A stretch of DNA of 64,000 bases from Solibacillus merdavium (GTDB taxonomy: Bacteria; Bacillota; Bacilli; Bacillales_A; Planococcaceae): positions 248,001-312,000 of the forward strand of contig NZ_JACSPW010000002.1 of NCBI RefSeq assembly GCF_014836935.1, read 5' to 3'. The notes below the pieces were generated by a model. The model was not told the DNA's origin and made no database searches. It was given only the letters and a program-made list of their open reading frames with translations. The position numbers were made by a program, and so were the translations under genes. The first letter of the stretch is position 1. Each line of letters opens with the position of its first letter. Shown here piece after piece: positions 1 through 64,000 of this stretch.

Positions 1-17
1 GATTCAATTCTTTTCAT
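1..17 (-). CDS. ysgA: Start of a TrmH/SpoU-family RNA methyltransferase (ysgA-like), 5' end only
   Basis: Only the first five codons plus two bases lie in the window. On the minus strand an ATG at 17-15 opens MKRIE and is preceded by an AAAGGA-type ribosome binding site about ten bases upstream. In Bacillus subtilis the gene beside sspI is ysgA, whose product begins in much the same way, so the call rests on this short match and on synteny. It would be divergent from sspI. A different gene cannot be excluded from so few codons. Confidence 0.4.
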
Positions 18-90
18 AATTTCCCGTCCTTTTTCAGTACTCGAATTTACATTCTATCATAAATTTTTCGTAATCTATACCGCGATGCAA

Positions 91-120
91 TGTATAAAGT
101 TGATAAATTGGTACAAAGTA
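91..120 (+). promoter_or_regulatory. Candidate sigma-G promoter of sspI
   Basis: TGTATA at 91-96, a 17-base spacer and CAAAGTA at 114-120 resemble the forespore sigma-G consensus (TGAATA-like, then CATACTA), with two mismatches in the -10. It sits 26 bases before the sspI ATG, and SspI-class genes are known forespore genes. The same arrangement precedes the SASP gene at 60288. Confidence 0.45.
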
Positions 121-145
121 TGGGAAAAGGAGGTTTCATATTCAT

Positions 146-355
146 ATGGATTTTCAGATTCGGCAAGCTATTACTGCAAACGTAATGGGTTCTGATGCAG
201 CAGAATTTCAGGATATTGTTAATGATGCAATTGCACGAGGTGAGGAACATTTATTGCCTGGACTAGGAGTATTTTTAGAAACATGGTGGAAGAGCGCAAG
301 TGAAAATGAACGTAATGAATTCACCCAAAAATTGGCCCAACAATTTGTTAATTAA
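146..355 (+). CDS. sspI: Small acid-soluble spore protein SspI
   Basis: The 69-residue product is a minor small acid-soluble protein of the spore core, made in the forespore. It matches the SspI family over its whole length: an N-terminal MDFQIRQAITANVMG segment, an acidic centre, and GEEHLLPGLGVFLETWWK, which corresponds to the conserved GEEKMLPGLGVLFE stretch. The start is set by AAGGAGG at 127-133, 12 bases before the ATG. It is a single-gene unit closed by the hairpin at 414-445 and sits next to a ysgA-like start, as in Bacillus subtilis. Unlike alpha/beta SASP it has no GPR protease site that I can see. Its exact role in the spore is not known from sequence. Confidence 0.93.
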   Translation: MDFQIRQAITANVMGSDAAEFQDIVNDAIARGEEHLLPGLGVFLETWWKSASENERNEFTQKLAQQFVN

Positions 356-413
356 AATTAGTATGTTCCATTGCTAGTATATAAAGTGATGTTTACATTT
401 TTTTATACAAACA

Positions 414-445
414 AAAAGCAATCTGGCGTCTCCCAGATTGCTTTT
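414..445 (+). terminator. Intrinsic terminator after sspI
   Basis: A perfect 13-bp stem (414-426 with 433-445) with a 6-base loop is followed by T-rich sequence. It closes sspI and, being symmetrical with an A-tract on the other side, could also stop transcripts arriving from argF. Confidence 0.85.
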
Positions 446-446
446 A

Positions 447-630
447 CTATGTAGCGATGAAGCATTCCATCTTGAATACATACATCACCTGTAATCCTGC
501 TATAAATCGTCACAGCGTCTCCCGTTATGATTCGTATTGGACTACTACATAATTTGCTCGCTCTACCTGCTTGCAAATCTGTATGGAAGCAGATGTGCCT
601 ACAACCCGCAGTACACCCTCTACTTGATCT
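447..630 (-). pseudogene. Possible decayed gene downstream of argF (BMC-domain-like remnant)
   Basis: This stretch has visibly higher GC than its surroundings and two consecutive protein-like frames on the minus strand. The first (635-525) reads [19 protein letters not shown] and on through KQVERANYVVVQYES to a stop, with no start codon. The second, in the frame of the argF stop, continues with RIITGDAVTIYSRITGDV. Joined by one frameshift they loosely follow the spacing of EutS/PduU-type bacterial microcompartment shell proteins (G-x-L, S-x-ASI, a Val-rich strand, ITGD). The alignment is by eye and short. It could equally be chance open frames or a long 3' untranslated region of argF. Confidence 0.2.
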
Positions 631-1596
631 TTAAGCTAATAAAGATACTAAAACTGCTTTTTGAGCATGTAAACGATTTTCCGCTTGCTCAAATATATAG
701 GAATTTGGTCCATCAATAACTGATGTCGCAACTTCTTCCTCACGGTGTGCCGGTAAACAATGCAAGAACATATAATCTGGCTTAGCATGCGCAACTAGTG
801 CATCATTTATTTGATAACCAGTAAAGTCTTTTAATCGTTTTTCCGTTTCCTCTTCTTGACCCATTGAAGTCCATACATCTGCATATATGGCATCAGCATT
901 AGTTACTGCTTCTACTGGGTCATTCGTTACGAATACTGTCCCCCCATTTTGGGAAGCAATGTATTGCGCTTTTTCGATAATACTTTCATTACATTCATAC
1001 CCTACTGGAGTCGCAACAGATACATGCATTCCAACATGCGCAGCAGCAACGATAAGCGCATGCGCCACGTTATTGCCATCACCAATGTACGCTATTTTCA
1101 ATCCTTTTAGCTCGCCTTTATTTTCAGCAATTGTTTCAAGGTCCGCCAATGCCTGACAAGGATGATCGAGATCTGTTAAACCGTTAATAACCGGTACTGT
1201 AGCATACTCAGCTAACTCTTCAACCATCGCATGGGAATTAGCACGAATCATAATACCATCCAAATACCCAGACAATACTTGCCCTGTATCTGATATTGGT
1301 TCCCCACGCCCTATTTGCATATCACGCGCATTCATATACATTCCATATCCACCTAACTGTATCATGCCAACCTCGAAGGATACACGAGTACGAGTGGAGC
1401 TTTTTTCAAAAATCATGCCAAGTGTCTTACCTTCTAGTAGACGTGGACATTTCCCCGCTTTAGTAACTGTTTTCAGTTGTGTAGCAAGCTCAAGTAATTG
1501 CTTTACTTCCTCACTTGTATAATCAAGTAGTGTTAATAAGTCTTTTCCCTTCAGACTTTCAACAGGCTTCAATTGAACCTCTTCCAATAATTTCAT
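631..1596 (-). CDS. argF: Ornithine carbamoyltransferase
   Basis: The enzyme joins carbamoyl phosphate and ornithine to citrulline in arginine synthesis, in the cytoplasm. The family signatures are all present: STRTR (carbamoyl phosphate binding) near residue 65, HPCQALADL in the middle, and [12 protein letters not shown] near the C-terminus (citrulline/ornithine site). I place the start at 1596 rather than the longer in-frame 1632, because AGAGGTG lies just upstream of 1596 and the MKLLEE start gives 321 residues, the usual length. The gene stands alone here, away from any arg operon, with its own ArgR-like promoter. A catabolic ArcB role is possible but no arc genes are nearby, so the anabolic role is favoured. 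Confidence 0.93.
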
Positions 1597-1630
1597 ATAA
1601 CACACCTCTGTAAGCTTTATCTTGATTTTC

Positions 1631-1659
1631 ATTATACATATGCATATTTATTAAATCAA
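1631..1659 (-). promoter_or_regulatory. argF promoter with an ArgR-type operator in the spacer
   Basis: On the minus strand TTGATT (1659-1654), a 17-base spacer and TATAAT (1636-1631) form a good sigma-A promoter ending 35 bases before the argF ATG. The segment 1639-1656 matches 8 of the 10 fixed positions of the ARG box TNTGNATWWWWATNCANA, so a bound ArgR/AhrC would cover the promoter. The region is AT-rich, so the operator could be chance. Confidence 0.5.
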
Positions 1660-1893
1660 GCGAATTAATATAAATTTTTATAATTAATTAAATTATTCAA
1701 TAATTATACATATTCACTATCTAGACGGTTATGACGAAAAAATTACTTAAACGACAATTTTGTGTTTTACAGGTAGAAAATTATTAATTTACCATTGAAT
1801 TTCCATTAACTTTTAAGCATAATATTTTAAAGAGTTGTTTTTTTGTGGAAATTCACTTAAAACGATAGTAAAGAATTATAAGGAGGAATCATT

Positions 1894-2346
1894 ATGCCAA
1901 ATGCTACACATACAGTTAATTTACCGTTATCTAATCAAGTTACATGGGACTTTTTAAAGGATTATAATAATTGGGCACCTTTAATGCCGGGTTATATTGC
2001 GCATGAAGTACAAAATGAATCACAGTTTACGTGGATTTACTTAGCAGATTTAGGCTTTACGAAAAAGACGATTAAGCTTCAGGTTGATATGAAAGAATTC
2101 ACTGAGCTGTCTGAAGTGAAATTCGACTTAAAAGGGCTTTCCGATAACTTTGAAGGCAGTGGCTACTTTAAGCTTTCTGAAAACAGTAGTGATTCTGTGC
2201 AAGTGACGGGTAGCTTGGATCTATCTGCAGGTGGATTTATGGGCATAATGATTAACTCTGTTTTAGAAACCTTCGTACCGCAAGCAACAAAAGATTTAAT
2301 CAATTCTATTGAAACAAAGCTCACTGAGTTACATAGCGTAAAGTAA
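1894..2346 (+). CDS. CoxG-like SRPBCC-fold protein
   Basis: The 150-residue protein has the outline of the CoxG family (carbon monoxide dehydrogenase subunit G-like, START/Bet v1-like fold): an N-terminal strand with a VTWDFLKDYNNWAPLMPG helix, alternating beta strands, GSGYFKLSE, and a long C-terminal helix after a Gly/Met-rich turn. Such proteins bind hydrophobic ligands or membranes; a CO dehydrogenase role is not implied because no cox genes are near. AAGGAGG about eight bases before the ATG decides the start. It is a single-gene unit, convergent with the phosphopantetheinyl transferase, and closed by the shared hairpin at 2367-2407. The ligand is unknown. Confidence 0.7.
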   Translation: MPNATHTVNLPLSNQVTWDFLKDYNNWAPLMPGYIAHEVQNESQFTWIYLADLGFTKKTIKLQVDMKEFTELSEVKFDLKGLSDNFEGSGYFKLSENSSDSVQVTGSLDLSAGGFMGIMINSVLETFVPQATKDLINSIETKLTELHSVK

Positions 2347-2366
2347 CTAGAGGATGTGGGTAAAAT

Positions 2367-2407
2367 AAAAACATTAATTTTTTCCTTCCGAGAAAATTAA
2401 TGTTTTT
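2367..2407. terminator. Bidirectional terminator between the CoxG-like gene and the PPTase gene
   Basis: AAAAACATTAATTTT (2367-2381) pairs with GAAAATTAATGTTTTT (2392-2407), flanked by T and A runs on either side, so it can serve both converging genes. Confidence 0.8.
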
Positions 2408-2421
2408 TACGTTAACTTCAA

Positions 2422-2946
2422 TTACTCTATGCTAGAGGATATTGTATAATCCATTAAAAATTCAATTTTCTCATCAAATTCACTGCATATACTAATACAT
2501 AGATTATTCATAAAAATAGTCTTTACAGTGAATCTCATCTTTTGATAACTACTGAAATGAGCCATGTTTTCATTAATACCTTCTCCCGTACATTTCAATA
2601 TGGCTTCTTTCCTCGTCCAAATCTCAGAAAATGTAGTTCCTTCTTTTATTTTTTGTATTTCATCTTTATGCAAAATCCAAGAATACAAATGTTCATTATA
2701 GATTAAATCATCTTTTTCTATATCTATGCCTACTTTACCTTGCTCGCTTAATACATAAATTAACGTATCATCATTATGTGACCAATTTATAAAAGAAGAA
2801 GAATTTAAAATAAAAGGCTTCCCATTTGAATCTTTTTGAATGGCCACATTACCTAACCGGTCTTTTATTAATTCGGTCGCCCATATTTCTTTTGGGCTGT
2901 TAGAATCCACTTTTGTCTTCCACTTATTTTCCAAATATACTTTCAT
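2422..2946 (-). CDS. Sfp-type 4'-phosphopantetheinyl transferase
   Basis: The enzyme moves phosphopantetheine from coenzyme A onto the conserved serine of a carrier domain. The family metal/CoA motifs are clear: VGIDIEK near residue 72 and WTRKEAILKCTGEGI near residue 110, in the usual spacing for Sfp-type enzymes. At 174 residues it is short compared with Sfp (about 224), nearer to compact members. It lies 64 bases downstream of the adenylation-carrier-reductase gene on the same strand, so that gene's carrier domain is the obvious substrate, the arrangement seen for ausA-ausB in staphylococci. AGGAG sits about ten bases before the ATG, directly after the T-run of a strong hairpin (2962-3005), so expression may depend on read-through or its own promoter. 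Confidence 0.88.
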   Translation of the reverse strand: MKVYLENKWKTKVDSNSPKEIWATELIKDRLGNVAIQKDSNGKPFILNSSSFINWSHNDDTLIYVLSEQGKVGIDIEKDDLIYNEHLYSWILHKDEIQKIKEGTTFSEIWTRKEAILKCTGEGINENMAHFSSYQKMRFTVKTIFMNNLCISICSEFDEKIEFLMDYTISSSIE

Positions 2947-2961
2947 AACATAAATTCTCCT

Positions 2962-3005
2962 AAAAAGGGATGTATTAAAAGTTTTTGACTTTTAATACAT
3001 CCCTT
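2962..3005 (-). terminator. Strong hairpin between the reductase and PPTase genes
   Basis: An 18-bp perfect stem (2965-2982 with 2988-3005), 5-base loop, then five T residues on the minus strand. The T-run abuts the AGGAG of the PPTase gene, so this is either the terminator of the upstream gene or an intra-operon attenuator. Confidence 0.85.
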
Positions 3006-3009
3006 GTGA

Positions 3010-5967
3010 TTATGCGTATACAGCTACTTTAATAAATTGCTGTTCTGAAGCATATTGAATTAATTTACCGATGTACTCTTTTTCTATTTTAGGTAAATGT
3101 TCAATTTTTAGTAGCTGCATCGTTTGTTGGCTATCAAAAATTGCGTTAGTATCATTTGCTCCGTCGCCATCTAATTGTGCAACGGCTAGATTTTTTATTT
3201 CTTCACTCATATTGCCACTTAAAATATAGTCTTCATAAAATGATTTCTCGACCATTTCTATTGATAAATCCAGTTCATTTAATATTGAAACGAATTGTGC
3301 AAACGGAATCGGATTTGGGTGACAAACATGATATACACGAACAGCATGCTCAGCTGTCAATGCTGATTTCACTACTACATCTGCTGCAAAATCAATTGGC
3401 GTGAAATCTACCATCCATTGTACATTTGGCGCTTTATTCACTAAAATCATCAGCTTTAACATTCGATAAAATGCATTTTCATCTATATTGCTTTGGAAAT
3501 GTCCATCACTGTAGCGTCCTGCTAAGTTACCCATTCGGTATACGAATACTTGTTTACCTGTTTTTGCTTGGTCCAAAATCCATTTTTCAGCCTTCATTTT
3601 CGTATCTGTATAAACACTATCCAGCTGTAAATCTTCAGGGATCTCTGACATATATTTCACGTCATTCCATTTTCCTTCTATTAATAGATCCTGTACAACG
3701 CCTACTGTTGAAATATGGTGGAACGTGATATCTGAATTTATACTTACTAGTTCAAATATATTTTTAGTACCTTGTACATTCACTTTTTCAAAATGTTCCC
3801 GATTTCCAAAGTGTCTTACATCTGCTGCTGAATGGATAATGGCATCGATTTTGTTGGCCAGCTCTGTAAAGACCTCTTTCGATAAACCTAAAAATTGTTT
3901 AGTTAAGTCCCCGCTAATAACCGTAATAAGAGAATGCATATTACAATTGAAGTATTTTTGCATTGTTTCATATACTCGTTGCTCGGCGTTTTCTCCACGG
4001 ACAAGTAAAACTACTTCTTTCCCTTCATCCAGCAATTTTTTGGCAATATGACTACCTAAAAATCCGGTAGCTCCTGTAACCAATACTCTATTCACTGGCA
4101 TTACTTTTTCTTTGATTGACATTATCGGCCATTCTGTTAACTTCGTAAACTCCCCATTAAATTCAACTTCTTTATTTACTGAAGTTTTGATTACTTTTTC
4201 AGCTAAATTTTCTATTGTTTTTAAATCGAAAAAATCTTTAATCGTCAATGCAGGATATGTCTGTTTTACATGAGCTAAAATTTCAATAACCTTTAACGAA
4301 TGTCCACCAATATCAAATAAATTATCGTTTACACTAACCGAATCAATTTTCAGTACTTTTTGCCATACAGCAACAAGGTCGCTTTCTACTTTATTGCGCG
4401 GTGCAATTATTTCTCTTGAACCCATCAAAGACACACGATCAGCTTCAATTTTCTCCAGTGCTTTTCTATCCACTTTACCTGTTGGTGCAAATGGAATATC
4501 TTCCAGTTGCTTCAACTTAGCCGGAAGCATATAGCTCGGCAAATCTGCCTTTAATATCTCGATAATGGATGAATGATCAATATGATCGGTAGAAGTGAAA
4601 AAGGCCTTTAATATTTGATCATCTTCTTCTTTTTCAACGACTACAACTGCATTATTTACTCCATCAATTTCATTCATCTTCGTTTCAATTTCAGCTATTT
4701 CAATTCGATGTCCACGGATTTTAACTTGCGTATCCTTACGTGAAACGAATTCAATGTTACCATCAGCCAATTGCTTTACAAGGTCCCCTGTTTTATAAAC
4801 GATTCCTTCATAAATATTGGAATCAAAAGGATTTTGAACAAATACTTCTTTTGTCTTTTCTTCATTATGTAAGTAACCTAAGGAAATCCCGACAGAAGCT
4901 ACCCATAGCTCACCCACTTCATTTACTTCACATTGTTTTCCATCCTCATTGACTATGTAGACTTTATTACCTGGTAATTGCTTACCAATCGGAACACTAT
5001 AGACATCATTTGAAAGGTCCTTTGGAACTTCATAAGCTGTTGCCATGACTGTAATTTCAGTAGGACCGTATAAATTGAAGAATCTCGTTTTATCACCAAC
5101 AAATGATTTGAATTTTCTTGCCAAGTCACCTGTTAATAATTCTCCACCAACACCGACTAGTTTTACAGAGGTAAATAAATCTGAATTTTCTTCTGTTAAA
5201 TGATTTACAATTCGATTAAAGAAAACAGTCGGTAATACCGGAATAATAGTAATCCCTTCATTTTTTACAACGTTAAGAAAATTACTTTCAGCCATTCGTT
5301 CTTCGTCATCTATTAAATAAAGCATTGAACCGGTTAATAATGATAAAAATGTATCTAATACAGACGCGTCAAAGCTATATGTAGCAAATTGTAATATTCT
5401 ATCCTGGTCATTTACTTGCCAATCTTTTTGCATATAATCCACTAAGTTTAAAATTCCCTTTTGGCGAATTAAAGTTCCTTTTGGCTTACCAGTTGTACCT
5501 GATGTGAAGATTGTATAGCACGGATCTTCCACTCGATCATTTACATCTCCAAATAAATCGGCTGATTTATTGGCATAGATTTTTTCTAACTGCAAAATAT
5601 TCATTGAGGGATTATGCTGTAAGAAACTTAGATTTTGCTCTGCACCCGCATTTGTAATAATAAATGAAGTATTAATATCTTCTATAATATAGCTGTTTCG
5701 CTCATTTGGGTGAGATGGATCTAAAGAAACATACACTCCACCAGCTTTTATAATACCTAATAATGAAACAACCGTATCGACGCTTCTTTTTAAATAAATT
5801 GCTACAAAGCCACCCTTTTCAAAACCATTGTCGATTAAATAACGAGCTACTTTATTGGACTCATTATCCAATTCAGTAAATGACAGTTGACGGTTTCTCT
5901 CCTTTAAAGCAATTGCATCCCCTTGCTTTAAAACAATTTCATTAAATTTATGTAAAATAGTATCCAT
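3010..5967 (-). CDS. Single-module NRPS-like carboxylate reductase (adenylation-carrier-thioester reductase)
   Basis: The 985-residue enzyme should activate one carboxylic or amino acid as an adenylate, load it on its carrier domain and release it as an aldehyde (or alcohol) with NAD(P)H. Adenylation domain, about 1-510: FTSGTTGKPKG (A3), FDAS (A4), NLYGPTE (A5), YKTGDL (A7), RKDTQVKIRGHRIE (A8), PTGKVDRK (A10). Carrier: DIGGHSL with Ser near 557. Reductase, about 630-985: TGATGFLG nucleotide site near 631-638 and a Tyr786-x3-Lys790 pair (YTDTK). There is no condensation or thioesterase domain. The Asp of FDAS suggests an alpha-amino acid substrate; the other pocket residues look hydrophobic. 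I choose the ATG at 5967, which has AAAGGA ten bases upstream, over the ATG at 6003 whose AGGTG is too close. A PPTase gene follows. Confidence 0.88.
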   Translation of the reverse strand: MDTILHKFNEIVLKQGDAIALKERNRQLSFTELDNESNKVARYLIDNGFEKGGFVAIYLKRSVDTVVSLLGIIKAGGVYVSLDPSHPNERNSYIIEDINTSFIITNAGAEQNLSFLQHNPSMNILQLEKIYANKSADLFGDVNDRVEDPCYTIFTSGTTGKPKGTLIRQKGILNLVDYMQKDWQVNDQDRILQFATYSFDASVLDTFLSLLTGSMLYLIDDEERMAESNFLNVVKNEGITIIPVLPTVFFNRIVNHLTEENSDLFTSVKLVGVGGELLTGDLARKFKSFVGDKTRFFNLYGPTEITVMATAYEVPKDLSNDVYSVPIGKQLPGNKVYIVNEDGKQCEVNEVGELWVASVGISLGYLHNEEKTKEVFVQNPFDSNIYEGIVYKTGDLVKQLADGNIEFVSRKDTQVKIRGHRIEIAEIETKMNEIDGVNNAVVVVEKEEDDQILKAFFTSTDHIDHSSIIEILKADLPSYMLPAKLKQLEDIPFAPTGKVDRKALEKIEADRVSLMGSREIIAPRNKVESDLVAVWQKVLKIDSVSVNDNLFDIGGHSLKVIEILAHVKQTYPALTIKDFFDLKTIENLAEKVIKTSVNKEVEFNGEFTKLTEWPIMSIKEKVMPVNRVLVTGATGFLGSHIAKKLLDEGKEVVLLVRGENAEQRVYETMQKYFNCNMHSLITVISGDLTKQFLGLSKEVFTELANKIDAIIHSAADVRHFGNREHFEKVNVQGTKNIFELVSINSDITFHHISTVGVVQDLLIEGKWNDVKYMSEIPEDLQLDSVYTDTKMKAEKWILDQAKTGKQVFVYRMGNLAGRYSDGHFQSNIDENAFYRMLKLMILVNKAPNVQWMVDFTPIDFAADVVVKSALTAEHAVRVYHVCHPNPIPFAQFVSILNELDLSIEMVEKSFYEDYILSGNMSEEIKNLAVAQLDGDGANDTNAIFDSQQTMQLLKIEHLPKIEKEYIGKLIQYASEQQFIKVAVYA

Positions 5968-6023
5968 TAACTTATCATCCTTTCCAAAAATATATGTATT
6001 CATTCACCTATATAAACTAATTA

Positions 6024-6052
6024 AGGAGGCATTTAACTTTCAAATGCCTCCT
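6024..6052 (-). terminator. Hairpin between the chemoreceptor and the reductase gene
   Basis: AGGAGGCATTT (6024-6034) pairs perfectly with 6042-6052 across a 7-base loop. On the minus strand it follows the chemoreceptor stop by about 28 bases, but the downstream tail (TAATTAGTTT) is a weak T-tract, so termination may be partial. Confidence 0.6.
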
Positions 6053-6080
6053 CTGAAATTTAATATGCGATTAAAACTCT

Positions 6081-7826
6081 TTAATTTTTAATCGTACTAA
6101 CAACTTCTTCTAATTCCTCGGAAGTGACTTTTAAGTTCTCAGACATATTTCGGATATTGCCTAAAGTACCACGTTGGTTTTCTACATTCGTAGCTATACC
6201 TTCATATCCGTCTACAATTTCGCTAGCATTTGTAGATAATGTAATAATCATGGCTGTAGATTCTTCTACGCCTGCGGAAATTTCCTCTGTAGCCAAAGAT
6301 ACTGATTGCAATTTATCCGTAATTTCTTTATTAAATTCATAGATTTTATTGAACATTTCGTTTGTATGCAGAGTAGATTTTTTCCCACCATCTACACCAA
6401 TTTTTATGCTTTCCATAAACTTTTGTGCTTCTGTTACCGCTTCTCGTACACGTCCAATCAGTTCTTGAATGCCTTCTGTTGATTTAGCTGACTGCTCAGA
6501 TAGCTTTTTAACTTCCTGTGCGACTACAGCAAACCCTTTTCCATGTTCTCCTGCACGCGCAGCTTCAATACTTGCATTTAATGCCAATAAATTAGTCGCA
6601 TCTGAAATATCTGTAATAATCTGTAGAAACTTACCGATTTCATCGGATAAATTTACTAAAGTACCAATATTTTGATTCGAATTTTCTACATTTACTACAA
6701 TGGATTCCATTTGATTCGTTACATCTGCGATTGCCTTGCTACCATCATTCGAATATGCAGTAACGTCTTCAGCGTATTTGTATACATCAGTTACATCCAC
6801 TGCAATTTGCTGAACTTGTCCAGACATCTCTTCCATCGATAATGCTGCCTCTTCAATTGAAGTTTCTTGCCCTTTTAAATTCGTTTTCATGTTTGTAACC
6901 GCGCCGGTAATTTTATCAAATGTATTAAATGTTGACATAAAAGCATTTTCCAATTGAATGGAGTCTTCTTTTACTTTCCCAGCTGAAACATTCACACTGT
7001 TTACAATATTACTTAATGAGGAAATCATCTCATTGAATCGTGCATTTACTGTGCCCAATTCATCTTTTCCTTCTGGTATATTAACCGTTAAATCGCCTTT
7101 ACTTGCTTTATTAATCCCTGCCAACAAGTAAGTTAAAGGTTTTAGCTGGGATTTAATAACGAAATACTGCACAAGAATTGCAATGATTAATAATATTGCC
7201 AGTATGATTGATGACCACATTAACAATCCCATTTGACCTTCACCAACACTTGAAGCATTTACATCAATAGCATAATAGGCAATTAAATCGTTTTGTGCAT
7301 TGAAAATTGGGTACATAAACGTTAACCATGTACCATAGTCATCTTTATAAATCTCTGTAAATTGCGGTTTGCCTGTTTCTTTTAAAATATTTAATCCCTC
7401 AACGACAATATCCGGCTGTTCGTATAAAGTACCAGGTTGTAGGCCTTCCCCTTTAAACATTTCCCAAATCGCATCATCGAATGAAATTAATGACGTTTCA
7501 TTGTTCTTTTCTCCTGCTAATTCAACCCCATAAATATAGCCTTGTGCTACTACAGGATTATATTCACTCATTTTGTTGAACATATCTGTATATTTTTTAT
7601 GTACAGGACTTTGAATATTTGTTTCCTGTATTAATTGTTCAACTTCATTTCCATCTAGCTTTTCGTACCAAGACTCAGAAATATCCTGTGTCTGTTCTCT
7701 TAACTGTTCCTTTAATAAATATCCCTGTACAACATAACTTATACCAATAAGAACTGTCCCTACAAATAAAATTGTTACTATAGTAACTAATATGTTTTTT
7801 GTGAAAAATGTTAGATTTCGAAACAT
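6081..7826 (-). CDS. Methyl-accepting chemotaxis protein
   Basis: A membrane chemoreceptor that signals through CheW/CheA to the flagellar motor. Order: short cytoplasmic N-terminus, transmembrane helix about 11-33, an extracytoplasmic sensor of roughly 165 residues that looks like a dCache/single-Cache-type fold, transmembrane helix about 202-224, HAMP about 225-277, then a long coiled coil. The signalling tip contains [16 protein letters not shown] and [13 protein letters not shown], the most conserved part of the family. Length (581) is normal. No ligand can be named. It lies upstream of the reductase gene on the same strand, separated by a hairpin, so co-transcription is possible but not shown. 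Confidence 0.95.
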
Positions 7827-8117
7827 GTTTATCCTTCCTTTTTCCTGATTATTTTGTTTCCATTAATTATTCCGTTAAAAATTGGCAATAAAATCATGTA
7901 AATCATTTTAAACCCAGTTATAAACTATATCATTGAAACTACTTCTTTTCGAGTGAGCATAGTCCCTTTGTAACGTTTTATATTTTTATAAATTATTCAT
8001 TTTTTAGTAAAATATACCTAAGCGACATATATTTATTAAAATTCAGATAATTCCAATATAAATTCATTTAATATAAAAACAAAAGAAGCCGAAATATTAG
8101 CATTCAGCCTCTTAACA
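7827..8117. other. AT-rich intergenic region upstream of the chemoreceptor
   Basis: About 290 bases of very AT-rich sequence. It should contain the chemoreceptor promoter; I looked for a sigma-D motif (TAAA, 15 bases, GCCGATAT) on the minus strand and did not find a convincing one. No open frame or repeat stands out. Confidence 0.5.
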
Positions 8118-8157
8118 AAAAGGTGGGTTTGTCTTTTTATCGACAAACCCACCTTTT
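8118..8157 (-). terminator. Terminator of the ysdC gene
   Basis: A 16-bp perfect stem, 8118-8133 with 8142-8157, containing GGTGGGTTTGTC, followed on the minus strand by TTTTTG. It lies 30 bases past the ysdC stop. Confidence 0.9.
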
Positions 8158-8186
8158 AAATTTAATTGAATCATTTTAAACTCTAA

Positions 8187-9275
8187 TTATTCAAACGTAA
8201 TTTTATTTACTGTCTCACGGTCTAATCGCTTGATTACTTCTACGATTAATTTTACGGCATTATCATAGTCATCACGATGTAAAATACCTGCATGCGAGTG
8301 AATATAGCGTGTAGCAACACCGATCGCTAATGATGGAACACCGTTTGCAGTAATATGAATACTGCCTGCATCCGTGCCCCCGCCTGCCATCGCTTCGAAT
8401 TGATATGGGATACCTGCTTCTTCTGCCACATCAAGTACAAATTCGCGTAAGCCTGTATGAGAAACCATCGATGCATCGAATACAACAATTTGTGGACCCT
8501 CACCCATTTTTGAAGTAGATTCTTTTGATGTTACACCTGGCGTATCTCCAGCAACACCTACATCTACAGAAAAACCGATATCCGGCTGTACTTTAAATGT
8601 TGACGTTTTTGCACCGCGCAAGCCGATTTCTTCTTGCACATTCCCGACACCGTATACGATGTTCGGATGCTTTTCGTCTTTTAATGCTTTTAAAACATCG
8701 ATTGCAATGGCGCAGCCAATACGATTGTCCCATGCTTTAGCCAAAAGATGCTTTTCATTTTTCATTACATGGAACTCGAAGTACGGCGTGATCATATCCC
8801 CTGGACGCACTCCCCACTCCATCGCTTCTTCTTTGGAAGTAGCGCCGATATCAACGAACATCGACTTAATATCCACTACTTTGTTGCGGACATCTGCCGG
8901 TAAAATATGTGGTGGTTTTGAACCGATAACCCCAATAATTTCTTCCCCTTTTCGTGTTGTAATTGTAACACGTTGAGCAAGCATAACTTGACTCCACCAG
9001 CCGCCCACTGTTTGGAAAAATACAAAACCTTTGTCATCAATGCGAGTTACCATAAAACCAACTTCATCTAAGTGGCCAGCAACCATAATTTTTGGACCAT
9101 TTTCATCGCCCACTTTTTTGGCAATTAAGCTACCTAAGTTATCAGTTTCTATTTCATCTGCAAATGGCTCAATATACTTTTTCATTACTTCACGTGGAGC
9201 GCGTTCGTTTCCTGGAATTCCGTTTGCATCTGTTAAATCTTTAAACATTTGTAATGTAGCATCTAGCTTTGTCAT
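8187..9275 (-). CDS. ysdC: M42-family metallo-aminopeptidase YsdC
   Basis: A cytoplasmic di-zinc aminopeptidase of the M42 (tetrahedral aminopeptidase / glutamyl aminopeptidase) family, often mislabelled as an endoglucanase. Metal and catalytic residues are visible: GHLDEVG near residue 69, KAWDNRIG near 180, the EE pair in [14 protein letters not shown], and RYIHSHAG near the C-terminus. Length 362 is typical. AGGGGGA precedes the ATG. In Bacillus subtilis ysdC lies beside ysdB and ysdA downstream of rplT; here the same set is present but a dUTPase and an AhpD-like gene are interspersed. It has its own strong terminator. Confidence 0.92.
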
Positions 9276-9365
9276 GTGGATATCCCCCTAATAGTTACTC
9301 TTACCTATTATAGCGCCAATATTTCGAAATGTGAAATAGTTTATTGCTGACCAATTAAAACTGTT

Positions 9366-9848
9366 TTAATAGCCATTCCGTTGACGTTCATAGTTTTTTT
9401 CATTTTTTAGTTTATATGCCTCTATAATATCCTCTACCGTGAAACCTAAATTGTAGGCAATTAAGCTATACTGTGTCCAAATGTCTTTATAGTTTTCCTC
9501 TGTTTGGTGCTGCAAGAAGGTAAGAACCGTTTGTGTTGCATTAATAAAACACTTTGTTAAATCCGCTTTCTCCATTACAACGGGCCATTCATCCAGTTTG
9601 AAATCACGCATATACCCAAGTGATAGCATGAAATGAATGGAATCTACAAACTCCTCCAAAATAACACTTCGCTCCGACGGACCTTTTGTGGACCAAAACT
9701 TAAAACAGCGCGTCTCATTTGCCAACTCTCCAAGCTCAACCAATAACGCCAGTCCTTTTTCATCAAAAACGTCATGTTGTATATTTTGTGTTTCTTCAAT
9801 ATACCGGTCAAGCTGCTTCTGCATTTCAAATAATTGACTAAATTCCAT
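9366..9848 (-). CDS. Dimeric all-alpha dUTP diphosphatase
   Basis: The protein should hydrolyse dUTP to dUMP and pyrophosphate, keeping uracil out of DNA and feeding dTMP synthesis. It is all-alpha and carries the MazG/dimeric-dUTPase metal motifs: ELGELANET near residue 37 (E-x2-E) and EEFVDSIHF near residue 65 (E-x3-D). At 160 residues it fits the dUTPase_2 family common in Bacilli and phages rather than the trimeric beta enzyme. It is divergent from ysdB, sharing the 90-base gap that holds the sigma-W promoter. The start has a plain AGAGGGA site. Confidence 0.85.
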   Translation of the reverse strand: MEFSQLFEMQKQLDRYIEETQNIQHDVFDEKGLALLVELGELANETRCFKFWSTKGPSERSVILEEFVDSIHFMLSLGYMRDFKLDEWPVVMEKADLTKCFINATQTVLTFLQHQTEENYKDIWTQYSLIAYNLGFTVEDIIEAYKLKNEKNYERQRNGY

Positions 9849-9876
9849 AATAAAATCCCTCTTTTGCTAAAAATAT

Positions 9877-9903
9877 TGAAACTTTTTCTACTACTTAATC
9901 GTA
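9877..9903 (+). promoter_or_regulatory. Sigma-W promoter of ysdB
   Basis: TGAAAC at 9877-9882, 17 bases, and CGTA at 9900-9903 match the sigma-W consensus (TGAAAC, 16-17, CGTA) exactly. Bacillus subtilis ysdB is a known sigma-W gene. Confidence 0.85.
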
Positions 9904-9938
9904 TAGCAGAGAAACACCGCTAGCAAGGAGGAAGTATT

Positions 9939-10319
9939 ATGGCTGTATTATTACGGTTTGCCATTATCCTTCTCATCATTTACATATTTTACAAAGGGGT
10001 ACGCTACTTAACTGACCCGAAGCGTAAATTAGATGAGGCCTATGAAAATGGACACTATTATTTTTATGATGATGTGAAGAACATTCGGAAAAACTTTTTC
10101 ATTACGTATAAAGGAGCATTATTTGAAGGAGAGAAATATTTAGGTACGACTGAAAATGCATTTGATGTCGTCAGCATTTTCGTCTTCGTCCATGATGAGA
10201 TGAAACTTCAAGGCTTTACGAAAGAGGATTTTTTATATTTGGAAAAAGAAATTTTAATGAATTATCCTAACGCGAAAATTAACTGGAAAAATCCAATTGA
10301 GCAATTAATGCAAGATTGA
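9939..10319 (+). CDS. ysdB: Sigma-W pathway protein YsdB
   Basis: A 126-residue membrane-anchored protein with one N-terminal transmembrane helix (about residues 4-20) followed by a cytosolic or surface domain containing HYYFYDDVKNIRKNFFITYKG. Family and synteny match YsdB, listed as a sigma-W pathway protein because its gene belongs to that envelope-stress regulon; its biochemical function is not known. AAGGAGGAAG precedes the ATG and a perfect sigma-W promoter lies 36 bases upstream. It is the only plus-strand gene in this stretch and ends in its own terminator. Confidence 0.88.
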   Translation: MAVLLRFAIILLIIYIFYKGVRYLTDPKRKLDEAYENGHYYFYDDVKNIRKNFFITYKGALFEGEKYLGTTENAFDVVSIFVFVHDEMKLQGFTKEDFLYLEKEILMNYPNAKINWKNPIEQLMQD

Positions 10320-10327
10320 ATACTATG

Positions 10328-10361
10328 AGCGGATCACGGAATTGTGATTCGCTATTTTTTT
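10328..10361 (+). terminator. Terminator of ysdB
   Basis: AGCGGATCAC (10328-10337) pairs with GTGATTCGCT (10344-10353, one G-U) and is followed by seven T residues. Confidence 0.88.
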
Positions 10362-10442
10362 GAGGTTACAACCGTATCATGAATAAACCTTGTTTAGTAG
10401 TCATAATTTAATGCTATTATTTCTATCATTTAGAAGTAACAA

Positions 10443-10470
10443 CGGATGCTACATTGAACTGTAGCATCCG
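10443..10470 (-). terminator. Hairpin after the AhpD-like gene
   Basis: An 11-bp perfect stem, CGGATGCTACA 10443-10453 with 10460-10470, starts 6 bases past the stop; the tail is only moderately T-rich. Confidence 0.7.
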
Positions 10471-10475
10471 CTTAT

Positions 10476-11066
10476 TTACCGGTTATGTCCGTAATGTCCT
10501 TCGTTGGCAATCGCGCCTATTGTACTTACCCATCTATTTGTGTAGTTGAAGAAGCCTACTGCAAATGCCGCTTCTAAAACTTCATGGTCATTAAAACCAG
10601 CTTCACGCAATAAATCTACTTCTTTTGTAGTAATTTCATTGGGATAACGCGTCGCACGATATGCATAATCACATAATGCGCGCTGCTTATCTGTCAGTTT
10701 TGCAGAACGATAATTATATGAAAGCTGGTCTACCCACCCTGGATTTTTCGTCAGCCCACGCAATATATCACTATGTGTTGTTAAGCAGTAACTGCAATTA
10801 TTGGTTGAAGACACAACAAGTCCAATCATTTCTTTATCTGCTGTTGATAAATAGCATGTTTCTTCATTAAACAAGGTATATTTGAAATCTAAAAATCCTT
10901 TATATTGCGCAGCATTTAATGGAAGCACTTTAAATAAATTATTTACGAAACCATTTTGCTCCAATTGCTTTTCTACATGGTCGTCGAAAATTTTCTGTAA
11001 ATCATTCGGAATTTCCTTTTCATTAGGCTTTTGTAAATGCGACAACTGTTCATTGTATTTGCTCAT
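10476..11066 (-). CDS. Peroxidase-related protein, AhpD / carboxymuconolactone decarboxylase family
   Basis: The 196-residue protein carries the AhpD-type redox signature CSYCLTTH near residue 92 (C-x2-C-x3-H) with an acidic residue upstream (KEMIGL), the pattern of peroxidase-related alkylhydroperoxidase proteins. Such enzymes reduce peroxides or act as disulfide relays; the in vivo partner is unknown. The gene is not in the Bacillus subtilis ysd cluster, so it is an insertion into that synteny block. Its ATG overlaps the TAA of a 29-codon upstream ORF (TAATG), and it has no good ribosome binding site of its own, so translation is probably coupled to that ORF. Confidence 0.85.
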   Translation of the reverse strand: MSKYNEQLSHLQKPNEKEIPNDLQKIFDDHVEKQLEQNGFVNNLFKVLPLNAAQYKGFLDFKYTLFNEETCYLSTADKEMIGLVVSSTNNCSYCLTTHSDILRGLTKNPGWVDQLSYNYRSAKLTDKQRALCDYAYRATRYPNEITTKEVDLLREAGFNDHEVLEAAFAVGFFNYTNRWVSTIGAIANEGHYGHNR

Positions 11067-11155
11067 TATTTTTCACCAACTAATATAATTGTAAATACAC
11101 GGGACTTCCATTCTCTTAGTTGATTCCAAAGCTTTAATTGTGTGGCAACTGTCAT
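11066..11155 (-). CDS. 29-codon leader ORF translationally coupled to the AhpD-like gene
   Basis: ATG at 11155-11153, preceded by a perfect AAGGAGG with 8-base spacing, opens MTVATQLKLWNQLREWKSRV and ends in a TAA that shares two bases with the next gene's ATG. The strong ribosome binding site, correct spacing and TAATG overlap make translation likely. The peptide is basic and Trp-rich with no membrane helix. It may only deliver ribosomes to the downstream gene, sense a condition by stalling, or be a small functional protein; nothing in the sequence settles which. Confidence 0.65.
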   Translation of the reverse strand: MTVATQLKLWNQLREWKSRVFTIILVGEK

Positions 11156-11190
11156 GAAAAATTCCTCCTTATAATAAGCCTTCTGAATAC

Positions 11191-11219
11191 ATTATAAATT
11201 ACAACTATTTACAATACAA
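11191..11219 (-). promoter_or_regulatory. Promoter of the leader ORF / AhpD-like operon
   Basis: On the minus strand TTGTAT (11219-11214), 17 bases, TATAAT (11196-11191). The hexamer TTGTAA also occurs twice in the spacer at 10-base distance, which may be a regulator site. Confidence 0.6.
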
Positions 11220-11280
11220 ACCGCTTTTGTAGGAATAAGGATTAAAGCCGTGAAGTATATTAGCCGCTTTATAAAGGATA

Positions 11281-11431
11281 ATCGTCAATATTGTCCACTT
11301 AATCGTCAGTATCACAAATTTAATCGTCACTGCTCACCCGATAATCGTCACTCACTAGAAGATATTCGTCAATTCAACGTATAATAGCCAAAATTTTTAT
11401 ATAATCGCTCCTATCATCCAGATATTCGCCA
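11281..11431. repeat. Array of ATCGTCA-like heptamers with 21-bp period
   Basis: ATCGTCA occurs at 11281, 11302, 11323 and 11344, and TTCGTCA at 11365, each exactly 21 bases from the last. Weaker copies follow: ATAGCCA at 11384, ATCGCTC at 11404 and TTCGCCA at 11425. The 14-base spacers are unrelated apart from a frequent TTA or ATA before each heptamer. It lies between the ysdA terminator and the promoter of the AhpD-like operon and is not coding on either strand. Confidence 0.85.
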
Positions 11432-11474
11432 AATTTCCTCAAAAAGTAGAAACAATAAATGCCCCATAACAAAA

Positions 11475-11507
11475 AACACACTAAGGAAAACACTTCCTTA
11501 ATGCGTT
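11475..11507 (-). terminator. Terminator of the infC-rpmI-rplT-ysdA unit
   Basis: 14-bp stem with two G-U pairs (11475-11488 with 11494-11507), then TTTTTTG on the minus strand, immediately after the ysdA stop. Confidence 0.85.
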
Positions 11508-11510
11508 TAA

Positions 11511-11777
11511 TTAAATACTATATAACTGTACTAATAGAAAAATATGTACTGCAGCCATTAATGGAAATCCGAATGCGAATTTATTGTGCTTTGTTTTGTG
11601 CCGGAATAAATACATTCCTAACACACCACCGCATGCTCCACCTAATAATCCAAGCGTCAGCAATGTTTTTTCTGAAATGCGCCACTCCTGTTTTTTTGCA
11701 CGTTCTTTATCAATATACATATAGATGCACAAAATGAGTGAAACGACTACTAAATATGAAAGTGCTGCCAATGCCAT
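11511..11777 (-). CDS. ysdA: DUF1294 membrane protein YsdA
   Basis: A small inner-membrane protein of unknown function, 88 residues, with three hydrophobic segments (about 2-20, 40-58 and 68-85) and the DUF1294 signature WRISEKTLL and GGVLGMYLFRHKTKH. The start is placed at 11777 because GAGGAGG lies nine bases before this ATG, whereas the longer frame from 11795 would begin inside that ribosome binding site. It follows rplT on the same strand with a 78-base gap, as in Bacillus subtilis, and ends in the operon terminator. Confidence 0.85.
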   Translation of the reverse strand: MALAALSYLVVVSLILCIYMYIDKERAKKQEWRISEKTLLTLGLLGGACGGVLGMYLFRHKTKHNKFAFGFPLMAAVHIFLLVQLYSI

Positions 11778-11855
11778 CAACATATTCCTCCTCAATTTGA
11801 AAAAAGACTGATAAGGAAAATTCCCTACCAGTCTAATTATAAAAGTAATTGCTAA

Positions 11856-12215
11856 TTATTTAGCGACTGCTTTTTTAGCTTCGTCAGCTAATTGAGTGAA
11901 TGCTGCGCTATCAGTTACAGCTAAGTCAGCTAACATTTTACGGTTAACTTCGATACCTGCTACTTTTAAGCCGTGCATTAAACGAGAGTAAGATAAACCG
12001 TTCATGCGAGCAGCTGCGTTGATACGAGTGATCCATAATTTACGGAAATTACGTTTCTTTTGACGACGGTCACGGTATGCATATTGACCTGATTTCATTA
12101 CTGCTTGGTTAGCTACTTTGTATAATGTATGTTTTGAACCGTAGTAACCTTTAGCTAATTTTAAAACTTTTTTGCGACGAGCGCGTGTTACTGTTCCGCC
12201 TTTAACGCGTGGCAT
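11856..12215 (-). CDS. rplT: 50S ribosomal protein L20
   Basis: L20 is an early 23S rRNA-binding assembly protein and, in Bacilli, the repressor of its own operon through the L20 leader. The 119-residue sequence is canonical: basic N-terminus [29 protein letters not shown], and the globular C-terminal half with [29 protein letters not shown] precedes the ATG. It follows infC and rpmI in the standard order. Confidence 0.98.
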
Positions 12216-12291
12216 AGTAATTACCTCCTGCTAATTCTTTCGAATGTAGTTGTTTTTTTGTTTTTTTAATAATCTTTAAAACGGTCAAAGA

Positions 12292-12492
12292 TTACTTCAT
12301 GTAAGTTAATAATGTACGGATACGTTTGAAATCGCCTGAAGATGCAACTTTCGCTTTACGTAAGTGACGTTTTGCTTTAGTTGATTTGTTAGCGAATAAG
12401 TGAGAGCCATAAGCACGGTCAAATTTTAATTTACCAGTACCTGTTTTTTTGAAACGTTTCGCAGCTCCACGGTGAGTTTTCATTTTTGGCAT
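12292..12492 (-). CDS. rpmI: 50S ribosomal protein L35
   Basis: A 66-residue, very basic large-subunit protein. The start [18 protein letters not shown] and the [17 protein letters not shown]-terminal part are diagnostic. AGGAGGAAA precedes the ATG. It is the middle gene of infC-rpmI-rplT, co-transcribed and controlled by L20. Confidence 0.98.
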
Positions 12493-12527
12493 GTCGATTT
12501 CCTCCTAAACTTGTTTATACATCAGTA

Positions 12528-13043
12528 TTATTTCTCATTCTTTGGTTGAAGAACTAAGAACATGCTTCGGCCTTCCATCTTCGGTTTTTGTTCAACCGTA
12601 GATACTTCAGCACACGCTTCAGCAAAGCGATCTAACACACGTTGACCGATTTCTTTGTGTGTAATTGCACGACCTTTAAAGCGAATTGATGCTTTAACTT
12701 TGTCACCTTTTTCAAGGAACTTAATCGCGTTACGTAATTTCGTTTGAAAATCATGTTCATCGATCGTTGGGCTCAAGCGAACCTCTTTCATAACGATAAC
12801 TTTAGAATTTTTACGAATTTCACGGTCTTTCTTTTGCTGATCAAACTTAAATTTACCATAGTCCATAACACGAGCGACTGGTGGCTTGGCTTGAGGGGCC
12901 ACAAGGACAAGATCCAAGTTAGCACGAGCGGCAATCTCCATCGCTTCTGTACGCGTTTTTAGACCTAGTTGATCACCATTGTGGTCGATTAGACGAAGTT
13001 CGCGTGCGCGAATGCCTTCGTTTACATACATGTCTTTGCTAAT
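12528..13043 (-). CDS. infC: Translation initiation factor IF-3, ATT start codon
   Basis: IF-3 binds the 30S subunit, keeps it apart from 50S and proofreads start codons. Both domains are present: N-terminal [20 protein letters not shown], linker with a Lys-rich [18 protein letters not shown], and C-terminal [14 protein letters not shown] and [12 protein letters not shown]. The first ATG (13031) is internal. Four codons upstream an ATT (13043-13041) opens [10 protein letters not shown], matching the family start MSKDMIVN, and GGAGGTGG lies seven bases before it. An AUU start is a known feature of infC and lets IF-3 limit its own synthesis. Length is 171 residues with this start. Confidence 0.96.
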
Positions 13044-13313
13044 ATTAATCCACCTCCAAATGTTTGTCGGAATACATGAGTTGGTGTAAAGTATAACCCG
13101 GTCGAACGGTACACCTCTGCGTTATGTCCATATGTACTTTTCGTTTTATTCAAACAAAAAGGACGGACATTTGAGATGTCCGCCCGCTATATGTGCATAC
13201 GCAGTCCTGCGCAAAACAATTCAACGTGTCTAATACCTGCTCGTAACTTATAAAAGCACTTAATCAGGTGAGAAGCGGGCAGCCTCTACTTGCAAACTTT
13301 TGTATTCATAACT
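13044..13313 (-). ncRNA. L20 leader of the infC operon
   Basis: The roughly 270-base untranslated leader between the promoter and infC contains several GC-rich paired segments and a strong intrinsic terminator at 13156-13185, in the position of the Bacilli L20 leader attenuator. By family knowledge, free L20 binds the leader and favours the terminator. No competing open frame is seen. Confidence 0.8.
13156..13185 (-). terminator. L20-controlled attenuator terminator
   Basis: On the minus strand GGGCGGACAT (13185-13176), loop of five, ATGTCCGTCC (13170-13161), then TTTTT. It sits in the infC leader, well before the gene. Confidence 0.88.
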
Positions 13314-13319
13314 TAAACA

Positions 13320-13348
13320 ATCTTAGCATGCTTTAAAAATAACGTCAA
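13320..13348 (-). promoter_or_regulatory. infC operon promoter
   Basis: On the minus strand TTGACG (13348-13343), 17 bases, TAAGAT (13325-13320); a good sigma-A promoter about 277 bases before the infC start codon. Confidence 0.75.
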
Positions 13349-13476
13349 GCATTTTAATATGCTTTATAATATAATCTTTTAAGTTTATAATTTTTTTAAA
13401 TTTTCAATGTTTTATTTTCTTTTTCCGTGGTATCTAGTTATAGATTCAAAATTTACCGATAGGAGGAATCTATAAA

Positions 13477-13648
13477 ATGTTTAGACATCAAAAAGAATTG
13501 CAATTTGAGGTAAAAGTTGAAAGACCCGATCCATTATTAGCACGTCAGATCCAGGAAGTGCTCGAGCGGAAACTTACTTGCTGATTTCCGCGCAAACTTA
13601 AATGCTGATTCACAAGGTCGTCTCCAAGTATCAAGATTCTATCATATG
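13477..13648 (+). pseudogene. Manganese catalase remnant with internal deletion and frameshift
   Basis: AGGAGGA at 13461 and ATG at 13477 open MFRHQKELQFEVKVERPDPL, the N-terminus of di-manganese (non-heme) catalases such as Bacillus YdbD, but the frame stops at 13584 after 35 codons. In the next frame, from about 13562, the sequence reads GNLLADFRANLNADSQGRLQ and continues through VSRFYHM, the conserved segment from much further along the same protein family. So the middle of the gene (roughly 100 codons by family length) is gone, the two parts are out of frame, and the C-terminal part is cut at about 13648. No function is expected. Confidence 0.85.
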
Positions 13649-13669
13649 ATAATCTCTAGGCACAAAAAT

Positions 13670-13714
13670 AAAGCAGTTCAAATTTTTTACTTATCGTAAA
13701 ATTTGAACTGCTTT
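13670..13714. terminator. Terminator of thrS
   Basis: A 17-bp perfect stem, 13670-13686 with 13698-13714, containing GCAGTTC, flanked by A and T runs. It follows the thrS stop on the minus strand and could also end plus-strand transcripts of the catalase remnant. Confidence 0.88.
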
Positions 13715-13756
13715 TATTATGGAGACAGCTTTTGTTCCAAGCTCCCCGTTGCTATA

Positions 13757-15688
13757 TTACTTTTTTATTTCTTCAGTAATGTCTGCCAAGAATTGCTCAA
13801 AGCTGATTGTTTCTGAATCCTTCGAACCGTAGCGACGAATATTTACTGCATTATCTTCTACTTCCTTATCTCCAAGTACGAGCATATAAGGGATCTTCTT
13901 CATTTGAGATTCACGGATTTTGTAGCCTAATTTCTCTTCTCGATCATCCATTTCAACACGTACGCCAGCAGCTGCTAATTTTTCCTGAACTTCACGAGCG
14001 TAGTCATAATGAACGCTGTTTGATACAGGAATAATAGTTGCCTGAACTGGTGCTAACCAAGTTGGGAATGCCCCTTTGTACTCTTCAATTAAAAATGCTA
14101 CAAAGCGTTCCATTGTCGATACAACACCACGGTGTATAACTACTGGGCGTTGTGGTTGACCATCTTCACCGATGTAAGAAAGATCAAAACGTTGTGGTAA
14201 TAAGAAGTCAAGCTGAGCAGTCGATAATGTCTCTTCTTTACCGATAGCAGTTTTTACTTGAACATCTAATTTTGGACCATAGAATGCTGCTTCATCTTCT
14301 GCGATGAAGTAATCATAACCTAGCTCATCCATCGCCTCTTTTAACATTGCCTGTGCAGTTTCCCACATTTGATCGTCATCAAAATACTTCTCTGTGTTGT
14401 TCGGATCACGGTAAGAAAGACGGAATGAGAAATCTTTTAATTCGAAGTCTTTATAAACTTCAAGGATTAATTCAACTACCTTTTTGAATTCCGCTTTAAT
14501 TTGATCTGGACGAACGAAAATGTGCGCATCGTTTAAAGTCATCCCGCGTACACGTTGTAAACCAGATACCGCACCTGACATTTCGTAACGGTGCATTGTC
14601 CCAAGTTCTGCAATACGGATTGGCAAGTGACGGTAAGAGTGCAGACCGTTTTTGAATACCATCATATGGTGAGGGCAGTTCATTGGACGTAACACTAATG
14701 TTTCGTTATCCATTTCCATCGGAGGGAACATACCATCTTGATAGTGCTCCCAGTGACCTGAAGTTTCATATAATTTTTTCGAACCAAGTACTGGTGTATA
14801 AACGTGTTTGTAGCCTAAAGATAATTCTTTGTCTACGATGTAACGCTCAATTGTACGACGGATTGTTGCACCATTTGGTAACCATAATGGTAGACCTTGC
14901 CCTACTGTTTGAGAAGTCATGAATAAATCTAATTCTTTACCGATTTTACGGTGATCACGCTCTTTTGCTTCTTCAAGCATTTGCAGGTGATGTTTCAACT
15001 CATCTTTTGTAAAGAATGCTGTACCATAAATACGTTGTAGCATTTTATTATCCGAGTTTCCGCGCCAGTATGCACCCGCTAAAGATAATAGTTTAAACTC
15101 CTTTAATTTCCCAGTTGATGGTACGTGTACACCACGGCAAAGGTCAAAGAAATCGCCTTGGTAGTAGATTGATACTTGATCATCTGCTGGAATAGCTTCA
15201 AGTAATTCTAATTTATACTCGTCGCCAACTTCCTCGTAAATTTTTTGTGCTTCATCACGAGAAACATTTTTGCGCTCGATTTCAATATTTTCAGCAATGA
15301 TTTTTTTCATTTCTTTTTCGATAGCTGGTAAATCTTCAGCTGTGATTGGTGTTGGTGAATCAATATCATAGTAGAAGCCTGAATCGATGACTGGACCAAT
15401 ACCTAATTTAGCATCTGGGTATAGACGTTTTACTGCTTGTGCTGTTAAATGAGCAGTTGAGTGACGAAGGATTTCTAACGCTTCATCCGACTTGTTAGTA
15501 ATAATTTCGATTGAACCATCTTGTTCAAGACCTGTTTTAGCATCGATAAGTGTGCCGTTGATTTTACCGGCTAATGTTGATTTTTTTAAACCTGGGCTAA
15601 TAGAGCCTGCAACGTCTAATGTAGATGTTCCTTTGGCAAATTCCTTTACTGCGCCATCTGGGAAAGTTAATTTGATCATTTCTGACAT
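13757..15688 (-). CDS. thrS: Threonyl-tRNA synthetase
   Basis: The class II synthetase charges tRNA-Thr. Domains in order: TGS about 1-62, editing domain about 65-220 with [14 protein letters not shown] and the Cys-containing [12 protein letters not shown], catalytic core about 270-535 with [20 protein letters not shown] (zinc Cys) and the class II motifs, and the anticodon-binding domain after 540. Length 643 is standard. AAGGAGG precedes the ATG. A T-box riboswitch at 15931-16183 controls it in response to uncharged tRNA-Thr, and an unusual GC-rich repeat lies between T-box and gene. Confidence 0.98.
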
Positions 15689-15752
15689 GTTGTTGTCCTC
15701 CTTATAAGGGTTTCATTTAATCGAGAGTAGCAAAGTGTCGTCATCCTAATCC

Positions 15753-15858
15753 GTTGATTTCCGTTTCGGGCGGACGCTTTCCGCGGGCGTGGCCTGAGCC
15801 TGTAGTCTCAGGCGTCACGCTTTTCCCGCTGGAGTCGCCGCCCTACACTACAATCAAC
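15753..15858. repeat. 106-bp GC-rich inverted-repeat element in the thrS leader
   Basis: Bounded by perfect 7-bp inverted ends GTTGATT (15753-15759) and AATCAAC (15852-15858), with a GC-rich core containing GGGCGGACGCTTTCCGCGGG and a CCTGAG / CTCAGG pair. It resembles intergenic repeats I recall from several Bacillaceae genomes. Its composition differs sharply from the AT-rich flanks. It lies downstream of the T-box terminator, so it is part of every full-length thrS mRNA. Confidence 0.75.
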
Positions 15859-15930
15859 TAATCTATAGCTATAAATTAATTTGCTCCCAATATTTCTTAC
15901 CAGTCAAAATATTTGCATATTAAGGCAAAA

Positions 15931-16183
15931 TAAAAAGCACCGTCCCTATAAAAGGGACGATGCTGTATGCTCGTGGTGCCACCCTTCTTCCTTCTTCGTC
16001 AATACGAATAAGAAGCTCTCGGTCAGTTAACGTACTGAGAAACGTTGACGGATTGGCCCCGCCACTGCTCGAAGGTAGTAAAGTAAAACGCCTGTGCTAG
16101 GAAGCTTGCAGCCATGACTTCCCTCTCTAAAAGCTAGTTCGTTAAACTTGTTGTCCTTTTCAATGCATTTTTTGTTTAATTAC
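15931..16183 (-). ncRNA. T-box riboswitch of thrS
   Basis: The minus strand carries the T-box sequence AGGGTGGCACCACG (15985-15972), which pairs with the acceptor end of uncharged tRNA to form the antiterminator. It is followed by a terminator stem (15964-15953 with 15947-15936, 12 bp with one G-U) and a TTTTTATTTT tail. Upstream sequence to about 16183 provides stem I. I could not assign the specifier loop with certainty; Thr is inferred from the downstream gene. Confidence 0.93.
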
Positions 16184-16189
16184 GTTCAA

Positions 16190-16218
16190 AGTATACGCTC
16201 GATTTATAACAATTGCAA
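16190..16218 (-). promoter_or_regulatory. thrS promoter
   Basis: On the minus strand TTGCAA (16218-16213), 17 bases, TATACT (16195-16190), just upstream of the T-box. Confidence 0.75.
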
Positions 16219-16248
16219 CTGGTAAAAAGTAAATTTTTCTTTTATTTT

Positions 16249-17190
16249 TTATTCTCGACGATTGACTCCATCCATCGCAACCGGAATTGTCACAGCTTTA
16301 ATTCGTTCCATAATACGAGCAGCCTTTACGACTTCGATATCACCACGTTGTGATTGCGCTAAATGATGCTCCAGCCCTTTATAATCAAAGTTCGATGTAA
16401 TAAATGTCGGTAATTCTTCACTCATTCGGTAATGTAGAATCGTCCCAAGTATTTCATCACGTGTCCATGCCGACATCGTCTCTGCGCCGATATCATCCAA
16501 CATTAATACAGGCGCCTTTTTAACATAGTCTATTTTTTCATTCAATGTATTGTCGCTAATCGCATTTTTCATTTCTCGTAAAAACTCAGGAACAAATACG
16601 ACAACTGTTCTTACCTTTAGTGTTGCAAGCTCATTTGCAATCGCTCCAAGTACAAAGGATTTTCCTACACCGAATTTCCCGTACAAGTAAAATCCTTTTT
16701 TCGGTAATTCTCCCGTTCGCTTATAAGTCGCGACAAATTCTGCTGCTTGTTCTGCAATACTAAGTCGGGAATGATTGTCGATTGCCAAATCTTTTAATGT
16801 TGCCTTTAATACATCTTTTGGCATATGCATGCTCGAAATCATATTGGCTACATCACGTCGTTCATCTTCACGAAGCTTTTGCTCACAAGGAACATACGTA
16901 ATATCAATGACATTATGCGTTATAAATAGTTTTGGAAGATAACCTTGCAATAAATTTGTACATTGTCCTGTATGACCATTTCCGCAACATCCCGTTGACT
17001 GTGAAATAAATTCGTATAATTTAGGTAAACTAATTTCAACCATTTCTTTCGTCACTTGCTGTTCATGTTCACGTAAAAACTGTTGAACTTTCGGATGTTC
17101 GATCGTCTCTCTGCGCATCGCTTCAAAACGTTCTTCAAAAGAGGGCATTTTTTTCTTAATTTGATTTAATTGATTATTAATCGGTTCTAT
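16249..17190 (-). CDS. dnaI: Primosomal protein DnaI (helicase loader), probable ATA start
   Basis: DnaI loads the replicative helicase with DnaB and DnaD at oriC and at restart sites. The N-terminal domain has a zinc-type cluster (CCGNGHTGQC near residue 68 of this reading) and the C-terminal AAA+ domain has Walker A GKFGVGKSF and Walker B LMLDDIGAE. The first ATG (17148) has no ribosome binding site. In frame upstream the sequence reads EPINNQLNQIKKK, matching the MEPI start of Bacillus DnaI, preceded by ATA at 17190-17188, with AGGTG seven bases before it inside the dnaB end. So ATA is the likely start (313 residues); ATG 17148 would give 299. It lies directly after dnaB. Confidence 0.93.
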   Translation of the reverse strand: MEPINNQLNQIKKKMPSFEERFEAMRRETIEHPKVQQFLREHEQQVTKEMVEISLPKLYEFISQSTGCCGNGHTGQCTNLLQGYLPKLFITHNVIDITYVPCEQKLREDERRDVANMISSMHMPKDVLKATLKDLAIDNHSRLSIAEQAAEFVATYKRTGELPKKGFYLYGKFGVGKSFVLGAIANELATLKVRTVVVFVPEFLREMKNAISDNTLNEKIDYVKKAPVLMLDDIGAETMSAWTRDEILGTILHYRMSEELPTFITSNFDYKGLEHHLAQSQRGDIEVVKAARIMERIKAVTIPVAMDGVNRRE

Positions 17191-17192
17191 TG

Positions 17193-18557
17193 TTATTCAC
17201 CTGCCCTATCAAGCTTTTGTAATATTTTTAAGCGCTCCTGCTCGAAATCCACTGCACTATCTTTTTCTGGCTGTTGCTGCTCATTGCGCTTGTAAAACCA
17301 GTCAGGAACTTGTTCATCTCGTCCACTTTTACGATTGTACGAGGGCTTCTTTTGGGAATTGGCCGGTTGTTTGACCACTGAACTTTCCTGTTTCCATTTC
17401 GTATATTTATCACGTTCTTCACGAGCTAAATCCATCGCCTCTTTAGCCGTCTTCAATTGCTTACGATTCCAGTGATCTGCGATTTTTTCTACATAACTTT
17501 TCGGTAATTTCATATCTGTCGATAACATGACATATTCGAGCAGTACATTAGCCACTCCTATAGGCATGCTATACTTTACAACTAAATCTTCTGCAAGTTG
17601 AATTGAGGAAGGAATTGGTTCTTTCCCATTATTGATGTCACGCAACACTTGAACAGGCGGCGTTGTTTCCAAATAATGCAGAAGTTCTTGTTCCTTCGTT
17701 AAGTTTTCCGCGTGTAAAGTATCATTATTTTTTGCATCAAATACTTTTGTCATGACCGGAGCTTCTGTAGAAACGGTCAATTTATAATAATCCGCTGCAC
17801 AACGTTTTAAACGCTCGGTCGTTAGTTTATTTTGCTCGTCCAATGCTTGTATTACCACTTTTTGCATTTGCAATGGCGTGAGGTGATACAAAAAGGCAAG
17901 CTTTGCAATTGTTTCCCGTGCTTTCACTGTTAATGCTGCACTCGGTATTAACTGCTCAGATAAGCCAGCCTGCAGTAGCTTAAAATCAAATTGCTCATAA
18001 TAAAAAGGATAGTCACTTTGCTTCGGTGTCATTGTTTCCAATTCATCCTGAGGCAGATTTTGATTAATCGGACGGTACACATCCATAAATGTACGTGTGA
18101 CCTCTTCATACTGTTCTTTATTTGGCTGAGTTAAAAAGCGCTGACGTAACTTTCGATAAGCTCCCTCACCAATTTTACTAAATAGGAACATCGATAATAG
18201 CGGGTCTTTAAAAAAGCTCGGTGCATCGAGTGGTCTTACTAATTCATATATAAAATAGCGTTCATTAGCAGTATCCTTTCTCCAAGTGCGCATTAAACCA
18301 ATCGCTTCCAATGCGATTCGTGCTTCAAAAATCTTCTTTAAAGGCATGGACAATACATGCATCAAATAATAATGATTATATTGCTGAGGCGTATGATTTT
18401 CAGCTTCCGCCCAGAGCGTTAAAAATAAACTTATCGGCTCCGGTCCTGTTAGGGGCTGATAAAATAATGTTAATAATTGACGTTCATTTGTAGATAATGC
18501 GTGAGGGAGCGTTATTTCAAAATGATCTGTTGGCTGTATTTCTTTAAAATGAACCAT
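17193..18557 (-). CDS. dnaB: Replication initiation and membrane attachment protein DnaB
   Basis: The Gram-positive DnaB is not the helicase; it works with DnaD and DnaI to recruit and load helicase at oriC, at the membrane. The 454-residue protein shows an N-terminal winged-helix region (PHALSTNERQLLTLFYQPL) and a C-terminal DnaD-like helical domain around residues 290-395, ending in a Lys/Glu-rich tail. GGAGGGGG precedes the ATG. It lies between nrdR and dnaI, as in Bacillus subtilis, and its last codons carry the AGGTG used by dnaI. Confidence 0.95.
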   Translation of the reverse strand: MVHFKEIQPTDHFEITLPHALSTNERQLLTLFYQPLTGPEPISLFLTLWAEAENHTPQQYNHYYLMHVLSMPLKKIFEARIALEAIGLMRTWRKDTANERYFIYELVRPLDAPSFFKDPLLSMFLFSKIGEGAYRKLRQRFLTQPNKEQYEEVTRTFMDVYRPINQNLPQDELETMTPKQSDYPFYYEQFDFKLLQAGLSEQLIPSAALTVKARETIAKLAFLYHLTPLQMQKVVIQALDEQNKLTTERLKRCAADYYKLTVSTEAPVMTKVFDAKNNDTLHAENLTKEQELLHYLETTPPVQVLRDINNGKEPIPSSIQLAEDLVVKYSMPIGVANVLLEYVMLSTDMKLPKSYVEKIADHWNRKQLKTAKEAMDLAREERDKYTKWKQESSVVKQPANSQKKPSYNRKSGRDEQVPDWFYKRNEQQQPEKDSAVDFEQERLKILQKLDRAGE

Positions 18558-18576
18558 TTTGTCCCCCTCCTAAAAC

Positions 18577-19044
18577 TTATTTGTCACTTGACTGACGTGT
18601 CATAATTTCTTTTAGTTCCTCAATAAATACAGTAATATCCTTAAATTGTCGATAAACGGATGCAAATCGTACATATGCAACTTCATCAACTTTTGCAAGG
18701 CGATCCATTACCATTTCACCCACATCTTCCGAGCGTACTTCTGCATTGCCAAGTCGACGTAATTCCTTTTCAATTGATAATACAATCTCTTCCAATTGAT
18801 CTAAAGCAACCGGCCGCTTCTCACATGCCCGTATTAGTCCTCGCAATACCTTTTCACGGCTGAATTCTTCACGTGAGCCACCCTTTTTCACAACGATTAA
18901 TGGTGTTTCTTCTATTTTTTCAAATGTCGTAAAACGGAAAGCACACGATTCACATTCACGACGTCTTCGAATTTCTTTATTATCATCAACAGGTCTTGAA
19001 TCTACAACACGTGTACCGTTGTATTGACAAGCTGGACATCTCAT
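18577..19044 (-). CDS. nrdR: Transcriptional repressor NrdR
   Basis: NrdR represses ribonucleotide reductase genes according to dATP/ATP. The 155-residue protein has the N-terminal zinc ribbon (CPACQYNG and CESCAFRF, residues 3-34) and the ATP-cone domain from residue 46 ([20 protein letters not shown]). Length and both domains are standard. AGGAGAAA precedes the ATG. It is followed by dnaB 19 bases downstream, the usual order, suggesting an nrdR-dnaB-dnaI operon. Confidence 0.97.
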
Positions 19045-19083
19045 ATTTTATTTCTCCTAAATGTTAGTTTATCTATATTATAA

Positions 19084-19120
19084 CAAAAACAACGCGCGTG
19101 AAATAGTTCTTCATGCGCGT
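19084..19120 (-). terminator. Terminator downstream of gapB
   Basis: ACGCGCGTGAA (19092-19102) pairs with 19110-19120 (one G-U), followed on the minus strand by TTGTTTTTG. It separates gapB from nrdR. Confidence 0.8.
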
Positions 19121-19135
19121 CGAAATTTTCCAAAA

Positions 19136-19268
19136 GGAAAGTGATTCAATTATATAGTGCCCTATCGATTCACACAATAGAAAATGCCTTTTGTAAAAAT
19201 AAATATTCTACAAAAGGCAATAGTTTAGTTATATCCCGGCACTATATATGCCAAAAGAATCACTTTCC
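19136..19268. repeat. Nested 133-bp inverted repeat between gapB and nrdR
   Basis: Three concentric perfect arms: GGAAAGTGATTC 19136-19147 with 19257-19268, ATATAGTGCC 19152-19161 with 19238-19247, and GCCTTTTGTA 19186-19195 with 19209-19218. The structure would form in RNA from either strand. It lies in the gapB 3' region before the terminator at 19084-19120. It has no open frame and no flanking duplication that I can see. Confidence 0.8.
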
Positions 19269-19318
19269 GAATTTACAATCAAGACTTTTCATTCTTTTAT
19301 TCGTAAAAAGAAATTAAA

Positions 19319-20338
19319 TTATGCATTCACCGCTACTAATTCTTTGGCAATTTTATTTGCTAAGTCTACTACACGTGCAGAATAACCCCATTCGTTATCA
19401 TACCAAGCAATTACTTTTACTTTACGGTCACCTAAAACGATTGTTGTTAGTCCATCAACTGTAGAAGAATATGTTGTCGTATTATAGTCTGAAGATACTA
19501 ATGGCTCCATTGAGAAGTTTAAAATACCGTTCATTTTGCCTTCAGCAGCTGCTTTAAATGCAGCATTTACTTCTTCTACTGTTACATCTTTTTCTAAATC
19601 TACAACTAAGTCCACCAATGATACGTTTGGTGTAGGTACACGTAAGGCCATACCGTGAATTTTGCCATCTAATTCTGGCAACACTAAGCGTAAAGCTTTA
19701 GCTGCACCAGTTGAAGTTGGAATAATTGACGATGCACAGTTACGAGCACGACGTAAATCTTTATGTGGGTTATCAATGTTATTTTGATCATTTGTATAAG
19801 CGTGTACAGTTGTCATTAAGCCATTTACAATACCAAATTCATCATTTAATACTTTTGCTACTGGAGCTAGGCAGTTTGTAGTACAAGAAGCATTTGAAAT
19901 GACATCGTGTTTTGATAAATCTAATTTATCATCGTTTACACCTAACACTACTGTAATATCTTCATTTTTACCTGGAGCTGTTAAAATAACCTTTTTCGCG
20001 CCAGCTTCTATATGCTTTGCAGCATTTTCACGGTCATTGAATTTACCAGTAGCTTCGATTACAATATCTACTCCCATTTTTGCCCAAGGTAATTTTAATG
20101 GATCGCGTTCACTAACTAGTTCAACACGTTTACCGTTAACGATTAATGCACCTTCAACCGCTTCAACAGTACCTGGGAATACACCATGATTTGTGTCATA
20201 CTTAATTAAATGTGCTAACGTTTCAGATGGGTAACTTGCATTTACTGCTACGATATTCACATCACCGCGCATCATCGCTTGTCGGAATACCATACGACCA
20301 ATGCGGCCAAAACCATTAATTGCAATAGAAACTGTCAT
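19319..20338 (-). CDS. gapB: Glyceraldehyde-3-phosphate dehydrogenase, GapB type
   Basis: The catalytic [12 protein letters not shown] (Cys about 153) and the [12 protein letters not shown] nucleotide fold are present. After the second beta strand the sequence is [13 protein letters not shown], with Asn-Ala-Ser where NAD-specific GapA has Asp; this is the pattern of NADP-preferring, gluconeogenic GapB. Its place between nrdR/dnaB and coaE/mutM/polA is that of Bacillus subtilis gapB. So it likely runs 1,3-bisphosphoglycerate to glyceraldehyde 3-phosphate during growth on TCA intermediates. AGGAGGATTT precedes the ATG. Regulation by CcpN is known for gapB elsewhere; I cannot confirm sites here. 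Confidence 0.93.
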
Positions 20339-20473
20339 ATTATTTAAATCCTCCTAAAAGTACGATTCATTCGTTTTATTTATTCGTTGATTAGTATAAC
20401 ACATATTCTAAAAAGGTGAACATATTTAACACACATAAAAAAAGTTGTTATTTTCAGATAATACATACCCTAA

Positions 20474-20517
20474 AAATAAATGCCTTAACCCACTTCACAT
20501 AAAACGGGCAAGGCATT
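20474..20517 (-). terminator. Terminator after coaE
   Basis: AATGCCTT (20479-20486) pairs with 20510-20517, with extra GGG/CCC pairing inside, and is followed on the minus strand by TTTATTTTTA. Confidence 0.8.
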
Positions 20518-20520
20518 ATT

Positions 20521-21117
20521 TTATTTCAAAACATTCCATTCATATAAAATATTTTGCAATTGAAGGGCCGTATCTTCCAATGAACCGTTATTATAAATAA
20601 CTGCATCAGCAAGCGCTTCTTTATCTTTTACAGGAATTTGCGTGCCAATACGTGCCTTAGCGTCTTCTTCTGTCAAGTCGTTCCGTTCCATTAAGCGTTC
20701 TAATTGTACGCCCTCCGTTACCGAAACTACTATAATTTTTTCAACAAAATGCTCGAGCTTGCTTTCAAATAATAAAGGGATATCCATAAATACATTTTTT
20801 TCACCGTAAGAAATAAATTCATCACGCTGACGAATCATTTCCTCACGAATCGCAGGGTGAATGATGGCATTTAGTTGTTGACGCTTCGATTCATCATGAA
20901 ATATAAGACTTCCTACTTTAGCGCGGTCCATTGTACCATCTTCAGAAATGACATCCTGTCCAAATACTTCAGCGATTTTCAAAAGCGTTGGACTTCCTGG
21001 CTCTACGACTTGTCGTGCAACTTGATCGGCATCAACAATTGGTAAGTTATATGACTGAATCATTTTTGCGACTGTACTTTTTCCACTTGCAATACTTCCT
21101 GTTAAACCTATAATCAC
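20521..21117 (-). CDS. coaE: Dephospho-CoA kinase
   Basis: Last step of coenzyme A synthesis: phosphorylation of the ribose 3'-OH of dephospho-CoA. P-loop GLTGSIASGKST at the N-terminus, DADQVARQVV, LIFHDESKRQQLNAIIHP and the lid region ERLMERNDLTEEDAKARI are typical. The start is GTG (21117-21115), with AAAGGGGAAT eight bases upstream. It sits 12 bases after mutM, so polA-mutM-coaE form one transcription unit. Confidence 0.96.
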   Translation of the reverse strand: MIIGLTGSIASGKSTVAKMIQSYNLPIVDADQVARQVVEPGSPTLLKIAEVFGQDVISEDGTMDRAKVGSLIFHDESKRQQLNAIIHPAIREEMIRQRDEFISYGEKNVFMDIPLLFESKLEHFVEKIIVVSVTEGVQLERLMERNDLTEEDAKARIGTQIPVKDKEALADAVIYNNGSLEDTALQLQNILYEWNVLK

Positions 21118-21129
21118 AGTAATTCCCCT

Positions 21130-22002
21130 TTACTTTTGACATTGAGGACAATATGTTGACGTCCTTCCTCCGATAACGATGGACTCTGTATTTGTTTCAC
21201 ATATCACACATTGTTTTTTCCCGTACATTTTCAAGCGATGCTGCATCGTACCTGCCCCACCGTTAATACTGCGATAGTCAGATATAGTAGAGCCGCCAGA
21301 ATCAATGCTTTCCTGCAGTACATCACAAATCACTTGAAAGAGCTCTGTTTTTTGCTCTCTACTTAGGTCACTTGTCACACGTCCTGGATGAATGAATAAT
21401 TTAAATAAAGCTTCAGTTGCATATATATTCCCACAGCCTGAAATAACTTGGCCATCCATAATGACTTCTTTAATCGCCTTTTTCGCAAATTTCGGCTTTT
21501 CACTTTGCGTTAGGAAAAAATCACATGCACTGTCATCAAATGGCTCCGGTGCCATTTTAAGTAAAGGTGGATGGTCCGCAAGTTCTTTAATAAAGCGCAA
21601 TTCACCAAAGCGGCGAATATCTGCATAGACAAGTAATTCTCCACTCGCTAAAGTGAAAACCGCATGAATATGCTTTCTGAATTTTTCTTCTGTAATTTCT
21701 AACACATCATTTACAACAAACCATGCCCCACTCATCCCTAAATGATTAACTAAAATGAAACTTTCTCCACTTTTGTTTAAATGAAAGAAAATATATTTTG
21801 ATCGACGCTCTAGTTTCTCAATTTTCATATTAGTCAATAGCTGTTCGAACTGATAGGGTTTCGCATTTTTTACAATTGCTTGTTTACCTGCTTCATGGGA
21901 TGCATAAACAATGTCTGAAAATGTGACAGTTGCAATTGTTTTCCCTTCTACTATTGGTCGTAAATCTCGTACGACACCTTCTACTTCTGGTAATTCCGGC
22001 AT
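21130..22002 (-). CDS. mutM: Formamidopyrimidine-DNA glycosylase
   Basis: Base-excision repair glycosylase/AP lyase that removes 8-oxoguanine and formamidopyrimidines. The N-terminus MPELPEVE supplies the catalytic Pro2 and Glu3; HLGMSGAW lies in the centre, then GCGNIYATEALF, and a C-terminal zinc finger with two C-x2-C pairs (CVIC, CPQC). Length 290 is normal. AAGGAGTACC precedes the ATG. It is 12 bases downstream of polA and upstream of coaE. Confidence 0.97.
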   Translation of the reverse strand: MPELPEVEGVVRDLRPIVEGKTIATVTFSDIVYASHEAGKQAIVKNAKPYQFEQLLTNMKIEKLERRSKYIFFHLNKSGESFILVNHLGMSGAWFVVNDVLEITEEKFRKHIHAVFTLASGELLVYADIRRFGELRFIKELADHPPLLKMAPEPFDDSACDFFLTQSEKPKFAKKAIKEVIMDGQVISGCGNIYATEALFKLFIHPGRVTSDLSREQKTELFQVICDVLQESIDSGGSTISDYRSINGGAGTMQHRLKMYGKKQCVICETNTESIVIGGRTSTYCPQCQK

Positions 22003-22014
22003 AAATGGTACTCC

Positions 22015-24645
22015 TTATTTAGCATCGTACCATGTTGGACCATATGAAAAATCAACTTTCAGCGGCACAATTAGCTCGATTGCATTTTCCATAACCTCTG
22101 GTACGATTCGCTCTAAAATTTCTATTTCTTCTTTTGGTGCTTCAAATATCAGCTCATCGTGTACTTGTAATAATAGCTTAGCCTTTAATCCTTCTTGCTC
22201 AAGGCGTGTATTCATATCAATCATTGCTTTTTTAATAATGTCTGCAGCACTTCCTTGAATTGGGGTATTCATCGCCGTACGTTCCGCAAAGCTTCTTAAA
22301 TTGAAATTCGAGCTTGTAATGTCCGGCAAGTAGCGGCGGCGATTTAAAATCGTAGTAACAAACCCTGTTTTCTTCGCCTCTGCAATAATAGAATCCATAT
22401 AATATTTTACACCCGGGAAGCTTTGTAAGTAGTTTTCAATAAAAATAGCTGCTTTCTTCCGTGTAATATCAAGGCTTTGTGATAAACCATAATCACTGAT
22501 TCCATATACGATACCGAAGTTAACAGCTTTTGCTGTTCGACGCATTAAGCTTGTTACTTCATCCGCATTACTTACTCCAAATACATCCATTGCTGTCCGG
22601 GTATGAATATCCATGCCTTGCTTAAACGCATCTACAAGCACTTCATCTTGGCACATATGTGCCAATACCCGCAATTCGATTTGCGAATAGTCAGCAGCAA
22701 ATAATACCCAGTCTTTTTTTGACGGCACAAATGCTTGGCGGATTTTCCGTCCTTCTTCCAAACGAATAGGGATATTCTGTAGATTTGGATTTGTAGAACT
22801 CAATCGCCCTGTCGCAGTTAATGCTTGTTGGAAACGTGTATGGACTTTTGAATCCTCTTCCTTAACCTCTTTTATCAAACCTTCAATATAGGTTGATTGC
22901 AGTTTTGCAAGGGTACGATATTCCAAAATATGCTTTACAATATCATGTTCGGACTGCAGCTTTTCCAGTACATCAGCTGCTGTTGAATAACCCGTTTTTG
23001 TTTTTTTAATAACAGGAAGGCCTAATTTATCAAATAATATAACACCAAGCTGTTTCGGGGAATTTATATTAAATTTCTCACCAGCAAGTTCATAAATTGA
23101 AGCTTCTATTATTTCAAGTTTGGCTTTAAGATCGTCCCCCATTTGATGTAATGTATCTACATTTACCGTGATGCCTTCGCTCTCCATCTTACCTAAAATA
23201 TGGGCAAGCGGCAGCTCCAGCTCTTTATATAACTCAAATTGTTCATTATCTTTTAGTTTTTGTTCCAGAACTGGTTGCAGGCTCCAAACGGCTACTGCTT
23301 TTCTGCTTACATGTTCCGCCACATTATCAGCGTGGGGTACAACCCATTTTGCCCCTTTTCCGTATACTGCTTCATTTGATTGAACAGCAGTATAGCCAAA
23401 TTCTTTCGCCAGTGTTGCTACATCATCACCTGAAATGGAAGGCTTTAAAATATAGGAAGCTAACAATAAATCAAACTCCACACCTTTTAACTCAATACCT
23501 AAACGATGGAGCATAGCCTGTGTTGCTTTACTATCGGCTATATATTTTTTCTTTGTCTCATCATTTAGCCATGCTTTTAAGTCTTCATTTTCTGCTACGT
23601 TTTCAATCGTTGAATAGAATGTATTTTCTCCATCTGTCATGGCAAAGCCAATTGCCTCACAACTATGGTAATGCTCATTTTCCAACTCTAGATGAATTGC
23701 CATTGTATTTTTCAGCATGTCCTTTGTAATCAAAGACACCATTTCGTACTTTAATTCGACCTGCTCCACCTGTTCTGTTTCAAAATCGCTTTTCTCAATT
23801 AATGATTTAAAACCAAGTTCCTGCCAAACTCCCATAAGTGCTTCTTCGTTTGGACCAGCGTAAGCCAATTCATCAAGCGTAATTGTTAACGGTACTTCTG
23901 TATGAATCGTAGCCAGCTTTTTCGATAAATGAGCCATTTCTTCATTATCAACAAGCTTCTCTTTCATTTTTGAAGCTTTCAAAGAATCGATTGCTTCATA
24001 TATCTTTTCAATTGAGCCATGCTCTTTTAACAATTTAATGGCTGTCTTTTCTCCAACACCAGGTACACCGGGAATATTATCGGATTGGTCACCCATAAGC
24101 CCTTTCATATCAATAATCTGATTGGGCGTTAATCCGTACTTTTCTTCTATATGTTCTGGAGTATACTTTTCGATATCCGTAATCCCTTTACGTGTGATAT
24201 AAACTGTTACATCATCAGTAGCGAGCTGAGTTAAGTCTTTATCTCCGGAAACAACAATTACTTCTATTCCCTGCCCTGCAGCTTGCTTCGCCAAAGTTCC
24301 GATAATATCATCCGCTTCATACATTTCAAGCTCGTAGCGTTTAATATTATACGCATCGATCAGTTTACGAATATAGGGAAATTGTTCTGATAGCTCAGGT
24401 GGTGTTTTTTGGCGACCGCCTTTATATTCATCAAATGATTTGTGACGGAAAGTTGTTTTCCCTGCATCAAAAGCAACGAGCATTTGCGTTGGATTTTCCT
24501 CACCGATAATTTTTTGCAGCATTGTCGTAAACCCGTAAGTTGCGTTTGTATGAATACCACTATCATTCGTTAGTAACGGTAATGCAAAAAAGGCACGATA
24601 TGCTAATGAGTTGCCATCTAGTAAAAGTAATTTTTGTTTTGTCAT
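22015..24645 (-). CDS. polA: DNA polymerase I
   Basis: Polymerase for Okazaki-fragment maturation and repair. Residues 1-290 are the 5'-3' exonuclease (LLLDGNSLAYRAFFALP, EADDIIGTLA, MGDQSDNIPGVPGVG). Residues about 300-465 are the proofreading fold, but the acidic exonuclease motifs are missing (HLELE where DxE is expected), as in other Bacilli. The rest is the family A polymerase: DYSQIELRVLAH, RRTAKAVNFGIVYG and QVHDELIFE. Length 876 is normal. In Bacillus subtilis it follows phoR directly; here hflKC and a small membrane protein gene lie between. Confidence 0.98.
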   Translation of the reverse strand: MTKQKLLLLDGNSLAYRAFFALPLLTNDSGIHTNATYGFTTMLQKIIGEENPTQMLVAFDAGKTTFRHKSFDEYKGGRQKTPPELSEQFPYIRKLIDAYNIKRYELEMYEADDIIGTLAKQAAGQGIEVIVVSGDKDLTQLATDDVTVYITRKGITDIEKYTPEHIEEKYGLTPNQIIDMKGLMGDQSDNIPGVPGVGEKTAIKLLKEHGSIEKIYEAIDSLKASKMKEKLVDNEEMAHLSKKLATIHTEVPLTITLDELAYAGPNEEALMGVWQELGFKSLIEKSDFETEQVEQVELKYEMVSLITKDMLKNTMAIHLELENEHYHSCEAIGFAMTDGENTFYSTIENVAENEDLKAWLNDETKKKYIADSKATQAMLHRLGIELKGVEFDLLLASYILKPSISGDDVATLAKEFGYTAVQSNEAVYGKGAKWVVPHADNVAEHVSRKAVAVWSLQPVLEQKLKDNEQFELYKELELPLAHILGKMESEGITVNVDTLHQMGDDLKAKLEIIEASIYELAGEKFNINSPKQLGVILFDKLGLPVIKKTKTGYSTAADVLEKLQSEHDIVKHILEYRTLAKLQSTYIEGLIKEVKEEDSKVHTRFQQALTATGRLSSTNPNLQNIPIRLEEGRKIRQAFVPSKKDWVLFAADYSQIELRVLAHMCQDEVLVDAFKQGMDIHTRTAMDVFGVSNADEVTSLMRRTAKAVNFGIVYGISDYGLSQSLDITRKKAAIFIENYLQSFPGVKYYMDSIIAEAKKTGFVTTILNRRRYLPDITSSNFNLRSFAERTAMNTPIQGSAADIIKKAMIDMNTRLEQEGLKAKLLLQVHDELIFEAPKEEIEILERIVPEVMENAIELIVPLKVDFSYGPTWYDAK

Positions 24646-24762
24646 TCAAGTTCCTCCATCAGTTTGGTACGATTATATGTTCTCTTTCTACTTTAGCGAT
24701 TGTTCATCCGAATTGCCAATATTTAATGAGGAATTAACAAGATTTTTTAAGCAACAAACCAA

Positions 24763-24790
24763 CAAAAAAAGCCCCTTAAAATTAAGGAGC
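24763..24790 (-). terminator. Terminator of the membrane-protein gene at 24796
   Basis: GCTCCTTAA / TTAAGGGGC stem on the minus strand (24790-24782 with 24779-24771), followed by TTTTTTTG. Confidence 0.82.
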
Positions 24791-24795
24791 AATCA

Positions 24796-25233
24796 TTACT
24801 TTAACTTTTTAAATTTATAATTCTCTACAACATCTCGTTTTTCCTCATAGAATATTTCTTCAAATATTACTGTTAGTAAAAATGCATTTAAAAATGGAAT
24901 GATGATATACATTGGCATACCACCTAAATCGTATTGCATTAATCCACGTGCAAATACTTCAACAAAACCAATTTGCGCAAAGTAAAAAATCATTCCTACT
25001 CCAACCTGCCAAATCGGACGCTTATCTTCACGTTTTTCAAACCATAGTACTTTTTTAAACGAATTACGAACATCTTCTGCTATAAAGGCACTCAATAACA
25101 AAATCACAATAAATAACACAGGTATATGATAAATTTCCACTTTCATGAAACTTAAGTTCGTTTGATAAAATAGTGCTGTCACAGATGTTGCCATAATGAA
25201 AGCAAGTAAACTATTTTGTATTTTTCTACTCAA
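24796..25233 (-). CDS. Hypothetical four-helix membrane protein
   Basis: I do not recognise this 145-residue protein. It has four hydrophobic segments: about 8-25, 36-52, 75-98 and 108-124, with charged loops (DVRNSFKKVLWFEKREDKRP) between the second and third and a basic Lys-rich C-terminus (ENYKFKKLK). A cytoplasmic N- and C-terminus is likely from the positive charges. It is a single-gene unit with an AGGGGGAT site and its own terminator, between polA and hflC. It is absent from this position in Bacillus subtilis. Function unknown. Confidence 0.7.
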   Translation of the reverse strand: MSRKIQNSLLAFIMATSVTALFYQTNLSFMKVEIYHIPVLFIVILLLSAFIAEDVRNSFKKVLWFEKREDKRPIWQVGVGMIFYFAQIGFVEVFARGLMQYDLGGMPMYIIIPFLNAFLLTVIFEEIFYEEKRDVVENYKFKKLK

Positions 25234-25350
25234 ATTTGATCCCCCTTAATTATATTACTCACTTATTATAACAATAAAATAATAATTTTAAATAATATAA
25301 TTCAAATTTTCAGTGAAGGTAAATATTGTAAAATAGCTTTTTTTGCAATA

Positions 25351-25389
25351 AAAAAAGCTATTTAGAAAGAGTTCACATTCTAAATAGCT
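25351..25389 (-). terminator. Terminator of hflKC
   Basis: AGCTATTTAGAA on both arms (25356-25367 with 25378-25389), then TTTTTTT on the minus strand. The arm AATAGCTTTTTTT can also pair with a second copy at 25332-25345, giving an alternative hairpin. Confidence 0.82.
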
Positions 25390-25400
25390 AATCTTACCTT

Positions 25401-26474
25401 TTATTCTAATTGACCTGATAATAATTTGGCATATGGTGAGTCTGACGGAATAATAATCATTGTCTCATCACCAATTGTTTTCTTGTACGATTCTAATGTT
25501 CTGAATAAACTATAAAACTCAGGATCTTTCGAATAGGCTGCGTTATAAATTTGAGCTGCTTCTGCTTCACCTTCTGATCGAATTACTGCTGCTTCTTTAT
25601 TTGCTGTCGCCAACATAACTTGAACTTCCTGGTCAGTCTTTGCATCACCGCTTTGTTTTGCAGCGTCCCCTTCAGAAAGATACTTTTGTGCAATTGATTG
25701 TCGCTCTGATATCATTCGTGTATATACAGATTGTTCGTTTTCTTCCGGTAAATCTGTACGGCGAATACGAACATCGATTACTTCAATCCCAAAGTTTGAT
25801 GAAGTAATTAATTCATTGACACGTTGCGTTACACGATCGTTAATACTACCTCGCTCTGAAGTTTTTTCATTAATAATATCGCCATAGTCCGTTTGACCAA
25901 ACTCTGTTCGTAGCGCCGAATAAATAAGCTCTTCCATACGATTTTCCGCATTTAATAATTGACCAGCATTTGAAATTAATGCCTTTGGATCAGTAACACG
26001 CCAAATTGTATAATTATCGATAATAATTCGCTTTTTATCTTTCGTACTAATTTCTTCTTCCGTCATATCATGTGTCATTAAATTGCTCGGTAATGTTGTC
26101 ACACTTTGGATAAATGGAATTTTCATATGAAGCCCAGGTTCACTTTCGTATTTCACGACTTCACCAAATTGACGAACAACCTTATATTCATTTTCTTTTA
26201 CTACATATAAATTTGCTAGTACTACGATTAATGTTGCAAATACCACTGTTAAAATAATCGCTGATGTTACCCACTGCTTTATGTTAAGGGGCTTTTTCGT
26301 CTTCTTGATAGGTGTCGGCCCTTTATTTGAAGAATGGTCACTGTTACTGGCATTTAGATTCTCTTCGTTTTTTGGTGTAGTTTCCTTCACCGTTTTCGAA
26401 TCTTTTTTGTTTCCAAATAATTTTTTTACAAATTCATCTAAATCGCCTTCGAAATTATTTTTGTTGTTGCTCAT
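25401..26474 (-). CDS. hflC: Membrane protease modulator HflC (SPFH/band 7)
   Basis: HflC forms with HflK a membrane-anchored cage that modulates the FtsH protease. An unusually long charged N-terminal tail of about 65 residues (rich in Lys, Asn, Ser) precedes one transmembrane helix (about 68-92), then the SPFH domain (ENEYKVVRQFGEVV) and the C-terminal EGEAEAAQIYNAAYSKDPEF and FRTLESYKKTI segment typical of HflC. The tail is longer than in proteobacterial HflC. The start overlaps the hflK stop (TGATG) with GGGGG upstream, so translation is coupled. A sigma-W-type promoter precedes the pair. Confidence 0.9.
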   Translation of the reverse strand: MSNNKNNFEGDLDEFVKKLFGNKKDSKTVKETTPKNEENLNASNSDHSSNKGPTPIKKTKKPLNIKQWVTSAIILTVVFATLIVVLANLYVVKENEYKVVRQFGEVVKYESEPGLHMKIPFIQSVTTLPSNLMTHDMTEEEISTKDKKRIIIDNYTIWRVTDPKALISNAGQLLNAENRMEELIYSALRTEFGQTDYGDIINEKTSERGSINDRVTQRVNELITSSNFGIEVIDVRIRRTDLPEENEQSVYTRMISERQSIAQKYLSEGDAAKQSGDAKTDQEVQVMLATANKEAAVIRSEGEAEAAQIYNAAYSKDPEFYSLFRTLESYKKTIGDETMIIIPSDSPYAKLLSGQLE

Positions 26475-27448
26475 CAGTTATTGCCCCCTTCTTTCTTCTC
26501 TTCTGTAGGAGTAGAAGAACTATTTTGTTGCATTGGCTGAAGTGGTAAGTATTTCATTGTACCGCTTCCATCATCGTTCATGATATAGATTTGTGCATTT
26601 GGTAATACAGCTTCCAACGTTTCCAGTACTAAACGCTCTCGAGTAATCGCTTTATTTAAACGGTATTCTTCATACAGCTGATTAAATAATGCAACCTCCC
26701 CTGTAGCTTGCTGAATACGTGATTCTTTCTCACCTTCAGCTCTTGATTTTATTGCAGCAACTTCACCAACTGCTTCGCTTATACGTTGGTTCTTATATTT
26801 TTCCGCTTCATTAATTTTTGTGTTTTTCATCTCACGCGCATCTGTAACATCCGTAAATGCTGCACGTACCTCTTGATTTGGTACTTCTACATCCTGTAGC
26901 TTAACGCCTACAACACCTATACCGATATCATATTTCTCGATTAACGAGACAAGTAATTCACGTGTTTCAGCTTCAATATCTGCTTTTCCATCCGTTAATG
27001 CCTGGTCGATTGTAGAGCTACCAATGATTGAACGAATTGCACTTGACGTCGCATTATGTAAAACCGTTCGTGGCTCCTGCGAACTGAATAAATATTTTTT
27101 CGGTTCAACAATTCGCCATTGTACAACTAAATCTGTTAATACAATATACTCATCACCTGTAATCATTTTTGTTTCTTTATCAAATGCTTCTACCGTTCCA
27201 TCAGGATTTTGCTTGTAGCCAAACTGCAGACTATATGTTTCTTTTGATAACTTTTCAACAGATTGAATTGGCCATGGTAATTTGAAATGCAGCCCTGAAT
27301 CCTGAATCGTCTCATCTGCCTGACCAAATGTAACTACAACCGCTTGCTCCGATTCATCCACCGTATACCACGATGTCGTAACAGCTATAATTGCCACTAT
27401 GGCAAACAAGATAAGCGCTACCCATAATAATGTTCTTTTTACACTCAT
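26474..27448 (-). CDS. hflK: Membrane protease modulator HflK (SPFH/band 7)
   Basis: HflK partners HflC around FtsH. One N-terminal transmembrane helix (about 7-28) is followed by the SPFH domain (VDESEQAVVVTFGQADE, GLHFKLPWPIQSVEKL) and a coiled-coil AEKYKNQRISEAVGEVAAI region, then a Gln/Ser/Glu-rich tail. Length 324 is slightly short of proteobacterial HflK because the Gly-rich N-terminal region is absent. GGGAGG precedes the ATG. The pair lies between phoR and the membrane-protein gene and is read from a TGAAAC/CGTA promoter. Confidence 0.9.
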   Translation of the reverse strand: MSVKRTLLWVALILFAIVAIIAVTTSWYTVDESEQAVVVTFGQADETIQDSGLHFKLPWPIQSVEKLSKETYSLQFGYKQNPDGTVEAFDKETKMITGDEYIVLTDLVVQWRIVEPKKYLFSSQEPRTVLHNATSSAIRSIIGSSTIDQALTDGKADIEAETRELLVSLIEKYDIGIGVVGVKLQDVEVPNQEVRAAFTDVTDAREMKNTKINEAEKYKNQRISEAVGEVAAIKSRAEGEKESRIQQATGEVALFNQLYEEYRLNKAITRERLVLETLEAVLPNAQIYIMNDDGSGTMKYLPLQPMQQNSSSTPTEEKKEGGNN

Positions 27449-27487
27449 CGTAAAGAACCTCCCGCTTTTTTAATTTTCCTTTTATTC

Positions 27488-27514
27488 TACGCACCATCTA
27501 TTGTAAAAGTTTCA
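27488..27514 (-). promoter_or_regulatory. Sigma-W-type promoter of hflKC
   Basis: On the minus strand TGAAAC (27514-27509), 17 bases, CGTA (27491-27488), 40 bases before the hflK ATG. It matches sigma-W boxes at both hexamers with the same spacing as the ysdB promoter in this window. Confidence 0.75.
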
Positions 27515-27550
27515 AATATTTTTAGAAACATGTGAAGTATAGTGAAACAC

Positions 27551-27588
27551 AAAAAAACCATGCAAAAAACGCATAGCTCTTTGCACGG
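27551..27588 (-). terminator. Terminator of phoPR
   Basis: CCGTGCAAA / TTTGCATGG (27588-27580 with 27566-27558), followed on the minus strand by seven T residues. Confidence 0.82.
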
Positions 27589-27701
27589 TCGTGTTTACCA
27601 TTTAGGTGTATTACCTTTTTTTTGAAACGGGGGTTTCTATAAAAAATATATCACCCCAATATAAAGGCTATATAATATTTTTGTAAAGCTACTGTTAAGC
27701 T

Positions 27702-29240
27702 TTAGCGATTCAACGGTAAAAACACTTTAATACTTGTACCTTTTCCAATCTCACTTGCTACCTGAATTTTCCCTTGATGAGCTTCAATTAAATGCTTCAC
27801 AATGGATAAACCAAGTCCTGTACCTCCAGAATTCCGGCTACGTGCACGATCCACCCTGTAAAAGCGTTCAAAAATACGTGAAATCTCAGCTTTTTCAATC
27901 CCGATTCCTTCGTCCTTTACTTCAAATATCCCGTATTGTTCATTCGCACTAATACATAATGTAACGGTAGTCCCTTCTTTTGAGTATGCAATCGCATTAT
28001 TAATTAAATTCGTGAAAATCTGCATTAATCGATTAACGTCACCTAAAATAACCGCATCCTGCTCAATTTTCACATCAAATTGCATATTTTTGCTTTCCAG
28101 CTGTGAACTCGTTAAATCAACTACCCGCACTAGAATATCCTGAAGCTTTGTTGGGGTCACATCAAGCGTAAAGCCGTGGCGCTCAATTTTGGAAAGTTCC
28201 AGTAAATCATTAACAAGTACTTGAATTCTGTTACTTTCGTCATAAATGATATTCAAGAACGAAAGCAGCATTTGCTCATCTTTAAAGGCTCCGTCAAGAA
28301 GGGTCTCCGAAAAACCTTTAATCGATGTAATTGGTGTACGCAGCTCATGCGATACGTTCGCTACAAAATCTTTTCTAATCTGCTCCAATCTTACAAGCTC
28401 ACTTACATCATGCATGACAATTACGACCCCTAGCCAACGACCGTGTTCCCCTACTACCGGTGCCCCATATACTTGCTCATAATATTCTTCGGCAGCAATT
28501 TCCATTACGAGCTGCTGACGATATGGCAGTTCCGTTAAAAACACATGGTCGATAAACTGCTCCAGCTCCTTAGGTAATCCTAACATCATGAAGTTCTTAC
28601 CAATAAGCTGTTCTTTTGGAAGCTCGAAAAGTGTTTGGAACTTTTTATTAACAATAGAAATGTTCCCTTCACGGTCTATCATCATTAGCGCACTACCCAT
28701 ATTTTCAATTAATGTTTTTAAACGTTCTTCCTCGATGGCTCGCGTCTTTGTTATATCTTGTAAATTGCGAGCTAAAATATTAATTGAGTTTCGTAATTCC
28801 ACAATTGTTCTTGGCCCATTCGCAAAAGCTCGCGCACGATAGTTGCCTTTGGATAACTCTCTTGCCGTCTTAGTAATATTAACAATCGGGGTTATAAAAT
28901 TATTGGCGACACGATGAGCCATAATTCCGGTTATAATAAATCCACCTAATAACAATGCCGTTATAAGTACATACATTTTCTGTTTAATATCTTTTAAAGA
29001 GTCTGCCTCAACATCAATCATAGAGGCATTTAGAAGAGCTTCCTTTTGGGCGGTAGTCAGCTCAATCTGTTGTTCCTCAACTACCTGTTTAAATTTGTAT
29101 TCTGAAACATTTGTCGCTTCGTTAATATATTCACCAATAAAAAAAGGAAAAAGCTGCCCTATGAACAGCCCTAGAACAGCTAAACTTGATCCAATAACAA
29201 AAATAAACGAATAAAACAAACGATTTTTCATTCCGTTCAT
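27702..29240 (-). CDS. phoR: Phosphate-responsive sensor histidine kinase PhoR/PnpS
   Basis: Membrane sensor kinase of the phosphate-starvation system. Order: transmembrane helix about 8-31, a short extracytoplasmic loop of about 55 residues, transmembrane helix about 88-107, HAMP, PAS about 170-270, phospho-acceptor VSHELRTPITSIKGF, and the ATPase domain with NLINNAIAYS, DEGIGI and GGTGLGLSI. At 512 residues it lacks most of the roughly 120-residue outer domain of Bacillus subtilis PhoR, like the PnpS type. Its ATG overlaps the phoP stop (TAATG). It is read with phoP. Confidence 0.94.
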   Translation of the reverse strand: MNGMKNRLFYSFIFVIGSSLAVLGLFIGQLFPFFIGEYINEATNVSEYKFKQVVEEQQIELTTAQKEALLNASMIDVEADSLKDIKQKMYVLITALLLGGFIITGIMAHRVANNFITPIVNITKTARELSKGNYRARAFANGPRTIVELRNSINILARNLQDITKTRAIEEERLKTLIENMGSALMMIDREGNISIVNKKFQTLFELPKEQLIGKNFMMLGLPKELEQFIDHVFLTELPYRQQLVMEIAAEEYYEQVYGAPVVGEHGRWLGVVIVMHDVSELVRLEQIRKDFVANVSHELRTPITSIKGFSETLLDGAFKDEQMLLSFLNIIYDESNRIQVLVNDLLELSKIERHGFTLDVTPTKLQDILVRVVDLTSSQLESKNMQFDVKIEQDAVILGDVNRLMQIFTNLINNAIAYSKEGTTVTLCISANEQYGIFEVKDEGIGIEKAEISRIFERFYRVDRARSRNSGGTGLGLSIVKHLIEAHQGKIQVASEIGKGTSIKVFLPLNR

Positions 29241-29950
29241 TATTTTTTTGGCTCCTCAAATTTATATCCTAAACCACGGATTGTTTTAATATAAAGTGGT
29301 TTACGACTATTTTCTTCAATTTTATCTCGAAGATGGCTAATATGGACGTCTACGATTCTTGTATCTCCTGCAAAATCATAGTTCCAAACTGCACTTAGTA
29401 ATTGATCACGTGTTAATACACGATTTTTATTTTCAAGTAAGTATACTAGTAATTCAAATTCTTTCGGTGTAAATTCTAAAGAATCTTCATCAATAAATGC
29501 TTCAAATCGCTCCGGGAAGACTTTTAAATTGCCAAATGAATATACGACTTCATTAGTCTCTATTGTCTCTTCCACAACCGGTCCTGAAAAACGTCTCAAT
29601 ACTGCTTTAACACGTGCGATTACTTCTCGAGGGCTAAATGGTTTTGTCATGTAGTCATCTGCACCTAGCTCTAGACCTAATACTTTGTCGAATTCATCAT
29701 CTCTTGCTGTCAACATAATAATCGGTATATTTATGCGTAAACGACGTAATTCTTTACATACTTCCACACCATCCAGTTTCGGCAACATTAAATCCAGTAA
29801 TATTAAGTCTGGTGATTGCTGAACTGCGGTATCTAGACCTACCTGGCCATCATGTGCTAAAAGAACTTCAAAGCCAGCTTGCTCCAAATTATACTTCAAT
29901 AATGTTGCGATTGGCATTTCATCTTCTACTACTAAAACCGTTTTAACCAT
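29240..29950 (-). CDS. phoP: Phosphate-regulon response regulator PhoP
   Basis: OmpR-family DNA-binding regulator. Receiver domain 1-120 with DLILLDLMLPKLDG (phospho-Asp about 53) and KPFSPREV (Lys about 102), then the winged helix with DSLEFTPKEFELLVYLLEN and TRIVDVHISHLRDKIE. The start is at 29950 (MVKTVLVVEDE), with GGAGGAAC five bases upstream; the longer frame to 29995 has no support. In Bacillus subtilis phoP lies directly after mdh; here an oppositely oriented ABC transporter operon separates them. Confidence 0.96.
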   Translation of the reverse strand: MVKTVLVVEDEMPIATLLKYNLEQAGFEVLLAHDGQVGLDTAVQQSPDLILLDLMLPKLDGVEVCKELRRLRINIPIIMLTARDDEFDKVLGLELGADDYMTKPFSPREVIARVKAVLRRFSGPVVEETIETNEVVYSFGNLKVFPERFEAFIDEDSLEFTPKEFELLVYLLENKNRVLTRDQLLSAVWNYDFAGDTRIVDVHISHLRDKIEENSRKPLYIKTIRGLGYKFEEPKK

Positions 29951-30301
29951 GTTAAGTTCCTCCAAATCGATTTGAAACCCCCATCTCAAAATCAATTTTC
30001 CAAGTGGTTGACTATCAACTATTTCTATAAATATGTACTGATTAAAGCACTATCTTCATAGTATCAACTTTTTTTGAAAAGTACAATTATTCATCTGTGT
30101 CAACACCATTTAACTGAGAAGAATTTCTAATACCCATTATTTCAATAGGAAAAATAATATTTATTATTGACCGAATATTTATTATTGTGTTAACATTTAG
30201 AAAATTATTTATATGTTAAAGAAAAAACGCATATAAATTTTTTAATATTAATTCCTAGTATTTCAATATGTTAAATATAACAATAGAAAGTAGGTGCTTC
30301 C
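29951..30301. promoter_or_regulatory. Divergent control region between phoP and the ABC transporter operon
   Basis: About 350 very AT-rich bases holding the promoters of both units. A TTGACC at 30167-30172 could be a -35 for the transporter, but no matching -10 is convincing. The clearest structure is the 14-bp direct repeat described separately. No open frame is seen. Confidence 0.5.
30156..30187. repeat. 14-bp direct repeat upstream of the ABC transporter operon
   Basis: AATATTTATTATTG at 30156-30169 is repeated exactly at 30174-30187, an 18-base period, followed by the palindrome GTTAAC. It may be a regulator site for the transporter operon. Confidence 0.7.
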
Positions 30302-31069
30302 ATGACAAATGGAATCAATATTGAGTTAGTAAATTTAACGAAACGTTTCGGTAAAAATGAAGTGTTGAAAGGCATTAATTTAATAATCCCAGCCGGACAA
30401 TTCGTTGCAATCGTTGGGAAAAGCGGATGCGGAAAAAGTACGCTTCTCCGTATTATCGCGAACTTGGAACAAAAAACAGATGGTGAATCTTTAAAGGACG
30501 GTATTCAACAGGAAGACTTTTCAGGCGTTCGTGTAATGTTTCAGGAAGATCGATTACTTCCGTGGCTGTCAGTTTTGGAAAATGTGGGGGTAGGGACAAA
30601 GTTAATAAAGAATTGGCAACCGCTCGCATTAAAAGCACTCGACCAAGTAGGTTTAAAGGACCGCGCGAACGAATGGCCTCATGTGCTGTCAGGTGGTCAA
30701 AAGCAACGTGTTGCATTAGCCCGAGCACTCAGCGCCAAGCCAAGACTTTTATTATTGGATGAGCCGCTTGGTGCATTGGATGCACTGACCCGACTGGAAA
30801 TGCAAAATTTAATTGAAGAATTATGGTTAAACCAAAAATATACGTCCTTGCTCGTTACACATGATGTTGCAGAAGCGATTACATTGGCAGATCGAATTAT
30901 TTTAATAGAAGACGGGAATTTGGCATTGGACTTACCAGTAAAACTCCCCCGTCCAAGAACACGTTCAAATCCTAAGTTTGCGGAGCTAGAGGAAATTCTG
31001 CTTCAGCATCTATTAGGTCAACAAAACGAAAAATCAACTAAACCAAAAGAATTACAAGCGATTATTTAA
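30302..31069 (+). CDS. ABC transporter ATP-binding protein, nitrate/sulfonate/taurine type
   Basis: ATPase of an SsuB/TauB-type importer. Walker [10 protein letters not shown] near residue 43, Q-loop FQEDRLLPW, signature [15 protein letters not shown], Walker [16 protein letters not shown] and the switch TH are all present; length 255 is normal. AAGTAGG lies before the ATG. It is the first gene of a three-gene operon with a lipoprotein and a permease. No desulfonating monooxygenase (ssuD) or other enzyme accompanies it, so the substrate (sulfonate, nitrate, thiamine precursor or similar) is open. Confidence 0.9.
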
Positions 31070-31082
31070 GGAGGTATTACAA

Positions 31083-32021
31083 GTGAAAAAATTATTCTCA
31101 ATCTTTTTGGTCTTAACTTTATCAATTATTTTGGTTGGATGCTCCTCATCGAATGCGGAAAATAAAAAGGTTCGAATCGGCTACCAAAAAAACGGCACAA
31201 CATTGCTATTAAAAGCGAACGGCGATCTTGAATCTCGTTTAAAAGAATTAGGTTATTCAGTTGAATGGTCAGAATTTAATACCGGCAGTTCAATACTCGA
31301 GGCATTAAACTCTGGTGCCATCGATTTTGCAAATGCAAGTGATGCTCCTTCTGTAATGGCATTATCAAAAGGGATGAATTTCAAATACATAGCAGCCGAA
31401 AATTCATCTCCTCAAATGGAAGGGATTTTAGTTAAAAATAATGACGCCATCCAGTCTATAGAACAATTAAAAGGAAAAAAGATTGCTTATAATAAAGCCT
31501 CAATCTCTGAATATTTATTAGTTTCCGCACTAGCAACCGTTAACTTAACACTGGATGATGTACAATCAGTAATTTTAAGCCCTGCTGATGCGAATATTGC
31601 GTTTGAAAATGGCGATGTTGATGCTTGGGCTATTTGGGACCCGTATATGACAGTTTCAGAAAGTAAAGGCAATAAAATATTAACTACAGCAGAGGGAATT
31701 GTGGAGCATCGCAGTTTCTACTATGCATCAGAAAAATTTATCAAATCCAACGAAGATGCAGTCATTGCTTATGTTGAGGAGCTAGCAAAAGTCGGCGAAG
31801 CTATTGATACGGATTCAAGTGAGGCAGCCTCTATACTTGAAGAAAATACAGGTATTTCAGCAGATATTTGGTCAACAAGCCTTGGACGCCGTTCTTCAGT
31901 TGCAACCTATCTAGATGAGTCCGCACAGGCAGATTTGCAGAGGTTAAACGAAGATCTTTACGATATTGAATTAACGACTAACCTTGTAGAAAATATCGAA
32001 AACTATATTTGGAAACCATAA
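31083..32021 (+). CDS. ABC transporter substrate-binding lipoprotein, SsuA/TauA family
   Basis: Extracellular solute-binding protein anchored by a lipidated cysteine: signal peptide of about 19 residues ending in the lipobox LVGC. The mature part follows the SsuA/NMT1-like fold: KVRIGYQKNGTTLLLKANG, EWSEFNTGSSILEALNSGAIDFA, GDVDAWAIWDPYM. The DAWAIWDPY segment is characteristic of aliphatic-sulfonate binders. AAGGAGG precedes the start, 13 bases after the ATPase gene. The ligand is inferred from family only. Confidence 0.9.
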   Translation: MKKLFSIFLVLTLSIILVGCSSSNAENKKVRIGYQKNGTTLLLKANGDLESRLKELGYSVEWSEFNTGSSILEALNSGAIDFANASDAPSVMALSKGMNFKYIAAENSSPQMEGILVKNNDAIQSIEQLKGKKIAYNKASISEYLLVSALATVNLTLDDVQSVILSPADANIAFENGDVDAWAIWDPYMTVSESKGNKILTTAEGIVEHRSFYYASEKFIKSNEDAVIAYVEELAKVGEAIDTDSSEAASILEENTGISADIWSTSLGRRSSVATYLDESAQADLQRLNEDLYDIELTTNLVENIENYIWKP

Positions 32022-32032
32022 GAGGTGAGAAA

Positions 32033-32797
32033 ATGAAGAAAAAATGGATTCATTTGCTTGAGCCCTGGATAATTCCTATTTTGATTGTTGTCATATGGGA
32101 AGTATCAAATAAAACAGGTATCCTTGCAAACACAATATTACCTGCCCCTTCTGATGTAGTAAAAGCAGGTTATGAACAAGCAGTTTCTGGGGTACTGTTT
32201 GAACATCTTCAAATTAGTACAACGCGTGCTTTAATAGGGTTCCTTATAGGCGGTAGTATCGCTTTTGTTATCGGTATTTTAAATGGAATTGTTCCATTCG
32301 CACAGCGATATTTAGATACAACTATTCAAATGCTGCGGAATATCCCTAATTTGGCACTCATTCCATTGGTTATTATTTGGTTTGGAGTAGGAGAGGAAGG
32401 GAAAATCTTTTTAGTGGCAATCAGTGTATTCTTTCCGATTTATGTCAATACGTATCACGGCATCCGTAATGTTGATCCGAGGTTAATCGAAATGGGGAAA
32501 ATTTATAATCTATCAAAGTTCAAGCTCTTTTTTAAAGTAATTATTTTAGGAGCTATGCCATCGATATTGGTCGGTATTCGATATTCTTTAGGAATAATGT
32601 GGCTTACTTTAATTGTTGCAGAAACCGTAGCGGCAAGTTCTGGTATCGGCTATATGTCAATGAATGCGCGGGAATATATGCAACTTGATATTGTCGTGTT
32701 GGCGATTATTTTATATGCTATTTTAGGTAAAATTGCGGATTCTATTGCAAAATTATTAGAGAAAAAATTATTAAAATGGAATCCGGTTTATCAATAA
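32033..32797 (+). CDS. ABC transporter permease, SsuC/TauC type
   Basis: Inner-membrane permease with about six transmembrane helices of the binding-protein-dependent transport family. The cytoplasmic coupling motif appears as LIEMGKIYNLSKFKLFFKVI (E-x3-G variant). The start at 32033 follows AGAGGTGAG; the longer frame from 32009 would overlap the upstream stop and lacks a site. It completes the operon and is followed by a strong terminator shared with mdh. Confidence 0.9.
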   Translation: MKKKWIHLLEPWIIPILIVVIWEVSNKTGILANTILPAPSDVVKAGYEQAVSGVLFEHLQISTTRALIGFLIGGSIAFVIGILNGIVPFAQRYLDTTIQMLRNIPNLALIPLVIIWFGVGEEGKIFLVAISVFFPIYVNTYHGIRNVDPRLIEMGKIYNLSKFKLFFKVIILGAMPSILVGIRYSLGIMWLTLIVAETVAASSGIGYMSMNAREYMQLDIVVLAIILYAILGKIADSIAKLLEKKLLKWNPVYQ

Positions 32798-32813
32798 ACC
32801 AATAAACAAAATT

Positions 32814-32850
32814 AAGGGCTTCGGTGTAAAAACCGAAAAGCCCTTTTTAT
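32814..32850. terminator. Bidirectional terminator between the ABC operon and mdh
   Basis: AAGGGCTTCGGT pairs with ACCGAAAAGCCCTT (32814-32825 with 32832-32845), followed by TTTATTTT; it serves both converging units. Confidence 0.9.
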
Positions 32851-32856
32851 TTTATA

Positions 32857-33795
32857 CTATTTCAATGCCTTCATAACGTCTTCAACTGCATGCGCAGAAT
32901 GATCTAATGCTGCTTTTTCATTGTCTGTCAGCTCTAGCTCATAAATTTTTTCAATTCCACCTGCACCTAACAATGTAGGTACGCCTAGATAAATTCCAGT
33001 ATAACCGTATTCACCTTCTAAATAAGCAATTGCCGGTAATACACGTTTTTGATCCTTTATTATCGCTTCCGCCATTTCTACCATTGCCGCAGCGGGTGCA
33101 TAATAAGCTGAACCATTCCCTAGAAGATTAACAATTTCACCGCCGCCTACACGGGTACGTTGCACAATTTCCTCTAAACGTTCTGCAGGAATTAAGCTTT
33201 GTAAAGGTACTCCGCCAACGGATGCATATCGTGTTAAAGGTACCATCGTGTCACCATGACCACCTAATACTAAAGCCGAAATGTCTTTTACCGAAACATT
33301 TAATTCTTCTGCAATGAACGCGCGGAAACGAGCCGTGTCCAATACACCCGATTGACCGATGACACGATTTTTCGGGAATCCTGATTCTTTAAATACTGTA
33401 TAAGTCATCGCATCTACAGGATTCGTTAAGACGATAATAATTGCATTTGGAGAAGTGCAGGAAATTTCCTTTGCTACAGTTTTCATTACACCTTGATTAA
33501 TTTGAACTAAGTCGTCGCGACTCATACCTGGCTTACGTGCAACACCTGCAGTAACTAATACGATATCCGAGTTAGCAGTATCTTCATAAGATGATGTACC
33601 ATTTACATAGGAGTCAAAGCCTTGAACAGGTGCTGCTTCCCACATATCTAATGCTTTTCCTTTAGTCGGATTTTCAGCTGCTGGAAGGTCTACTATTACA
33701 ATGTCGCCCAATTCTTTTTGTGCAGCTAGAAATGCCGCTGTTGCACCGGTAAAGCCACTACCAATTACTGAGATCTTTTTACGTTTAAGTGTCAT
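32857..33795 (-). CDS. mdh: Malate dehydrogenase
   Basis: NAD-dependent interconversion of malate and oxaloacetate. [11 protein letters not shown] is the dinucleotide loop, VIVDLP the acidic residue for [13 protein letters not shown] and GVLDTARFR carry the substrate arginines (the Arg after the Gln-loop selects malate over lactate), and [11 protein letters not shown] has the catalytic His. Length 312 is standard. AAGGAGCG precedes the ATG. It follows icd but a terminator at 33846-33880 suggests its own promoter. Confidence 0.97.
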
Positions 33796-33845
33796 TATGA
33801 ATCGCTCCTTTAGAATAATAATCTTAGCATCATAAAAATATGTAC

Positions 33846-33880
33846 AAAAAAGGGAGAAAACATAATGCTCTCTCCCTTTT
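33846..33880 (-). terminator. Terminator downstream of icd
   Basis: AAAAGGGAGA (33848-33857) pairs with 33871-33880, followed on the minus strand by TTTTTTG, upstream of mdh. Confidence 0.8.
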
Positions 33881-34022
33881 GTAACTACTATTTATTTTGG
33901 AACGAATAACTTATAAAGTCAATATTTCCCTCTATAAATCCGAAATTATAAATATAATATTATTCATTACTAAACAATTTGTTCACAATTTCACATATAA
34001 AGGCAAAAAATTAAGCTTTAAA

Positions 34023-35285
34023 TTAGAAGTTTTCGATTAATTTTGTAGCGAATTCAGAACATTTAACTTCTGTAGCGCCATCCATTAAACGTGCGAAGTC
34101 ATAAGTTACATACTTAGAAGAGATTGTTTTCTCTACAGAATTTGTAATTAAGTCCGCAGCTTCTTGCCATCCTAAGTGCTCAAGCATTAATACGCCTGAT
34201 AATAATACTGAAGATGGGTTTACTTTATCTTGTCCAGCATACTTAGGAGCAGTACCATGAGTAGCTTCGAAGATAGCGTGACCAGTTAAGTAGTTAATGT
34301 TAGCACCTGGAGCGATACCAATACCACCAACTTGAGCAGCTAATGCGTCAGAGATGTAGTCACCATTTAAGTTCATAGTAGCTACTACGTCGAACTCATT
34401 TGGACGAGTTAAAATTTGTTGTAAGAAGATATCAGCGATAGAATCTTTAATTAAGATTTTACCAGCAGCTAATGCAGCAGTTTGTGCTTCGTTAGCAGCA
34501 GCTTCACCTTGCTCAGCTTTGATTGCATCGTATTGGTTCCAAGTGAATACTTTATCGCCGAATTCAGCTTCAGCAACATCGTAACCCCATTGTTTGAATC
34601 CACCTTCAGTGAACTTCATGATGTTACCTTTGTGTACTAAAGTAACAGATGGTTTGTTATGTTGAATAGCATACTCGATAGCAGAACGTACTAAACGCTC
34701 AGTACCTTCTTTAGATACAGGTTTGATACCTAAACCAGAAGTTTCTGGGAAACGGATGTTTTTAACACCTAGTTCGTTTTGTAAGAATGCTAATAATTTC
34801 TTTTGCTCGTCAGAACCAGCTTTGTACTCGATACCAGCATAGATATCTTCAGTGTTTTCACGGAAGATTACCATGTTTACGTCTTCTGGACGTTTAACTG
34901 GTGAAGGTACACCGTCAAAGTGACGTACTGGACGTAAGCATACATATAGGTCTAACTCTTGACGTAAAGCTACGTTAAGTGAACGGATACCGCCACCGAT
35001 TGGAGTTGTTAAAGGACCTTTAATAGCGATTAAGTATTCGTTAATTTTTTCTAGAGTTTCTTTTGGTAACCATTCACCAGTTTGGTTGAATGCTTTTTCA
35101 CCAGCTAAAACTTCTAACCATTCAATTTTCTTTTCACCGTTATAAGCTTTTTCTACAGCTGCGTCGATTACACGAGATGCTGCTGCCCAGATATCTGGAC
35201 CGATACCGTCACCCTCGATGAAAGGGATTACTGGATTGTTTGGAACGATTAAAGAACCGTTTTCTACTACGATTTTGTTAGTCAT
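34023..35285 (-). CDS. icd: NADP-dependent isocitrate dehydrogenase
   Basis: Oxidative decarboxylation of isocitrate to 2-oxoglutarate in the TCA cycle. [12 protein letters not shown] at the N-terminus, [20 protein letters not shown] (substrate arginines), [12 protein letters not shown], the NADP-binding [17 protein letters not shown] and a 420-residue length mark the Bacillus/E. coli dimeric type. AGGAGGCAAA precedes the ATG. It lies 79 bases after citZ with a 13-bp hairpin in between, and the two are probably co-transcribed. Confidence 0.97.
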
Positions 35286-35312
35286 TGGAAATTTGCCTCC
35301 TAATAATCATAA

Positions 35313-35344
35313 ATCTAGGACTGTGTCAATTCACAGTCCTAGAT
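35313..35344 (-). terminator. Hairpin between citZ and icd
   Basis: ATCTAGGACTGTG (35313-35325) pairs perfectly with 35332-35344. The minus-strand tail is TTTATGATTATT, a poor T-tract, so it may attenuate or stabilise an mRNA end rather than stop all transcription. Confidence 0.65.
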
Positions 35345-35364
35345 ATTTTAACATACTTTTTTAA

Positions 35365-36480
35365 TTAGCGCTCGTTAATTGGTACGTATTTTTGCATATC
35401 TGGACCAACATATTCCGCACGAGGACGGATTAAGCGGTTGTTTGCATACTGTTCTAAAATGTGCGCTACCCAACCTGAAGTACGAGAAACTGCAAAGATT
35501 GGAGTGAATAAGTCATGCTCGATACCTAAAGAATCATATACTGATGCTGAGAAGAAATCTACGTTTGCAGGTAATTTCTTTTGTTCAACAATCATATCGT
35601 GAATCTTAACTGACATATCATATAACTCTGGTTTACCAGTTAATTTAGTTAACTTTTCAGACATTACACGTAAGTGAGGTGCACGTGGGTCTCCACCACG
35701 GTATACACGGTGACCGAAGCCCATGATTTTTTCTTTGTTATCTAATTTGTTTTGTACCCAAGCTTCAACTTTATCGATAGAACCGATTTCAGTTAACATT
35801 TTCATAACTTGCTCGTTCGCACCGCCATGTAATGGACCTTTTAATGCGCCGATAGCTGAAGTTACACCTGAATAAACATCAGATAATGTAGCAACACATA
35901 CACGAGCTGTGAATGTAGAAGCATTTAATTCGTGGTCAGCGTGTAAAATTAACGCTTTATCGAATGCTTCAATTGCGATTGCTTCTGGCTCTTCACCAGT
36001 TAACATATATAAGAAGTTTGCTGCATAACCTAATTCAGGTTTTGGAGCAACTGGTTCTTTACCTTGACGTACACGTGCAAAAGTAGTTACTACTGTACCA
36101 ATTTTCGCTTGTAAACGGATTGCTTTACGGTAGTTAGCTTCCGCATCCATAACATCTGCTTCTTCATCAAATGCGCCAAGCATTGATACAGCTGTACGTA
36201 ATGCAGCCATTGGGTGTACTGTGTTTAAAGGCATAGATTTGAATAAATCTGTAATTGCCGCCGGGATATCCATGTTGTTAGCTAATTCTTGTTTTAAGTT
36301 AGCTAATTCTTCAGCGTTCGGTAAACGTGTGTTCCATAATAAGAATACTACTTCTTCAAAAGTTGCATTGTTAGTAAGATCGTCGATTCCATAACCTACG
36401 TATGTAAGTGTATCATCGATAATTGAAGAAATTTTTGATTCTGCTGCTACGATACCTTCTAAACCTTTAGTTGCTGACAT
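35365..36480 (-). CDS. citZ: Citrate synthase
   Basis: Condenses oxaloacetate and acetyl-CoA, the first TCA step. Catalytic segments are clear: HADHELNAST (His), GHRVYRGGDPRAPHLR (His and substrate arginine) and DFFSASVYDSLGI (Asp), with RPRAEYVG at the end. The 371-residue length and the YVGYGIDDL start are typical of the Gram-positive type. AAGGAGCG precedes the ATG. A sigma-A promoter and two cre-like sites upstream indicate carbon catabolite control, as known for Bacillus subtilis citZ. Confidence 0.97.
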   Translation of the reverse strand: MSATKGLEGIVAAESKISSIIDDTLTYVGYGIDDLTNNATFEEVVFLLWNTRLPNAEELANLKQELANNMDIPAAITDLFKSMPLNTVHPMAALRTAVSMLGAFDEEADVMDAEANYRKAIRLQAKIGTVVTTFARVRQGKEPVAPKPELGYAANFLYMLTGEEPEAIAIEAFDKALILHADHELNASTFTARVCVATLSDVYSGVTSAIGALKGPLHGGANEQVMKMLTEIGSIDKVEAWVQNKLDNKEKIMGFGHRVYRGGDPRAPHLRVMSEKLTKLTGKPELYDMSVKIHDMIVEQKKLPANVDFFSASVYDSLGIEHDLFTPIFAVSRTSGWVAHILEQYANNRLIRPRAEYVGPDMQKYVPINER

Positions 36481-36512
36481 AAAAATCGCTCCTTCACTTA
36501 ATAAATTAATTT

Positions 36513-36526
36513 TGTAAGTGCTTTCT
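36513..36526 (-). promoter_or_regulatory. cre-like site in the citZ leader
   Basis: TGTAAGTGCTTTCT matches 13 of 14 positions of the CcpA site TGWAARCGYTWNCW. It lies 33 bases before the citZ ATG, downstream of the promoter, where CcpA would act as a roadblock. Confidence 0.6.
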
Positions 36527-36582
36527 TTTCAGTCTATTAAAAAGAGGCACACTCATATTGTTCTGCTCAGTTGAACCTATAA

Positions 36583-36631
36583 GTAAATCGCTTACATATT
36601 TTATTATAATAAATTTTGACGGCTTTGTGAA
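36583..36631 (-). promoter_or_regulatory. citZ promoter with an overlapping cre-like half site
   Basis: On the minus strand TTCACA (36631-36626), 17 bases, TATAAT (36608-36603). Just downstream, ATGTAAGCGATTTAC (36597-36583) has a perfect left half of a cre site and a GTAA/TTAC palindrome. Confidence 0.6.
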
Positions 36632-36741
36632 TGAATTACTCGGATTTTAAGAAAAAATAGCATAGATGATAGATTTAGCGTCCGAAAGAGAATTTATCGT
36701 TAACAACGAGATATATATGGCATAATTTAGGAGTGGTATAT

Positions 36742-37710
36742 GTGGATTATACAAATAAAACAAATCAATTGCTAGTAAAAAGTAGGAATATTATCATTCT
36801 TCTACTTTATTTTGTCCTTTTTTATTTCATACCGCCTATAATTTTCGGACTATTTTTTGCTTATTTATTATATCCTGTTTTCATTTTTTTTAAAGAACAA
36901 TTTAAACTTCCGTTTTTTCTTGTTGTAATTATTTTATCTGTTTTTATATTTGCAGTAGTAGTATCGATTATCCTGTTACTAATTCATAGCTTCATAACCT
37001 TACTGCCTCTAATACAATCAACACTTCTATCTTTGGAAGACAATTATATTAAGCATCCTCTGCTTCCATTTATCATAGAAAAACTTCAAAATTTTTTAAA
37101 TGAATTTTTATTTTTAATTGTTACTATGCTGAAAAACAGTTTTCAATCGTTGTTTGAATTTTTTATATTCGTAGTAACATTTTATTTTGCCTTATTTGAA
37201 AGCTATAAAAACAGGCTATGGTTTTTTGCTTATATCCCTAAAGCATATCGGGATGCCTGGTCACGGTATTTCCAAAAAGGCATGGAGCTTATTGGAAGCT
37301 TTATCGTTGTGGAATTACAGTTATTTACTATGACATTTTTGCTTCTTTGTGGTTCATTTTACTTTTTAAATTTTGAATCATTTATTATAAAAGCATTTTT
37401 AATTGCTGTAGCAGACTGCTTGCCTTTTTTAGGAATCGGTATTTTTTTAATACCAGTCGCCATCTATTATTTTATTATCAGCAATCCACTTATGGGAGCA
37501 ACTATTTTAGGCATTTACTTTATTGTACAAACAATAAGACAGCTAACTGAATCGATGCTTTGGTCCCATACATTGCATCTACGTATGATCCACACCTTTT
37601 TAATCAGCGCTGCCTCAGTTTTATTATTTGGTTTTTATGGAATTATCGTCAGCCCAATACTTTTGATGGTTGCGATTAAATTAAAGCAACATCCTACCTT
37701 TGCAAGATGA
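36742..37710 (+). CDS. ytvI: YtvI-like PerM/AI-2E family transporter
   Basis: A membrane protein of about eight helices in the PerM/AI-2E exporter-like superfamily; Bacillus subtilis YtvI at this locus is annotated as a sporulation integral membrane protein. Hydrophobic segments fill about residues 12-70 and 125-320, with a charged extracellular or cytosolic stretch between (about 80-120). The start is GTG at 36742, eight bases after AGGAG; the frame from 36733 begins inside that site. It is plus-strand between citZ and fxsA and overlaps the fxsA 3' end by 17 bases. Substrate unknown. Confidence 0.82.
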   Translation: MDYTNKTNQLLVKSRNIIILLLYFVLFYFIPPIIFGLFFAYLLYPVFIFFKEQFKLPFFLVVIILSVFIFAVVVSIILLLIHSFITLLPLIQSTLLSLEDNYIKHPLLPFIIEKLQNFLNEFLFLIVTMLKNSFQSLFEFFIFVVTFYFALFESYKNRLWFFAYIPKAYRDAWSRYFQKGMELIGSFIVVELQLFTMTFLLLCGSFYFLNFESFIIKAFLIAVADCLPFLGIGIFLIPVAIYYFIISNPLMGATILGIYFIVQTIRQLTESMLWSHTLHLRMIHTFLISAASVLLFGFYGIIVSPILLMVAIKLKQHPTFAR

Positions 37711-38083
37711 CAACCTGTCCTTTTTTCATTCTTTTGCGTAAAAAGTAAAAAACAACTGGTTTAAATAAATTACGTGTAACTCCCAATACGAAAAACAACC
37801 CGATAATATCTGTAATAAAGCCTGGTAACGCTAATAAAGCTCCACCAATAAAAATCATGAATGTTTCAATCATTGCAACAGCAGGAGGTTGTCCTTGCTG
37901 CAAACTTTTCTGAATATCCTGTACGGATTTTGTCCCACGTTGTTTTGCAATAAGCAGCCCAACTACAGATGTGGAAATGATCAATAGTAAAGTATATAAA
38001 ACACCGATTGCTTTACCAATTACGATAAATAAGGCAATTTCAGCGATTACGAGTGCAAGTAATCCAAATAAAAATTTTCTCAC
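37694..38083 (-). CDS. fxsA: FxsA-family membrane protein
   Basis: A small membrane protein; E. coli FxsA relieves phage T7 exclusion by the F plasmid, but the normal role is unknown. Four hydrophobic segments (about 5-22, 26-45, 72-92, 95-112) and the family motif TFMIFIGGALLALPGFITD are present, then a basic C-terminus. The start is GTG at 38083, with GAGGGGG seven bases upstream; the longer frame to 38137 runs through that site. It lies between ytvI and pyk as in Bacillus subtilis. Confidence 0.85.
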   Translation of the reverse strand: MRKFLFGLLALVIAEIALFIVIGKAIGVLYTLLLIISTSVVGLLIAKQRGTKSVQDIQKSLQQGQPPAVAMIETFMIFIGGALLALPGFITDIIGLFFVLGVTRNLFKPVVFYFLRKRMKKGQVVILQR

Positions 38084-38134
38084 AAAATAGCCCCCTCTTC
38101 TTCTATTTAATACGTTTAAAGAGTGAAAAAGTTT

Positions 38135-38180
38135 CAAAAAAAAGCTACTTCTGCAAGTTTACACTTAACAGAGTAGCTTT
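38135..38180 (-). terminator. Terminator of pfkA-pyk
   Basis: AAAGCTACTCTG / CAGAAGTAGCTTT stem (38180-38169 with 38153-38141, one bulge), followed on the minus strand by eight T residues. Confidence 0.85.
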
Positions 38181-38191
38181 CATTCATTTTA

Positions 38192-39952
38192 TTACAAAAC
38201 GCTTGCATGTCCTTTATAAATGACACCTGTTTCAGCATCCATTGTAATTTCCTGACCATGGCGGATTAATGTTGTAGCTTCTTTCACCCCAACAATTACT
38301 GGAATGCCTAAGCTTAAGCCTACTACTGCTGCGTGTGATGTTAAGCCGCCTTCTTCAGTAATAATACCCGCACATTTTTCTATTGCCGGCATCATTTCAC
38401 GATCTGAACCGACTGTGACAATGATTGCACCTTCTGTATCATAAGTTAAAGCTTCGCCTGCATTTTTTGCGACAATTGCCTTACCGACTACAGAATGTCT
38501 CCCAATGCCTTGCCCACGAGCCAATAGGTCTCCAATCACATGGACTTTCATTAAGTTTGTAGTACCAGCTTCCCCTACCGGAACTCCTGCTGTAATAACA
38601 ACAACATCTCCATGGCTAACATATTCATATTGTAATGCTTCGTCTACCGAAAGCTCCAAAATTTCATCTGTCGTTGAAACACGTTGTGTCAAAATTGGTT
38701 TAACACCCCAAACTAACGTCAATTTCTGAGCTGTAGAAGGTTGGCTTGTCACAGCAATAATGGATACACCCGGACGGTATTTTGCAATCATTTTAGCTGT
38801 ATTGCCGCTTTCTGTTGGGGCTAATACTGCTTTAACTCCTAGGTTAATCGATGTATAGGCAACAGCTTGAGAAATTGCTTCTGTCATGTTCGCTTCTTTT
38901 TCGCGACTACGTTGTGCGACAATTGCTCGGTAATCGAGGGCATTTTCTGTACGGTTTGCTATTTTGTTCATCGTTGCTACCGACTCTACAGGATATAAAC
39001 CGGCAGCCGTTTCTCCTGAAAGCATAATTGCATCTGTACCATCCATAATCGCATTTGCAACATCGGACGCTTCAGCACGTGTAGGGCGAGGATTACGTTG
39101 CATAGAATCTAGCATTTGGGTAGCCGTAATTACAGGTTTACCTACTTGATTACATTTACGAATTAATGATTTTTGTACTAGTGGTACTTCTTCTGCTGGA
39201 ATTTCTACACCTAGATCTCCACGAGCTACCATTAAACCATCAGAAACTTCGATAATTTCATCAATATTATCTACACCTTCTTGGTTTTCAATTTTAGGAA
39301 TGATCTGAATATGACCTCCTTCGTTTTGCTCCAGTAACTCACGGATTTCCAGAACATCCTTCGCCGTACGTACGAATGAAGCAGCGATAAAATCAATCCC
39401 TTGGTCAATACCAAATAGAATATCCGCTGCATCTTTATCCGTAATACCTGGTAATTTGACAGATACGCCCGGTACGTTAACACCTTTTTTATTTTTCAAA
39501 ACTCCGGCATTTTCTACGATTGTATGGATTAATCCTTGTTCCAAGTCTTTAGCCAACACGCGCAGTTCAATTAAACCGTCATCTAATAAAATTTTATCGT
39601 TTTGGTCAACATCTTCTATTAATTGATCATAAGTCACTGAGAATCGTGATTCATTTCCCAACACTTCTGTCATTGAAATATCGATAACTTGTCCTGAAAC
39701 TAAGTGCAACTCTCCGTTTTCCATCGAATGTGTTCTAATTTCCGGGCCTTTTGTATCCAATAATATTCCTACCGGTTGTTTCATTCGTTCTGACGCATCA
39801 CGAATGGCTGCAATACGAGCAGCGTGTTCTTCATGGTTTCCGTGTGAAAAGTTTAAGCGTGCTACATTCATACCTGCTTCGATTAACTTATTTAACATTT
39901 CTGGTGATTCACTTGCTGGTCCGATTGTACAAACAATTTTAGTTTTTCTCAT
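38192..39952 (-). CDS. pyk: Pyruvate kinase with C-terminal PEP-utiliser domain
   Basis: Final glycolytic step, PEP and ADP to pyruvate and ATP. The barrel has [29 protein letters not shown] and [10 protein letters not shown]; regulatory domain about 350-470. An extra domain after residue 480 ([17 protein letters not shown]) resembles the phosphohistidine domain of PEP synthase and is typical of Bacillus pyruvate kinases, explaining the 586-residue length. The start has a GGAGATG-type site. It lies 27 bases after pfkA in one operon. Confidence 0.97.
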
Positions 39953-39979
39953 AGTTTTGTCATCTCCATTTTATGCACT

Positions 39980-40972
<993 letters not shown>

Positions 40973-41037
40973 TCACATTAACAGAAAACCCACTTATATG
41001 TAACTATTCTAGAAAACAAAAATGTAAAGCATTTGAA

Positions 41038-41069
41038 AATAACGAAAGAATGCGCTTTCACGCATTCTT
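41038..41069 (-). terminator. Terminator of accDA
   Basis: AGAATGCG (41047-41054) pairs with CGCATTCT (41061-41068), then TTTCGTTATTTTC on the minus strand. Confidence 0.7.
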
Positions 41070-41096
41070 AGCTCTTCAATCATTAGTTAAACAATA

Positions 41097-42053
41097 TTAT
41101 TGTTCAATATATTGACCGATGTTCTTAAATTTTGTATAACGATTCTCCACTAATTGCTCGGCACTTTCTTTATTTAAATCGTTTAAAGTATTTGTAATGT
41201 ATTCTTTCATTATTATAGCTTGCTGTTCCTTATCTTTATGCGCTCCTCCGGCAACTTCCGGAATAATGCCATCAATAATTTCAAGCTGCTTTAAATCAAG
41301 GGCTGTTATTTTCATAGCTTCTGCTGCTTGCTTAGCATAGCTTGCATCTTTCCATAAAATCGATGCCGCTCCTTCTGGAGAAATAACTGAGTAGGTCGCA
41401 TTTTCAAGCATTAAAATTTGGTTCGCTACGCCTAATGCAAGTGCACCACCACTACCGCCTTCCCCTATAACAACACTAATAATCGGTACCCGGAGACCAG
41501 CCATTTCAAATAAGTTGCGTGCAATAGCTTCACTTTGACCGCGCTCCTCAGCTGCTTTCCCTGGGTAGGCACCTTTCGTATCAATAAAACAAATAATAGG
41601 ACGATTAAATTTCTCCGCTTGCTTCATCAATCGCAATGCTTTACGATATCCTTCCGGGTGTGGCATACCAAAATTACGTCGAATATTCTCTTTCGTCGTT
41701 TTTCCGCGTTGGTGACCAATAATCGTAATTGCCTGCCCATTAAATGAGGCAATCCCCCCAACAATTGATGCATCATCCTTAAATGTACGATCCCCATGCA
41801 GTTCAATGAAATCATCAAATATCCGTTCAATATACTCAAGAGTTGTCGGGCGTTCAGCATGTCGGGCTACTTGCACTCGGTCCCATGGCTCCATATTCGC
41901 ATAAACATTTTTCTCCAACTCCTGCAATCTCGATTCTAGCTTCTCAATTTCACCGCTCATATCGACTTCCGCTTCTGTTGCAATCGTTTTTAACTCCACA
42001 ATTTTTTCTCGAAGCTTCACAACTGGTTCTTCAAACGCCATTAATTTAGACAT
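41097..42053 (-). CDS. accA: Acetyl-CoA carboxylase carboxyltransferase subunit alpha
   Basis: With AccD it transfers CO2 from carboxybiotin to acetyl-CoA to give malonyl-CoA. Coiled N-terminal region followed by the crotonase-like fold: [60 protein letters not shown]. Start at 42053, after AGGAGGCG; the longer frame from 42074 begins upstream of that site. It overlaps the end of accD by 8 bases, so translation is coupled and 1:1 stoichiometry likely. Confidence 0.97.
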
Positions 42054-42918
42054 GGGATACGCCTCCTTGTACATGTAACTTCACAATTGTTGCAATTTTA
42101 TCTCGCATTTCCAATCGATTAAAAATGGCATCAAGTTGACCATGGTCCAATAAAAATTCTGCCGTTTGGAAATCATCAGGCAACTTTTCCCTTACTGTCT
42201 GCTCGATGACACGACGCCCTGCAAAGCCAATTAAACTTTGGGGTTCGGCAATATTATAATCCCCAATCGATGCGAAACTTGCAGAAACACCTCCTGTTGT
42301 AGGATGCGTCATAATAGAAATATAAAGCAAGCCTTCTTCGCTATGACGTTTTAATGCAACACTCGTTTTCGCCATTTGCATCAAGGAAAGTACGCCTTCT
42401 TGCATACGAGCTCCACCACTGGCAGTAAAAATAATAAATGGCACTCTAAGTTCTGTTGCTTTTTCTACAGCTCGCGTAATTTTTTCTCCTACAACAGATC
42501 CCATCGACCCCATACGGAAATGTGAATCCATTACTGCAACGACGACCTGCATGCCTTTTAATGCTCCTACCCCTGTTAAAACTGCTTCATTCAAACCTGT
42601 TTTCTTTTTATCGATTTCTATTTTTTCCACATAAGCAGGGAAATTTAAAGGGTTTGTCGTTTGAAGATGATCATCCATTGACACAAATGACCCTTTATCT
42701 AGAAAGCATGCAATTCTTTCTTCTGCTGTCAAACTAAAATGATGCTGGCATTTCGTACATACTTTCAGGTTTTTCTCTATTTCCTTTGTTACATGAATCA
42801 TTTTGCATTTTGGACATTTTGTAACGATGCCTTCTGGAAAGGCTTTTTCATCTTCTCTTTTTGTTATATTATCTGTATTTTTTTTGCGGCTAATTGTAAA
42901 TAAATCACGAATTGACAT
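42046..42918 (-). CDS. accD: Acetyl-CoA carboxylase carboxyltransferase subunit beta
   Basis: Partner of AccA. An N-terminal four-cysteine zinc ribbon (CPKC at about 35 and CTKC at about 54) precedes the carboxyltransferase fold with [29 protein letters not shown] and [13 protein letters not shown]. Length 290 is normal. AGGGGGAT precedes the ATG. It lies 33 bases after the FadR-type regulator gene and overlaps accA, so the three probably form one operon. Confidence 0.97.
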
Positions 42919-42951
42919 CGTAATCCCCCTTTGAATTGATTTGAAAAATGT

Positions 42952-43584
42952 TTATTTTATAATGGCCATCCAGTTTTCGTATGCATCAAGTGCTTCCTGT
43001 GAATACCCCATCTGCATAGAAGCTAGTAAAGTCTTTACTTCCCTTTTCTCTTCGGCAGTTATATCAGTCGCGAGCAGCTTGTCGCTAAATGCAAGGAGCT
43101 GCAGCCAAATTTTTAATGAAAGTCGGTTCCCGGAAATAACAATACATTCTCGAAGTATATCTTCTCTCTTTAATGATTCCCCAAGCTCCACCTTCACAAA
43201 AAAACTTTTCCAAATCGGTAATGCGCAGAAAACAGGAGACTGACAAATGATACGAATTGCTTCTTTTTCGTGCATTTGTCTTGTCGCATGGACATCAGCT
43301 ATAGATTTCTCATCCTGCAGAATAAACGAACCGACAATTTCAACGAATTGATGGTGCTTCATGCTGGCTAAATAAGTACCTCCACCATGTCTTGTTTCAA
43401 TTAAACCAAGCAATTCCAAACTACGTAAAGCTTCTCTGACAGAAGACCTTCCCACTTGTAGCTGTTCACTTAACACTCTTTCTGAAGGCAGCTTTTGCCC
43501 TTCCTGAATATTTTGTTCAGCTATTAAATCATGCAATTGCTTTACAATTTGTATGAATATTTTTTTTGCGGGCTTTTCTTCCAC
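42952..43584 (-). CDS. FadR-subfamily GntR transcriptional regulator
   Basis: N-terminal winged helix with KLPSERVLSEQLQVGRSSVR and EALRSLELLGL, then an all-helical FCD-type effector domain. The effector domain is divergent: few of the usual metal-binding Asp/His residues can be placed. No ATG at 43614 has a ribosome site; GTG at 43584 follows GAGGTG with six-base spacing and is preferred (210 residues). A perfect palindrome, TGGTCAGACCA, lies upstream as probable operator. Position before accD-accA suggests control of fatty acid synthesis or simple autoregulation; the ligand is unknown. Confidence 0.85.
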   Translation of the reverse strand: MEEKPAKKIFIQIVKQLHDLIAEQNIQEGQKLPSERVLSEQLQVGRSSVREALRSLELLGLIETRHGGGTYLASMKHHQFVEIVGSFILQDEKSIADVHATRQMHEKEAIRIICQSPVFCALPIWKSFFVKVELGESLKREDILRECIVISGNRLSLKIWLQLLAFSDKLLATDITAEEKREVKTLLASMQMGYSQEALDAYENWMAIIK

Positions 43585-43627
43585 ACTTTTCACCTCATCG
43601 GGTCCAACATTCATAATTTATCAAAAG

Positions 43628-43638
43628 TGGTCAGACCA
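43628..43638. promoter_or_regulatory. Probable FadR/GntR operator
   Basis: TGGTCAGACCA is a perfect 11-bp palindrome of the TGGT-N3-ACCA kind bound by FadR-subfamily regulators such as PdhR and LldR. It lies 44 bases before the regulator's start. Confidence 0.65.
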
Positions 43639-43776
43639 GTTTATACAGTAAGGATACAAAATGTTTTTGAAGTTGTAAAGGGAAATTATAAAACTATAAT
43701 CTTATATATAATAAAATTTGCGAATATATAACTATTTTTATGTTTTTTCGATAAAATTTGATGAAGTAATATAAAA

Positions 43777-43807
43777 AGAGCGTTTCTAATTTTATTAGAA
43801 ACGCTCT
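43777..43807. terminator. Terminator of dnaE
   Basis: AGAGCGTTTCTAAT (43777-43790) pairs perfectly with 43794-43807; it lies 10 bases past the dnaE stop. Confidence 0.82.
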
Positions 43808-43817
43808 ATAATACTAT

Positions 43818-46800
43818 TTATTTTATAATAATTTCCTTGATCTTTATTTGTGATTTATTAAAGCGATGTTCGAAAAACCCTTCAATATAGAGCAAAGTAT
43901 CCTCCTGTAATTTACCAACGACTTTCTCGTATTCTTTCGGAAAAAGTGTTAAAGAGACCGCCCCATATTCATCCTCCAATTGGACAAATGCCATCAGTTC
44001 TCCTCGCTTAGTACGAAGCTGACGCATTTCCTGAACTTGGCCAATCATTTTTACGTAAGCATTTTCTTTCAGTTGGGATAATGTTTGAACTGTTGCTGTA
44101 ACTTCCGGGAAATGTTTGCGTACTTTAACAATTGGATGATCTGATAAATAAAAACCGAGTACTTCTTTTTCGTATTGTAGCTTTATTTTTTCCGGTATCG
44201 GTGATGTTTCATTGTATTTCGGCTTACCAAATGCAAGTAGAGCGCCTTCAAATAAATCATCTCCGCCCGGTCGCACAAAATCAGCTTGTTTTTGTGCTCC
44301 TTCAATTGTAGCAAGTAATGTAGCACGATCTTTTCCAAATTCATCAAGTGCCCCAGCTTTAATCAACGGTTCGATTATTTTACGGTTGAAATTCGCTGTC
44401 GTCATGGTAACCGCTAAATCAAATATAGATTCGAACGGTTTTTGTCTTTCTTCACGGGCAATTAACAACTTTTGCAAAAATGGCTGAGGTACTCCTTTAA
44501 TCGCAGAAAAACTAAAACGAATCTTCCCGCCCTCTACTTTAAAATGGCGCATACTTCGATTAATCGATGGCGGCAGAATTTCAATGCCCCTTGCTTTTGC
44601 CTCCATTAAAATTTGTGCAAGCTTTTCTGTATTGCCCGTTGCATTTGTAAGAAGAGCAGCATAGAAATTAACAGGATAATTTGCTTTTAAATATGCCATT
44701 TGATACGAAATGATACTATATGCTACTGCATGGCTTTTTGGGAAACCATAATCAGCAAAGCGTACAATTAATGCATAAACTTCTTCTGCTACTTGCTCTG
44801 TATAGCCTTTTGCCATTGCACCTTTCACAAAAGATGCACGCTGCTGTTCCAACACATCCCGCTTCTTTTTACTTACAGCACGGCGGAGCAAATCAGCCTG
44901 TCCAAACGAAAAGCCTGCCATTACATTGGCTATACGCATAATTTGTTCTTGGTAAATGATAACCCCATGTGTTTCTTCCAAAATTGGCGTTAAATCCGGA
45001 TGCGGCATCATTACCTGCTCTTTTTTATGCTTCCTTCTTGCATAAAGCGGGATAAATTCCATTGGGCCGGGTCTATATAATGCATTTACTGCCACAATAT
45101 CTAAAAAGTGAGTTGGTTTTATTTCCCGTAGAGCATTTTTCATTCCATCTGATTCGAGCTGGAAAATACCAGCAGTATCTCCATGCTGTAGGAGTTCAAA
45201 TGTCTTCCCGTCATTAAGTGGAATTTGATTAAAATCCAGTCGAACATCATGTGTAAACTGAATAGATTTCCTAATTTGTTCAAGAATCGTTAAATTGCGC
45301 AGTCCTAAAAAATCAATTTTCAACAAGCCTGTTTGCTCAACTTCAAGCATTGGCCATTGTGTCAAATAAATTCCTTCATGACCTTCTTCAATCGGAACGA
45401 TATCTACTAATGGGACCGGACTTAATACGACGCCCGCTGCATGGGTCGAAGCATTTCGTGGTAGCCCCTCCAATCGAAGCGACGTTTTAAACCACTTTTG
45501 GCGTATTGGCTCTGCTGCTATCCACTCCCTCAAATTTTCGGATTTCGAATATGCTTCCTGTAACGTAATACCTGGTTTATTTGGAATAAGTTTTGAAATC
45601 ATCTCCAATGTTTCACTTTCAAAATTGAACATTCGGGCGACATCTCGTGCAACAGCTTTTGCCGATAGCGTACCAAACGTAATAATTTGCGCGACATACT
45701 GCTTCCCATATTTTTTCGCCACATATTGAATTACTTCATGACGCCTCGTATCCAAAAAATCAATATCGATATCCGGTAAAGTTATGCGCTCAGGATTTAA
45801 AAAGCGCTCGAATAGTAAATCATATTGTAGAGGGTCTACTTGTGTAATTTCAAGTGCATAGGCAACGAGCGATGACGCAGAAGAGCCTCGTCCTGGACCT
45901 GTTAATATTTGTTCCTCTCGTGCAAATCGCATAAAGTCAGCAACAATCAAAAAATAATCAGAATACCCCATTGATTGAATGACGTCCAACTCATAGTTCA
46001 TCCGTTCCAAATACTGACTCGGCAATGAATCCATTTTTAATCTGCGCTGCAGTCCAGCAACTACTTGCTGCTGCAATATCTTTTCTGCCGTATCCCCTTT
46101 CTGTAGAGGAAATCTTGGCATATAAACATCATTCGTAGTTAATTGAACTTGACAGCTCATTAATAAACTTTCCATTTGTAAGAGCCATTGTGGTTCATCC
46201 TGGAACTTCCCTTGCCATTGCTCTGCAGTTAATACATAGCTTTCCTGTTTATTGTTTATTGCTGCTTCATTAAGTTTCACACCTGTTTCGATGGCTTGGG
46301 CAACTTCATATGAAAAAAAATCCTCTTCTTTCAAAAATAGTGATTCATGTGTCGCAACAATTGGCAACCCATTTTTCACTGCAAATTCTACAGCTTGTCT
46401 TTCAAATGGGCCTTCATTTGATCCACGTGATATTCCAATATATAGCTCATTAGAATAAGCATTTTTAATCTCCAGCAATGTATTCTCAGCCGTTTGCTGC
46501 AGCCATCTTCCTTGTAAATCAAGAGCGGGAATCATAAAGACTATTCCTTTTCCATAGGCCAGCAACCATCTTAAAGGAATTGTTTGATCCGATCGAATCG
46601 CAATACTGCTGGAAATCTTCAATAGATTTTGATAGCCTTCGTTTGTTTTCGCATATAATACAAGCGGCAATGACTGTTCTTCTGTCCATTCTAGCTGTAT
46701 TGTCAACCCAATTACCGGATGTATGCCGGCCCTTTTCATTTCAAACCAAAAAGGCAAAAGTCCGTACAATTTCGTATTGACGATTGCACAGCTTTTTGCC

Positions 46801-46892
46801 TTTTGTTGATGTAAAAAAGGGATGAGCTCTTCAAGACGAATTGTACTTTTTAATAAATCGGCACTTGTCCGTATTTGTGGATATACAGTCAC
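43818..46892 (-). CDS. dnaE: DNA polymerase III alpha subunit DnaE
   Basis: The second replicative polymerase of Gram-positives, used mainly to extend primers on the lagging strand before PolC takes over. The catalytic part has GPGRGSSASSLVAYAL, PDIDIDFLDTRR, the metal aspartates, and FPKSHAVAYS; an OB fold lies near the C-terminus. At 1024 residues it is shorter than Bacillus subtilis DnaE (about 1115). The N-terminal PHP domain is degenerate: where HLQVHSGYSLL is expected it reads PQIRTSADLL, losing the metal histidines. The start is GTG at 46892, with GGAGGG seven bases upstream. It follows nrnA by 19 bases. Confidence 0.96.
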   Translation of the reverse strand: MTVYPQIRTSADLLKSTIRLEELIPFLHQQKAKSCAIVNTKLYGLLPFWFEMKRAGIHPVIGLTIQLEWTEEQSLPLVLYAKTNEGYQNLLKISSSIAIRSDQTIPLRWLLAYGKGIVFMIPALDLQGRWLQQTAENTLLEIKNAYSNELYIGISRGSNEGPFERQAVEFAVKNGLPIVATHESLFLKEEDFFSYEVAQAIETGVKLNEAAINNKQESYVLTAEQWQGKFQDEPQWLLQMESLLMSCQVQLTTNDVYMPRFPLQKGDTAEKILQQQVVAGLQRRLKMDSLPSQYLERMNYELDVIQSMGYSDYFLIVADFMRFAREEQILTGPGRGSSASSLVAYALEITQVDPLQYDLLFERFLNPERITLPDIDIDFLDTRRHEVIQYVAKKYGKQYVAQIITFGTLSAKAVARDVARMFNFESETLEMISKLIPNKPGITLQEAYSKSENLREWIAAEPIRQKWFKTSLRLEGLPRNASTHAAGVVLSPVPLVDIVPIEEGHEGIYLTQWPMLEVEQTGLLKIDFLGLRNLTILEQIRKSIQFTHDVRLDFNQIPLNDGKTFELLQHGDTAGIFQLESDGMKNALREIKPTHFLDIVAVNALYRPGPMEFIPLYARRKHKKEQVMMPHPDLTPILEETHGVIIYQEQIMRIANVMAGFSFGQADLLRRAVSKKKRDVLEQQRASFVKGAMAKGYTEQVAEEVYALIVRFADYGFPKSHAVAYSIISYQMAYLKANYPVNFYAALLTNATGNTEKLAQILMEAKARGIEILPPSINRSMRHFKVEGGKIRFSFSAIKGVPQPFLQKLLIAREERQKPFESIFDLAVTMTTANFNRKIIEPLIKAGALDEFGKDRATLLATIEGAQKQADFVRPGGDDLFEGALLAFGKPKYNETSPIPEKIKLQYEKEVLGFYLSDHPIVKVRKHFPEVTATVQTLSQLKENAYVKMIGQVQEMRQLRTKRGELMAFVQLEDEYGAVSLTLFPKEYEKVVGKLQEDTLLYIEGFFEHRFNKSQIKIKEIIIK

Positions 46893-46911
46893 GCTTCATC
46901 CCTCCAACATA

Positions 46912-47856
46912 TTATTTATATTCTTTACAAATAGCTTTTAAATCATCAATTACTTGATCTGCCTCTTCCCAAGTATAGGCTGTTGCACCGGATGCTAACG
47001 GGTGTCCTCCGCCATTATATTTTTTTGCCAGCCCATTGATAATCGGACCTTTCGAACGTAAACGAACACGAATTGTATCATTGTCTTCGATAAACATAAC
47101 CCATGCACGGATATTTTTCACATTGCCCAACGAGCCAACTAATAGGGATGTTTCGGAAGGTGTAGCATCATATTGCTTTAAAATAGATGAAGGCAATTTA
47201 ATGTAGGCCATGCCGTTTTCATCCATTTCAAAATGCTGGTATACGTACCCTTGTAAATTTAAAAGTTTGCGTTCCATCTCGTACATACCATCAAATACTT
47301 GATTGCGGTCGAAATTATATTGGACTAGCTGACCTGCAGTTTCAAATGTTTTTGGACTCGCACTTGGGAAAAGGAAACGACCCGTATCTCCAACAATGCC
47401 TGCAAATAAGAGTCGTGCTGCTGCATCGGACATTTGCCAATTGGCATACTCTCTGCCTTCTTCAAAAAGTTCATAAACCATCTCACTGCATGAGCTTGCA
47501 TTAGTATCAACCCATAGTAAATCACCATATGCATCGTCATTTGGATGGTGATCGATTTTAATAATAGAGTCACCTTTTTTATAGCGTTCGTCATCAATAC
47601 GCTCTGTATTTGCTGTGTCAGTTACAATAATGAGTGCATTATTAAACTTCGTATCTTCTATATTTTGCGGGAAAGCTAAAAACGATAAAGACGGATCATG
47701 TTCACCGACTGTAAATACTTCTTTCTCCGGATAATTCGCACGTATTAATTCTGCCAAACCAATTTGAGATCCATATGCATCTGGATCTGGTCGTACATGG
47801 CGGTGAAGTATAATTGTGTCATATTGTTTAATTTTGTCAATTATTTGACGTTTCAC
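46912..47856 (-). CDS. nrnA: DHH-family bifunctional oligoribonuclease / PAP phosphatase NrnA
   Basis: Degrades 2-5-mer RNA and dephosphorylates 3'-phosphoadenosine 5'-phosphate. The DHH domain has HRHVRPDPDAYGSQ, VTDTANTERI and IDHHPND; the DHHA1 domain ends in NGGGHPLASGA. Length 314 is normal. The start is GTG (47856-47854), preceded by GAGGGGG. It is divergent from ytpI and upstream of dnaE, as in Bacillus subtilis (ytqI). Confidence 0.95.
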   Translation of the reverse strand: MKRQIIDKIKQYDTIILHRHVRPDPDAYGSQIGLAELIRANYPEKEVFTVGEHDPSLSFLAFPQNIEDTKFNNALIIVTDTANTERIDDERYKKGDSIIKIDHHPNDDAYGDLLWVDTNASSCSEMVYELFEEGREYANWQMSDAAARLLFAGIVGDTGRFLFPSASPKTFETAGQLVQYNFDRNQVFDGMYEMERKLLNLQGYVYQHFEMDENGMAYIKLPSSILKQYDATPSETSLLVGSLGNVKNIRAWVMFIEDNDTIRVRLRSKGPIINGLAKKYNGGGHPLASGATAYTWEEADQVIDDLKAICKEYK

Positions 47857-47948
47857 AACATTTCCCCCTCGTACATAGTGAAAACCTATATCATTTTTTA
47901 TGAAAAATCGTTACAATATTTAGTAGTTTGGCTACTAGGAGGTTCACT

Positions 47949-48260
47949 ATGGTCTATTTAAATTTTCTGTTCGTTGCTGGTATTGTAGCATCACTTGTAT
48001 TTTACTTTTATTTTAAAACGAAGCAATTCCGCTCTACTTTGCCTATTCGCCGAAAATGGTATACTGCAAAAGCAGGTGTTTCACTTGCATCATTTTTGAT
48101 TTTCTTCGGCCTTAATGCAATAATCTTATATCCCGATATAATTGGATTTGCCATTGCAGCAGTATTTATTGTTTTAGGTGCCGGTTTAGGTGTAAACAAT
48201 TATAAACGTATGCGTCATGAAGGACGTTACGTACATGAAGAATATGAATTAAATAAGTAA
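47949..48260 (+). CDS. ytpI: YtpI-family membrane protein
   Basis: A 103-residue membrane protein of unknown function with three hydrophobic segments (about 3-22, 40-62 and 64-83) and a charged HEGRYVHEEYELNK tail. The NNYKRMRHEGRYVHEEYE end and the place between nrnA and ytoI match YtpI. The start is ATG 47949, seven bases after AGGAGG; the TTG start at 47928 would lie upstream of that site. Single-gene unit with its own terminator. Confidence 0.85.
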   Translation: MVYLNFLFVAGIVASLVFYFYFKTKQFRSTLPIRRKWYTAKAGVSLASFLIFFGLNAIILYPDIIGFAIAAVFIVLGAGLGVNNYKRMRHEGRYVHEEYELNK

Positions 48261-48263
48261 ATG

Positions 48264-48310
48264 AAAAGGGTGTTTCTAAAGGTGTTGACCTTGAGGACAC
48301 CCCTTTTTAT
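48264..48310. terminator. Terminator between ytpI and ytoI
   Basis: AAAAGGGTGT and ACACCCCTTTTT arms around an internal AAGGTGTTGACCTTG hairpin-like segment; both ends are T/A rich, so it serves both converging genes. Confidence 0.75.
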
Positions 48311-48336
48311 TATTTAAATTCAATAACACTTTTACA

Positions 48337-49644
48337 TTATCGTTCTAATAGTTGGAAAGTCATCATCGCTTTTCCAACAAGATTTGCTCCACTAAATACT
48401 TCAAAATCCATCTTCACAAATTTACGGGACATGTCCAAAATTCTTGGACGGACCGTTAACACACTCTCCATCTGTACAGGCTTGATAAAGTAAATATTCA
48501 TATTTTCTACAACAGCTTCTCCACGCTTACGACGTTTCAATGCAAAAGCTCCAACTTCCGAAAGTAAAATGGTAAAGGCACCATAGGAAATCGCGCCAAA
48601 TTGATTTGTCATTTGCGGTGTGACTGTAAACTCCACAGCGATTTCTTCTTCACCCATAACACGCATCTCATTTTTAACCAAATCATCAATTGTCTCTCCG
48701 TGCTGTGGCTGACGCTGTGCTAATTGTATCGCCTTTAAAACGTCCTGACGGCTAATAACCCCTTTTAACAGCCCATCTTCATCTATGACCGGAAGCAAGT
48801 CTATCCCTTCCCAAATCATTCGGTGGCCTGCAGAGGCTACACTTGTTTTCATGGAAGCAGCAATTGGATTCTTTGTCATAACCTTATCAATCGGTTCTGA
48901 CTCTTCTTTCCCAATAACATCTTTACTCGTAATCATACCAACTAGCTTATTTTGATGTGTTAAAACAGGGAATGCCCCATGTGTTGTTCGGCGATTCTGT
49001 CTATGGAAGTCTGCAATGGTATCACTATTTCTTAGTACGGCAGTATCCTCCATTGGTACGTATACATCTTCAATAAGTAAAATATCTTTTTTAATTAATT
49101 GGTCATAAATAGCACGGTTAATCATTGTAGCTACTGTAAACGTATCGTATGTTGTTGAAATAATCGGTAAATCCAATTCATCAGCCAATGCTTTATTCAA
49201 ATCCGTCGTATCAAAACCACCTGTAATTAATACGGCCGCACCGGTTTTTAATGCATATTCATGAGCTTGTGTACGGTTTCCAACAATCAGAAGGCTTCCT
49301 GCATCTGTATATCGCATCATATCGTCAAGCTTCATCGCACCGATTACAAATTTAGTTAACGTCTTATGTAGACCTGACTTCCCACCCAACACTTGACCAT
49401 CAATAATATTTACAATTTCCGCAAATGTTAATCGTTCAATATTTTCTTTCTTTTTCTTTTCAATACGAATGGTTCCTACACGTTCAATTGAACTAACTAG
49501 CCTACGATTTTCAGCTTCTTTAATCGCACGATAAGCTGTCCCTTCACTTACTTGCATTTCCTTTGCAATTTGACGGACAGATATTTTATCGCCAACTGGT
49601 AGTGATTCAATGTATTGTAATATTTTCTCGTGTTTTGTTGACAA
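48337..49644 (-). CDS. ytoI: YtoI: HTH, DRTGG, paired CBS and hotdog domains
   Basis: A probable regulatory protein combining an N-terminal winged helix (SVRQIAKEMQVSEGTAYRAI), a DRTGG domain (about 75-180), two CBS domains that usually bind adenine nucleotides (about 195-310, with LVGMITSKDVIG and GVISRQDVLKA), and a C-terminal hotdog/thioesterase-like domain (about 335-435). Length 435 and order match YtoI. The start is TTG at 49644 with AGGTG six bases upstream. The ligand and DNA target are unknown; nucleotide sensing is inferred from the CBS domains. Confidence 0.9.
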   Translation of the reverse strand: MSTKHEKILQYIESLPVGDKISVRQIAKEMQVSEGTAYRAIKEAENRRLVSSIERVGTIRIEKKKKENIERLTFAEIVNIIDGQVLGGKSGLHKTLTKFVIGAMKLDDMMRYTDAGSLLIVGNRTQAHEYALKTGAAVLITGGFDTTDLNKALADELDLPIISTTYDTFTVATMINRAIYDQLIKKDILLIEDVYVPMEDTAVLRNSDTIADFHRQNRRTTHGAFPVLTHQNKLVGMITSKDVIGKEESEPIDKVMTKNPIAASMKTSVASAGHRMIWEGIDLLPVIDEDGLLKGVISRQDVLKAIQLAQRQPQHGETIDDLVKNEMRVMGEEEIAVEFTVTPQMTNQFGAISYGAFTILLSEVGAFALKRRKRGEAVVENMNIYFIKPVQMESVLTVRPRILDMSRKFVKMDFEVFSGANLVGKAMMTFQLLER

Positions 49645-49767
49645 TTACATCACCTATTTCTCATCATTCATTTATGTCCTTAGTGTACCATATTTAAACG
49701 TTGCAATTATATATATTCCATATCTATACCCCCATTTTTGCTTATAAAAAACAACAAAAAATAAGAC

Positions 49768-49803
49768 AAACTGCCCAACCAGGTTTACAAGGTTGGGCAG
49801 TTT
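49768..49803 (-). terminator. Terminator of ytkL
   Basis: AAACTGCCCAACC (49768-49780) pairs perfectly with 49791-49803, flanked by T runs on both sides. Confidence 0.9.
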
Positions 49804-49814
49804 GCTTTTTTATA

Positions 49815-50495
49815 TTAAAATTCTACAAATTCACCTGACTTTAGAATTTGGACTTCCGCCCCTTCTACAAGCTTCGCAAATTCGCCAGGGTTTTGTGTAA
49901 TTGGTGGGAATGTATTGTAGTGTATCGGGACAACAATTTTTGGTTTTAATAATGTTACTGCATACGCTGCATCTTCTGGTCCCATTGTAAAATTATCCCC
50001 GATTGGCAGGAAAGCCACATCAATTGGATGTCGTTTTCCTATCAGTTCCATGTCTCCAAACAATGCCGTATCACCAGCATGGTAAATTGTTTTTCCTTCT
50101 GCTGTAAATAAAATTCCTGAAGGCATGCCCGTATAAATAATCTCCTTATTCTCCGTTACATATGAAGAACCATGGAAAGCCTGTGTAAACTTAACCTTCC
50201 CAAATTCAAATTCGTGCGCGCCACCGATATGCATATTATGAACATTGCACCCTTGCCAGCCTAAATAATCGGCTAGCTCATTTGGTGCAACAACAAGCGC
50301 ATTATTCTTTTTGGCCAATTCAACCGTATCTCCTACGTGATCATTATGGCCGTGTGTCAATAAAATAACATCCGGATTTTCGTTTGCAACTTTTAAATCT
50401 GTAAGACCATTTCCATTTATAAAAGGGTCTATTAAAATAGTTGTACCATTCGTTACTATTTTTATAACTGAATGCCCATGATATGAAACTTTCAT
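49815..50495 (-). CDS. ytkL: Metallo-beta-lactamase-fold hydrolase YtkL
   Basis: A UPF0173-type metal-dependent hydrolase. The metal motif [11 protein letters not shown] near residue 47 (H-x-H-x-D-H), further ligands in [13 protein letters not shown] and VPIHYNTFP, and a 226-residue length are characteristic. The N-terminus [16 protein letters not shown] also fits. AGGAGGGTAA precedes the ATG. Substrate is unknown. It is divergent from the M24 peptidase gene. Confidence 0.92.
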
Positions 50496-50616
50496 AAAAT
50501 TACCCTCCTAAAAGATATATTGTCACCTCTGATCTATTCGATACTTATGCATAAATCTCCTTTTTTTGATATGCTTATTATGAATTCAATCTTAGGAAAT
50601 AAAGGGGATTTTTAAT

Positions 50617-51705
50617 ATGTCAAAGCAAAATCAATTACAGCAATATTTAGTAGAAAATGAGTGGGATGCTGCTTTTATCACTACTCCCGATAATGTGTTT
50701 TACTTTTCTAATTTTAAAAGTGATCCGCATGAACGTTTACTCGGTGTCATGGTATTTAAAAACGCAGAGCCTTTTTTAATTTGTCCAAAAATGGAAATAC
50801 CAGACGTTGTAGCAGCGGGATGGTCTTATGAAGTAATTGGACATGAAGATACTGAAAATGCATGGGATGTTGTGGCAAAGGCCGTTCGAGCACGAAACGT
50901 AGCATTTAATACATTGGCAATCGAAAAATCCCATTTAACAGTTGAACGTTTAGAAGCAATCCAAGATCGTTTTGATACTTTGAAATTTACAAATATCGAC
51001 GAAAAGGTAAATGCACTCCGTATTTGTAAAGACGAAGAAGAGCTTGTGAAATTACGTAAAGCCGCACAATTAGCAGACTTTGCAATTGAAGTAGGCTGTG
51101 ACGCAATCGCTGAAGGCAAAACAGAAATGGAAATTTTAAATACAATTGAATCTGCCATTAAGGCAAAAGGGTATGCGATGAGCTTCAATACGATGGTACT
51201 TGCAGGTGAAAAAACAGCTTCTCCACACGGTACTCCGGGTGATCGCAAAATTCAAAAAGGTGACTTCATATTATTCGATTTAGGTGTTATTTATGAAGGG
51301 TATTGTTCAGATATTACACGAACAGTAGCATTCGGTCAGCCAAATGAAGAACAAATGAAAATCTACAATACAGTACGCCACGCTAATGAAGCAGCAATCG
51401 AAGCAGTAAAACCAGGTGTTCGCGCAATGGATCTAGATAAAATTTCCCGTGATATAATTACTGATGCAGGATATGGTGAATATTTCACTCACCGTTTAGG
51501 TCATGGGCTTGGAATTTCAGTCCATGAGTTCCCATCAATTACAGGAACAAATGAAATGACTTTACAGCCCGGTACAGTATTTACAATCGAACCAGGGATT
51601 TATAAATCAGACGCAGCCGGAGTTCGTATTGAAGATGATGTAGTCGTAACAAACGACGGCGTAGAAATATTAACGAAGTTTACTAAGGAATTAGTAATTT
51701 TATAA
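50617..51705 (+). CDS. M24-family Xaa-Pro peptidase
   Basis: A di-metal peptidase, probably cleaving Xaa-Pro dipeptides or N-terminal Xaa-Pro bonds. The N-terminal creatinase-like domain spans about 1-125; the pita-bread catalytic domain has FDLGVIYEGYCSDITRT (two Asp ligands), HRLGHGLGISVHE (His), TIEPGIY (Glu) and RIEDDVVV (Glu). Length 362 is normal. AAAGGGGAT precedes the ATG. Its exact specificity (PepQ-like, YkvY/YqhT-like) cannot be read from sequence. Confidence 0.92.
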   Translation: MSKQNQLQQYLVENEWDAAFITTPDNVFYFSNFKSDPHERLLGVMVFKNAEPFLICPKMEIPDVVAAGWSYEVIGHEDTENAWDVVAKAVRARNVAFNTLAIEKSHLTVERLEAIQDRFDTLKFTNIDEKVNALRICKDEEELVKLRKAAQLADFAIEVGCDAIAEGKTEMEILNTIESAIKAKGYAMSFNTMVLAGEKTASPHGTPGDRKIQKGDFILFDLGVIYEGYCSDITRTVAFGQPNEEQMKIYNTVRHANEAAIEAVKPGVRAMDLDKISRDIITDAGYGEYFTHRLGHGLGISVHEFPSITGTNEMTLQPGTVFTIEPGIYKSDAAGVRIEDDVVVTNDGVEILTKFTKELVIL

Positions 51706-51802
51706 ATCTAATTGCTATGTCAGCATAGCTGAATTCCCAGGTAACAGCTTTGACACAGTCCTCGCTTTAGCAGCAATCGTTCAAAAAAATATTTAACACA
51801 TA

Positions 51803-51850
51803 AAAGGTTGTATTGTTAGTTCATTTTGGACTTCAATACAACCCTTTTTT
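51803..51850 (+). terminator. Terminator of the M24 peptidase gene
   Basis: GGTTGTATTG (51806-51815) pairs with 51834-51843, followed by CTTTTTT. Confidence 0.82.
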
Positions 51851-52180
51851 GAGAGACATTATGCTATTCCTCTATTTCCGCAATTATTCAATCTTAGGCA
51901 CTTATAAGATTTAGAACATATTTAGTATTTTATTTTTAAAATAAAGTAGGAATAAAGAAAAGTCTCAGTAATATAATTGTCCATGAGAATATTTTTTGTA
52001 GGGGATTTGATAATAATCTTTCGCTGTGAGGAGTTGTTATTAAGTGAAGGCATATCAATGTTTTCGCGATATTGAACTACTCGGATTTATATACTTTTAA
52101 GGTTATTCCCATATTTTTACTCGTTTTCTATAGGTAAAATTAAGGAATAGGTATTTTATAGAGAAAATTAAAATCAAGAA
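51851..52180. other. AT-rich intergenic region before the SH3 protein gene
   Basis: About 330 AT-rich bases with no repeat or long frame. An 18-codon GTG frame at about 52043 with a weak AGGAG is probably chance. The promoter of the SH3 gene must lie here but no strong -35/-10 pair stands out. Confidence 0.4.
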
Positions 52181-52192
52181 AGGGAGTGCATC

Positions 52193-52966
52193 ATGAAAAA
52201 ATTATGGTTATTTATGCTAATCATCCTGCTTATGCTTCTAATGCCAATTAGTTTATTACAAACGCAGCCAGCACATGCCGAGTCGACTCAGTTTATTAAT
52301 GCAGAAGAAAATATTTTTTTACGTGATGCGCCATCACCTAGTGCAAAACAATTATCACTCATTGAAAACTTTTCTAAAGTTACCGTACTTTCAAAAGATA
52401 GACAATGGGCTTATATAACACATAACGGCAATAAAGGTTATATTCATTCAAAAACTTTAACGACGGAAAAACCGGAAAAATTTGAACCTAAAAAACCACC
52501 TGTTATTACGAATGGTCTACTCCCTAAAGCTAATCGAAACTATACGTATGAACCTTCTTTTGAAGGAGGAGCAAAAACTACGTATAAAGCTTCCATCAAT
52601 CCAGATATAAGGAATTCCGTTAGCTTAATGGAAGAAGATTTTATTGGATACACATATATCGAAAATGAAAATAGTTTCGAACTTGGTGTAGCCTATTCTG
52701 ATGTTTTCTTCTTTTCTTTAAGTTATCCGATGAAGGAAAAGTCGACAATTTATGATACGGATTATGGAATTGAATCGAATACGAAAACAGAAGTAGTTGT
52801 TGAAAGTACATCGACTACTTTAAAGACTAAAGCAGGGACTTTTAAGAATGTTGTAGTCATCAAATATCCAAATGGATCTAAACTTTATTTAGCAAAAGAT
52901 TACGGTATAATTCGAGTTAAAAACTTTGAAGGTGAAATTACAGCAGAGCTTGTTTCGGTGAATTAA
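52193..52966 (+). CDS. Exported SH3-domain protein of unknown function
   Basis: A Sec signal peptide (hydrophobic 4-24, cleavage likely after AHA at about 30) leads into a bacterial SH3 domain (about 33-92: NIFLRDAPSPSAKQLSLIEN, WAYITHNGNKGYIHSKTL), which in related proteins binds peptidoglycan. The remaining 160 residues form a beta-rich domain (SLMEEDFIGYTYIENENSFE, TTLKTKAGTFKNVVVIKYPN) that I do not recognise. GGGAGTG precedes the ATG. It is a single-gene unit with a terminator shared with ald. A cell-surface or wall-associated role is inferred. Confidence 0.75.
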   Translation: MKKLWLFMLIILLMLLMPISLLQTQPAHAESTQFINAEENIFLRDAPSPSAKQLSLIENFSKVTVLSKDRQWAYITHNGNKGYIHSKTLTTEKPEKFEPKKPPVITNGLLPKANRNYTYEPSFEGGAKTTYKASINPDIRNSVSLMEEDFIGYTYIENENSFELGVAYSDVFFFSLSYPMKEKSTIYDTDYGIESNTKTEVVVESTSTTLKTKAGTFKNVVVIKYPNGSKLYLAKDYGIIRVKNFEGEITAELVSVN

Positions 52967-52982
52967 ATAATCAATAAACAAC

Positions 52983-53018
52983 ACTCGGACGTTAATTGGT
53001 TAACATCCGAGTATTTTT
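52983..53018. terminator. Bidirectional terminator between the SH3 gene and ald
   Basis: ACTCGGACGTTAA (52983-52995) pairs with 53000-53012 (one G-U) and is followed by ATTTTTTG. Confidence 0.85.
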
Positions 53019-53042
53019 TGTTTAAAACATTTTATATTACTT

Positions 53043-54179
53043 TTAGCTGTTTAATCCTGTCAATACGCCTAAAACGTCATCTACAGCTACATAAGGTAAT
53101 CCCTGTGCATCTGCTACCGCCTCATAGACAACATGCCCATCTACCGTGTTTAAACCAAGCTTTAATGCTGTATTGTCTAAACACGCTTTAATAAATCCTT
53201 TATTGGCAATTTGCAGTGCATATGGCACTGTATTATTTGTTAATGCCAGTGTAGATGTACGTGGCACTGCACCAGGCATATTTGCAACTGTATAGTGAAC
53301 TACGTCATGTTTAACGAATGTTGGGTTGTCATGTGTCGTAACCTTTTCAGAAGTTTCGAAACAACCACCTTGGTCAATCGCAATATCAACTACAACTGAT
53401 CCTGGTGACATAGATTTAATCATTTCTTCTGTAACTAATTTCGGTGCCTTAGCTCCAGGAATTAAAACAGATCCAATAACTAAATCTGCCGAGCGAACAG
53501 CGTCAGCAATATTGTATGGGTTAGAAATTAAAGTTTGTACATCACGACCGAATATATCTTCAAGCTGACGTAAACGTTCTGGGCTTAAGTCAATCACTGT
53601 TACATCCGCGCCCATACCTACTGCAATTTTCGCTGCATTTGTACCAGCAATACCGCCACCAATTACAGTTACTTTCCCGCGTGGAACACCTGAGACACCC
53701 CCAAGTAAAATCCCTTTTCCACCTTGGTATTTCTCTAAATAATGCGCACCAACTTGAGTCGCCATTTTACCTGCCACTTCACTCATCGGTGTCAATAATG
53801 GTAATGAACGGTTTGGTAATTGAACCGTTTCATATGCAATCCCTGTAACACGCTTTTCTAGTAAAGCCTTTGTAAGTTCTGGTTCTGGTGCCAAATGTAG
53901 ATAAGTAAATAATATTAAACCTTCACGGAAATAACTATATTCACTCTTAACAGGTTCTTTTACTTTCAGAACCATTTCCGCATTCCATGCATCTGCAGCT
54001 GTATCTACAATTTTTGCGCCAGCTGCAATATAGTCATCATCTGTAAATGCTGAACCTAACCCAGCACCTTTTTCAATATACACTTCATGACCATTAGCAA
54101 TTAATGACAATACTCCTGCTGGTGTCATTGCCACACGATTCTCATTATTTTTTATCTCTTTCGGTACCCCGATTTTCAA
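53043..54179 (-). CDS. ald: Alanine dehydrogenase
   Basis: NAD-dependent deamination of L-alanine to pyruvate and ammonia, used for alanine catabolism and needed for normal sporulation in Bacillus. [17 protein letters not shown] starts the protein; [10 protein letters not shown] (substrate His), [31 protein letters not shown] (NAD fold) and DQGGCFET complete the pattern; length 378 is typical. The start is TTG (54179-54177) with GGGAGG seven bases upstream. No AdeR regulator gene is adjacent. Confidence 0.96.
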
Positions 54180-54463
54180 CGTAATTCCTCCCTATAAACA
54201 TCGCTTAGAAAAATGCATAACATAATTCAAATCCATTCTACCAACTTTAACACAAAAATAGTAGATTTATTTTAAATATAAAATTTATTCAGAATAGTAC
54301 GCTTCACTGACAATATTTAAATTAGAAATTATATTAAATATTGTAATAAAAATATATTATCATAGTATTTGAACAAATTATGTACATTTCCAACCTAAAT
54401 CGTGACATAACAATGGTAATTTTTTTAATTTTCGGGGTTAGGTGTTTCTATTCGAAAAACATT

Positions 54464-54472
54464 TGTTATAAT
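54464..54472 (+). promoter_or_regulatory. Extended -10 promoter of the UspA gene
   Basis: TGTTATAAT (TGn plus TATAAT) 31 bases before the start codon. No good -35 is seen 17 bases upstream, in line with an extended -10 promoter. The roughly 280 bases from here back to ald are AT-rich and otherwise empty. Confidence 0.6.
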
Positions 54473-54503
54473 GAAGTCATAGAAAAATTAGGAGGTAATG
54501 GAA

Positions 54504-54950
54504 ATGGCAAATCATTATAAAAGCATTGTAGTAGCGGTAGACGGTTCTAAAGAGGCTGAATATGCGTTCCGTAAATCAATTGATGTAGCAAAACGCAATG
54601 AAGGTGCAACAATTAATTTAGTAAACGTTATCGATACACGTTCTTTTGCTGCTATCGAAGCTTATGATCGTTCAATTGCTGAGCGTGCTCAACAACATGC
54701 TGAAGAACTACTGAATGGCTATAAAAAGCAAGCAGAAGAAGATGGTGTTGAGAATGTAAATCTTATCATCGAGTATGGTTCTCCTAAAAATATTATTACA
54801 AAAGACCTTTCAAATATTGTAGAAGCAGATTTAATCATTTGTGGAGCTACTGGTTTAAACGCTGTAGAACGTTTCTTAATCGGATCAGTTTCAGAATCAA
54901 TCGTTCGTACTGCTAAATGTGACGTATTAGTAATTCGTACTCCAGAATGA
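54504..54950 (+). CDS. Universal stress protein, UspA family
   Basis: A 148-residue nucleotide-binding stress protein, soluble and dimeric in the family. KSIVVAVDGSKEAEYAFRK opens the alpha/beta fold, and GATGLNAVERFLIGSVSESI is the ATP-binding G-x2-G-x9-G-S/T motif, so it belongs to the ATP-binding class. The start is ATG 54504, eight bases after AGGAGG; the ATG at 54498 is only two bases from it. Single-gene unit. The condition it responds to is not visible. Confidence 0.9.
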   Translation: MANHYKSIVVAVDGSKEAEYAFRKSIDVAKRNEGATINLVNVIDTRSFAAIEAYDRSIAERAQQHAEELLNGYKKQAEEDGVENVNLIIEYGSPKNIITKDLSNIVEADLIICGATGLNAVERFLIGSVSESIVRTAKCDVLVIRTPE

Positions 54951-54968
54951 TTTCATAGTTTAAAAGTA

Positions 54969-55008
54969 AAATGCCATCTTCTCACATTGAGTAGATGGCA
55001 TTTTTGGC
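54969..55008 (+). terminator. Terminator of the UspA gene
   Basis: AAATGCCATCT (54969-54979) pairs perfectly with 54993-55003, followed by TTTTT. Confidence 0.88.
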
Positions 55009-55053
55009 TCTATAATATCTGTTTCTTCAGTTAAACTAACATCATGATGTATA

Positions 55054-55995
55054 TTAACGTTTTTGATTATTGCTTTCTTTCCACATACGTACCTTTTCAA
55101 AAAACATTGCCAACGCTTCTCTATTGGACATATTAGGTACTTTTGCCAATAACACTTCGCGTGGTGCTTTTAGTTGTGTACTTTGCTTCTGTAAAATTAA
55201 AATACTTTTCTCATGTGCTTTTGAAGCGAATAGATTTTCAGGGAGCTGGATGACAGCCTGAATCCACGCATGGCCCTTAATATACTGATGCAATTGCTTT
55301 GCTTGGTCAGATTCAAATAAGTTAGATGGAACTAAGAAAAATGCAAAGCCGCCTTCTTTTGTATAATTCAGCGATTGCTCAATAAATAAGTGGTGTGAAT
55401 AACTCATTCCTTCTGCTGCACATAATTCATAATCAAGTGCTACCTCTTCGTTCGGATAATAACCTACAGGTAAGTCACATACCACTGCATCTACCGGATC
55501 GACTAGTAGCTTCTCGAGTGCATCCTGGCGAAATAGTGTTACAGGTTGTTCAACTAAGTCTCCAGTTGCTGCGGCTAATCGAATTAGCACATCATCAACT
55601 TCTACCCCAGTAGCTTCCACTTTACCTTCAAACGCATTCATTAATGTAAACAGTAAATTTCCTGTCCCTAAGGCTGGGTCTACTATTGATATTGATCGCT
55701 CAGTGAGTTCCTGTTCAAAGCAGCGCTCCACAAAATGGCTCACAATCAGTCCTAACGTGTCAGGGGTCATTTGGTGATTTGGCTGAGCACTTTTACGCAT
55801 ACCTTTAAGAATCGCAATTTGGATAGCTTTACGCATATCTTCCTTAGTTGCACCTTCTACTTGCCACTCAAATTTCCCATCAAGTGTTTCTTCCAATGTT
55901 TGTAACAACGCTTCTAAATAATCCTGCTCTTCTTGGGCAACAATAGTTTCAGCATGGTCATTAATGTATTTAAAGATTTGTTCAAACTTCTCCAT
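55054..55995 (-). CDS. ytxK: Class I SAM-dependent methyltransferase YtxK
   Basis: An N6-adenine-methylase-like protein without a known substrate. After a helical N-terminal region (1-95) comes the SAM-binding motif VDPALGTGNLLFTL, then the catalytic-type motif reads DLPVGYYP in place of the NPPY/DPPY of true adenine methylases, then YTKEGGFAFFLVPSNLF. There is no specificity domain or endonuclease nearby, so it is not a restriction system. The start is at 55995 (MEKFEQIFKY), after GAGGGAG; the longer frame to 56121 crosses the preceding hairpin. Next to tpx, as in Bacillus subtilis. Confidence 0.9.
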   Translation of the reverse strand: MEKFEQIFKYINDHAETIVAQEEQDYLEALLQTLEETLDGKFEWQVEGATKEDMRKAIQIAILKGMRKSAQPNHQMTPDTLGLIVSHFVERCFEQELTERSISIVDPALGTGNLLFTLMNAFEGKVEATGVEVDDVLIRLAAATGDLVEQPVTLFRQDALEKLLVDPVDAVVCDLPVGYYPNEEVALDYELCAAEGMSYSHHLFIEQSLNYTKEGGFAFFLVPSNLFESDQAKQLHQYIKGHAWIQAVIQLPENLFASKAHEKSILILQKQSTQLKAPREVLLAKVPNMSNREALAMFFEKVRMWKESNNQKR

Positions 55996-56111
55996 AAAAA
56001 TAACTCCCTCATTCCTATTCATCAAAGAAACGATACCCACTAAAAAGTGAGACACCACCTCTTTACTGTGGATTCTCTTTTGAAATCTATTTTCCAATCC
56101 ACAAATGAACA

Positions 56112-56137
56112 ACCCACTCAATAATCATTGAGTGGGT
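56112..56137 (-). terminator. Hairpin between tpx and ytxK
   Basis: ACCCACTCAAT (56112-56122) pairs perfectly with 56127-56137; the tail on the minus strand is only weakly T-rich (TGTTCATTTG). Confidence 0.6.
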
Positions 56138-56184
56138 ATCCATCTTCATTTATTTACTTTACAACAAAATCGTAAAAAACGAAA

Positions 56185-56691
56185 TTATTTTGAAATGGCT
56201 TTTACAGCTTCAATTGCTGCGTCATAGTTAGGGTGGTCTGTACCTTCTGGAACATATTCTACATAAGTTACTTTGCCTGCTTCATCAACTACAAAAATTG
56301 AACGTGCTAATAGGCGTAATTCTTTCATATGTACGCCATACGCTTCACCAAAAGATGCATCGCGGTGGTCAGATACGGTTACGACATTGTCAATACCTGC
56401 TGCTCCACACCAGCGTTTTTGAGCAAATGGCAAGTCCATTGAAACTGTATAAATGACTACATTTTCACCTAAATTGGCTGCTGCTTCATTAAATGTACGT
56501 GTCTGCTTGTCACAAACACCTGTTTCTAATGATGGTACAACTGAAAATAAGCGAATTTTACCCTCAGAGTTCTTTAGTGTTACCTCTGATAAATCGTTTG
56601 CTAATACTTTAAAATCTGGGGCTTGATCCCCTACTTTTACCTCATTGCCGATTAATGTTACCGGACCGTTTTTAAATGTTACTTGTGCCAT
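56185..56691 (-). CDS. tpx: Thiol peroxidase Tpx
   Basis: A 168-residue atypical 2-Cys peroxiredoxin that reduces H2O2 and alkyl peroxides using thioredoxin. The peroxidatic cysteine is in [16 protein letters not shown] (about 60) and the resolving cysteine in KRWCGAAG (about 94). Length is standard. GGAGGCG precedes the ATG. Single gene upstream of ytxK, with a hairpin after it. Confidence 0.97.
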
Positions 56692-56782
56692 AACTATACG
56701 CCTCCTTTATATTCCCTAATATTACTAAACATGATTTGAAAAATGCAACTAACTGAGCTTACATTCACTTACTAAATAAAGA

Positions 56783-56826
56783 AAAGGGTTGCTCGGTATC
56801 AAATTGATCACGAAGCAACCCTTTCT
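56783..56826 (-). terminator. Terminator of sppA-yteJ
   Basis: AAAGGGTTGCT (56783-56793) pairs with 56814-56824 with further pairing inside; T-rich ends on both sides. Confidence 0.82.
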
Positions 56827-56873
56827 TTTCTATAGAAGGTGTCGATAATTTACAATTCCCCTTCTAATATTTT

Positions 56874-57365
56874 TTAAACATCTTTAGTATAAATTCTTTC
56901 ATGAATGACAACAGTATCCGCAAAATAATCTGCAATACTTTTATTATTCGGTGAAAAAGCGACGATTAAATATGGTAAGTACAATAATGTTCCATTAATA
57001 AATCTGCCTACTACTTCACGAAACAGAATAGTCATCCAGTCCAATGATTCGCCATTTTCCTTTTCAACCTTTATGCCAAAAACCATTTTCCCTAATGTTT
57101 GCTTAAAGAACTTCGTCAACAGGACAAAATAAGCATAAAAAATAATTCCAGATATAATGGTCATTGGCGCATACCAAACATTGCTAGCTGTGTCCCAATC
57201 CATTAAAGCAAATATTGGCTTTATAGATATACCTACTATTGCACTAATGACAAGGGAATCCAATACAAAAGCCCAAAAACGCATCCAAAAACCCGCTGTT
57301 TTTTGTTTAATAGAAGGCAGCTCTTCGGCAGATGTTGTATCAACTACTTCGATTGCTTCAGTCAT
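56874..57365 (-). CDS. yteJ: RDD-family membrane protein YteJ
   Basis: A 163-residue membrane protein with three helices (about 33-50, 62-85, 120-138) and the RDD pattern: KTAGFWMRFWAFVLDSL in the first helix (Arg and Asp) and FREVVGRFINGTL later. In Bacillus subtilis YteJ is encoded with SppA and belongs to the sigma-W regulon; together they protect against lantibiotics, with YteJ inhibiting SppA. AGGGGGGAAAG precedes the ATG, 14 bases after sppA, so they form one operon. Confidence 0.9.
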   Translation of the reverse strand: MTEAIEVVDTTSAEELPSIKQKTAGFWMRFWAFVLDSLVISAIVGISIKPIFALMDWDTASNVWYAPMTIISGIIFYAYFVLLTKFFKQTLGKMVFGIKVEKENGESLDWMTILFREVVGRFINGTLLYLPYLIVAFSPNNKSIADYFADTVVIHERIYTKDV

Positions 57366-57379
57366 TGCTTTCCCCCCTA

Positions 57380-58390
57380 TTAGTAGTCACCGTATAAATA
57401 CATCATACGCGGTGAATTCGTTGATGAAATAATTTTAGATAAAACTTGTGATTCTGCTGATGGGCTGAACATTGAGCCTAATTTGGCACCTAAAAATAAC
57501 CCCCAGCTCGATGTATCCATCGTATATTCAAACAACTCTGCATCTTCCAAACTATAGTCTGCACGTAATGCATTGATAGCTGCTTCTTCATTACCGATTT
57601 CATCTACTAAGCCTGCTCTTAATGCCTGTGAACCACCTAATACACGACCATCAGCAACCTTTTTCACTTCTGCTTCCGACATATTACGTCCAGTTTCAAT
57701 AATATCGACAAAATGTTCATAAGATTCATCAATCATCTCTTGAAGCATTGCTAGCTCTTCTTCAGTAGATGGGCGTGACCCTCCGAACATATCCTTATGC
57801 TCGCCAGATTTAATCGTTTCAAATTCGACTCCGATTTTTTCAGCTAATTTCTCATAATTGATTGACTGCATAATTACACCAATTGATCCTGTAATCGTTT
57901 CGCGCTGGGCAAAAATCTTATCTGCTGGTGCTGAGATATAATAGCCACCAGAAGCAGCCATCGCCCCCATCGTTACATAAATCGGTATTTGTTTTTCTTC
58001 TTTAATTTGTAATAACTTTTGGTATATTTCTTCTGATTCGATTACACCACCACCTGGTGTATTAACCGTTAAAAGAACTGCCTTAACCGTTTCATCTTTT
58101 AAAACAGCGTCCAACTGTTCCAGAAATGCTTGATGATTATAATCAACAGTTTCCCAAATACTTGGTTCTCCAACATCCTGAATTACACCATCAACTTTCA
58201 AATTGGCAATGCGCTCCGTAAAATCACCTGATTCGATTACATTTTCATATGTAAGAGCACCTGACCCCATCATAGTATCAAAGCTACTAAAGAAATCGGT
58301 TTTAAAAATAGTAATAATCGTATTAATCCCAATTGAGAAAAATAATAATACGGCAGCTATTATTAAAGCTACTACTCGTTTTGTATTCAT
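57380..58390 (-). CDS. sppA: Signal peptide peptidase SppA
   Basis: Membrane-bound serine protease that clears signal peptides and other membrane peptides. One N-terminal transmembrane helix (about 6-28), then the S49 protease fold: NTPGGGVIESEEIYQ, MGAMAASGGYYIS (catalytic Ser about 147) and IKSGEHKDMFGGSRP (catalytic Lys about 199). Length 336 matches Bacillus subtilis SppA. AAGGAGG precedes the ATG and a sigma-W-type promoter lies 23 bases upstream. First gene of the sppA-yteJ operon. Confidence 0.95.
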   Translation of the reverse strand: MNTKRVVALIIAAVLLFFSIGINTIITIFKTDFFSSFDTMMGSGALTYENVIESGDFTERIANLKVDGVIQDVGEPSIWETVDYNHQAFLEQLDAVLKDETVKAVLLTVNTPGGGVIESEEIYQKLLQIKEEKQIPIYVTMGAMAASGGYYISAPADKIFAQRETITGSIGVIMQSINYEKLAEKIGVEFETIKSGEHKDMFGGSRPSTEEELAMLQEMIDESYEHFVDIIETGRNMSEAEVKKVADGRVLGGSQALRAGLVDEIGNEEAAINALRADYSLEDAELFEYTMDTSSWGLFLGAKLGSMFSPSAESQVLSKIISSTNSPRMMYLYGDY

Positions 58391-58412
58391 GCCTTCGCCT
58401 CCTTATTATATG

Positions 58413-58438
58413 TACGATGGTATATTAAAAAAGTTTCA
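58413..58438 (-). promoter_or_regulatory. Sigma-W-type promoter of sppA-yteJ
   Basis: On the minus strand TGAAAC (58438-58433), 16 bases, CGTA (58416-58413), an exact match to the sigma-W consensus. Confidence 0.85.
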
Positions 58439-58486
58439 ATGAAAAGATAATTCAGTACTAGAGTTTTATATCCATCGTTATTTCCT

Positions 58487-58518
58487 AAAAAAAGGCGGCA
58501 ATATTCGCCACCTTTTTT
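58487..58518 (-). terminator. Terminator of ytcI
   Basis: AAAAAAAGGCGGC and GCCACCTTTTTT arms (58487-58499 with 58507-58518) around AATATTC, with a T-run on either strand. Confidence 0.8.
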
Positions 58519-58550
58519 CAATATTCCCCAGGAAATAATATCGGAAATTG

Positions 58551-60122
58551 TTATTTCAACTCTTTTAAACGCAATTCGACACGACGTATTTTCCCTGAAA
58601 TTGTTTTAGGTAATTCATCTAGAAATTCAATAACACGTGGATATTTATATGGTGCTGTCAGTTGTTTAACGTGATTTTGTAAATCTTCTACGATTGTTGG
58701 GCTATCTTTCAACGATTGGTCTTTTAGTACAATAAACGCTTTTACAATATTTCCCCGTACTTCATCAGGACTTGCCACAACAGCACACTCTTGTACAGCA
58801 GGATGCTTAGTTAAAGCATCTTCCACTTCAAATGGACCAATAGTATAGCCAGAAGAAATAATAATATCATCATTGCGCCCTTCAAACCAAAAGTAACCGT
58901 CATCATCTTTCGTAGCACGGTCACCTGTAATATACCAATCACCACGATATTGAATTGCTGTACGCTCTGGGTCTTTATAGTAGCCTTTAAATAGCGCTGG
59001 AGTTGATTTGTGTACAGCAATATCCCCAACTTCACCTACTGGAACCGGCTCACCTTCCTCATTTACCAGTTCAATAATGTTACCTGGCGTTGGTTTTCCC
59101 ATTGAGCCGGAACGTAATTCTGTATTTAGCAATGTTCCTATTAGCAATGTGTTTTCCGTTTGCCCATATCCATCCCGCACTACTAAATTATGCTCCCGCT
59201 TAAATGTTTCAATTACTTCCCGATTTAACGGTTCACCAGCTGATACTGCACTTCGCAATGAATTTAAATCAAATGAACCTAATTGATCTAATTTAGCCAT
59301 CATTCGGTATTCAGTTGGTGTACAGCAAAGCACGTTTATCTTATGCTGCTCAATTAAATGCAAATATTGCTTAGCCTCAAATTTCCCTTTATATACAAAT
59401 GCTGTTGCGCCACTCCCTAACACCGCCAAGAACGGACTCCATATCCATTTTTGCCAACCAGGTGCAGCTGTTGCCCAAACTGTATCTCCATCCTGTACAC
59501 CAAGCCACTCTGCCGCTGTCGTGCGTAAATGCGCATATCCCCATCCATGTGAATGCATTACACCTTTTGGATTTCCCGTTGTACCGGATGTATAAGCTAA
59601 AAATGCTAAGTCATTTGATGATGTATTAACAGAATTAAATTCTTTTAATTGTTGCTGAGCAAGCTCCATTAACGAAGTCCAGCCTTCTTTGCTGTTTCCA
59701 ACAATAAAGCGTTCAACATTAGATAAACTTTCAACACCTTCAAATTCTTTTACAAACTGCTCCATTACGATAATTGCTTTTGCTTCAGAATGATTCAATC
59801 GATATTCAATATCCTTTGCTCTTAGTAATTCTGAACTTGGAATTATTACTAGTCCTGCTTTTAATGCGCCGATATAAGAAACATATGCTTCCAGACAGCG
59901 TGGTAACATAATTAAAATAACATCACCTTTTTTTAAGCCTTTCGCGTAAAAGGCATTTGCTGCTTGATTTGCTTGCAGCAAAAGTTCTTCATATGTATAT
60001 CGACTTTCCTTTCCATTTTCCTCCTGGAAAATCAATGCTATTTTGTTCGCTTTATTTTCGTGCTTTTCAAATTCATCCACAATATTATAATTTGCCGGTG
60101 CTACTAAATAGTCTTGATTCAT
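58551..60122 (-). CDS. ytcI: AMP-forming acyl-CoA synthetase (YtcI type)
   Basis: Activates a carboxylic acid to its CoA thioester through an adenylate. Motifs: YTSGTTGNPKGVMHSHG near residue 180, DGYGQTE, YITGDRA, SSGYTIGPFEVE and the C-terminal catalytic Lys in TISGKIRRVELR. Length (523 with the start at 60122) and position beside the SASP gene and thiI match YtcI, an AcsA-like enzyme. GGGGAG precedes ATG 60122; the longer frame to 60161 contains that site. Substrate is likely a short- or medium-chain acid, not settled. Confidence 0.9.
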   Translation of the reverse strand: MNQDYLVAPANYNIVDEFEKHENKANKIALIFQEENGKESRYTYEELLLQANQAANAFYAKGLKKGDVILIMLPRCLEAYVSYIGALKAGLVIIPSSELLRAKDIEYRLNHSEAKAIIVMEQFVKEFEGVESLSNVERFIVGNSKEGWTSLMELAQQQLKEFNSVNTSSNDLAFLAYTSGTTGNPKGVMHSHGWGYAHLRTTAAEWLGVQDGDTVWATAAPGWQKWIWSPFLAVLGSGATAFVYKGKFEAKQYLHLIEQHKINVLCCTPTEYRMMAKLDQLGSFDLNSLRSAVSAGEPLNREVIETFKREHNLVVRDGYGQTENTLLIGTLLNTELRSGSMGKPTPGNIIELVNEEGEPVPVGEVGDIAVHKSTPALFKGYYKDPERTAIQYRGDWYITGDRATKDDDGYFWFEGRNDDIIISSGYTIGPFEVEDALTKHPAVQECAVVASPDEVRGNIVKAFIVLKDQSLKDSPTIVEDLQNHVKQLTAPYKYPRVIEFLDELPKTISGKIRRVELRLKELK

Positions 60123-60241
60123 TTTTAAATCTCCCCTTTGTTTAAAAAAGATCTTACTCATTTAGTATAATAATGAAAATCATTAATATCAAAATATTCC
60201 GCCATTTTTAATGGATAAATTTTTTTATTACCTGCAAAATA

Positions 60242-60276
60242 AAAAAGAACCGCTACATAAAGTAACGGTCCTTTTT
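60242..60276 (-). terminator. Terminator of the SASP gene
   Basis: AAAAAGAACCGCTAC (60242-60256) pairs with GTAACGGTCCTTTTT (60262-60276, mismatches at one G-U), with T-runs on both ends. Confidence 0.85.
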
Positions 60277-60287
60277 CATAAATTTTA

Positions 60288-60491
60288 TTATTGGTTTCCA
60301 CCACGTAATTGTTGCTCAGCCATCTGAACTAGGCGTTTCGTAATCTCTCCGCCTACAGATCCGTTTGCACGAGATGATGCTTCTGCTCCTAATTGTACAC
60401 CAAACTCTTGTGCAATTTCGTATTTCATTTGGTCAAGCGCTTGTTGTGCACCAGGTACACGTAATTTGTTTGAACTATTGTTGTTTGCCAT
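60288..60491 (-). CDS. sspA: Alpha/beta-type small acid-soluble spore protein
   Basis: A 67-residue DNA-binding protein that saturates spore DNA and protects it from UV and heat. The GPR protease cleavage segment [13 protein letters not shown] and the conserved [16 protein letters not shown] helix are present, with [11 protein letters not shown] before them. The start is MANNNSSNK at 60491, after AAGGAGGTGAG; the longer frame to 60548 crosses its sigma-G-like promoter. Position beside ytcI and thiI matches Bacillus subtilis sspA. A forespore gene, with a matching promoter. Confidence 0.95.
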
Positions 60492-60515
60492 GTGTTGCTC
60501 ACCTCCTTGTGACAT

Positions 60516-60545
60516 TAGAATGCACCAGGAGAAAAGTTTAATACA
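60516..60545 (-). promoter_or_regulatory. Sigma-G promoter of the SASP gene
   Basis: On the minus strand TGTATT (60545-60540), 17 bases, CATTCTA (60522-60516), close to the sigma-G consensus and 25 bases before the start codon. Confidence 0.7.
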
Positions 60546-60600
60546 CAAAAAAGGCAGGTAATTTATAGTTCGATTAGGAAATCATTTCTATAGTATAAAC

Positions 60601-61812
60601 TTATAGTAAATCAGCAAATTTATCTTCTTTTACTTCTTTTTGTGGAAACACATGAACTTCGCGGTTTTTCACTGCTCGCTCAATTAAATCATCAAATTCC
60701 GTAAAACTTTCAAAATGAAGTACTTTTTCTAATTTTGGCTTAGTTTTCGGACTAGATGGTGTAAAAATCGTACAGCAATCTTCAAAAGGCTGTATTGATG
60801 TTTCATATGTGCCGATATCCTTCGCAATTTTAATAATGTCATTTTTATCAGCTGAAATTAACGGACGTAAAATTGGCGTATTTGTCACATCATTAATAGC
60901 AGTTAGGCTTTCTAAAGTTTGGGAAGCAACTTGCCCTAGGCTTTCACCTGTTACGATTCCTAGTGCACCAATTTCTTCACGAACTTTATCAGCAACTTTC
61001 ATCATCATACGACGAGTGGAAGTCATAGACATATTATCTGGAACCGCATCTTTTACAGCTACTTGTAATTCTGTGAATGGAATGACATGCAGACGAATAT
61101 TTGCACCGAATTTAGTTAATTCATTTGCAAGTTCTTTTACTTTTTGCAATGCATTATCGCTCGTATATGGTGGACTGAAGAAGTGAATGGCATCTAATCT
61201 AACGCCACGCTTCATCATTAAATACCCAGCAACGGGGCTATCAATACCACCGGAAAGCATTAACAGTGTTCGGCCATTTGAACCGATTGGCATTCCTCCA
61301 GCACCTTGAATTACTTGTGCCATCATATAGATTGCATCATCACGTACTTCAATACGTAGTGCAACATCCGGATTTTTCACCTGTACTTTAAAGTTAGGGA
61401 AGTTTGGTAATAGAGCTGCACCCATTTCACGCTGCAATTCATGCGTATCCAGTGGGAATGTTTTATCTGTACGATGCACTTCCACTTTAAACGTTAAATC
61501 ACCTCGTTCGCGGTAGTCTTCTAAAATTTCCATTGCTAATGCTTTCATTACATCTAAATCTTTTTCACAAGATGCAACAGGGCTGATAGATTGGATACCA
61601 AATACATTTGGTAAACGGTCCATTAGTACAGCAAATTTTTCTTTGTTTTCAATTTCAATAAACATGCGATCACGTTCTGCACGAATTTTCAGTGGTGCAA
61701 TATCATTGAATGAATAACGTACATTATCCCGTAAACGGCTAATAAAATCTTTTTTGTTACGTCCTTTTGTTGATAATTCGCCGTAGCGAACTAAAATTTC
61801 TTTAAAAATCAT
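60601..61812 (-). CDS. thiI: tRNA 4-thiouridine synthase ThiI
   Basis: Makes 4-thiouridine at tRNA position 8 and can supply sulfur for thiamine. Domain order: ferredoxin-like N-terminus, THUMP about 60-165, PP-loop ATPase with LSGGIDSPVAGYLM near residue 187. At 403 residues it lacks the C-terminal rhodanese domain of E. coli ThiI, as in Bacillus, so it needs a dedicated cysteine desulfurase. That gene overlaps it by 4 bases upstream. ATG follows from translational coupling. Confidence 0.97.
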   Translation of the reverse strand: MIFKEILVRYGELSTKGRNKKDFISRLRDNVRYSFNDIAPLKIRAERDRMFIEIENKEKFAVLMDRLPNVFGIQSISPVASCEKDLDVMKALAMEILEDYRERGDLTFKVEVHRTDKTFPLDTHELQREMGAALLPNFPNFKVQVKNPDVALRIEVRDDAIYMMAQVIQGAGGMPIGSNGRTLLMLSGGIDSPVAGYLMMKRGVRLDAIHFFSPPYTSDNALQKVKELANELTKFGANIRLHVIPFTELQVAVKDAVPDNMSMTSTRRMMMKVADKVREEIGALGIVTGESLGQVASQTLESLTAINDVTNTPILRPLISADKNDIIKIAKDIGTYETSIQPFEDCCTIFTPSSPKTKPKLEKVLHFESFTEFDDLIERAVKNREVHVFPQKEVKEDKFADLL

Positions 61813-62957
61813 TGCGTAATTTCTCCTTTTAACTCTTTCATAACGACTGAAAATTGCTTTTTAAAAGCAGCAATATCTTCGTCTGTATTATTTGTGCCGA
61901 AGCTTAGACGCAATACGCCGTTTTTGTATCGACTATCGATATTCAACGCTTCCACAACATGGCTTGTTTTCGTTTGTTTAGATGAACAAGCACTTGATGT
62001 TGAAACGATAATATCACGCTTTTGTAATGCATTAATTAAAATTTCACCTTTTAAACCTTTTACACTAAACGACAAAATATGTGGTGCTCCGTCTTTTGGC
62101 GAAAGTATATATACCTCTTGGTCAAATTGCTCAAAGAAATGATGAAGTTCTGCTGACCATTTTTTATAGTTCTGGACATGTACAGGCATATTCTCAACAG
62201 CTAAACGCGCCGCTTTTGCCAATGCAGCAGCTTGTGGTACTGGAACCGTTCCACTTCGTAAACCAAATTCTTGTCCCCCGCCAACGATAAATGCCTTCAG
62301 TTGTGGTTTTTTACGAAATGCTAACAGACCGCTCCCTTTTAGACCATGGATTTTATGACCTGAAACAGAAATAACATCCGGACCTTCATCGCCTTCAAAC
62401 AATACAGGCAACTTACCAAAACTTTGAATCGCATCAACGTGGAACATCGCTTGACATTGTTTATGAATTATTTGTGCTGCTTCTTTAATTGGCTGTATTG
62501 CACCCATTTCATTGTTTACATGCATAATACTCACGATAATGGTATCTTTACGAAGTTTTTGTTTTAATTCCTCTAAAGATATAATCCCATATTTATTTAC
62601 TTTTAAATAGTCGATTTCATAGCCTTCTTCTTCTAAACGCTTAACGGCTTCCAAAATCGAGGGATGCTCTATTTCAGTCGTAATAATATGCTTGCCTCTA
62701 AAATTACTTGATTTTGCAAGACCAAAAATTGCGGCATTATTTGACTCTGTTCCCCCAGAAGTAAATAATATGTTTTTTTCTTCAGTATGCAAAATATTTG
62801 CTAATTGCTCACGAGCTTTTGTTAATAACGCATTTGACTCAACACCGGCACGATGGATGGAAGCCGGATTTGCAAAATATTGCTCATTCACTGCCAAGAA
62901 TGTTTTTAGAACATCCTCGTGTGGTTTTGTTGTGGCACTATTATCTAAATAAATCAT
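61809..62957 (-). CDS. nifZ: Cysteine desulfurase (NifZ/IscS type) for ThiI
   Basis: PLP enzyme that takes sulfur from cysteine and holds it as a persulfide. MIYLDNSATTKP, TSGGTESNNAAIFGLA, FHVDAIQSFGK, the PLP lysine in SVSGHKIHGLKGSGLL and the active-site loop STSSACSSKQTKTSH (Cys) are all present; length 382. It overlaps thiI by 4 bases, and in Bacillus subtilis the equivalent NifZ is the sulfur donor to ThiI. Its ribosome site is a modest AAGG. Confidence 0.94.
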   Translation of the reverse strand: MIYLDNSATTKPHEDVLKTFLAVNEQYFANPASIHRAGVESNALLTKAREQLANILHTEEKNILFTSGGTESNNAAIFGLAKSSNFRGKHIITTEIEHPSILEAVKRLEEEGYEIDYLKVNKYGIISLEELKQKLRKDTIIVSIMHVNNEMGAIQPIKEAAQIIHKQCQAMFHVDAIQSFGKLPVLFEGDEGPDVISVSGHKIHGLKGSGLLAFRKKPQLKAFIVGGGQEFGLRSGTVPVPQAAALAKAARLAVENMPVHVQNYKKWSAELHHFFEQFDQEVYILSPKDGAPHILSFSVKGLKGEILINALQKRDIIVSTSSACSSKQTKTSHVVEALNIDSRYKNGVLRLSFGTNNTDEDIAAFKKQFSVVMKELKGEITQ

Positions 62958-63065
62958 CTATACTCTACCTTCTTTTTTAAACTATTCAGCTTTACGACAA
63001 GGATGGATAGGAGATCCCCTAATCAATGCAACGCAATGCTTTATAGATAATTTCATATCAAGCAG

Positions 63066-63108
63066 AGAGGTTGTGGTAATAGTCTATTAAACCATTACCA
63101 CAACCTCT
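63066..63108 (-). terminator. Terminator of ezrA
   Basis: A 15-bp perfect stem, AGAGGTTGTGGTAAT 63066-63080 with 63094-63108. The minus-strand tail is weak in T, so it may act as an mRNA 3' end protector as well. Confidence 0.7.
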
Positions 63109-63164
63109 TTAATTTGCTTATTTATTATAACGCTAAATCGTTCAACATGTAACCGTTATGCTTA

Positions 63165-64000
63165 TCATTTTGAAATCAGTTGTTCTTGTACAAGCTCTTC
63201 AATACGATTAATAGCATTAGGATCTACAATTTCAACTGCCCTAGCTGCGTCTTCCAATGCCTTTATGTAGCGGAACTTTTTAAATGCATCCTCTGCTTCA
63301 AGCAAACTTTCATGAACTTGGCGATTATTTGCGCGATATCTGTTTCCAAACTGAATGAGACGCTCGATTATTAAAACATTCTCAATCATTTCCTGTGCTT
63401 TTTCATGTGTTTCTTCAATGGATTGCTTTGCACTTAGTAAATGTTGATTTACCTGTACAATATTTAATGGTACTTCTTGTAAACTTTGCACCACCACAAA
63501 AATACGTTCTGCCGCTTCTTCCAATCGCGCATCCATCTCCTCTGGTATCCCAGGAATATTAGCGCGCCCTAGCAAGCGTTCTGTATTTTGCAGCAAACGC
63601 TTTAAAGTTTCCAATTCAGCCCTTGCCTTATTCTCGTCAATCCGTAAATTCTTTAATTTATTTGAAAAGCTCTCTTGTTCTTCTGCAATGCGCTCAATTT
63701 CATCCGTAATTTCCTTCAATTCTTCCTGAAGGCTTGAATATGCGGACTTTTCTTCCTGTACACGTGTAGACAATAATTCATAGCGTCTTTGTAAAACTTC
63801 CAAATGCTTCAAACCGACTTTTGGAATTTCAGCCTCTTTGTCTTGCAATCGATAGCTATGCTGAATATAGGCCACTTCATCGCTAATATCTTTTGTTAAT
63901 CGCATCACTTCATTAATCGTACTATACATACCCGTACAATTGCGTTCGACATATTTTCTTGCCATTACTTCTTTTTCTAGTAAATTATAGAAATGATCAA
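63165..64000 (-). CDS. ezrA: Septation ring formation regulator EzrA, C-terminal part
   Basis: EzrA is a membrane-anchored, spectrin-like coiled-coil protein that binds FtsZ and limits Z-ring formation. The window holds about 278 C-terminal residues; the frame stays open to the end at 64000 (upstream codons read DHFYNLLEKEVMARKYVERN), so the gene continues beyond. Coiled-coil heptads fill most of it, with RRYELLSTRVQEEKSAYSSL, ANIPGIPEEM and RYIKALEDAARAVEIVDPNA near the end, typical of EzrA. A local ATG at 63965 is internal. Position beside the cysteine desulfurase/thiI pair fits Bacillus subtilis order. Confidence 0.93.
   Translation of the reverse strand, partial: DHFYNLLEKEVMARKYVERNCTGMYSTINEVMRLTKDISDEVAYIQHSYRLQDKEAEIPKVGLKHLEVLQRRYELLSTRVQEEKSAYSSLQEELKEITDEIERIAEEQESFSNKLKNLRIDENKARAELETLKRLLQNTERLLGRANIPGIPEEMDARLEEAAERIFVVVQSLQEVPLNIVQVNQHLLSAKQSIEETHEKAQEMIENVLIIERLIQFGNRYRANNRQVHESLLEAEDAFKKFRYIKALEDAARAVEIVDPNAINRIEELVQEQLISK

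Follow-up and report, generated by a model that had tools for sequence, protein, structure and literature searches.

Co-inheritance of a single-module A-T-R synthetase and a chemoreceptor in Bacilli suggests a self-made signal for chemotaxis

A chemoreceptor (MCP) gene, a gene for a single-module synthetase and a gene for a phosphopantetheinyl transferase lie next to each other on the reverse strand of the window, which is the whole stretch of 64,000 nucleotides from Solibacillus merdavium that was analysed. Why should a receptor for steering movement stand beside an enzyme that makes a small molecule? The three genes are read here as a self-contained signalling cassette of synthase and receptor, to which a probability of roughly 0.6 is given, with product and ligand as we infer them below. 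No paper on a pair of an MCP and an A-T-R synthase was found in the open-licence PMC literature, which was covered mostly by titles and abstract openings.

The synthase and the phosphopantetheinyl transferase

The A-T-R synthetase is encoded at 3010..5967 on the reverse strand and has 985 residues from a conserved ATG. In the ORF list the frame has 997 residues (3010..6003, reverse strand) and opens at the ATG at 6003. The start at 5967, which the preliminary description had also given, is the better one, because most orthologues start at this internal ATG (M-x-T-I-L). Pfam matches were AMP-binding (residues 24-378), AMP-binding_C (438-510, 22.8 bits against a cut-off of 24.5), PP-binding (542-602) and NAD_binding_4 (642-876), and no condensation domain was among the Pfam matches of the window synthase. 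Carrier Ser569 and the reductase residues Thr766, Tyr798 and Lys802 are all present and are invariant in a 13-sequence alignment. The protein thus has an A domain, a carrier and a thioester reductase with its catalytic residues and is free of a C domain, as are NRPS-like A-T-R enzymes of the ATRed kind. This domain content was as first described, and the loss of catalytic residues that had been considered at that time was not seen in the alignment. Placement on the core motifs gave the specificity code D-A-L-P-G-G-L-V-M-K for the window A domain. The earlier reading by eye had V-V in place of G-G at 299 and 301, in what we take to be GrsA numbering, and was right at the other positions. A-domain codes were not the same from clade to clade. 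In several relatives, part of a condensation domain survives as a remnant; these remnants, and the occurrence of the three genes as a unit in many families, had gone unnoticed in the preliminary description.

A compact Sfp-type 4'-phosphopantetheinyl transferase (PPTase) of 174 residues is encoded at 2422..2946 on the reverse strand, and its assignment, made earlier from the letters, was confirmed by PF01648 (40.7 bits, gathering cut-off 25). The gap between synthase and PPTase holds an 18-pair hairpin (2965..3005, reverse strand), after which come a T run and the ribosome-binding site of the PPTase gene. With a z of -6.0 and an equally stable structure in none of 200 shuffles, it is possibly an attenuator. 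A 14-pair hairpin in the gap between MCP and synthase (6023..6053, reverse strand) is terminator-like by pattern only; it is included in the two terminator-like sites found in the region, against 2.3 expected from shuffling.

The closest curated models were those of the staphylococcal system proposed as a likeness at the start, and both scored below their equivalog cut-offs: the synthase matched the second module of AusA (NF047350) with 555 bits against a cut-off of 2500, and the PPTase matched AusB (NF047349) with 53 bits against 225. Alpha-aminoadipate reductase (TIGR03443, Lys2), a homology that had been named as the main threat to the first interpretation, was rejected on score: this model gave 307 bits, where 1030 are required and the AusA model reached 555. 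No CAR family model was among the best 25 of 132 NCBIfam models for the synthase. Membership of a larger NRPS cluster was also rejected, as the flanking genes vary over 24 contexts (flanks annotated in part); another adenylating ORF (155-164 bits) lies close by at two loci, L142 and L144.

In the proposed chemistry the PPTase would arm the carrier of the synthase, and the A domain would load one alpha-amino acid, probably a hydrophobic one. The reductase would free the loaded residue as an alpha-amino aldehyde, which may persist, be reduced, or pair and oxidise to a symmetrical pyrazine. By the precedent of ATRed, an amino aldehyde or pyrazine is the predicted product. A variant that overlaps with the signalling reading has the reductase act twice and the receptor read the amino alcohol. 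Aldehydes from R domains can indeed be reduced further to alcohols, as stated in the available part of PMC7586950; however, the nearest curated model is AusA, for which the same partial source gives a route via an aldehyde and a cyclic imine, and the variant is considered unlikely.

Linkage of synthase and chemoreceptor

An adjacent MCP was observed at 69 of 71 single-module loci (at least 938 bits to the synthase profile). The early remark that a chemoreceptor 'would suit a signalling product' thereby became the core finding. The MCP was upstream and co-directional at 65 of the 69 loci, with a median gap of 76 nt, divergent at two and downstream at two. The 71 loci represent 24 flank contexts, over which the PPTase and the flanking genes change freely, and the MCP was kept in 23 of them. 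The score line that separates single-module loci from controls was chosen with the scores already known, and three loci first classed as controls (L157, L158 and L159) proved to be single-module by domain scan; when they are counted, the MCP is found beside 69 of 74 single-module synthases. All three are without an MCP. In the tree, L157 (899 bits) has the two f36 cassette synthases as its closest neighbours, and its genome, G409, also holds one of them; L158 scored 694 bits, and L159 (762 bits) has a methyltransferase domain. The two exceptions above the line differ in kind: L153 is damaged, and L154 (genome G590) has kept its catalytic residues.

At 15 larger reductase NRPS loci, used as controls, no MCP neighbour above 300 bits was found. 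Two dimodular f36 synthetases each adjoin an MCP-like gene in divergent orientation; these neighbours scored 180-184 bits and matched neither sensor profile. In an even draw of genomes of the class, the synthase was present in 40 of 398 (at least 1,180 bits, open frame below 1,320 aa), and the MCP was present at 37 of the 39 loci examined (the 40 minus that of G363). Two named Paenibacillus replicons also had the MCP-synthase pair, one of them with a PPTase.

Shared history of the pair

The trees of MCP and synthase had 31 of 47 splits in common, compared to a mean of 0.28 and a maximum of 3 in shuffles. Three of 34 starred synthase splits conflicted with a starred MCP split. For the synthase tree 20 of 89 rows were left out (19 close relatives and L034), and for the MCP tree 19 of 69. 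One pair of genomes illustrates loss of the MCP at the same place. G616 has the gene row SpoIIE-[MCP-ATR]-VWA-kinase-TilS, and G413 has the same row minus the MCP, its synthase carrying a core Asp to Gly and a reductase Tyr to Cys change. At the cassette site of the window genome and of G005, the six other Solibacillus genomes examined there have other content, and the cassette is found at differing places within one genus. It is very likely, if slightly less so in view of L157, that MCP and synthase form a functional unit.

The chemoreceptor and its sensor domain

The MCP, of 581 residues, is encoded at 6081..7826 on the reverse strand, directly upstream of the synthase and on the same strand, as had been noted before. 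It consists of an extracellular sensor (residues about 34-202), a HAMP domain (222-272) and a signalling domain (352-524), and both MCPsignal (133 bits) and HAMP (39 bits) were over cut-off. The predicted ligand-binding sensor domain with its border residues (7209..7745, reverse strand) is without a confident Pfam family and is weakly Cache/PDC-like: dCache_1 gave 13.9 bits against a cut-off of 45 in the window sequence, and MCP-like_PDC_1 was matched in two of 16 sensor-domain members (best 7.5e-06). AlphaFold with two sequences as input gave a pLDDT of 38. A search for relatives of solved structure found none, the top matches (calmodulin, dynein light chain) being taken as chance.

Two groups of sensor domain were followed with one profile each, that of group I derived from 16 of the 32 group I cassette MCPs and that of group II from 9 of the 35 of group II. 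The group II domain was present in 31 of 261 genomes of the family, beside the synthase in 30 of them, which are all 30 group II carriers, and at a contig end in one. In the stretches read, receptors with the group I domain also stood apart from any synthase: eight matches above 200 bits were found in seven of the 261 genomes (one of the matches adjoins a cassette, and two lie in broken or cut genes), and five further matches had 115-165 bits. Three orphan group I receptors are convergent to a gene for a PLP-dependent decarboxylase, which makes other amino-acid derivatives conceivable ligands of the domain, and some group I receptors without a synthase adjoin M20 peptidase/DcuC-type transporter genes.

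Such neighbours would suit a receptor for the amino-acid precursor, or for some other nutrient, while the product serves as a defensive volatile, foraging being coupled to weaponry. A 2,5-bis(1-methylethyl)-pyrazine of a Paenibacillus strain was reported as antimicrobial in the available part of PMC5481530, without a gene link. On its own, however, this explanation accounts neither for the restriction of the group II domain to synthase neighbours nor for joint MCP absence and synthase damage, and it is thought rather improbable.

Co-variation specific to the sensor was sought and rejected, as distances of sensor and A domains did not track each other beyond shared history (partial correlation -0.01). 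A SigD promoter upstream of the MCP was rejected as well: 13 of 69 loci matched at least 10 of 12 positions of what we take to be the SigD consensus, compared to 6.5 expected from mononucleotide shuffles, and positions were scattered.

The proposed signalling system

The co-inheritance of the synthase with its kind of MCP suggests that the signal by which the cells steer is a chemical of their own making. The small product would diffuse out of the cell. Outside, the co-inherited MCP would bind it with its sensor domain; this receptor probably senses the product itself or a direct derivative. The receptor would then feed the ordinary CheA pathway; a CheA-type domain was found in 192 of 261 genomes of the family and in all 41 carriers, counts which ignore kinship. 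Cells would collect around producers of their own type, or leave them.

The sign of a chemotactic response is not readable from sequence, and alpha-amino aldehydes are electrophilic. A reactive or toxic aldehyde, with the MCP as a receptor for self-protection that drives dispersal, would show the same genetics as a signalling cassette. Dispersal as such cannot be read from the genes for the reason just given, and no common detoxifying gene is apparent, since flanking genes vary between the 24 contexts (flanks annotated in part); this explanation is given little credence. Linkage without function, as an old neutral or selfish pairing moved by transfer, would fit the differing places of the cassette within one genus but is highly improbable, because a neutral pair should separate over such divergence (the signalling domains of 50 rows have a median identity of 35%) and the MCP was retained in 23 of 24 contexts while PPTase and flanks varied freely.

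Few chemoreceptors have known ligands, and a receptor co-inherited with the probable ligand-making enzyme would allow the two to be matched directly. If the signalling reading is true, a signalling system with movement as its read-out would be added in about one tenth of the genomes in the class draw (synthase in 40 of 398), and it would become possible to test, one gene at a time, where bacterial pyrazines come from and what they do. The broader idea is evenly balanced between right and wrong: a widespread, unnamed class of autocrine chemotaxis in Bacilli, with a clade-specific signal derived from an amino acid by an A-T-R enzyme, a dedicated receptor, private steering of the quorum type, and orphan receptors as listeners.

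Comparison with known systems

AusA of Staphylococcus has the architecture A-T-C-A-T-R according to the available part of PMC12153313. The window synthase resembles the AusA-AusB system in its terminal reductase with Thr, Tyr and Lys, but has one module and no C domain, in contrast to the two modules with C of AusA, and scores far under the curated cut-offs. Six AusA-like dimodules form one group in the tree, and all of them lack an MCP neighbour, whereas the window synthase has one. The stand-alone A-T-R enzyme ATRed of Xenorhabdus indica has the same layout by description, and its product is a pyrazine for which an origin from two amino aldehydes was proposed (PMC7586950, seen in part); the available part of that paper mentions no chemoreceptor, whereas an MCP adjoins the synthase here. 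A parallel in function is Escherichia coli, described in the accessible portion of PMC5056481 as moving toward its self-made AI-2: a small molecule is made and steered by, although the signal is another one. PctA and TlpQ, dCache chemoreceptors that bind AI-2 according to the available part of PMC7584622, likewise show an MCP as autoinducer receptor; their sensor domain differs from that of the window MCP, and no attached synthase gene is named in that part. In the present case synthase and receptor are co-inherited as a unit, as in a synthase-receptor autoinducer system.

Organization of the cassette

The cassette consists of three consecutive genes on the minus strand, a chemoreceptor (MCP) gene at 6081..7826, the A-T-R synthetase gene at 3010..5967 and the PPTase gene at 2422..2946, separated by gaps of 77 nt (counted to the longer synthase start) and 63 nt. 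Domains were assigned by Pfam and NCBIfam. The top curated models were AusA for the synthase, matched over profile positions 1432-2369, which is the second AusA module, and AusB for the PPTase, both below the cut-off. No condensation domain was found by Pfam in the window's protein or in those of loci L030 and L032, in agreement with the preliminary description of an A-T-R lacking this domain. The carrier and reductase sites, also described there, were intact in an alignment. The genome is of the Solibacillus type: the genome contig search gave a single locus, that of Solibacillus faecavium A46, which matched at 90% identity.

A hairpin lies in each of the two gaps (2965-3005 and 6023-6053). 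The former is very stable, lies directly before the PPTase ribosome-binding site and may attenuate the PPTase. Other, multimodular NRPS genes are located elsewhere in the window's genome (G000:C53:115900-138897 and G000:C54:62714-67516), and the PPTase may therefore serve more than the cassette.

Linkage of MCP and synthase

Homologues were searched in overlapping sets of 101 relatives, 16 genus, 261 family, 398 class and 299 phylum genomes. A single-module A-T-R was present in 41 of the 261 family genomes, and in all 41 carriers, as reported for the window, an MCP lay directly upstream of the synthase (39 co-directional, 2 divergent). Beyond the family 28 of 30 loci read had an MCP, two of these downstream of the synthase. 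This gave a total of 69/71 single-module loci with an MCP, spread over 24 flank contexts, where loci counted as one context when one or more of the three flanking genes per side were at least 50% identical. An even draw of the class yielded a synthase of at least 1,180 bits in 40 of 398 genomes, with an MCP in 37 of the 39 examined. Since 22 MCP-domain matches were counted in the 3.78 Mb of the window's own genome, a chance MCP neighbour should be rare, about 1% per gene by our own estimate. Judged by gene order, the MCP belongs to the cassette with the A-T-R synthase. The PPTase is less fixed than the MCP; a gene of at least 150 aa followed the synthase in 41/71 loci, and in one named plasmid the PPTase stands before the MCP.

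As controls we read 18 further NRPS loci with a reductase and saw no adjoining MCP above 300 bits. L160-L163 were full C-A-T-R by domain scan, and eleven (L034, L095-L100, L164-L167) either had two or more modules or belonged to larger clusters, as judged by length and neighbours, L164 being the only one of the eleven scanned for domains (A-T-C-A-T-R). L157, L158 and L159 were single-module with a cut-down C domain (synthase profile scores of 899, 694 and 762 bits), and counting them the MCP share is 69/74 single-module loci. L157 (L157:1358-4891), which has no MCP, is the second single-module A-T-R of genome G409, which also carries one of the two f36 cassettes. It was nearest to the two f36 cassette synthases in the tree and may have a partner other than an MCP. 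Each of two dimodular f36 synthetases (L164:3420-10007 and L165:3364-9942) lay divergent to an MCP-like gene that scored 180-184 bits and matched neither sensor profile; near L163 an MCP-like ORF reached 26 bits, at a distance of three genes. In the synthase tree, a quick tree with long branches, a starred branch (99) set apart 48/50 cassette rows, along with two rows of single-module synthases lacking an MCP and two of f36 dimodules. The MCP label required 5 changes on the whole tree, compared to a shuffled mean of 16.8.

Some relatives of about 1,200-1,300 aa carry a C-terminal part of a condensation domain, with profile spans of 192-278 in L154, 201-277 in L033 and 195-455 of 456 in L155, and the cut-down domain of L157-L159 occurs outside cassettes. 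We read the remnants, next to the window's protein without any, as traces of a C-A-T-R module whose catalytic lobe would have disappeared first and what was left of the C domain later, a direction we infer.

Sensor domains

The sensor domains of the cassette MCPs were of group I in 32/69 and group II in 35/69, with 2 more nearer group I; no Pfam family matched with confidence. The group II domain was found in 31/261 family genomes, each with at least 370 bits. Thirty of these are the 30 group II cassette carriers; the remaining genome, G142, has a contig end 341 bases past the MCP, with no synthase start within these bases. Group I matches above 200 bits were found in the 11 other carriers, with 8 further matches in 7 family genomes and 5 more at 115-165 bits. 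No synthase was seen near the non-cassette group I receptors in the stretches read, some of them short at contig ends, except for the second receptor of G024. Orphan group I receptors of G211, G208 and G223 (L201:3884-5524, L202:3535-5175 and L203:3660-5324) each ran convergent to a gene for a PLP-dependent decarboxylase of family PF00282. Genes for a short-chain dehydrogenase and a sodium:solute symporter came after a more distant MCP in 4/4 loci (L211:2094-6100, L212:6000-10030, L213:5994-10087 and L214:5928-10017).

Mobility and decay

Within the genus the cassette was present in 8/16 genomes, namely 7 close relatives of the window's genome and G010 of another lineage, and its position varied between genomes. 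The CoxG-to-M42 interval held the cassette in the window's genome and G005, and differing content in six other genomes read: G010 has 131 bp there, G001 carries a GerA germination gene plus two further ones, G003 has a DUF3784 gene, and G008, G012 and G014 have other genes. A PAS-GGDEF diguanylate cyclase gene (L024:12302-14047) lies between the cassette and the M42 peptidase gene in G005; the window has none there. A TraX-family gene adjoins the cassette in one genome of family f3 (L131:2732-3352), and genes of the same length are found there in several kin genomes.

Synthase and MCP trees had 31/47 splits in common, compared to at most 3 under label shuffles. In genus g83 the gene row of G616 was SpoIIE-MCP-ATR-VWA-kinase-TilS, and a gene-by-gene scan of G413 showed the same row without the MCP. 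In the G413 synthase the core Asp is replaced by Gly and the reductase Tyr by Cys, the sole such case among 89 tabulated synthases (reductase columns are gaps in L034). MCP loss and synthase damage in this one case are what one would expect if each gene had little use alone; the counter-case is L154 in G590, without MCP and with intact synthase residues. From these genome comparisons the cassette is read as a unit that moves and decays together.

Specificity and proposed working

The specificity code of the window's A domain, placed via core motifs, was D-A-L-P-G-G-L-V-M-K. Its conserved Asp, which we take to be position 235 in GrsA numbering, points to an alpha-amino acid as the substrate class. 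Codes varied between clades, with an alignment gap at position 278 hiding one residue in many rows, and the products of cassette synthases therefore probably vary by clade. D-G-W-T-A-A-A-V-C-K, close to the Phe code of GrsA, was found in three f3 genomes (G505, G545 and G303).

The working proposed here builds on the observed gene content, catalytic residues, linkage and co-inheritance of the cassette. A CheA-type domain was present in 41/41 carriers versus 192/261 genomes overall (hypergeometric 9e-7, kinship ignored). The substrate, the product, its export, its binding by the MCP and the sign of taxis are all putative steps.

A full-text literature search gave no MCP-synthase pair in any of the matches listed. 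A lone A-T-R, ATRed of Xenorhabdus indica, can yield a pyrazine (PMC7586950), and the product of AusA is the aureusimines (PMC12153313). 2,5-bis(1-methylethyl)-pyrazine is described, in passages of two reports that link no gene to it, as produced by a Paenibacillus (PMC5481530, PMC9948732); by our own comparison it has the shape of two joined valinals. The movement of E. coli is guided by self-made AI-2 (PMC5056481).
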